DNA of 28,881 nucleotides from a virus: positions 1 to 28,881 of the IMG/VR virus record IMGVR_UViG_3300023222_000330. One strand, written 5' to 3'. Below, piece by piece: positions 1-28,881 of this stretch (position 1 is its first letter; every line of letters begins with the position of its first letter). The position numbers and the translations under genes are program-made. The notes beneath the pieces were generated by a model. The model made no database searches. It saw only the letters and a list, made by a program, of their open reading frames with translations, and was not told where the DNA came from.

Positions 1-444
1 GAGATTAACTGGCAGGTAGGCGCTGTGGGTTCGGCAACTACCTTCGAGTCAAGTGCTGAAGCCAAGCAGACCATGTCTCAGAAGAGAGGCTTGCAACCAC
101 TGCTGAAGTTCTTATCAAACCTCCTCAACATTCACGTCATCAGTAGATTCGACCCTACTTACCATTTAGAGTTTACTGGTATGGAAAGACAGCGATCGGA
201 AGACTCGGAGATAAGGGAACGAGAGGTCAAGTCTTTCCGAACAATAAATGAAGTGCGAGCAGAGTTGGGATTGAAAGAGATCGAGGGTGGCGACACAATT
301 CTAAGTGAACTCTTCTTTGGATCGCCGTCACAACGTGCTGCACTTGAAGAGGCGAAGGGTGCGGGGGCAAGACCGGCTCAGGATCCCCAAGGCGCAAGAC
401 TAACTAAGGGGCTCGTTGACGCCGAGCGGCAACTTGATCAATAA
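1..444 (+). CDS. Phage portal protein, C-terminal part (5' end outside window)
   Basis: The frame is open from the first base, so this is the tail end of a longer gene; the GTG at 25 is only the first in-frame start-like codon. The visible 147 residues match the C-terminal region of phage portal proteins: a helix with a 'GLQPLL..LSNLLN' pattern, a 'DPTYHLEFTG' strand, then the typical 'SFRTINEVRAELGL' followed by a 'GGD' turn. Portals form the dodecameric ring at the capsid vertex through which DNA is packaged and ejected, and to which the connector binds. The stop TAA at 442-444 overlaps the ATG of the next gene by one base (TAATG), which suggests translational coupling. Terminase genes would be expected upstream, outside the window. 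The family call rests on motif patterns only. Confidence 0.8.
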   Translation, partial: EINWQVGAVGSATTFESSAEAKQTMSQKRGLQPLLKFLSNLLNIHVISRFDPTYHLEFTGMERQRSEDSEIREREVKSFRTINEVRAELGLKEIEGGDTILSELFFGSPSQRAALEEAKGAGARPAQDPQGARLTKGLVDAERQLDQ

Positions 445-3161
445 TGCCCGAACTCCAAGTCCGGATTAGCAAACTTCCGTTTGACGTACTTGATTTGTGG
501 CAAACCGAAGCTCTCGTTGAATTCGAGAGAATCCGCGGGGTTGGACTAGAAGTGATAGAGCGAGATGTGTTGAACGCTCTACCAGACCAAGAAGAACAAG
601 AATTGATTGGAACCGCAACCGGGGTCCCAGAAGCAGATATAATCGACGCAGGCTTAGAAGAGAACCTCCAAAGGTCCACCAAAACCGGCGCATTGAGAAA
701 GAACGTAGACCCCTTTAAACGCCAACTTGAGCAAGCAATCAGCGACTTCGAGCGCCGCCTCGAGTTTGGAGCCCCACTGAAGCCGGCACTAGGGGAAACC
801 ACCGCCAACCTACTTCTATTGAACATGCCCATCGAGGGTGGGGAATTAAAACTCCAAAGTGGAGAAGCCAGGACAGCGAAGCTGAATGGAGAAGGGCGCG
901 AAGAAATAGTTCCACTTCTTGCGGTAGTTGGAGTTCCAACTATCGACACCCTCAAGTTACGCGACGCGCTAACGGGAAAGAGATCGACTCAACCCGTTGT
1001 TATCAAGCACCCAAAGACGACAGCTTTCACAATCATTGAAGGAGCTGAGGAGTTTCTAGCATCCAGGATAACAAGCATTCCTGCGATGCTGATGATTGTG
1101 CACCGCCCACGCGACGCTCAAGCGCTGCCTGTAAACACGGACGTGCAAGTTGACAGAGTTCCGATAGAGACGAAAGCACGAGAAGTAGTGCGAGATGTGG
1201 TTTACAAACTGCCGTCTCTTTTAGAACCATTTGGTGAACTGGCCCGCCGTTTCACAGAAGAGGACTTCACTCTACTGTTTTGGGAGCGACTCACGCCGGA
1301 AGAAGAGCGGGTTGAACAGGTGGCAGAAAATAAGGCCCAACGCCGTGCTCAGGTTTGGACTAAACTGTTTGCAGACGCGCGCGAAGCAGGGAAAGACAAC
1401 GAGGAAGCTTCAAGAATTGCACGAAATGATCCTCGTTTTAGGCGCGCCGAAGATCTTGAAGAAGCGGCGATTGATCGAAAGATCAAAGTACAAGAAAAGT
1501 GGGAGGAGAGGCGGGAAGAATTCCGTGAAGCTGCTCGCGAAAGTATTAAACTAGCAGAAGAAGACGGCATCGGCGAACAATTCAGCATTGAAGACTTGAG
1601 TCCACATCTTATTTTTCGGGAAGCAAACAAAGGTCAACAAGTGGAAGAGGAAGATCGCAGCAGAGGTTATCCGGGCGGAGCATACGAGATCGGAGAACGA
1701 GTTGAGGTCAGAAACGCTCAAGGCGAGTGGGTTCCCGGTGTAGTGAACCGGATAGACGGATTTGACTTGCGCATAAAGCTAGAAAGCGGCAGCATGCGGA
1801 TGATCTCCGATCCTACGAAAGTGAGGCAGATCACCAAATTAGACCTCGGACAAAGAGCAGGACTTGACACAGAGCTTGAAATAAGGTATAATAAGGGTGT
1901 GGAGACGAGAATAGACATACCGAAGTTCAACGTGACCCTACCAGTGGGTTCCAACTCACTGCGGATCGAGACCGAACTCGGCCCAAGCACGGCGGAAATG
2001 AATTCTACCGTGCTGACGGTTAATGAAGAGACTTGGAGACGGAACCTCGACGCAGCACTCCGCGAGCGCGATCGTCTTTTTGCAGAGGCAAAAATCAAGA
2101 CCAACAATCAGAGTTTCCGCCCGAACGCTCCGTCGGATTGTGTCAAGGAATTCTTTGAGATTCGTGGCCTTCCGACGCAACGAATTAACAAAGCATCGGG
2201 CAAACCTGCTTGCGACAAGGAAACTTTGGAAGCATTCGTGACAATGGGCGACGACCTTGCGCCGATAGTTTTAGAAGCACGCGAAGCACAAGCGAAAGTT
2301 TCGCAGCTCGAAAAGTGGGAAGAGTTTGCACTCGCCGGCGAAGTCCAATGTAATTGGAATCAACTCGGTACTCCGCACGGACGTTACTCGTGCGACAGTC
2401 CCAACTTGCAGAACAGAATTAAAGAGATTCGAGAGACAATCGAAGCTCCGCAAGGATTCAAGTTCTTGAGTCTGGATCTTGGCCAAGCAGAATATGTCAC
2501 TTGGGCCTCGCTTTCGCAGGATCCGACGCTGATTAAAGCGTTCGAAGAAGGCAAAGATTTCCACACGCAGATGTTCCAAGAAATTAAGGCAGCTGCTCCG
2601 AACTTGGATATTAAAGGCGACGAGCGGCAGGCCGGTAAAACAATTAACTTCGCGCTGCTCTACCTGATGCAGCCGTTTGTGCTCGCTAAGAAACTTGGAA
2701 TCACGGAAGCGGAAGCGCGCGAAGTAATTCAAGCTTACGAAGAGCGAGCGCCGATCGCCACAGCCTACAAGATGCGAGTGATCAGAGAGATTCAAAAGAC
2801 TGGTGTTTCTATCACGAAGTTTGGCCGAGTGCGTGAACTGTCAGAGATTACAACCGCAAAACGTGGCCAACTCCACCAGTTGACGAAAACCTTGTGGCAT
2901 CATCATAACGCTGGAACTGCTGCTGAGGTATTGAAGATCAAGCAGGTTAAATCTTGGAAGGCAATCCGAAGAGCGTTTAGCGATGAAGACGCCCGATTGG
3001 CCATTCAAATGCACGATGAAGTAATCTTCATGGTGCGGGATGAAATTCTTGAAGAAGCGACTGAATTAGCAAAGGCCGCGTTCGACGAGGTAATTCCAGG
3101 CTTCTTGCCTTTCAAGGTTGATGTCCGAACAGGACGAAACTGGCTGCAGATTTCGAAGTAG
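444..3161 (+). CDS. Family-A DNA polymerase domain fused to a large N-terminal region of unknown role
   Basis: This 905-residue protein has a clear PolA-type polymerase core at about residues 515-905. Motif A has D678, Q681 and the steric-gate E683. Motif B has R728, K732, F736 and Y740 with the same four-residue spacing as Klenow R754/K758/F762/Y766. Motif C is H857-D858-E859. A PNLQN motif lies at 653-657. Both metal-binding aspartates are present, so activity is plausible. I see no 3'-5' exonuclease motifs in the N-terminal 510 residues. That half is charged and helical (coiled-coil-like around 285-375), with an SH3/KOW-like segment near 414-463 ('YEIGERVEV...GEWVPGVV'). The gene is coupled to the portal gene by TAATG and sits in the morphogenetic operon, where a replicative polymerase is not expected. 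It could be a relocated replication gene or a virion-associated enzyme. The polymerase call is secure; the role is not. Confidence 0.9.
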   Translation: MPELQVRISKLPFDVLDLWQTEALVEFERIRGVGLEVIERDVLNALPDQEEQELIGTATGVPEADIIDAGLEENLQRSTKTGALRKNVDPFKRQLEQAISDFERRLEFGAPLKPALGETTANLLLLNMPIEGGELKLQSGEARTAKLNGEGREEIVPLLAVVGVPTIDTLKLRDALTGKRSTQPVVIKHPKTTAFTIIEGAEEFLASRITSIPAMLMIVHRPRDAQALPVNTDVQVDRVPIETKAREVVRDVVYKLPSLLEPFGELARRFTEEDFTLLFWERLTPEEERVEQVAENKAQRRAQVWTKLFADAREAGKDNEEASRIARNDPRFRRAEDLEEAAIDRKIKVQEKWEERREEFREAARESIKLAEEDGIGEQFSIEDLSPHLIFREANKGQQVEEEDRSRGYPGGAYEIGERVEVRNAQGEWVPGVVNRIDGFDLRIKLESGSMRMISDPTKVRQITKLDLGQRAGLDTELEIRYNKGVETRIDIPKFNVTLPVGSNSLRIETELGPSTAEMNSTVLTVNEETWRRNLDAALRERDRLFAEAKIKTNNQSFRPNAPSDCVKEFFEIRGLPTQRINKASGKPACDKETLEAFVTMGDDLAPIVLEAREAQAKVSQLEKWEEFALAGEVQCNWNQLGTPHGRYSCDSPNLQNRIKEIRETIEAPQGFKFLSLDLGQAEYVTWASLSQDPTLIKAFEEGKDFHTQMFQEIKAAAPNLDIKGDERQAGKTINFALLYLMQPFVLAKKLGITEAEAREVIQAYEERAPIATAYKMRVIREIQKTGVSITKFGRVRELSEITTAKRGQLHQLTKTLWHHHNAGTAAEVLKIKQVKSWKAIRRAFSDEDARLAIQMHDEVIFMVRDEILEEATELAKAAFDEVIPGFLPFKVDVRTGRNWLQISK

Positions 3162-3174
3162 AGTGGGGCGGAAG

Positions 3175-3357
3175 ATGGAAGGCACGGGGATTTATCTAGT
3201 TGGTCTCGGCGCAGCCTGGACCGGATGGTGGCTTCGAGGTGTCATGGAAAGACTACATAAGGAAAATTTGTGGCAGAGCGCCAGAGAGATTGCTGTAAAA
3301 TATCCTGAGAACGGGGAGACACAACAGGCTCTTTATGAGTTGGCGAAGCATTTCTAA
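3175..3357 (+). CDS. Small single-pass membrane protein, unknown function
   Basis: A 60-residue protein starting at ATG 3175, preceded by a purine-rich GGGGCGGAAG stretch just after the polymerase stop. The same frame is open further upstream but would overlap the polymerase gene, so the internal ATG is preferred. Residues 4-22 (IYLVGLGAAWTGWWL then RGV) form one hydrophobic segment near the N-terminus, followed by a charged helical tail. The stop TAA at 3355-3357 overlaps the next ATG (TAATG). A small membrane protein next to another one could suggest a lysis or superinfection role, but there is no specific signature and I do not assign one. Confidence 0.6.
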   Translation: MEGTGIYLVGLGAAWTGWWLRGVMERLHKENLWQSAREIAVKYPENGETQQALYELAKHF

Positions 3358-3626
3358 TGATTGAAGTGGGCGTAATCCTCTTTCTAGCCTCGCTCTTGGT
3401 AATTTCTAACCTAGACAACGCACAGCCGTGGATGCTGCTGGCCATCATTGGCCTATTCTGGGTACACTTAATGGTTGTGGTCTGGTCTTCAACGTCGAAG
3501 TTCAAAAGGATTCATTTTAAGCACGGCAACACTGAAGTGGATATGATTTCGGTGAGAGGATACGATCCGAGGGCTCGTCGATATATTCGACGGGAAGCCG
3601 CACGAGCAAGGGGATTGATTGAGTGA
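3357..3626 (+). CDS. Small two-pass membrane protein, unknown function
   Basis: An 89-residue protein with two predicted membrane spans, about residues 3-18 (EVGVILFLASLLVIS) and 24-44 (PWMLLAIIGLFWVHLMVVVW). A basic, arginine-rich C-terminal tail (RRYIRREAARAR) probably lies in the cytoplasm. The start overlaps the stop of the preceding small membrane protein, and its own stop overlaps the GTG start of the following gene by four bases, so the three are probably translated as a coupled set. Two spans with a basic tail resemble class II holins in general layout, but no lysin lies nearby, so this is not a firm call. Confidence 0.65.
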   Translation: MIEVGVILFLASLLVISNLDNAQPWMLLAIIGLFWVHLMVVVWSSTSKFKRIHFKHGNTEVDMISVRGYDPRARRYIRREAARARGLIE

Positions 3627-3805
3627 TTGACATAGGCTCTTCTGTCGAGATCAAAGAACCCCAAGGTTCAGGTAAGTGGGACTGGACAGGAAAAACAGGA
3701 CTCGTCACGGAGGTCAGCACCCACTGCTTCTCAGTGCGTCGAGACGACACCGGACAAGTTGAGAGAGATGTCAGAGAGCATTACAGAGAAATCCGACCAC
3801 GATAG
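3623..3805 (+). CDS. Small SH3/KOW-like protein
   Basis: A 60-residue protein starting at GTG 3623 (GTGA overlap with the previous stop). The sequence shows a short beta-barrel pattern: 'DIGSSVEIKEPQGSGKW', 'GKTGLVTEVS', 'CFSVRRDDTG', ending 'YREIRPR'. Proteins of this kind usually bind nucleic acid or protein partners. A similar pattern occurs inside the upstream polymerase fusion near its residues 414-463, so the two may share a fold. The 3' end overlaps the next gene by about 38 bases. The fold call is by pattern only and the function is unknown. Confidence 0.6.
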   Translation: MIDIGSSVEIKEPQGSGKWDWTGKTGLVTEVSTHCFSVRRDDTGQVERDVREHYREIRPR

Positions 3806-4070
3806 ACTTCAAGAAGAAGTCGCAGATGCTCTCACTGAGCCGTCCTGGATTTCGGTTCAAGACGCCCTACCCTCTATAATCGAGACGTTTAGAGACGGGA
3901 CGAATTATCATGGTTTGGTAGATGCGTGGTATGACCAGTTTGAAAAACACAATCGTCGTGAATCCGCACTATGGACAAGTGATTCGACGGAGCCGAGATG
4001 GGTGGTGAACGGCGAGGCGCAGAAGGTTCCACCCACCCACTGGAGGTACTTGCCAGGACCGCCCATGTAA
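3768..4070 (+). CDS. DUF551-like protein
   Basis: A 100-residue protein from ATG 3768; a TTG at 3759 is an alternative start giving three more residues. It carries the two ends of the DUF551 family pattern: 'WISVQDALP' at residues 27-35 and 'THWRYLPGPP' at 90-99, with aromatic residues between. DUF551 proteins are common in phages and prophages, are usually short, and have no established biochemical role. The start lies inside the preceding gene in another frame. Located in the cargo-like stretch between portal and MuF. Confidence 0.65.
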   Translation: MSESITEKSDHDRLQEEVADALTEPSWISVQDALPSIIETFRDGTNYHGLVDAWYDQFEKHNRRESALWTSDSTEPRWVVNGEAQKVPPTHWRYLPGPPM

Positions 4071-4073
4071 CAG

Positions 4074-4082
4074 TGGTATAAT
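4074..4082 (+). promoter_or_regulatory. Possible extended -10 promoter element
   Basis: The sequence TGGTATAAT is a perfect TGnTATAAT extended -10 box in the 17-base gap between two genes. There is no good -35 hexamer at the usual 17-base spacing (a TTGCCA lies 21 bases upstream). Transcription would begin at or just before ATG 4088, giving a nearly leaderless message. An AAGG at 4083-4086 is very close to the ATG. It may be chance. Confidence 0.25.
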
Positions 4083-4087
4083 AAGGT

Positions 4088-4546
4088 ATGCCAAAAGATC
4101 AAAGGAAAGCATGGGATGCTGACAAGATGGGGTACGGTAAGCACACGTACACCCACGTCGATCCTGATGCAATCAACGTTGAAGACTTCGCGGTGGACTT
4201 GCGCGGAGAGCAGCAACACAGAGGTGACGTTCGAGAGGAGAACACCGCTTATAATGAGCGAGAGCCAGCAAATGAGGTCACACTTGACCTTCTATCTAAG
4301 ATTGGAACTGTGTTTTCAACCGGCGCCCAGGGTATGTCTGGTGTGTGGAAGGTGACTGGAATGCCAGTCGTCCATTCTCCTGAAGTCTTTTGTCGTGCCA
4401 CTCAAATGGGTGACGATGACGCTCTTTTAGGAGAAGAGCAAGAGCTCTCATGCACGGAATTAGGATGTGCTGTTGACAAAGATAACAAGTTTAGACAGGT
4501 GACAGGAAAAATTCTGCAAAAGGGTAAACACCAGAATCTTGGATGA
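4088..4546 (+). CDS. Hypothetical protein, 152 residues
   Basis: I do not recognise this protein. It begins MPKDQRKAWD, is hydrophilic in its first 65 residues and more compact afterwards, with no membrane segment. Cysteines occur at several positions in the C-terminal half (residues near 102, 121 and 126), with too little regularity to claim a metal site. It follows a 17-base gap containing an extended -10-like box, one of few places in this operon where genes do not overlap. Its TGA stop overlaps the upstream reach of the next ORF. Confidence 0.6.
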   Translation: MPKDQRKAWDADKMGYGKHTYTHVDPDAINVEDFAVDLRGEQQHRGDVREENTAYNEREPANEVTLDLLSKIGTVFSTGAQGMSGVWKVTGMPVVHSPEVFCRATQMGDDDALLGEEQELSCTELGCAVDKDNKFRQVTGKILQKGKHQNLG

Positions 4547-4559
4547 TGTGGTTTGGATA

Positions 4560-4748
4560 ATGCAGTCAAGTCTATGGGCCTTTTCTCAGGACAGAGCTGC
4601 ACGAGATCTCCCCAGGTGGACTAAGGCTTGGTGGAGAAAGGTTCTGGAGATCTATCTTAGTCGAGGTGGTAAGGTGCGAGAAGATGAGCATATTACACAT
4701 GAATTCGAAGGCTCAGACCCAGATAATCGACTTATTGACGTGGGTTAA
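4560..4748 (+). CDS. Small hypothetical protein
   Basis: A 62-residue ORF if ATG 4560 is used; TTG 4539 would add seven residues and overlap the previous gene. It is rich in tryptophan and basic residues early ('WTKAWWRKVLEIYLSRGG') and acidic at the end. No family is recognised. Its 3' end overlaps the next candidate gene by 65 bases, more than elsewhere in the operon, so one of the two starts or one of the two genes may be wrong. Confidence 0.4.
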   Translation: MQSSLWAFSQDRAARDLPRWTKAWWRKVLEIYLSRGGKVREDEHITHEFEGSDPDNRLIDVG

Positions 4749-5043
4749 GGAGCGAGGCCTCTCTGAGGAGACCGAACGGTGGTTATGCCCATTTACCAAG
4801 CGAATACGAGCCCGGGCACAGATGCTACCTCATCAGGCACGGACAGCTCTTTCTATTCCAACACTGTCTTCGTTGAGATCGAAAGGGATGAACGTCGAGA
4901 TAGAAGACCTCGGCGAGATTCAAGTGGTGCGATCGCACCGATTCCTTGGAGCGGGTGTAGGAGAAGCCGAGGCATTGCTAAGCATGCTGTACCAGCTCCG
5001 CCACGCCGACAATTCCGTAAGATTTTACGGTAATGTTGCTTGA
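4684..5043 (+). CDS. Hypothetical protein before the MuF gene
   Basis: A 119-residue ORF from ATG 4684, preceded by GAGAAG. The second half reads well as protein ('MNVEIEDLGEIQVV', then 'LGAGVGEAEALLSMLYQL'), with many codons beginning in G or A as in neighbouring genes. It overlaps the MuF start by 11 bases. A second frame is also open here: from ATG 4785 to TAA 5031-5033 ('MPIYQANTSPGTDATSSG...'). That frame meets the MuF ATG in a TAATG junction, but becomes arginine-rich and unconvincing after about residue 35. The early part of that frame plus the late part of this one would make one plausible protein, so a frameshift or sequence error is possible. Function unknown. Confidence 0.45.
   Translation: MSILHMNSKAQTQIIDLLTWVKERGLSEETERWLCPFTKRIRARAQMLPHQARTALSIPTLSSLRSKGMNVEIEDLGEIQVVRSHRFLGAGVGEAEALLSMLYQLRHADNSVRFYGNVA
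5015..5030 (+). promoter_or_regulatory. Small hairpin just before the MuF start codon
   Basis: CCGTAA and TTACGG form a perfect 6-bp inverted repeat around a 4-base loop (GATT), ending two bases before ATG 5033. It lies where a ribosome binding site would be, and no good Shine-Dalgarno sequence is visible. It may therefore limit independent initiation so that MuF depends on translation from upstream. This role is inferred. Confidence 0.3.
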
Positions 5044-6043
5044 CCGTGCTGCCGAAAGACGGGTCATGGAGATTACGCAGGCGGTAGTTTCGTCATTCTC
5101 TGTGTTCGCAATCGGCCGTGAATTGGGCCAGACAGTCGTCGAATCAGTTTCCTCCGCCCTTGGCTTAACAGCCGCTGGAAGACTAACCTTCCTCGAGTCA
5201 TCCTATATTGCTGGAAAGGCAGCGAGCATATTGGGTACTGACGCTCTCCGAAGAATGACTGAGGCAGAGCTGGTTACGTGGATAACTGAGAACAACATCG
5301 TTCTGACCGCTGCCGACCGAATCGTTATCGGTCAGATGAAAAGTAACACTGAGAGGTGGCTACAGGGGCGTTCGGAGGCATGGCAAGTCAGGTTGCGCGG
5401 GGAGATGGCGATAGCAGACACCGCTTGGAGAGCCACTCTCCAGAGTACGACTTTTGCTGATGCGGGTGCCCTTGCAGCGGCGCGGAGTTCGGCGCTGAGG
5501 AATCTCCTCAACAGAATGGGAGATAGCTCTGAACTCTGGCAGGCTGACATTGATCGGTTGGTGCAATCAGAGATGAATGCTTACTTCCAAACTGGACAAG
5601 TAGCGCTAGTTCCGGGAGACGAGCTAGTCTATAAGGTACCAAGAGGCTCTGCCTGCCCTCATTGCCTACGTATCTGTGTAAATGTGAACGGGACTTTCAA
5701 GAGGTTCAGGCTGGATGATGTAAGAGGTAATAGCAACGTAGGAACGCCAGCAATCGCATGGCAGTTCACGATCGGTCCTATTCATCCGTACTGCTATTGT
5801 GTTCTTTACAGGGAAGAAGATAAGGATCTTGGAGCGAGTGAGGCGCTGGCACGGGCGAAGGCTGAGTCTCTGGGTAAGAGCCTGATGAAGAACTCCTGTG
5901 GGATTTCAGACGACCCAGATCTGCTGTTCGAAGAGCAGGAAGGAGATCCCGATCATAGTCCACGTCCGGCACACTATACTGCTATGATCAATGCTGTAAA
6001 AAAGACGTACGGAGACTCTCTCCCTAGATTGCCAGACGAGTAA
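5033..6043 (+). CDS. MuF-like minor head / head morphogenesis protein
   Basis: A 336-residue protein with the C-terminal signature of phage Mu gpF/SPP1 gp7-type minor head proteins: a 'RLVQSEMNAYFQTG' helix (about 175-188), then C208-x2-C211-x3-C215 and H251-P-x-C254-x-C256, a probable metal-binding pair of clusters. The first 160 residues are mostly helical. Such proteins bind the portal inside the procapsid and are often carried in the virion in a few copies. They normally sit directly after the portal gene, so the 4.6 kb separation is unusual. The ATG at 5033 overlaps upstream reading frames; ATG 5066 is a possible later start. No toxin or other effector domain is recognised at the C-terminus. 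Confidence 0.8.
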   Translation: MLLDRAAERRVMEITQAVVSSFSVFAIGRELGQTVVESVSSALGLTAAGRLTFLESSYIAGKAASILGTDALRRMTEAELVTWITENNIVLTAADRIVIGQMKSNTERWLQGRSEAWQVRLRGEMAIADTAWRATLQSTTFADAGALAAARSSALRNLLNRMGDSSELWQADIDRLVQSEMNAYFQTGQVALVPGDELVYKVPRGSACPHCLRICVNVNGTFKRFRLDDVRGNSNVGTPAIAWQFTIGPIHPYCYCVLYREEDKDLGASEALARAKAESLGKSLMKNSCGISDDPDLLFEEQEGDPDHSPRPAHYTAMINAVKKTYGDSLPRLPDE

Positions 6044-6095
6044 CTCTGTCTTAACGTTCGTTGGTTGGTTGTACGATTACACTCGAAACCAACAA

Positions 6096-6896
6096 ATGAA
6101 TCTCGATAATCTACCAGATTTAGACGCCGCCCTGGACCTTCCAGATCAGCCCCTTTTGGGGTTGAATTTGATGCTGAAGGCGATCGAGCCAGAGAGCGAA
6201 GATGCTCCATGGCGATTCGCTGGCATCGCCTCTGATGAGTCAGAGGATGTTGAGGGTGACAAAATTCTCCGAAAGGCCCTCGATGTATCTTACGCAGCTC
6301 AGCGTGGGTATGTGAACTGGGATCATAGCCGGAAGCCAGCTGATCAAATCGGCTTCTTAACCAAGTGTGAAATCCTGAACAAGGATAGAATTCAAGAGCT
6401 GAGTAAGGCTCTGGGGAACATTCCGGAGACTGCTACTGTTTATGTAGAGGGCGAGCTGTATCGGCATATGCCCAATGCAAAGGAGACCTTCGCTCTCCTT
6501 AAGTCAGTGCCGCCTGGTGCGGTTGGGCCTGGACTCTCTCTCGATGGCGCCGTAGCACGAGATCGCGCCAACGGAGATGTAGTCAAGGCTTTCGTCAGAG
6601 GCGTGGCAATCACACCAGCGCCGGCACACCCCAGTACAGTAGCTCGCTTGAAGAAGTCCCTACTCGCCTATGAGGCGATTGCAGGACTTGAAGGTCAGCT
6701 CCCCTCAGATTTATCGTTATCCATCGCCCGTGATGTGGTGACAGAACTGAAGAAGCATGCGGACATTGAACAACCGCCTGCTCTTACTCACGATGAAGCG
6801 GTCTTGTTTGTACTTCGAAAAAGACCGCATTTTACATACGAGCTTGCGAGTAAGCTCGTTCAGTACACCATGCAGAAACTGGAAAGAGGAGCTTAG
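6096..6896 (+). CDS. Prohead protease
   Basis: A 266-residue protein from ATG 6096 (TTG 6069 would add nine residues). It shows the pattern of caudoviral prohead serine proteases. 'FAGIASDESEDVEGDKIL' is followed by 'RGYVNWDHSRKP', where H77 is the likely catalytic histidine. 'GPGLSLDGAV' then supplies the likely nucleophile S148, and 'FVRGVAITPAPAHPST' is the closing strand typical of the family. The enzyme cleaves scaffold and capsid precursors during maturation. Its place directly before the scaffold-like and capsid genes fits. The last 80 residues are a helical extension. No strong ribosome binding site precedes the chosen start, so the exact start is uncertain. Confidence 0.8.
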   Translation: MNLDNLPDLDAALDLPDQPLLGLNLMLKAIEPESEDAPWRFAGIASDESEDVEGDKILRKALDVSYAAQRGYVNWDHSRKPADQIGFLTKCEILNKDRIQELSKALGNIPETATVYVEGELYRHMPNAKETFALLKSVPPGAVGPGLSLDGAVARDRANGDVVKAFVRGVAITPAPAHPSTVARLKKSLLAYEAIAGLEGQLPSDLSLSIARDVVTELKKHADIEQPPALTHDEAVLFVLRKRPHFTYELASKLVQYTMQKLERGA

Positions 6897-6899
6897 CTC

Positions 6900-7568
6900 A
6901 TGAGTGGCGAAGACAAAGATACCAAGACACCAGAAACCAAGACTGATGGTGCGGTAACTGAAGAGGATCTGCTCAAGAGCCTCTCCGAACTCGAAGGCAA
7001 GAAGCCCGAAGAGGAAAAGAAGACACCTGAAGAGTTGAAGGTGGAGACAGCCGCTCTCGAGAAGAGCGCTGCCGACAAAATCAAGGACGAAGCCTCCGAG
7101 GACTTGAAGAAAGCCCTCGACGTCAGTTCTGCTCTTTCCGAAATCACGAGCTTGTTGGGTGCCCATATGGACGACGGTCTGGAGCAACTCCAGAAGTCAG
7201 TCGCCTCGGCCGCCGAGCGAGACGTCAAGATCATCGCTGTCCTGGAACTCTTCAAGAAGAGCCTTGAGGAGATGAAGGAGACCATCGCTGCATTCGGTGG
7301 TCAGCCGGCCAAGAAGCCCGAAGCGAAGGTAACCACCGACGCGAAGGACGTTCTCGAGAAGAAAGCCGAAGGAGGCGATCTCGACGGCGAGAAGGCGAAG
7401 ATCAGCCGTCCGGAGGTGCTTCAAACCATGGAGCGTCTTGTCAAGAGCTGCGAAGAAGAGGATGACAAGCGGCGCTGGATCAATGCTGCAGTCACGTTTG
7501 AATCAACCGGCCAGATTAGCAACAAGGACCTCTTAGAGGTCCAGAGTGAGTTGGCCAAAGCCGCTTAG
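6900..7568 (+). CDS. Scaffold-like protein
   Basis: A 222-residue, very charged protein rich in Glu, Lys, Asp and Ala, predicted largely helical and coiled-coil, with no cysteine until the C-terminal region. Composition, size and position between protease and major capsid protein are those of a scaffolding protein, which fills the procapsid and is removed on maturation. The start ATG 6900 has a good AGGAG at 6887-6891. The call rests on position and composition, since scaffolds share little sequence. Confidence 0.65.
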   Translation: MSGEDKDTKTPETKTDGAVTEEDLLKSLSELEGKKPEEEKKTPEELKVETAALEKSAADKIKDEASEDLKKALDVSSALSEITSLLGAHMDDGLEQLQKSVASAAERDVKIIAVLELFKKSLEEMKETIAAFGGQPAKKPEAKVTTDAKDVLEKKAEGGDLDGEKAKISRPEVLQTMERLVKSCEEEDDKRRWINAAVTFESTGQISNKDLLEVQSELAKAA

Positions 7569-7597
7569 CCGCGAACTGAAGAAGAGGAGAAGGGAAC

Positions 7598-8971
7598 ATG
7601 TTCGAGCAGATGCTCACAAACGCTGACGGCTTCGGTGAGGCGACTATTGCTGAACTAGCCGAGCTCCGAAAGGCGCTCGAAATCGGTACCAGCCAGCCTG
7701 TCACCGGATTCGGATTCGATGCACTACGAGTAGAGTCGCTGGAGTCGACGCTCAAACTGCTCACTTACAGTGCGCAACACGTCAGGTTGTGGAACCAGAT
7801 CCCCAAGCAGGAAGCGTTCTCGACGGTTGAAGAGTACAACCGCTTAATCACGTACGGTACCGACGGAGGTGGCTTCGTTCCGTCAGGCGCCCTACCGGAA
7901 GAAGAGGACACTCTGTACGAGCGTGCTGACCAGAAGGTCAAGTACATCGGCTCGACGCGATCGGTCCATCACCCGGCAACGCTGGTTCGAACAATTCCAC
8001 CCGATCTCATCGGGCAAGAGACGCAGAATGGCGCTCTCTGGATCATGGGCAAGGTCAATCGCGCCCTCTATTACGCGGATGAGGCTGTCATTCCGCTGGA
8101 GTTTACCAGCCTGACCCAGCAGATCATCGCTGGCGGCGGTAACGTCTTTGATCTCGCAGGTGCGGGTCTTGACGGTGACACTCTGAATGACGCTGCTCAG
8201 ATCATCGTGGACAACTTCGGTATTCCACAGAAGATGTTCTCCAACTCGAAGGTCTTCACTGACTTTGACAAAGCCTTCCACGACTCGCAACGTTGGGCCA
8301 GCCCAGGTGCGACGGTCGGTATCGGCGGCACCCCGCTGTCAGGATGGCGGACGCTGGTCGGTGAGATTGGCTTCGAGCCGGATGTCTTCGTAACTCGCGG
8401 CAGCGAGCCGCCTACCTCTCAAACGAACCAGAAGGCTCCGAATCCGCCAGCTCTGTCGGCAAGTGGTATCGGCGCGAATGCGGCCTCGAAGTTCGTCGCG
8501 GCAGATGCGGGAGACTACATCTACCAGGTATCGGCGATCAACAGCTTCGGCGAGTCGGCTGCATCGGCGGCAACAGCAGCTCAATCACTGGCAGCTGGCC
8601 AGTCGGTTGATATCTCCATTGCGGATGGCGGCGGAACGTTCCCGGCAACGGGCTACAAGATCTACCGCACCGAGGTGGATGGCACGCAGACCTTCTTCAC
8701 CAACCTGTCTATCCCCAGAGCGAAGGTTGGCGGCGCGCCCAGTTCGCCGACGGTCTTTACGGATGTCAACGAGTGGCGTCCTCGTACGACAATCGGGTTA
8801 GTCCTCGACATGACGAACCAGAGCTTGAGCTTCAAGCAGCTGGCTCCGATGATGAAGATGAACCTCGCAGTCGTATCGCCCGCGATCCGCTGGATGCAGT
8901 TGCTCTACGGTACTCCGATCGTCTACGCTCCCAAGAAGAACGTAGTGATTAAGAATATCGGCAACATCTAG
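7598..8971 (+). CDS. Major capsid protein with apparent Ig/FN3-like insertion
   Basis: A 457-residue protein right after the scaffold and before a strong terminator, with an excellent ribosome site (AGGAGAAGGG). The N-terminal part ('ESTLKLLTYSAQHVRLWNQIPKQ', 'GGFVPSGALPEEED', then 'RSVHHPATLVRTI') and the last 50 residues ('MNLAVVSPAIRWMQLLYGTP') have the look of HK97-fold capsid proteins that keep an uncleaved N-arm. Residues about 268-391 differ: small-residue-rich strands such as 'GDYIYQVSAINSFGESAAS' and 'GYKIYRTEVDGTQTFFTNL' match the FN3/Ig-like beta-sandwich type found as surface decorations on phages. The insert sits between 'FVTRGSEPP' and 'EWRPRTTIGLVLDM'. The capsid call is from context plus pattern; the insert type is inferred from strand patterns. 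Confidence 0.8.
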   Translation: MFEQMLTNADGFGEATIAELAELRKALEIGTSQPVTGFGFDALRVESLESTLKLLTYSAQHVRLWNQIPKQEAFSTVEEYNRLITYGTDGGGFVPSGALPEEEDTLYERADQKVKYIGSTRSVHHPATLVRTIPPDLIGQETQNGALWIMGKVNRALYYADEAVIPLEFTSLTQQIIAGGGNVFDLAGAGLDGDTLNDAAQIIVDNFGIPQKMFSNSKVFTDFDKAFHDSQRWASPGATVGIGGTPLSGWRTLVGEIGFEPDVFVTRGSEPPTSQTNQKAPNPPALSASGIGANAASKFVAADAGDYIYQVSAINSFGESAASAATAAQSLAAGQSVDISIADGGGTFPATGYKIYRTEVDGTQTFFTNLSIPRAKVGGAPSSPTVFTDVNEWRPRTTIGLVLDMTNQSLSFKQLAPMMKMNLAVVSPAIRWMQLLYGTPIVYAPKKNVVIKNIGNI

Positions 8972-8986
8972 GCAACCAGAGGTTGC
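8972..8986 (+). other. Short hairpin after the capsid gene
   Basis: GCAACC (8972-8977) pairs with GGTTGC (8981-8986) around AGA, directly after the capsid stop. It has no T-tract of its own and precedes the main terminator. It might protect the 3' end of the capsid message. Confidence 0.3.
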
Positions 8987-9003
8987 TAGGCAACCGAGTA
9001 ACG

Positions 9004-9038
9004 GGGGCGGTATCAAATGGTACCGCCCCTTTATTTTA
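9004..9038 (+). terminator. Rho-independent terminator after major capsid gene
   Basis: A perfect 9-bp stem, GGGGCGGTA (9004-9012) with TACCGCCCC (9021-9029), an 8-base loop, and a TTTATTTTA tail. It ends about 10 bases before the next start codon, so its tail runs straight into that gene's AGGAGAA ribosome site. It would lower transcription of downstream genes relative to capsid. Confidence 0.9.
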
Positions 9039-9048
9039 GGAGAAGAAC

Positions 9049-9486
9049 ATGAGCGAGACTAAAGTGAAAGTCCGCCACCTCAAGAAAAGAGCTTGTGTAG
9101 TTAACACGATGTACGGTGAAGTCCAGCTTGATGATGAAGGTGGAGTGACAAACCAGAGCGATCTCGACTGCTCAACCGAGGACTTACTCGACCTACCCAA
9201 CTTTGTGGATGCGAAGTTGTTCGCACCCCGGCCTGAGGCCGGATCGGTAAAGCAAGCCAGGGAGACTGCCGAGCAGACAACAGCCGCAAAGGCTTCTTCT
9301 TCGGCTGGACCGAGCGACGCAGACTACGCCGATATTATCGCTGAGTTGATAGATGAAGGCGCAGCTTGTACCAGCGAAGGATACATCCAGATGGATGTCC
9401 TCAACGCAACCCTACGAGAGAGGGATCTGCCAACTATCAGCGGAACCAGGCGGAAGGAGATCAGCGAAGCATTCAGTGCTGAGTAG
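9049..9486 (+). CDS. Hypothetical virion-region protein
   Basis: A 145-residue acidic protein with a strong AGGAGAAG ribosome site. The first 60 residues look like a small beta domain ('KVKVRHLKKRACVVNTMYGEV'). A low-complexity Ala/Ser/Thr linker follows (about 65-90), then a short helical module ('DVLNATLRERDLP' then 'ISGTRRKEISEAF') that resembles the helix-extended-helix modules found at the C-termini of some phage head proteins. The position directly after capsid suggests a head accessory role, but no family is recognised. Its TAG stop is followed in the same frame by the next ORF. Confidence 0.7.
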   Translation: MSETKVKVRHLKKRACVVNTMYGEVQLDDEGGVTNQSDLDCSTEDLLDLPNFVDAKLFAPRPEAGSVKQARETAEQTTAAKASSSAGPSDADYADIIAELIDEGAACTSEGYIQMDVLNATLRERDLPTISGTRRKEISEAFSAE

Positions 9487-9495
9487 TCGAGCGCA

Positions 9496-10023
9496 TTGAG
9501 AGCGAACGCATATCCAAGCGAACAAGAGATCGTTAAAGGTCTCAAGCCGAAAGAGGGCGCTAAATCTCTGCCGGAGATTCTAGAGCTGGCTAAAAGAACT
9601 GCTGGGATTCTTGTAGATGAGCCTGTAAGTCGGCGTCGGTTTACGGGCTTAATCTTTTTAGATGATGGTCTGACTCGTCTAGTTCACTTTCCAGTAAGCA
9701 AAGTCAAGGTGGCAGATCAGGTCGTCAGTCGTACAGAGATTGATGAGCTTCTCGGAGTATTGAGCAAAGTAATGCCTCGGGATGAGTATCTAGTTTCGTA
9801 CGAGGTTGGCTATTCTGATGGCAGTGTGCCAGCGGTTATTAAAGAATTGGTGACTGCGTTAAGTCGTTATCTGTACTCGGGGTCTGTTGATTTCAGAAGT
9901 GAGATAATCGGACTCGTTGAAGTAGCTCGAATCTTAAGAAAGAGAGCGAGAGATCATAGAGATGGTTACCAAGTTGACAGAGAGGGCTCGAGTCAAGGAT
10001 TTACTTGCCATAGCCCGAGCTGA
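9496..10023 (+). CDS. Head-tail connector-like protein
   Basis: A 175-residue ORF. No ATG or GTG lies near its 5' end; TTG 9496 is the only reasonable start, and the frame continues upstream directly into the TAG of the preceding gene. The 'YEVGYSDGSVPAVIKELVTALSRYLY' region (about 112-137) matches the strand-plus-helix end of phage head-tail adaptor proteins, in which residues after a 'GY' strand are followed by 'P..I..a...l'. This type of protein docks under the portal. The last 20 residues are read in a region that also encodes the next gene (62-base overlap). Moderate confidence in family. Confidence 0.6.
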   Translation: MRANAYPSEQEIVKGLKPKEGAKSLPEILELAKRTAGILVDEPVSRRRFTGLIFLDDGLTRLVHFPVSKVKVADQVVSRTEIDELLGVLSKVMPRDEYLVSYEVGYSDGSVPAVIKELVTALSRYLYSGSVDFRSEIIGLVEVARILRKRARDHRDGYQVDREGSSQGFTCHSPS

Positions 10024-10609
10024 TACTTTTCACGATAGCGACTTAAAAGCTCTGATAGAGCAGACTTCTGAAGAAGTCGAACGCATCACTCGACGAAATT
10101 TCGCTCTGGCTGCGAGAGTGGAATTCTTTAAGAGCTACGATAACGATGGGGTTGATCCGTGGCCACAGTATCTCCATCTTGACTTCCCTATCGACCAGCA
10201 AGCAACCTTTGAAATTATTTGGGCGTTGTATGGTCGCCATGATGAAAATGGTATTCTTGTCGATCCAGAAGACTTCCGGATTGACTTCGACACCGGCATA
10301 GTGACAATCCACGGAAGTTCGAACATAACAACTCAAATTCTCCCATTGGGGAGGAAACCTTGGTGGCAGTTCTCGCCAGACGGATTCAGAGTGACCTATA
10401 CGGGTGGCTTTCCTGTGACAGTAGCTCCGTCTGGTCCGGAAGATCCACTAGATGATTTCGAAGTCATTCAAGTGCCGCAAGCTCTTCAATATGTGGTAGC
10501 CCGGAAGATCAAGCAGGACTTCACTGAGTGTGGAATGTGTCAACCGTGGACAGCAGAACAGCGTGAATGGCTGAAGCCGTGGACAAAGAAGGATATCCTT
10601 TTTTCTTAG
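9962..10609 (+). CDS. Head-tail adaptor (gp6-like connector)
   Basis: A 215-residue protein from ATG 9962. It has the full gp6-type adaptor pattern: 'FHDSDLKALIEQTSEEVERITRRNF' (helices), 'YLHLDFPID' (the L-x-L-x-x-P-I strand), 'FRIDFDTGIVTI', 'FRVTYTGGFPV', and a closing helix 'PQALQYVVARKIKQDF'. Such proteins form a ring on the portal that links it to the stopper and tail. It overlaps the preceding connector-like gene, which may be its partner. A second adaptor candidate occurs at 17736, so the division of labour is unclear. Confidence 0.75.
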   Translation: MVTKLTERARVKDLLAIARADTFHDSDLKALIEQTSEEVERITRRNFALAARVEFFKSYDNDGVDPWPQYLHLDFPIDQQATFEIIWALYGRHDENGILVDPEDFRIDFDTGIVTIHGSSNITTQILPLGRKPWWQFSPDGFRVTYTGGFPVTVAPSGPEDPLDDFEVIQVPQALQYVVARKIKQDFTECGMCQPWTAEQREWLKPWTKKDILFS

Positions 10610-10705
10610 CCGTATGCTTGTGGACTGGTAGTTTTTCGGGTCTAAATGAGGTTTCAATAACTATGATGAGTGAAACTTGTCACTAGTTTGGTTAAGGAGA
10701 GAAGT

Positions 10706-11014
10706 ATGGCAGCCCCGAAAACGGTAGCCGAAGCGCGAAAGCAGATGCAGACTGCGCGGCTGAAGAAAAAGGGTGACAAAGATTACCCGAAGTTTTACGC
10801 CAACCAGCCGGTGCAGCTTGTTAAGGCCCAAGCAAACGCGCAGTTCAAAGGTGCCCAAGCAACGCTGAGGGCAGCGAACGAGACTCTCGCCATAGCCGAA
10901 ATTACAGGGGAGGGATTGGAAGAGGCTCAGAAGGCGCAAGCCATCGCCGCCCTCGTGGTTCAGAAAGCAACGCCGGATAGCTCGGGTGCTTCGGCCAGCC
11001 TCTCAGGAGCATAG
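10706..11014 (+). CDS. Hypothetical alanine-rich helical protein
   Basis: A 102-residue protein; ATG 10706 is chosen because AAGGAGAG lies at the right distance upstream, while the frame is open back to GTG 10670. It is rich in Ala, Lys and Gln, and predicted helical throughout ('KTVAEARKQMQTARLKKKG', 'GEGLEEAQKAQAIAAL'), ending in a Ser/Ala tail. No family is recognised. The 96 bases before it hold a small inverted repeat (AGTGA/TCACT at 10669-10684) but no convincing promoter. Confidence 0.65.
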   Translation: MAAPKTVAEARKQMQTARLKKKGDKDYPKFYANQPVQLVKAQANAQFKGAQATLRAANETLAIAEITGEGLEEAQKAQAIAALVVQKATPDSSGASASLSGA

Positions 11015-11017
11015 AGC

Positions 11018-11464
11018 ATGTCAGCGACAAATCTATTCGAAGACGATCTCCTCGATCTTATCTTCACGAACGTAGCTGCTCCGAACGTTGGCGACGCCGG
11101 CGGATTACTGCCCTCAGCCACGGCTGGTAACTGGCATATCTCGCTTCACACCGGCAACGCAATCTCCGACACCTCAACCCTACAGACCGACAACGAGGCT
11201 GCCTACACGGGCTATGCCAGACAAGCAGTTGTCCGATCAGTGGCAGGTTGGACAGTCGCCACGGGTACTGCTACCAACGACGCTGCGATCACCTTCCCGA
11301 TCTCAACATCAGGCCCGGAGACGGAGACCGATGTTGGCCTTGGGTTCGCAGCCGCTGGCGCGGGTGTATTGCAGATCTTCTCAACCCTTGACGCGGATCT
11401 CGTCGTCAATAACGGTGTAACACCGGAGTTTGCTATCTCGGCACTGGCTATCTCGCTAGACTAA
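11018..11464 (+). CDS. Virion protein of the LHTG/GYARQ family
   Basis: A 148-residue protein, AGGAGC before ATG 11018. It matches a widespread small phage structural family: 'WHISLHTG' (residues 39-46), then 'YTGYARQAVVRS' (63-74), 'NDAAITFPIS', and a closing strand pattern 'VNNGVTPEFAISALAISLD'. Members form small beta-sandwich virion proteins, found with head or tail genes and often described as minor tail or fibre-associated. The exact position in the particle is unknown. Here it lies in the connector region rather than near the tail tip. Confidence 0.7.
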   Translation: MSATNLFEDDLLDLIFTNVAAPNVGDAGGLLPSATAGNWHISLHTGNAISDTSTLQTDNEAAYTGYARQAVVRSVAGWTVATGTATNDAAITFPISTSGPETETDVGLGFAAAGAGVLQIFSTLDADLVVNNGVTPEFAISALAISLD

Positions 11465-11481
11465 GTCTAGTATAGAATAGC

Positions 11482-11964
11482 ATGAAGGATCTGTTCACAG
11501 CGGAGCAAGTCAACGTTCAGCAAGGACTTGACTTGGTCCAACTCCAATTGGGCTCAAACAAGATTCGGCTGTACTATCAGACAGTCTTCAAGATCTGCTC
11601 CAGCCTACAGGGAGCCTCCAAGTTAGCAATGCAACATGAAGGGGTAAACGCCTCTTTGTGGGCTAAACTGGCGGTTTACGATAGTACTGACGTCGGTGTC
11701 CCCTTGCATTTTGAGTACAGGCGTTCAGGGAACGTTGCTAACCTGACTAACTGGAAGGTAGCGTTCGAAGGAGCACTAGTTGTTCTCACGTTGGATGACC
11801 TTACGGCTAAGTTCCATTACACTGATGCTGCTAAATTGACTGTTTGGCTGAGGCGAGCAGCCAAACAAGCGAAGAATTGGTCAGGCGATAGGAGTCGACA
11901 GTGGAGCACGTTTGCCCACTTATCCGACGCTGAGGAGAATGACAAGATCGCCTATTCCACGTAG
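11482..11964 (+). CDS. Hypothetical protein, 160 residues
   Basis: I do not recognise this protein. It starts at ATG 11482 after a short gap, lacks membrane segments, and has a mixed composition with strand-like and helix-like stretches ('LVQLQLGSNKIRLYY', 'TDAAKLTVWLRRAAKQAKNW'). It is the last gene before a strong terminator and so probably the end of the 9049-11964 transcription unit. Confidence 0.65.
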   Translation: MKDLFTAEQVNVQQGLDLVQLQLGSNKIRLYYQTVFKICSSLQGASKLAMQHEGVNASLWAKLAVYDSTDVGVPLHFEYRRSGNVANLTNWKVAFEGALVVLTLDDLTAKFHYTDAAKLTVWLRRAAKQAKNWSGDRSRQWSTFAHLSDAEENDKIAYST

Positions 11965-12003
11965 GCCGGGTCGTCAGCCGTAACCACCGGGTTTATAGAT
12001 GAA

Positions 12004-12044
12004 GCTAGGCGTCTTGCGAGATTGAGACGTCTGGCTTTTTTATT
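12004..12044 (+). terminator. Rho-independent terminator
   Basis: An 11-bp stem with two G-T pairs: GCTAGGCGTCT (12004-12014) with AGACGTCTGGC (12025-12035), a 10-base loop, then TTTTTT. As with the terminator after the capsid gene, the next gene's GGAGGGACGAGG ribosome site begins almost immediately. It separates the connector block from the giant repeat protein. Confidence 0.9.
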
Positions 12045-12056
12045 GGAGGGACGAGG

Positions 12057-12374
12057 ATGCCGATCCAGATATCACGCAGAGGGCCCCGACTAATCTTTCG
12101 GGAACACCTCGATCGAAACGGGCCAGCCCTTTCTCTCGCTTTCGGAGACAAGGCGACTCTTAGGACAAACCTCAATTCTGTTCTCAACGATGGTGACGAA
12201 GTCGTTATGGCAGGTAGGTTCCGTCAGGAGCAGGATACTACCATCAGACCCATCGCTATTTTCAGGAATCAAGCAGATGCAGATGCCTTTGTAACAGCGA
12301 AAGGAACGGGGTTTTCGAGGAGAACCCAAGGTGTAGCTGCCGATGGGTTCGCCTTCGTGGTGACCCAGGACTAA
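12057..12374 (+). CDS. Hypothetical protein before the giant repeat protein
   Basis: A 105-residue protein with a strong GGAGGGACGAGG ribosome site directly before ATG 12057. It is arginine-rich at the N-terminus ('ISRRGPRLIFREHLDRNG') and strand-like afterwards. No family is recognised. It sits between a terminator and the fibre-like gene, four bases before the latter, so it may be a partner, attachment or folding protein for it; that is inference from position only. Confidence 0.65.
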   Translation: MPIQISRRGPRLIFREHLDRNGPALSLAFGDKATLRTNLNSVLNDGDEVVMAGRFRQEQDTTIRPIAIFRNQADADAFVTAKGTGFSRRTQGVAADGFAFVVTQD

Positions 12375-12378
12375 TTGA

Positions 12379-15300
12379 ATGGCCGACGTCACTATCCTTG
12401 ATGCTGCTGCTTCCGGTAGTGCAGATGGCGATACATTCGCGGTTTCAGCGGGTGTCGATCGCGGCCTAATAATCGGTTACCAGGGCGAGGGTAGTACTGG
12501 AACACCGAATGGCGTGACCCTTACTTGGGGCGGCCAGGCGATGACGAACATCGGGACTGTCTTCGTTAACGGCATCGGTTGCGAGGTCACCCTTTTCCTA
12601 CTTCTTGACGCTGGTATTGCTGCAGCATCCAGCACTACGATGGCATTTACCGGTGAGCAAGCCTCCTTCACATGGCATGCGATCAGCTTTGAGAATGTCG
12701 ATCAGACGGGCGGTGCTACTACTGTCCCCGAGCAGCAAGAGGATTCGACTGGAGCGTCTACTCCAAACCCGCTGACCGGTGCCGATATCACTGCTGGAGA
12801 TGGTGCGGCTGTTGTTGCTCTCGCTGGTGTTGGCAACTCCACGAGCGCGACCTGGCAATCGGATCTTACCGAGCAAACTGATCAAACAGTCGGGACAACG
12901 GGCGGTTCGATGGCGACGGGCCTCTTCGCGACCGGCCAGAGTGTTACCGTCGAAGCAACTTGGGCAGACCAGAACCGCGCGGTTGTTGTCTCGGTCGAGC
13001 TGGCTCCATCTGCACCGGGACAGATAGCAGCAACCCCAGACCTGGCAATCACAGCAGCCGCTGATCTAGAAGCTCAAGGTAAGTTGGATGCAGCCATAGC
13101 CATGGTCTTTGCGGCTACTGCCGATCTAAGACATCAAGGTCGAACAGACGCCTCCGCGCTTCTATCGATAACGGCAGCAGCCGACTTGAATGCGTTAGGA
13201 GCCCTAGCAGCCACAGCTACATTGGGGATATCTGCACTCGCCAGAATGCGAGATGCTAATGCGGAGAGTTGGTACAAGACGGGGGAATTTGCCACTCCAG
13301 CGTCGGGTCCAACTGTTGTAGATATTACCGACAAGGGTCGGAACCCGTTCGGTATCCATTTCTCCTGGACAGACAACACCGCCGACCAGACGATCCAGCC
13401 TGACGCCCAGCTCGGGCACGGATTCAGCGACGGAACGAACCATCGGGCCGTGGTCCACAACGCCGAGGACGGTGCCTCGAATAATTTCCGGCAGTCGATG
13501 ATCGACGCCTGCATATTTATCGTCGATCCAACAGATGATTCGGTCCTGGTCGAGGCTACTGTTACTTTCCAGGCGACGACTTTTACTGTTGTTTATACAA
13601 CGGTCGCGGCAGGTTTCCGGCTTCATTGGGAGCTTTGGGGTGGAGACGGTGCTGCGGTTGTAGCCGATGTTGGTGCCGACGCTGCGCCTGTCACCGGACT
13701 TGGCATGGCGAACGGCGACCTCCTCTTGGGCTTCACGTCCGGCGAGCAGTTCCCAGCATCAAGTCAGTTCGCTTACCAATCCTACGGAGCTGCTCAGGAT
13801 ACCCCCGCCGGCATCAATCAGTGGTGCCTGTTCAAGTACATGGGCGACAATGACGAGGACGAGCAGGGATCAGCGCTGACCTCAACTGACTTTATGGGTC
13901 AGTACGATGTCGACTTCGCTGACTGGACGATCCAGATCACATCGATCACCGGCGACGGCTTCAACTGGAACGGCAGCAACGGTGACCACTTCGCCTATAT
14001 GCTGCTCGATCTTAGCAGGACACTGGTTGATGTCGGCACGATGACGAAAACGACGACCGTGCCGTCACCGGGTACACATACGTTCCCCGACCTTGGATTC
14101 ATACCGGCTGGCTACGCAGTCGCATCGGCGAGTGACGTAAACGAAGACCGAGACGTGAACCAAAACATGCGCGGCTCGTTTGGGTCATTCGATGGTGCTG
14201 GCACAGGTCACTCGATCTACGCGATTACGACCCAGGACGAGAATACGCCGCGCGATTCTTACAGCTCGTCGATTAACGTCATAAACATGGGTCAAGATTT
14301 CGGCGGCGCGAACATTCAAAGCATGGGCGAAGCGCAGCCGATCTCGAACTCGACGCCCCAGATTATCTTCGATCCGAACACGAACCAGCCGGAGATCATT
14401 GGTTATTACGCTATAGAATATCGACAAGTTCCCCTGGTTGCGGATCCACAGCTCACGATCACAGCAGCCGCAGATCTAAATGCTCAAGGTAAACTAGATG
14501 CCACACCCGATCTGGCAATTACAGCTGTAGCTGATCTAAACGCTACTGGTGCACTAGCAGCAACTCCAGACCTGGCAATAACAGCCACAGCAGACCTAGA
14601 AGGGCAAGTCGGTGCGATATCAGCCACTCCAGATCTAGCGATAACGGCAGCAGCTGACCTGAAAGCAAAAGGTGCTCTGGCTGCTACGGCTGACCTGGTG
14701 TTTGCTGCAGCAACTGCCCTATTGCGGGGACTAGGTGCATTAGGGGCAAGCGCTGCCCTGACTTTCGCCGCAGCGGCTGATCTCGAAGCAACCGGCGCCC
14801 TGAATGCTTCACCAGCCCTTGCAATCACAGCTGCTGCTGACCTCGAAGCAACCGGAGCTTTATCAGCCACTGCTGCCCTGGCCATTACTGCGACAGCAGA
14901 CCTGAAGGGTAGGGGTGCACTGAGTGCTTCACCAGCCCTGGTCTTTGCGTTAACGGCAGATCTTCGACAGGCAGCTGCTCAGATCTCTGCTTCGCCAGCT
15001 TTAGCTATCACAGCAACTGCGGATCTAAAGGCAACCGGCGCCCTCAACGCAGCCCCAGCACTAGCTATAACAGCGGCAGCAGACCTGAATGCGACAGGTG
15101 CACTGAATGCTACTCCAGATCTAGCGATTACCGCTGCTGCGGATCTGAACGCCACGGGAGCGCTAGCTGCCACTCCAGACCTGGCGATAACAGCCGCAGC
15201 GGACTTGAACGCCACGGGAGCGTTGAACGCGACTGCCGCGCTAGTCTTTGCTGCCACGGCTGACCTGCAAGGAGCAGAAGGTGCTATAACAGCTTCTCCA

Positions 15301-17352
15301 GCCCTTGCAATCACAGCGGCAGCTGATCTCGAAGCAACTGGTGCACTGGACGCGACACCTGATTTGGTATTCGCAGTAGCGGCCGATCTGACTCAACAGC
15401 CAGTCCAGTTAACGGCCTCGCCAGATCTAGCGATCACTGCTGCCGCTGACCTCAATGCCACTGGTGCTCTAAACGCAACCGCAGCTCTAGCTATAACAGC
15501 TGCAGCTGATCTAAACGCAACCGGCGCCCTATCTGCTACTCCAGACCTCGCTATCACAGCGACGGCTGATCTAGAGGCAATCGGAGCCCTATCTGCTACT
15601 CCAGATCTGGCGATAACTGCAACTGCTGATCTTAAAGCCACGGGTGCTTTAGCAGCGACACCGGATCTATTGATTGCAGTTACAACCGCTGATCTGAATG
15701 ACGTTGGTGAGGGTCAAGTCTCGGCTACAGCTGACCTGACGATAACAGCGGCAGCTGACCTTAAGGCAACGGGCAAGCTTGATGCTTCACCAGACTTGGC
15801 AATCACTGCAGCGGCTGACCTTGAGGCAACCGGTGCTCTAGCAGCAACCCCAGACCTGGTTTTCGCACTCACTGCTGACCTGACTCAAGCCCCGGCTCAG
15901 ATCTTTGCCACTCCAGACCTGGCTATCACAGCAGCAGCAGATCTGGAGGCAACCGGCGCCTTAAGCGCTGCCCCACTTCTGGCCATCACGGCAGCTGCTG
16001 ACCTGAATGCTATTGGTGCTTTAGCAGCGACTCCGGACTTAGTCTTTGCGATCACAGCCGACCTCGAAGCGATCGGCGCCCTATCAGCCTCTCCAGATCT
16101 GGCTATCACGGCAACTGCTGATCTTGAAGCGATTGGGGCTTTGTCAGCAACGCCACTTCTGGCTATCACAGCTGCTGCAGATCTTGAAGCGATTGGTGCC
16201 TTAAGCGCTGCCCCGCTTCTGGCTATCACAGCTGCTGCAGACCTGAATGCGACTGGTGCCCTGGCAGCAACAGCAGCCCTTGCCTTCTCAGTCACTGCTA
16301 ACGCTCAAGCAATGCAGATGGCGACTGCGTCGCCGCAACTTACCATAACTGCGACAGCTGACCTTGAGGCAACTGGCGCTCTAGCAGCCACACCAGACCT
16401 GGCTATCACGGCAACAGCTGATTTAACTCAGGTACCGCAACAACTAACAGCCACTCCAGATCTAGCCATAACAGCCACCGCTGACCTTGAGGCAACGGGT
16501 GCCCTGTCAGCCACTCCAGATCTAGCCATAACAGCCACCGCTGACCTTGAGGCAACGGGTGCCCTGTCAGCTACAGCTGCGTTAGCGATCACAGCAGCGG
16601 CAGACCTGGTTGGAATCGGTACTCTCGCAGCGACGCCTGATCTAGTCTTCGCACTCACTGCGGACCTAACTCAGGTACCGCAGCAGTTAACGGCTTCACC
16701 GGACCTTGCGATTACAGCTGCTGCTCAGCTGAATGCTCTTGCTCTGATTACAGCCTCTCCGGATCTAGTCTTTGCGCTAACTGCTGCTCTACAGGATGTG
16801 ACTGGCGGTCAGATAGGGGCCTCACCGGACTTAGCGATCACAGCAGCGGCAGACCTGGTTGGAATCGGTACTTTATCAGCGTCCCCAGATCTGGCAATAA
16901 CGGCAACGGCTGATTTAGAAGGGACTGGTGCCTTAGCAGCTACTCCTGATTTAGTGTTCTCAGTAGTTGCCGACATATCACAGCTGCCAGTTCAGTTAAC
17001 GGCCTCACCCGCCCTTGCGATCACAGCAGCGGCAGATCTCGAAGCAAGAGGCAAGTTAGACGCCACTCCAGATCTGGTGTTTGCTCTCACAGCAGATCTG
17101 GTGGGTATGTTCCAAGTATCTGCCTCTCCAGCACTCACGTTTACTCAGACAGCAGACTTGAGAGGACGAGGAGTCCTATCAGCTTCGCCAGCTTTGACAA
17201 TTACAGTTGTAAAGGCTGCCTTGTTTGATCAAGGAGCGAACAGAACAATTCACTTCGCAGGTAACGTACAAGCAGTTCCAGGTGTTATGAATGTGGTTGG
17301 AGATGCTGACTTCATAGTTCCAGTAGGCAGCACGGATAGGGTAATTACTTAG
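12379..17352 (+). CDS. Giant repeat protein, probable neck/head fibre or other surface fibre
   Basis: A 1657-residue protein in five parts. Residues 1-213 are a beta-rich domain ('GVTLTWGGQAMTNIGTV' pattern seen in many phage surface proteins). Residues about 214-290 hold four degenerate repeats. Residues about 293-690 are a non-repeat, probably beta-sandwich region. Residues about 691-1610 hold about 46 repeats of 20-23 residues with consensus 'PDLAITATADLEATGALSAT'. A 45-residue C-terminal tail follows. The repeats are almost free of charge apart from the Asp/Glu of 'DLE' and contain no Cys, Trp, His or Tyr, which suggests a long, regular beta-solenoid or fibrous shaft. A variant unit with 'VFALTADLTQ.PQQLTAS' recurs irregularly. 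Most long phage fibres are encoded after the tape measure, but this gene lies among neck genes. Function is inferred from shape and context. Confidence 0.75.
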   Translation: MADVTILDAAASGSADGDTFAVSAGVDRGLIIGYQGEGSTGTPNGVTLTWGGQAMTNIGTVFVNGIGCEVTLFLLLDAGIAAASSTTMAFTGEQASFTWHAISFENVDQTGGATTVPEQQEDSTGASTPNPLTGADITAGDGAAVVALAGVGNSTSATWQSDLTEQTDQTVGTTGGSMATGLFATGQSVTVEATWADQNRAVVVSVELAPSAPGQIAATPDLAITAAADLEAQGKLDAAIAMVFAATADLRHQGRTDASALLSITAAADLNALGALAATATLGISALARMRDANAESWYKTGEFATPASGPTVVDITDKGRNPFGIHFSWTDNTADQTIQPDAQLGHGFSDGTNHRAVVHNAEDGASNNFRQSMIDACIFIVDPTDDSVLVEATVTFQATTFTVVYTTVAAGFRLHWELWGGDGAAVVADVGADAAPVTGLGMANGDLLLGFTSGEQFPASSQFAYQSYGAAQDTPAGINQWCLFKYMGDNDEDEQGSALTSTDFMGQYDVDFADWTIQITSITGDGFNWNGSNGDHFAYMLLDLSRTLVDVGTMTKTTTVPSPGTHTFPDLGFIPAGYAVASASDVNEDRDVNQNMRGSFGSFDGAGTGHSIYAITTQDENTPRDSYSSSINVINMGQDFGGANIQSMGEAQPISNSTPQIIFDPNTNQPEIIGYYAIEYRQVPLVADPQLTITAAADLNAQGKLDATPDLAITAVADLNATGALAATPDLAITATADLEGQVGAISATPDLAITAAADLKAKGALAATADLVFAAATALLRGLGALGASAALTFAAAADLEATGALNASPALAITAAADLEATGALSATAALAITATADLKGRGALSASPALVFALTADLRQAAAQISASPALAITATADLKATGALNAAPALAITAAADLNATGALNATPDLAITAAADLNATGALAATPDLAITAAADLNATGALNATAALVFAATADLQGAEGAITASPALAITAAADLEATGALDATPDLVFAVAADLTQQPVQLTASPDLAITAAADLNATGALNATAALAITAAADLNATGALSATPDLAITATADLEAIGALSATPDLAITATADLKATGALAATPDLLIAVTTADLNDVGEGQVSATADLTITAAADLKATGKLDASPDLAITAAADLEATGALAATPDLVFALTADLTQAPAQIFATPDLAITAAADLEATGALSAAPLLAITAAADLNAIGALAATPDLVFAITADLEAIGALSASPDLAITATADLEAIGALSATPLLAITAAADLEAIGALSAAPLLAITAAADLNATGALAATAALAFSVTANAQAMQMATASPQLTITATADLEATGALAATPDLAITATADLTQVPQQLTATPDLAITATADLEATGALSATPDLAITATADLEATGALSATAALAITAAADLVGIGTLAATPDLVFALTADLTQVPQQLTASPDLAITAAAQLNALALITASPDLVFALTAALQDVTGGQIGASPDLAITAAADLVGIGTLSASPDLAITATADLEGTGALAATPDLVFSVVADISQLPVQLTASPALAITAAADLEARGKLDATPDLVFALTADLVGMFQVSASPALTFTQTADLRGRGVLSASPALTITVVKAALFDQGANRTIHFAGNVQAVPGVMNVVGDADFIVPVGSTDRVIT
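13021..13248 (+). repeat. First block of 60-bp coding repeats (about 4 units)
   Basis: Four degenerate copies of the 20-residue unit, beginning near CCAGACCTGGCAATC and ending before a non-repeat domain. The stretch ATCACAGCAGCCGC at 13048 recurs at 14458 at the start of the main repeat block. Confidence 0.85.
14452..17220 (+). repeat. Main array of 60-bp coding repeats (about 46 units)
   Basis: Tandem units, most of exactly 60 bp, some of 63-69 bp, all in frame. The encoded consensus is P-D-L-A-I-T-A-x-A-D-L-x-A-x-G-A-L-x-A-T. Codon choice varies widely between units, so protein identity exceeds DNA identity. Near-exact DNA copies exist locally (16448-16571, and a 42-base match between 16582-16623 and 16831-16872). 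Confidence 0.95.
16448..16571 (+). repeat. Exact recent tandem duplication of one 60-bp unit
   Basis: Bases 16448-16511 and 16508-16571 are identical over 64 bases, so one unit was copied recently compared with the strongly diverged codons of the other units. Confidence 0.95.
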
Positions 17353-17361
17353 GAATTCAAC

Positions 17362-17727
17362 ATGGCCGAACCAGTACCAGTTGGAGTCTTCTGCCTAAGA
17401 TATAAAAGAGGCGATGACTTCCCGAGTCAGTTCAAGATCGTGGAAGAGGACGGTGTAACTGCGATCGATATTACGGGCTGGACCTTTGAGTTGACGGTGG
17501 ACACACTTAGGAATCCGCCAGATACCGCAACCAACCTGTTCGCAGTGAGTGGGGTTATCAATGATGCTCCGAACGGATTGGTGTCGTTCTCCCCCACGGT
17601 GGCGAACACTGATCAGGTTCCCAGGAAGTACTGGTACGACATCCAGCAAATTGATGGAGCTGCTAGAAGGCGGACTATCGTGAAAGATAGGTTTGTGATC
17701 GAACAGGATATCACCAAGACGCCATAG
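17362..17727 (+). CDS. BppU-N-like / neck or tail structural protein
   Basis: A 121-residue protein with AGGAATT before ATG 17362. The pattern 'RYKRGDDFPSQFKIVEEDG', 'AIDITGWTFELTVDT', 'NGLVSFSPT', 'KYWYDIQQIDG' and 'RRTIVKDRFVIEQDIT' matches the small beta-sandwich domain seen at the N-terminus of lactococcal baseplate BppU and in many stand-alone phage virion proteins. These usually serve as adaptors between the particle and a fibre. Being next to the giant repeat protein, it could anchor that protein; this is inferred. Confidence 0.65.
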   Translation: MAEPVPVGVFCLRYKRGDDFPSQFKIVEEDGVTAIDITGWTFELTVDTLRNPPDTATNLFAVSGVINDAPNGLVSFSPTVANTDQVPRKYWYDIQQIDGAARRRTIVKDRFVIEQDITKTP

Positions 17728-17735
17728 GATAGAAC

Positions 17736-18308
17736 ATGACTCACTTAGTTTTAGAAGATGGAACGGTTGTCGCTGATTCGAACTCGTATGTGACGGTCGA
17801 TGAGGCTGATGCGGTGTTGCTAGAGGACATCGCGCTCGGCTCAGAGGTGTGGAATTTTCTGGATGAGGACAACAAAGAAGAATTCCTCATCTTAGCGACC
17901 CGCTTTCTCGAGATCAGATTCCGATGGTACGGCCTACCTACGGAAGCGGGACAATCGCTTCAATGGCCAAGAACGAGGAACTTCGATGATAAGGGTGATA
18001 TCATTATTCCGGGTACTATCCCGAAGCAGTTGAAGGATGCGCAAATTGAATTGGCTCGATATTTCACCGTAGAACCAGGGGATGTCACTCAAATAGTGGA
18101 TGGCGGGGGTATACCGAAGACTTGGGTGACTGATGGTCTGTCAATGACGTTTGATACGGATGCATTGGACCAGGGAGCAGAAAAGAAAGGTGAAGGAGTC
18201 TTGATGGGAACGAGATTCGTCACTCTGGAACTTTTGTTGCGATCAATCGGCACTTGGAAGGATATCGAGTTCTTGCAGGTTAGCTCGAAGACCGTGGTTA
18301 ACCAATGA
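17736..18308 (+). CDS. DnaT-like head-tail connector protein
   Basis: A 190-residue protein with the DnaT-like ssDNA-binding family pattern often annotated in phage neck clusters: 'EDGTVVADSNSYVTVDEAD' (7-25), 'LILATRFLEIRFRWYGLP' (51-68), 'QSLQWPRTRNFDDKG' (73-87), and 'IPKQLKDAQIELARYF'. Despite the family name, members in this gene position are thought to be connector subunits rather than DnaT proteins. The stop overlaps the next start (ATGA), coupling it to the head-closure gene. Confidence 0.7.
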   Translation: MTHLVLEDGTVVADSNSYVTVDEADAVLLEDIALGSEVWNFLDEDNKEEFLILATRFLEIRFRWYGLPTEAGQSLQWPRTRNFDDKGDIIIPGTIPKQLKDAQIELARYFTVEPGDVTQIVDGGGIPKTWVTDGLSMTFDTDALDQGAEKKGEGVLMGTRFVTLELLLRSIGTWKDIEFLQVSSKTVVNQ

Positions 18309-18673
18309 GTCTAAAGACTCAGATCAGACAAGCCACCCGAACTGCTCTGAAGCAGATGAGTTCGATTTCGGAGGCTGTTCGCTATCAGCAAGTGGTAGGA
18401 GACCCCATTTATAATGTCGAGACAGGCTCACCTACAAGGCAGGTTCGAACTTTTGCGGTAAGGGGCTTCTTCACCTCCTTTAAGGAGGATGCAGTTGATG
18501 GCAACTTTGTTCAACCGGGAGATCAGCGTCTAACTTTCGATGTTTTGGACATCCCCTTTGTACCAAAGCTAGCTGATTTTGTGTTTGATGGAGATGGATT
18601 GGAGTGGGAGGTGATTGCTGTTAAAACCCCGCCACCGAAGATTATTCATATCTTGACGGTGAGGAGACCGTAG
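18305..18673 (+). CDS. Head-closure / stopper-like protein
   Basis: A 122-residue protein. The pattern 'DPIYNVETGSPTRQ', 'VRGFFTSFKEDAVDGNFVQPGDQRLTF', 'PKLADFVFDGDGLEWEVIAV' and 'HILTVRRP' is that of phage head-closure (stopper) proteins, with the gap around 'VQPGD' forming the plug loop region. These keep packaged DNA in the head and provide the tail docking surface. Overlaps with both neighbours (ATGA before, TAGTG after) put it in a coupled neck/tail set. Confidence 0.7.
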   Translation: MSLKTQIRQATRTALKQMSSISEAVRYQQVVGDPIYNVETGSPTRQVRTFAVRGFFTSFKEDAVDGNFVQPGDQRLTFDVLDIPFVPKLADFVFDGDGLEWEVIAVKTPPPKIIHILTVRRP

Positions 18674-19098
18674 TGGCCAACACTCCGAGAGAGTTCGTAA
18701 GTGACCTCAAAAGGTTTGATGCCAAAGTGGAATTGGCTGTCTCTCTGGTGATTAAAGAGACGGCTAAGTCCATTCGGAACCAAGTCGCTGCAAGGACACC
18801 AATTAACACGGGTCGTGCATCCGCCTCCTGGAATGTCAGTGTTGGAACTCCTAATTTCAGACCGAAACCAGCCAGTTATAATAACCCTGGGGGTGCTGCT
18901 CTGGACGGTGAAGTGAATCTACAGGGGTTCACACTAGGTCGTACTATTCATGTAGCGAATGGAGTCCCTTATATTGGTGACTTGAATGCCGGATCGAGCT
19001 TAAAGGCACCAGCAGGCTTTGTCGAAGCGTCAGTTCAGACCCTTCCTCTCCAGTTACCGGCTATCGTTACGATAGTGCGCCGACAGATTAACGTTTAA
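18673..19098 (+). CDS. Tail completion protein, HK97 gp10-like
   Basis: A 141-residue protein starting at GTG 18673, which overlaps the previous TAG by one base. It carries the family hallmarks: 'RTPINTGRASASWNV' (41-55), then 'IHVANGVPYIGDLNAGSSLKAP', and a C-terminal amphipathic helix. HK97 gp10/lambda-type proteins in this position help join the tail to the head. The next start overlaps its TAA. Confidence 0.8.
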   Translation: MANTPREFVSDLKRFDAKVELAVSLVIKETAKSIRNQVAARTPINTGRASASWNVSVGTPNFRPKPASYNNPGGAALDGEVNLQGFTLGRTIHVANGVPYIGDLNAGSSLKAPAGFVEASVQTLPLQLPAIVTIVRRQINV

Positions 19099-19544
19099 TG
19101 ACAGCTCCGAATCAATTCGACGACGAACGCAAGGTCTTGGAGGAGAGATTCTCCACCCTTTGGCCTACATTGGGGAATACGAAGATCAGGTATGAGAATA
19201 TTCCTTGGACAGAGCCCAAGACGGAGAAAACGTGGGTTGCTTTTACGGTAGTGACTGCAGAGGCTGAACAAATCAGTTTAGGCGACCTTGCTCGTTCTCG
19301 GTACGGTGGAAGCGTGATTATCCAGGTCTTCCAGAAGGAAAGAACTGGAACCGGGGATGCGCTGAGGTTAGCCGGACAAGCGGCAGACATTTTTAGGAGA
19401 CTAGAGATCTGCGAAGACGAGTCGGGACTAATACGTTTCCGTATTCCTTCGAAGGTAACAGTAGGAATCAATAACGGGTGGTTTCAAGTGAACGTGAATT
19501 GTCCGTACTTCCGGGATCAGAACCACGGATTGAACACCTTGTGA
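19098..19544 (+). CDS. Tail terminator protein (DUF4128-like)
   Basis: A 148-residue protein directly after the gp10-like gene and directly before the tail tube gene, the standard place for the tail terminator. 'LEERFSTLWPTLGNTKIRYENIPW', 'TWVAFTVVTAEAEQISLGD', 'GGSVIIQVFQKERTGTGDALRLA' and 'NNGWFQVNVNCPYFRDQ' match that family. The protein caps the tail tube as a hexamer and sets its final length together with the tape measure. Confidence 0.75.
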   Translation: MTAPNQFDDERKVLEERFSTLWPTLGNTKIRYENIPWTEPKTEKTWVAFTVVTAEAEQISLGDLARSRYGGSVIIQVFQKERTGTGDALRLAGQAADIFRRLEICEDESGLIRFRIPSKVTVGINNGWFQVNVNCPYFRDQNHGLNTL

Positions 19545-19554
19545 GGACGTAAAA

Positions 19555-21042
19555 ATGGCGCAGATTTGCCCTCCAGTCACAGCCGACACAAACCGAACTA
19601 GTCTTGTCATCGCTCAAGAAGACGACGATTGCTGGGGAGCCGACCCAGAAGTTGGAGCCCTTGCTCCGAAGTCGTACGAAGTAAGAATGACTGGCGAAAC
19701 GCTGGTTCATAATAAGGCGACCGTCGTTTCTGAATCCATCCGAACAGATCGGATGAGAGATACTCTTTCCGAGGTTGGTGTTTCGGTTGAAGGTGACATC
19801 AACTTTGAGCTGTCGTTCCGAGATTGGGAGCCTCTGCTTGAAGGCGCACTTGCAAATGACTTTGTGTACCTTATTGAGCGGACATTTGCTGTTGGTGATG
19901 TCGGGGTCGTCGGCGCCTCGAATCGCTACAACGTACTGCAGGGTGCCGTTGACTTCGTCAACTTCATAGCCGGCGCAGATGTCTGGGTATTCGGCTTCGA
20001 ACTGAATACCATCAACAACGGACGGATGCTAATCACGGCAGTCGATATCGGCGACACGTTCCTTGATGTCGACAATCAAATAGTCCCAGTTACCAACCTG
20101 ACGGACGAAGACTCAGGATCAGGCCTACCGTTGGTGTTCAAGTCTCCGAAGGGTGTGTTCTTCGACCTGGAGATAAACACAGCTGACACGATTTCGTCAG
20201 TCACAACAGATTTCTTGGTAGATGTGAACCTTGAAGTGGGTCAGACCTTCCGGATGGAGGGTTGGGATATAGCCGGTAATAATGGTACTCTCCGGATCAC
20301 GGCGATATCCGCCAACTTGTTAACTGTTACGCTAGCCGATGGCTCCGCTTCTACGTTAGCAACTGAATCAGCCGGCCAAGTGACTTTAACGGCACAACGA
20401 CTAAAGAACGGAATCCTTCGGAAGTCCTTCGTAGTCGAGAAATTCTTCGGAGATGTCGTCGAGTTCCTCTACATGACAGGTTGCCGAGTCGGCGCCATGA
20501 CCATGAACGTCGAAGCGGCAGCGCTTGTGACAGGTACGTTCACCTTCATGGGTAAGGAAGCGGTGTCACAGCAAGTGACTGTCATGGGAACACGGGTACC
20601 CGCAGGTATCCAGGACGCTTTGAACGCGACCACGAATGTGGGTAACCTTGAAGAAGGTGACGCTCCGTTGGCGACTGCTGTGAGGTCTGTCGAGTTCACG
20701 ACTGAGAACAACCTGCGACAGAAGCCTGAGATCGGAAGTCGTTCGCCGGTCGACATCGGTTACGGCTTTGTCGATGTCACGGGCACGCTTACGGCCTACT
20801 TTGAGGATAATGTTCTGCTGCAGAAGTTCCTCCAGCACTCAGAAAGCCAGTTTGCTATTACTTTCACAGACTCGGACAGTAACGTTTTTGTAATCACGCT
20901 GCCGAGACTCTTCTTTTCAAGTGGTACGCCGACAGCCCCATCGGGTAATGACGATGTTCTTCTTCCGATGGAGTTCACGGCGGTACGATCACCTGACGAT
21001 GACGCAGTAATAATTATCGACGCATTACCGGCCGCCCTCTAG
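19555..21042 (+). CDS. Major tail tube protein with duplicated inserted domain
   Basis: A 495-residue protein, GAGGA before ATG 19555. The N-terminal region ('TNRTSLVIAQEDDDCWG', 'KATVVSESIRTDRM', 'VEGDINFELSFRDWEPLLEG') and C-terminal strands match siphophage tail tube proteins of the large type. Two related segments sit in the middle: about residues 138-190 ('FGFELNTINNGRMLITAVD') and 229-282 ('MEGWDIAGNNGTLRITAI'), each a small beta domain sharing an 'NNGxxxIT' core. They are probably surface-exposed on the tube. The position between terminator and chaperone genes agrees. Confidence 0.8.
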   Translation: MAQICPPVTADTNRTSLVIAQEDDDCWGADPEVGALAPKSYEVRMTGETLVHNKATVVSESIRTDRMRDTLSEVGVSVEGDINFELSFRDWEPLLEGALANDFVYLIERTFAVGDVGVVGASNRYNVLQGAVDFVNFIAGADVWVFGFELNTINNGRMLITAVDIGDTFLDVDNQIVPVTNLTDEDSGSGLPLVFKSPKGVFFDLEINTADTISSVTTDFLVDVNLEVGQTFRMEGWDIAGNNGTLRITAISANLLTVTLADGSASTLATESAGQVTLTAQRLKNGILRKSFVVEKFFGDVVEFLYMTGCRVGAMTMNVEAAALVTGTFTFMGKEAVSQQVTVMGTRVPAGIQDALNATTNVGNLEEGDAPLATAVRSVEFTTENNLRQKPEIGSRSPVDIGYGFVDVTGTLTAYFEDNVLLQKFLQHSESQFAITFTDSDSNVFVITLPRLFFSSGTPTAPSGNDDVLLPMEFTAVRSPDDDAVIIIDALPAAL

Positions 21043-21060
21043 TAGAGCGGTCACTTTCAC

Positions 21061-21090
21061 GGCTTGGCAGAAGCCAAGTCGGTAGCTACC
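21061..21090 (+). promoter_or_regulatory. Hairpin plus palindrome before tail chaperone gene
   Basis: GGCTTGGC (21061-21068) pairs with GCCAAGTC (21073-21080) around AGAA (one G-T pair), followed at once by the perfect palindrome GGTAGCTACC (21081-21090). No T-tract follows, so it is not a normal terminator. It may lower transcription or translation between the abundant tube protein and the chaperones; a role as RNA processing site or operator is also possible. Confidence 0.45.
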
Positions 21091-21103
21091 AAGAGGAAAT
21101 GTT

Positions 21104-21550
21104 ATGGACTTTAATGAAGCCTTTGAGCTTGATCAAAAACTAGTACAAGAAGGAAGGTGGTTCCCAGTAGGAGAGGGAGCACACTGTAAGATTGCACGCA
21201 CAGGCAATCCGAAATACAAAGAACTCCTCCGCGCCAAACTCGGCATCTACGAACAATCCCTGTCCCAAAAACTTCTCGATGATGACACCGCTGACACGGT
21301 GTTGATCGAGGTGATGGCAAAGACTATCTTGCTGGACTGGAAGGGGTTTACGGATCAAGGTAAAGAAGTCAAGTATTCGGTAACTGCGGCGATCGAGTAC
21401 ATGTCTAAATTCGAGGAGTTCCGGAGTTTCGTGGCTCGGAATGCCGACAACATGCAGGCCTACAAAGCCAAGGCGAGTGAGGTCGACCGGGGAAACTTAC
21501 CAACCGAATTAGATGGGACCTCAAGTGGGGAAGAGAAGAACGATTCCTAA
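21104..21550 (+). CDS. Tail assembly chaperone G
   Basis: A 148-residue protein between tail tube and tape measure. The core 'LLDWKGFTDQGKEVKYS' (76-92) followed by 'FRSFVARNADN' is typical of the gpG-type chaperone of siphophages, which coats the tape measure and recruits tube subunits. An AGAGGAAA ribosome site precedes ATG 21104. Near its 3' end lies the slippery sequence GGGAAAC, read as G-GGA-AAC in this frame, so part of the ribosomes should shift into the T frame. Confidence 0.85.
   Translation: MDFNEAFELDQKLVQEGRWFPVGEGAHCKIARTGNPKYKELLRAKLGIYEQSLSQKLLDDDTADTVLIEVMAKTILLDWKGFTDQGKEVKYSVTAAIEYMSKFEEFRSFVARNADNMQAYKAKASEVDRGNLPTELDGTSSGEEKNDS
21490..21496 (+). promoter_or_regulatory. 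-1 programmed ribosomal frameshift site (GGGAAAC)
   Basis: The heptamer fits X-XXY-YYZ in the G reading frame (codons cgG GGA AAC). It differs only in the last base from lambda's GGGAAAG. The -1 frame is open from 21481 to the stop at 21901-21903, so a shift here makes the GT fusion. Confidence 0.85.
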
Positions 21551-21903
21551 GAGGCTTGGCGAAGGACTCGGGGAAGTTACCCAAGGCCCTTCAACAGAAG
21601 CCTTTACTCGGCTTTCACGCTGCCTTTACGCACGAAATCTTTTGGCAGCTGAATATCACGAGGGAGCCAACTTCGGCTGGAATCAAACCCTTCCAACCTA
21701 CCGAAATTCGGGCAGCACTCGACCTGTATTGCGTCACTGGGGCAGACGAAAGACAGGAACTATTCGGAGATCTAGTTTGGCTGGATCTCCAATACCGCAA
21801 GATCATGCAGGAAACCTTCGAGAAGAAGACTGCAGCAGAGAAGCGGGCAGCGCTAAAGGGAACTAAGGATGGCCGAAGTCGCACGCTTGGACATCATAAT
21901 TAG
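21496..21903 (+). CDS. Tail assembly chaperone T part, made as G-T fusion by -1 frameshift
   Basis: This is the -1 frame (relative to G) extending 135 codons past the slippery site. Joined to the first 131 residues of G it gives a 266-residue GT fusion. There is no good independent start: only a TTG at 21556 without a ribosome site. The T part contains 'LLGFHAAFTHEIFWQLNITREP' and 'LDLYCVTGADERQELFGDLVWLDLQ', a helical domain expected to bind the tail tube protein, while the G part binds the tape measure. Its 3' end overlaps the tape measure start by 35 bases. The arrangement is well established in lambda and other siphophages. Confidence 0.85.
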   Translation, partial: LTNRIRWDLKWGREERFLRGLAKDSGKLPKALQQKPLLGFHAAFTHEIFWQLNITREPTSAGIKPFQPTEIRAALDLYCVTGADERQELFGDLVWLDLQYRKIMQETFEKKTAAEKRAALKGTKDGRSRTLGHHN

Positions 21904-24900
21904 GAACCAGCAAGCGGTTCGTGCGACGCAGCAAGTGTCGGCAGGGCTTGATAGGATGGGTACTGCGGCTGTCAGAGGAACAGCTAAGGCAACCACCGCT
22001 TTCGGTAGACTCAAGACCTCCATTTTCAGCACTCGTACCGCCCTAACTGGCCTGGGTGGTCTTTTTGTTATCCGGGGCATAGTCAATACCCTCCGAGGCT
22101 TTGAAGATGCTATGGCTGGTGTGGAGGCCGTAACGGGAGCAACCACAGATGAGTTCGAAGCTCTTAATAAAGAGGCAAGACGTTTAGGAGCTACGACCGC
22201 GTTCCAAGCCAAAGAGGCCGCTGAGGGTATGAGATTCCTCGGCCAAGCAGGCTTCGATGTAAATGAGATTCTAGCCGCTACTGAACCAGCGTTGCGTTTA
22301 GCACAGGCTGGTATGCTTAGTTTGGGTGAAGCGGCTGATATTGTGTCTAATATCATGTCAGGCTTCCAGATTGAAGCAAACAGGACGGCAGAAGTAGCCG
22401 ATGTGATGGCGGTTGTAGCTGCTTCGGCCAATACGAATATCAGGCAGATGGGTAATGCCATGAAATTCGTGGCTCCGCTTGCGGCAGTTACTGGACAAAG
22501 TGTTCGGGATATGGCTGCTGCGGTAGGCGTGTTGGGTGATGCGGGCTTGCAAGGATCTCTTGCAGGTACTGGCTTGCGCCAATCCCTATTGAAGTTGACG
22601 AATGTAACACCTCAAGCCAAACAACGAATAAAAGATTTAGGTCTGACTCTCGCAGAACTGAATCCCGAGACTAACTCCTTCATTGACGTTATTGATCGAC
22701 TAGCTCAATCTGAGTTTGGAGCTGGCGATGCGGCAGTTATCTTCGGTGCTCGTGCTGCTACCGCGATAACGACCCTAACAAGTGCTGTTCCCAGGTTGAG
22801 AGAGTTGAGGGAGGCGGTTGAAGCTTCGGGTGGAGCCTTGAATGAGATGGCCGGTATCATGGAGGATACCCTTAGTGGGTCGATCAAACAATTCATATCA
22901 GTTTTACAAGAGGCGACATTGCAAGTGGGTGATGCGGGTCTGTCTGGGGCGATCCGTGGTACCATTGATACTCTGACTGGATTATTCCGAGTCTTTACAA
23001 ATACTCTGGATCCACTAGATCAGAATGCTCAGTTATACCGAAGGATGGCTATTGCGGTACAACTTCTGGCTGCAGCTTTAGCAGGCTTAGCTATTGGTAG
23101 GATTGTTGGCGGCCTGTTCACCATGATAGGGGCGGTACAGACATCCATTATTGCCATAAGAGCAGCAACGGCATCTCAGATAGCATTGAACGTAGCAATG
23201 CTCGCGAGTCCAATTACTTTGATAGCTGGTGCGGTAGCGCTAGCAACTGCGGCGTACTTTACTTTTAGAGGCTCAGCTAGAGATGCCACAGTTGCGGCAG
23301 ACGCTTTTAATGTAGCCATGGATTCAGGCCACGTAGCACTTAGAAATTACGCTACGGCTGCGGAGACTGCGAACGAACAACTGGCGGACCTTTCTAAGAC
23401 TCAATTAGCTACAGCCTTACTACGGTTGCAATTAGAGTTGGAAAATACCACTGAAGATCTGGAAGAGCTTACCGACGACGCAGTTTCTGCCTTTAGAAAG
23501 ATTCAAGTTGCACAAGGTTTCCTTACGTTTAGTGGGGGCGGCGGTGAAGCATTCCTTCAACTTACGACAGATTTAAAGAAAGGGTTCGAGGCTGGCGCGG
23601 TAAGTATTGAAGAAGTCATTGAAAAACTGATAGAATTTGAACAAACAGGCCAACAAGGAGCGTCATCAGCCAGAGCACTCGCCGTAGCCCTACTTGAGGA
23701 GGGTGACCAATTATTAGACACAGCTGACCGCGCCGAGAGTCTAAGAAAACAGATAGATTTTGTAACTCAAGCGCAGGCAGGAACTTTGACTGCAGCTGAG
23801 TTGGCTGCAGGTAGGCTTGGGGTTGAATCCGATGCTGTAGCGAGATTAGCGGAGAAGCTAGAAAATGCTGGACGTACTTTGGAGGAATTTGAGGAAACAG
23901 CTCGATTGTCGGGCTTAACGGCAGGTGAGAAGCAGATTGAACAGATTATCGCGGCGCGAGATGAGATGATAGAAGCTTTCCAACCTGTAGGAGAAGGTGA
24001 GACATTCCAAGAATTTGAACAAGAACTTATACGGGTGAACGCAGCGGCCCAAACGCTGATCGCGAATATTAATGCAGGAGATACAGGAAAGTCAAGGTTT
24101 GATGAGGTAACGGAGGCAGTAAGGAAACTCAAGGATGAATTCGATCCTGCTGCAGCCGCTGCGAGGGAATTCTTGGACATTGAGCAACTGTTAGCTGAGG
24201 CCCAACAGTTAGGAATTGGTACGGCTACTGAGAGAGCAGGTCTCTTGGAAAGAGCGAGAGCAGAAATGGATGCGCTTCAAGATCCATTCGGTACTATGAT
24301 TTCGAATCTGGAGCGGGAGACTGAATTAGCAAGACTGTCAAACGAGGAAAGAGAGATCCAGAATCAGTTGTTTGCTGCTGAGGCAGACCTTAGGAAGCAA
24401 GGCGTAGAACTTACGGATGAGCAAAGTAAAGCTCTTGAGAACCAGTTGAGAGTGCTTCAAGGTACGCAGGATGCGTTCGAAGAGGGTGCAAGGTTAACCG
24501 AAGCTCTTAAGACTCCAACAGAGAAATACGCTGACGAACTTCTGAGATTGGACGAGCTGTTGGTGGCCGCAGCTATTTCTCAAGAGACATTTACTCGAGC
24601 GGCGGCCGCCGCAGAGGAGAGACTGAAAGAGGCTACTGAGGCGACTTCGAGTGCGGCGAAGGTCTTTGCGGATGAAGCTGCCAGAGAGTCGTTCAGATCC
24701 TTCTCAGACTTCCTATTCAATCCGTTTGAGGATGGATTGAAAGGCATGCTTTCGGCCTTCGCAGACACGTTGCGTGAGATGGCAGCGAATGCACTAGCGA
24801 AGCAAATATTCAGCTCCTTGAGTGGTATCGGGGCCGGCGGGGGTAATGCTTTCTTGTCAGCAGTTGGCAGCTTCTTCGGAGCAGGTGTAGCAGACGACGG

Positions 24901-25189
24901 TGGCCGAGGGCAAGCTGGGCAACCGGTGCTTATTGGTACCGGGGCGCAGCCAGAAGCGTTCATCCCAGACTCAGCAGGTACTTTTGTACCGCAGCAGCAG
25001 ATGGGAGCGATGGCTGGAGCAGGTGGGAGCGCCGCGCCTCCCCAAGTAAACGTAGCGGCGCCCCAAGTAATAGTGGTGGATTCAGCAGAGAAGGCTGAAC
25101 AGTTGCTGCAGAGCGCAAAGGGTGAGGAAGCAGTACTCAGCATCCTACGGAATAACCCGCAAGCGACGCGGGGAGCAATTGGAGCTTAA
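21869..25189 (+). CDS. Tail tape measure protein
   Basis: A 1106-residue protein, the longest in the tail cluster. The N-terminal region (about 60-320) matches the TP901-type tape measure core: 'AMAGVEAVTGATTDEFEALN', 'GATTAFQAKEAAEGMRFLGQ', 'AADIVSNIMSGF', and 'VMAVVAASANTNIRQMG'. Hydrophobic, glycine-rich segments lie at about 393-430 and 437-467, probably membrane-active during DNA entry. Long charged coiled-coil stretches fill 480-950. The end has 'PVLIGTGAQPEAFIPDSAG', the usual tape-measure C-terminal pattern. By the rule of about 0.15 nm per residue the tail would be roughly 160-170 nm. No peptidase or lysozyme domain is recognised. Confidence 0.9.
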   Translation: MAEVARLDIIIRNQQAVRATQQVSAGLDRMGTAAVRGTAKATTAFGRLKTSIFSTRTALTGLGGLFVIRGIVNTLRGFEDAMAGVEAVTGATTDEFEALNKEARRLGATTAFQAKEAAEGMRFLGQAGFDVNEILAATEPALRLAQAGMLSLGEAADIVSNIMSGFQIEANRTAEVADVMAVVAASANTNIRQMGNAMKFVAPLAAVTGQSVRDMAAAVGVLGDAGLQGSLAGTGLRQSLLKLTNVTPQAKQRIKDLGLTLAELNPETNSFIDVIDRLAQSEFGAGDAAVIFGARAATAITTLTSAVPRLRELREAVEASGGALNEMAGIMEDTLSGSIKQFISVLQEATLQVGDAGLSGAIRGTIDTLTGLFRVFTNTLDPLDQNAQLYRRMAIAVQLLAAALAGLAIGRIVGGLFTMIGAVQTSIIAIRAATASQIALNVAMLASPITLIAGAVALATAAYFTFRGSARDATVAADAFNVAMDSGHVALRNYATAAETANEQLADLSKTQLATALLRLQLELENTTEDLEELTDDAVSAFRKIQVAQGFLTFSGGGGEAFLQLTTDLKKGFEAGAVSIEEVIEKLIEFEQTGQQGASSARALAVALLEEGDQLLDTADRAESLRKQIDFVTQAQAGTLTAAELAAGRLGVESDAVARLAEKLENAGRTLEEFEETARLSGLTAGEKQIEQIIAARDEMIEAFQPVGEGETFQEFEQELIRVNAAAQTLIANINAGDTGKSRFDEVTEAVRKLKDEFDPAAAAAREFLDIEQLLAEAQQLGIGTATERAGLLERARAEMDALQDPFGTMISNLERETELARLSNEEREIQNQLFAAEADLRKQGVELTDEQSKALENQLRVLQGTQDAFEEGARLTEALKTPTEKYADELLRLDELLVAAAISQETFTRAAAAAEERLKEATEATSSAAKVFADEAARESFRSFSDFLFNPFEDGLKGMLSAFADTLREMAANALAKQIFSSLSGIGAGGGNAFLSAVGSFFGAGVADDGGRGQAGQPVLIGTGAQPEAFIPDSAGTFVPQQQMGAMAGAGGSAAPPQVNVAAPQVIVVDSAEKAEQLLQSAKGEEAVLSILRNNPQATRGAIGA

Positions 25190-25192
25190 GAG

Positions 25193-26713
25193 ATGCCATT
25201 TCAAATAGGTACTTCGTCTGTCCTTAACCCGGACCAAGCTTACATCCGCATGTTTAAGGATATGATTGACTTCATTCGAGGAAGTCACGTTGGGAGTGGC
25301 ATCATAAATGCGGGTGGGGCTGGATATGTAGTTGGTGATATTGTTGGAATTACTGGTGGCACCACGTTCGGTACATCTGCACACCCGGCTGAGTTCGAAG
25401 TAACAGCTGAATCAGCTGGCGTCATCACCGCTCTAAGACTGAATAACTCGGGCAGCTATATCATCGAACCAGCTACTCTTACGGGAAATGCGTTAGTAGG
25501 AGGGACGGGGGCAGGAGCAACTGTTGATCTGATCATGGACAGCTGGATGACAGCCGTCCCTAATGCTGGTGGGACTGGATATGTAGTTGGAGAGATCTTG
25601 ACACTGGTAGGCGGCACTGTTGAGACTACTGCAGGAACGTTCGAGGTTCTTACTGAAGCCGCAGGTGTAGTGTTAACGGTGAAACCGGTTAACATTGGTG
25701 ACTATTCTGAGTTACCGACCAGCCCAGTAGCTACTACTGCGAGCGCAAGTGGAACCGGTGCCACACTTGATCTGACTCGTTCTGGTTGGCTGATACGGAA
25801 CACGACATATACCGATGATCAGACTGATGCTGAATTCTGGGCGGAAGGGGTAAATAACTCAGGTGCAAACCCATTTATCGGTGCATTTACAGAAACTGAG
25901 GGCGGCAATCCTCAGTGGATGCTAGCAGGAGCTTCTGGATTTAATGGAGCTTCACTCTGGGAAGATCAGCCGGGGATAAGTCCTGTATCAGCAATGAGTA
26001 ATTCCATCCCTTCTGCAAGAATCCCGTTGACTGTGTCTGACTTAGATTTCTTCTTCTTTGTCACTCCCCGTCGTTTAATTGTAGTTGCGCATTCGCTCAG
26101 CACATACGAAATGATTTACATGGGCTTGTTCGTTCCTTTTATTACGGACCCGGCCAGCAAGTGGCCACTCCCCCTATTTATTGCTGGTACAACTCAGAGA
26201 AGTTCTGAATTGATTAGCGGCACACAAGGCGGTCTTCATACTACTTTTCTTGTGGAGCCCGGCACAAATCAATACTTTCTCAGGGACCAGCAAGGGAATT
26301 GGAATCAAAGAGCTACCGGTAACACAGCATGGGATCAATGGCCGGAGCAAGCTCTTAACACATTGTCTAACGTAGTTGAAACCCGAGCTCCGAATATTGC
26401 GACTGGTAGTGGTACTGTTAGTATTTTTGGCGGTCTTTGGCGAGACCAGCATTATAATAGTACCCCGGGGGATATGGGCTTTTTGAATGTTGGTGTCGGG
26501 TTAAGGTTGTACTTCTTGCTTCCGTTCACTTTTTATCAAGACGAGCCTGGTGCAGTACAGGTTTTAGGAGAGGTCGACGGAGCTTTTAAGTTAGCGGCAC
26601 GGGATCTAATCGCTGAAAATATTATCGTAGATCAGTTAGGTCGGGAGCATATGGTTTTCCCGAACATAGACCAAACTGACCTCCAGGACTGGTTCACAAT
26701 TCTGATGGAGTAG
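25193..26713 (+). CDS. Distal tail structural protein with two repeated N-terminal domains
   Basis: A 506-residue protein directly after the tape measure, with GGAG at good spacing before ATG 25193. After a helical start it has two copies of a glycine-rich beta module, about residues 39-116 and 123-196, each with 'GYVVG', a 'GGT' turn, and 'GTGAGATVDL' or 'GTGATLDLT' at its end. The rest (200-506) has regular strands and a 'FFFFVTPRRLIVVAHS' core and looks like a virion protein domain related in layout to the next gene product. Position suggests a distal tail or tail-tip part. No hydrolase signature is seen. Confidence 0.65.
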   Translation: MPFQIGTSSVLNPDQAYIRMFKDMIDFIRGSHVGSGIINAGGAGYVVGDIVGITGGTTFGTSAHPAEFEVTAESAGVITALRLNNSGSYIIEPATLTGNALVGGTGAGATVDLIMDSWMTAVPNAGGTGYVVGEILTLVGGTVETTAGTFEVLTEAAGVVLTVKPVNIGDYSELPTSPVATTASASGTGATLDLTRSGWLIRNTTYTDDQTDAEFWAEGVNNSGANPFIGAFTETEGGNPQWMLAGASGFNGASLWEDQPGISPVSAMSNSIPSARIPLTVSDLDFFFFVTPRRLIVVAHSLSTYEMIYMGLFVPFITDPASKWPLPLFIAGTTQRSSELISGTQGGLHTTFLVEPGTNQYFLRDQQGNWNQRATGNTAWDQWPEQALNTLSNVVETRAPNIATGSGTVSIFGGLWRDQHYNSTPGDMGFLNVGVGLRLYFLLPFTFYQDEPGAVQVLGEVDGAFKLAARDLIAENIIVDQLGREHMVFPNIDQTDLQDWFTILME

Positions 26714-26715
26714 AT

Positions 26716-27891
26716 ATGCCATTCGTTAAAAACACAGATGCTTTGGACGGTGGTAACGGTAACGCGTCAGATGCGGATGATTTCGTTCGCAGTAAGATGG
26801 CGACGTTCATAACATCAGTAAACCACTTTCCAGTTGCAGCAAACCGTTGGGTACGATCGCAAGCGGATGCGGGTGCTGGTAGTGAGTTTGAAGTCTTCCT
26901 AACACCCCCGACCGTCTTTACGCCAGACGTGGACGAGCCGCCGTTTATGGCTTTCCATACGAAGGCTGACGGTATCTTTATGTTTCCAGGCGACGGGTAT
27001 TCAGCCAGTGAGCCGGCATACGACCAGCCGGGTGGGCCAGGAGCTTTCCCCAGGATAGCAGGCGGAGCACCAGACTGGAAGAGTGATGAGGATGGGAATG
27101 GAATGAATCCTCAGCAGCAAATGCCGAGTATCACGCAGGTGTCTTCATCCACCTGGATCCAGCACCACCTATTTGCGCCCACTGATGGTCGCTATTGTCA
27201 TATGGCAATGGAAACTGGAACTCGTATTTGGCGCCATATGTTCTTCGGAAATATGATCAAGTTCGGCGGCGATGCTGCGTGGGATGGTGGCGAATACTGT
27301 GTTGGGCACCGATGGAATCGAGCAGTACAAGATATCGACAGCCCATACGATGTAGCCCACATGGCTCCTTGGAGTGGAAACAATAGAACCTCATTGTCAC
27401 TGTTCATGAACAGTGTGTTTCGAGTGAACGGTTTGGAAGGGGCTCTTGAATGGTGGACTACACACGAAATCTCTACTTCAAAGCAGGCCAGTACTAGTTT
27501 GGCTAACCGACCATCTGGTGCGAGTTATAGCAACGTGAACCAGTCAGCCGGTGCTCAGATCTTAGGTGGTGGCTTCGCCAATGGCCTGGGACTTACTGTT
27601 GGGGCACATCTTTTCTCTATGAAGGCTAGTTTAATATCGAGTGCCAAACCATTGGTACCGCTTTATGTCGGTATCTTCCGGGACATCGGTGGCTTCATCA
27701 GATTCTGTCCATGTGGTCAGGTTCCGGATGTGTTTCGCATCAACATGGATGGCTTCTCGCCGGCAGACGAAGTGACAATCGGAGCAGACACCTATACGTT
27801 ATTTCCAGTCACAAACAGCGATGTAATAAATACAGTCCCTGACGATCAGTACAGTGGGTTTGAGGGCTTCGCATACAGGCAAATACCCTAA
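26716..27891 (+). CDS. Distal tail structural protein
   Basis: A 391-residue protein that begins two bases after the previous stop, with the GGAG of that gene's last codons as its ribosome site. It opens with 'MPFVKNTDAL', and its C-terminus ('FRINMDGFSPADEVTIGADTYTLFPV', then 'GFEGFAYRQIP') is the pattern of phage tail proteins found after the tape measure. A Cys pair 'CPCG' occurs at about 333-336. It shares the general layout of the previous product and could be a paralogue. The exact role is unknown. Confidence 0.6.
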   Translation: MPFVKNTDALDGGNGNASDADDFVRSKMATFITSVNHFPVAANRWVRSQADAGAGSEFEVFLTPPTVFTPDVDEPPFMAFHTKADGIFMFPGDGYSASEPAYDQPGGPGAFPRIAGGAPDWKSDEDGNGMNPQQQMPSITQVSSSTWIQHHLFAPTDGRYCHMAMETGTRIWRHMFFGNMIKFGGDAAWDGGEYCVGHRWNRAVQDIDSPYDVAHMAPWSGNNRTSLSLFMNSVFRVNGLEGALEWWTTHEISTSKQASTSLANRPSGASYSNVNQSAGAQILGGGFANGLGLTVGAHLFSMKASLISSAKPLVPLYVGIFRDIGGFIRFCPCGQVPDVFRINMDGFSPADEVTIGADTYTLFPVTNSDVINTVPDDQYSGFEGFAYRQIP

Positions 27892-27903
27892 TGGGGTTAA
27901 CGA

Positions 27904-28881
27904 ATGGCTGTTGACTTCGAAGGTGTACTTTACGAGACTCTAATCTTCAATCCGGGTAATCCAGCCCAAGGAGACGGAGAGTCTATACCACCGCCTCCAC
28001 CAACCTTATTCCCTTTACTCTGGGGGGATCTCCGTACCGCGGATAATGTTCAGAACGCACCGTTCTCTCCAAGAGTCGTGGCAAGCGCGTTTGTAGGAGA
28101 CACAAGCGGATGGTTCATGGATCAGTGGTGGATAGATCCAAACCCAGTGGATTTCGGGAACATCACCTCGGACAAGGTGATAAGTATGGCCATCCTGAAC
28201 ACCTTCCGTGATGGAGCGCACACTTTCCTGAGTGTTGACTTTGCAGCGCTGCCTGGCATTACGGTCACACTTAATCCACCTCCTTTTGTCCTTCCACTCC
28301 TGGGACAGGACAATATTAGTGTCACAGCTGCTCTTGAAGGAGACCCTGAGTTCGACGCAAACGCACTATTTGAATTCGATAATGCAGACGTCGCAATCCG
28401 CATGTTGGGATCGAGGGTTATCTTATTCGTATTCGTGCCAGAGAAGCCTATAACTGAGCAGTTGACTTTTCAGACTAATATTATGAAGTCTCGGGACCAG
28501 ACTGAGCAGAGACATGCCTTAAGGAGAATACCAAGACAGTTTGTTGAGCTTGATTACAAACCACGAGATGCAGTAGAAAGGGCAAAACTGAGAAACGTAT
28601 TGAAGACACAACAACCATTCCTGTTCGGGGTACCGGAATGGTGGGATGAGAGGGAGATTCTGAATCCAACGCCGGCAGACCTACCGATCGGAACGACAGT
28701 TATTCCGTGCGATCCTGATAACGCTATGTTCTTTGCCGGTAGATCGGCAGTGATCATCTTAGCAGATGATTCGGTGCAAGATGTTGCGATTCTGAGTGTG
28801 CAAGCGGGGGTGAGTGTAACTCTCCAGCAAGCAACATTCTTTGCTATTCCGGCGGGTAGTGCAATACTTCCCTTGGCAACG
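27904..28881 (+). CDS. Tail protein, N-terminal part (3' end outside window)
   Basis: An ORF that starts at ATG 27904 (after GGGGTT) and stays open to the last base, giving 326 visible residues. It begins 'MAVDFEGVLYETLIFNPG', then a proline run (PPPPP), a strand-rich middle, and around residues 205-250 'RRIPRQFVELDYKPRDAVER' and 'FLFGVPEWWDERE'. This is the pattern of siphophage tail-tip proteins that follow the tape measure and carry an 'R.pR..f.l.y.....er..l...l' segment. It is probably part of the distal tail platform. Without the C-terminus the call stays broad. Confidence 0.65.
   Translation, partial: MAVDFEGVLYETLIFNPGNPAQGDGESIPPPPPTLFPLLWGDLRTADNVQNAPFSPRVVASAFVGDTSGWFMDQWWIDPNPVDFGNITSDKVISMAILNTFRDGAHTFLSVDFAALPGITVTLNPPPFVLPLLGQDNISVTAALEGDPEFDANALFEFDNADVAIRMLGSRVILFVFVPEKPITEQLTFQTNIMKSRDQTEQRHALRRIPRQFVELDYKPRDAVERAKLRNVLKTQQPFLFGVPEWWDEREILNPTPADLPIGTTVIPCDPDNAMFFAGRSAVIILADDSVQDVAILSVQAGVSVTLQQATFFAIPAGSAILPLAT

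Follow-up and report, generated by a model that had tools for sequence, protein, structure and literature searches.

We analyzed a 28,881-base viral fragment (28.9 kb, not a complete genome), which we refer to as the window. Close to its start, a 905-codon gene joins a large novel N-terminal region to the core of a family A DNA polymerase (PolA), confirming that a PolA-fusion gene is present at positions 444-3161 (Table 1). We found three full-length homologues with 79-83% identity to this gene, as well as partial ones, all on short contigs from a few metagenomes. Across every part of the gene dN/dS was mostly 0.06-0.18, with a maximum of 0.24, and in the polymerase core it was 0.06-0.13. These low values in all parts indicate that both halves of the gene are maintained under purifying selection. 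Neither Rfam nor tRNA searches detected anything in the window.

Table 1. Positions of the polymerase gene, its internal features and neighboring head genes in the window
Feature	Position	Strand	Basis or remark
Portal gene, 3' end, truncated by contig start	25..444	+	PHROG portal matches, E=1e-16
Fusion gene, novel N-terminal region and PolA core	444..3161	+	905 codons, ATG start, no internal stop
N-terminal region, lineage-specific, codons 1-485	444..1898	+	No family, PDB-sequence, phage or genome match
Long-helix segment (predicted), codons 242-373	1167..1562	+	AlphaFold2 helices, pLDDT mostly 64-90 from codon 258
Tudor/SH3-like beta-barrel (predicted), codons 410-467	1671..1844	+	VIA-align to PHF1 Tudor domain
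Perfect sigma-70 promoter sequence TTGACA-N17-TATAAT, intragenic	1864..1892	+	12/12; also in L002, L003, L004 and L005
In-frame GTG, codon 486 (ATG in L002), candidate leaderless start	1899..1901	+	Kept in five family members
Family A DNA polymerase core (thumb, palm, fingers), codons 507-905	1962..3161	+	Profiles, thumb alignment
Motif A, catalytic Asp D678	2475..2477	+	Alignment with 14 PolA proteins
Motif B, R728...K732...F736...Y740	2625..2663	+	Same alignment with 14 PolA proteins
WHHHNAGTAAE, codons 818-828, site of the N845 and Q849 equivalents elsewhere	2895..2927	+	PolA alignment
Motif C, H857-D858-E859	3012..3020	+	Alignment with 14 PolA proteins
MuF-like gene	5033..6043	+	Cys/His pattern seen by eye, no profile match
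Head maturation protease	6069..6896	+	phrog_1028, E=6.8e-14
Major head protein	7598..8971	+	phrog_752, E=2.5e-84

The polymerase gene lies in a conserved place in the head operon

Phage DNA polymerases are normally located in replication modules. Here, the gene lies among head genes, and profile matches to portal, head protease and major head protein support this context independently. The original prediction had placed the polymerase before a MuF gene. The head context holds, and the MuF label, drawn from a Cys/His pattern, lacks profile support: the gene at 5033-6043 had no MuF profile match in Pfam, PHROG or NCBIfam. Its product shows a weak resemblance (E=1e-11) to proteins from the head region of SPO1-like phages.

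In the window, the TAA stop codon of the portal gene shares one base with the ATG of the polymerase gene (TAATG), the arrangement from which coupling of the two genes had been proposed. The same one-base overlap was present in all six contigs that show the junction (the window, L002, L003, L004, L005 and L006). Portal homologues are full-length in L002, L003, L005 and L006, and the L003 portal matches Pfam Phage_portal (E=1.6e-16). As far as the contigs reach, the gene order is terminase, portal, polymerase gene, a gene of ~150-160 codons, and head genes. A search for homologues and their neighbors, suggested with the original prediction, thus found that homologues keep the portal-adjacent position. 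Together, these data support a conserved place for the polymerase gene in the head operon and its translational coupling to the portal gene. We found no contig that extends into a replication module of this phage group, and genome contigs searched with TerL yielded neither a provirus nor a host.

One contig, L005, departs from the common order downstream of the polymerase gene. It ends in an exact 144-nt direct repeat inside the polymerase gene. Closed as a circle it would be 7,381 bp and would carry, besides the polymerase gene and the one after it, only a 74-aa ORF, the portal gene and the two terminase genes. Its circular junction was found in no other contig; an artefact of assembly, a deletion form or a satellite could each account for the circle.

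The core has intact catalytic motifs and no recognizable proofreading domain

Pfam DNA_pol_A aligned to residues 547-901 with E=3.1e-58 and 198 bits (curated cut-off 34.3). The NCBIfam DNA polymerase I profile aligned to residues 507-902 at profile positions 489-887 of 889, and the 905-aa protein had a DNA polymerase I equivalog score of 188 bits, far under the cut-off of 720. As the alignment starts at profile position 489, the protein lacks the exonuclease half of Pol I and has other sequence in its place. In agreement with the original prediction, no 3'-5' exonuclease was recognized before the core by profile matching of residues 1-509 to Pfam, PHROG and NCBIfam. A very divergent exonuclease could still conceivably lie within residues 1-257, a region for which there is no confident model.

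The motifs A, B and C that had been read from the sequence were borne out by alignment with 14 PolA comparators, in which all of their catalytic residues are intact. The catalytic carboxylates and the motif B residues are also conserved within the polymerase family of the window. In addition, the thumb (residues 525-636) aligns to residues 494-604 of Bst Pol I with an rmsd of 1.9 over 108 residues. By profile and motifs the protein is a family A DNA polymerase, and its core may carry out template-dependent DNA synthesis.

Two other positions are altered throughout the family. The glutamine equivalent to Klenow Q849 is kept by 14 of 14 comparators and replaced in all five family members (A823), and the position equivalent to Klenow N845, H819, is likewise changed in all five. 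Klenow N845 and Q849 contact the primer terminus or template, and altered polymerase kinetics are therefore plausible. In a tree of PolA cores, the window family forms an isolated long branch, with no specific grouping with bacterial Pol I or with the PolA of G001, a distantly related phage described below. The tree thus gives no specific support to an origin as a relocated G001 PolA or to one as a captured bacterial Pol I.

The N-terminal half is novel and includes a predicted Tudor-like barrel

The N-terminal half had been described as novel and as carrying a coiled-coil-like stretch and an SH3/KOW-like segment. Residues 1-509 indeed had no match in Pfam, NCBIfam or PDB sequences and none by tblastn of 50,697 phage records; the N-terminal region had no match in the genome collection. 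The sole PHROG match of residues 1-509 had an E-value of 0.068. Searches of Pfam, PHROG and NCBIfam found no fused MuF, portal or known polyvalent domain in these residues.

Structure prediction was informative for part of this half. Mean AlphaFold2 pLDDT was 45 for the full-length protein and 48 for the N-terminal region, poor values that reflect the handful of close sequences that exist, and residues 1-257 gave no usable model. Residues 258-377 were modeled as helical with confidence. The proposed coiled-coil-like stretch is modeled as a set of long helices at residues 242-373. The SH3/KOW-like segment was recovered as a barrel at residues 410-467, modeled at medium confidence (pLDDT about 57-73), that superposes on the PHF1 Tudor domain with a Z score of 8.9 and an rmsd of 1.6 over 54 residues. 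The predicted fold is of the Tudor/SH3-like class, and a shared fold of this kind shows no function. The helical and Tudor-like region probably binds DNA or protein. A small protein encoded at window positions 3623-3805 (P0002) showed very weak sequence similarity to the barrel, too weak for the link to be kept.

A perfect sigma-70 promoter sequence is conserved inside the gene

A routine scan found a promoter sequence matching the sigma-70 consensus at 12 of 12 bases between the Tudor-like barrel and the polymerase core. Scoring was against the sigma-70 consensus, from which that of the phage host may differ. The 12/12 sequence is present at the equivalent place in five of five family members (the window, L002, L003, L004 and L005), which are not fully independent because they come from a narrow phage group and few metagenomes. 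It has been kept even though synonymous distances in the polymerase part are 1.0-1.7.

Several comparisons bear on whether such a site is expected by chance or from the protein sequence. About 210 kb of sequence from the phage of the window and its relatives contained no second 12/12 site, and none arose in 30 Markov copies of the window. Synonymous shuffling retained all 12 bases in only 1.6-3.2% of cases per sequence. Within the promoter, L004 carries an L to F and an R to G change, both of which leave the hexamers unaffected, and its third codon specifies T, K or I depending on the homologue, with A always as the first base. The share of eligible sites at which all four full-length genes have the same codon is 0.61-0.71 over codons 401-490, compared with 0.34 gene-wide. 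Recombination among strains could be an alternative source of the low synonymous divergence at codons 401-500. We detected no signal of RNA structure around the promoter (z=0.03).

An in-frame GTG or ATG lies 7 nt past the -10 hexamer in all five family members. Transcription from a sigma-70 promoter of this type is expected to start ~7 nt after the -10 hexamer. Since the start codon coincides with the expected transcription start, a leaderless polymerase core of 420 residues beginning at codon 486 is possible. We found no clear Shine-Dalgarno sequence before codon 486; therefore, a short form would need leaderless or other initiation. The conservation of the promoter suggests that the core may be expressed separately from a host-type promoter. 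Separate expression of the core is not predicted by the original reading of a polymerase made late with the head.

Related phages offer hints towards the particle

An InPase pyrophosphatase gene lies upstream of the terminase genes in L003 and in one related contig, and the InPase family also occurs in minor head and virion proteins. The SPO1-like Lysinibacillus phage LysYB1 has a related portal (34% identity) and a related MuF-like protein. Directly beside its portal, LysYB1 encodes an 872-aa protein with a C-terminal PARP domain; therefore, a large enzyme fusion can occupy the neighboring place in a relative. No kinship was found between this PARP protein and the N-terminal region of the window protein. 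At the corresponding place in SPO1 and an Exiguobacterium phage, we saw no recognizable catalytic domain of such a kind. By analogy, the InPase gene and the PARP fusion are hints that may point towards the particle.

The phage G001 (IMGVR 3300042049_000003; 72.6 kb) belongs to the same distant phage group, and its TerL is 54% identical. It has no polymerase between the portal and the next shared gene. Its replication module encodes an exonuclease-bearing PolA with helicase, primase, clamp and RecA (names from translations). Two further contigs found by a chance peptide pattern, L007 and L008, were set aside, as their PolA is of the ordinary kind, with an exonuclease, and lies in a replication cluster.

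A nested gene with two polymerase products is the preferred reading

We tentatively favor a DNA polymerase gene with two nested products, located in the head operon of a tailed phage, while putting the chances of this reading at somewhat short of even. A long product of 905 aa would be translated together with the portal, and would consist of an exonuclease-less Pol I-type core and the lineage-specific helical and Tudor-like region. Host RNA polymerase would make a shorter mRNA from the strong consensus sigma-70 promoter before the core. From it, the ~420-residue core would probably be translated alone, either from the GTG/ATG that coincides with or adjoins the transcription start or from an in-frame start further on. 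DNA synthesis inside the cell, for replication, gap filling or repair, would fall to the short form, which would not depend on the late programme. The long form would tie the polymerase to the portal or head and could act on DNA at packaging or entry. Counting against this proposal, the changed Q849 and N845 equivalents could weaken the enzyme.

The original prediction proposed that a polymerase made with the head could be packaged and injected. As a whole that interpretation is partly supported: the polymerase core, the lack of a recognizable exonuclease, the novel N-terminal half and the coupled place in the head operon are borne out, and packaging and injection would be possible. In its fuller form, the long protein would be packaged through its N-terminal region, injected, and then fill or repair ends or gaps or start replication, a counterpart of what the N4 virion RNA polymerase does in transcription. 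Coupling to the portal and the conserved place in the head operon fit such a role, as would the upstream InPase-domain gene if DNA synthesis is packaged, and the portal-adjacent PARP-ending protein of a phage with a related portal and MuF-like gene is a parallel. The polyvalent-protein literature also regards such enzyme fusions as likely packaged effectors (PMC5512222). However, the place in an operon is by itself no proof of packaging, the N-terminal region, which shows no relation to the PARP protein, contains none of the known packaging domains, and the internal promoter implies a product made apart from the head operon. We regard virion packaging as unlikely on balance and prefer the nested gene, which covers more of the evidence. 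That one gene does both, with the long form as an injected virion DNA polymerase at the portal and a free core from the host-type promoter, strikes us as decidedly doubtful.

The same internal promoter would fit an ordinary intracellular polymerase, expressed apart from the head genes as the main or an accessory replication or repair enzyme of the phage. Its gene would have moved into the head operon, a place without virion meaning, and the N-terminal region would serve as a processivity or DNA-binding module. The core is closest to cellular Pol I, and exchange of DNA polymerases and additional divergent PolA genes are known from several phage groups (PMC11348598). Against this stand the one-base overlap with the portal stop codon, present wherever a contig covers the junction, and the usual setting of PolA, which lay among replication or nucleotide genes in eight of the eight annotated phage loci that we opened; the replicative PolA of G001 likewise retains its exonuclease and its replication-module place. 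We consider this reading rather unlikely. Alternatively, the promoter may serve the downstream genes (small proteins, MuF-like, protease and capsid) and yield no short polymerase. Any transcript would run on into those genes, and codon 486 is preceded by no clear ribosome site, but the promoter sits ~1.26 kb ahead of the end of the polymerase gene, between the Tudor-like barrel and the core, and the start codon 7 nt past it is kept in all five members. This makes a purely downstream role quite improbable. Finally, the family-wide replacement of the Q849 and N845 equivalents and the long isolated tree branch would suit a decayed polymerase fold, kept as a DNA-binding part of the head or packaging machinery with little or no catalysis. 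The intact and conserved catalytic carboxylates and motif B, together with a core dN/dS of 0.06-0.13, make such decay very improbable.

A polymerase gene that is coupled to the portal gene, encodes no recognizable proofreading domain, carries a large novel region and contains its own perfect promoter would be new in its layout. An injected, portal-held virion DNA polymerase would, to our knowledge, be without precedent among tailed phages. Our searches, which covered the literature in part, turned up no description of a tailed phage that carries a DNA polymerase in its virion.

Comparison with known polymerases and packaged enzymes

Bacterial DNA polymerase I (PRK05755/TIGR00593; Taq and Bst large fragments) shares with the window protein the core from profile position 489 to the end, the thumb and motifs A-C. 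The window protein differs in that unrelated sequence stands in for the half with the 5'-3' and 3'-5' exonucleases, that the equivalents of Q849 and N845 are changed, and that the gene lies in a phage head operon. The PolA of G001 is also a family A enzyme, but it keeps its exonuclease and its replication-module place.

Extra divergent PolA proteins without an active 3'-5' exonuclease, divPolA1 and divPolA2, have been described in Caudoviricetes (Yutin et al. 2024, PMC11348598), and divPolA2 carries an unrelated N-terminal domain (PMC11348598). In contrast to both, the window protein combines a thumb of the normal type with a strong match to the PolA profile, and its gene lies beside the portal gene. 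We did not place it in divPolA1, as the 905-aa query matched only the regular PolA of MW353176 and not the weak second PolA at the start of that record, nor in divPolA2, as it has a Pol I-type thumb and no sequence match to AUR84708.

Polyvalent and MuF-fused packaged enzymes (Iyer et al. 2017, PMC5512222) resemble the window protein as large enzyme fusions adjacent to portal and head genes, with an InPase gene upstream; unlike them, the window protein has no fused MuF, portal or known polyvalent domain. The term "DNA polymerase" occurs only three times in that paper, and at none of the places read does it stand for a packaged family A polymerase. With the N4 virion RNA polymerase, the likeness would lie only in the proposed logic of a family-A-related polymerase carried in the head. 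The N4 enzyme is a demonstrated virion protein and an RNA polymerase (PMC4496689), whereas for the polymerase here both virion presence and activity are proposed. The arrangement described here opens a direct test of whether a tailed-phage particle ever brings DNA synthesis with it, in the way that N4 brings RNA synthesis.

Contig L005 may represent a small circle

Contig L005 (IMGVR 3300023443_001259, positions 1-7525), which encodes a homologue of the polymerase gene, carries an exact direct repeat of 144 nt at its two ends. Judged from this sequence, L005 may be either a 7,381-bp circle or an assembly artefact. The circle would contain only the polymerase gene, the ~160-aa gene that follows it, a 74-aa ORF that runs over the start of the small terminase gene, both terminase genes and the portal gene. 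Approximately 250 bp at the join are absent from all other fetched loci. L005 could be a satellite or a deletion form.

Possible sequence signals in and at the polymerase gene

The start of the polymerase gene is overlapped by a weaker promoter-like site (window 416-445; 8840 in L003, another contig with a homologue; 6091 in L005), scoring 11/12 in L003 and L005 and 10/12 in the window. We also observe a second near-invariant nucleotide block at window 1738-1830, 5' of the internal promoter, which is possibly a control region or a trace of recent recombination.

Neighboring and related genes

Likeness between the 60-aa protein and the internal barrel of the polymerase gene product is too weak to claim kinship. 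The 1,657-aa protein contains dozens of copies of repeats of type 'SPDLAITAAADLEATGAL'. The small L003 protein is a candidate late-transcription factor.

Coordinates of additional features
Feature	Position	Context
60-aa free-standing protein, SH3-like in appearance	window 3623-3805	shortly 3' of polymerase gene
1,657-aa protein	window 12379-17352	between head and tail genes
Small protein, sigma-70 region 4 match	L003 4688-5290	directly 5' of terminase genes
InPase-type pyrophosphatase genes	L003 3493-4257; L055 (record G002 11607-11978)	5' of terminase genes
872-aa unannotated protein, C-terminal PARP catalytic domain	L042 4494-7112 (Lysinibacillus phage LysYB1 135493-138111)	

In the distant relative G001 (loci L013 3584-5578, L018, L019 and L020), the terminase gene carries an inserted, intein-like segment, PolA also carries an insert, and there are numerous ankyrin-repeat genes and one valyl-tRNA synthetase-like gene. 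In LysYB1, an SPO1-like phage with a related portal, the gene for the PARP-domain protein immediately precedes the portal gene.
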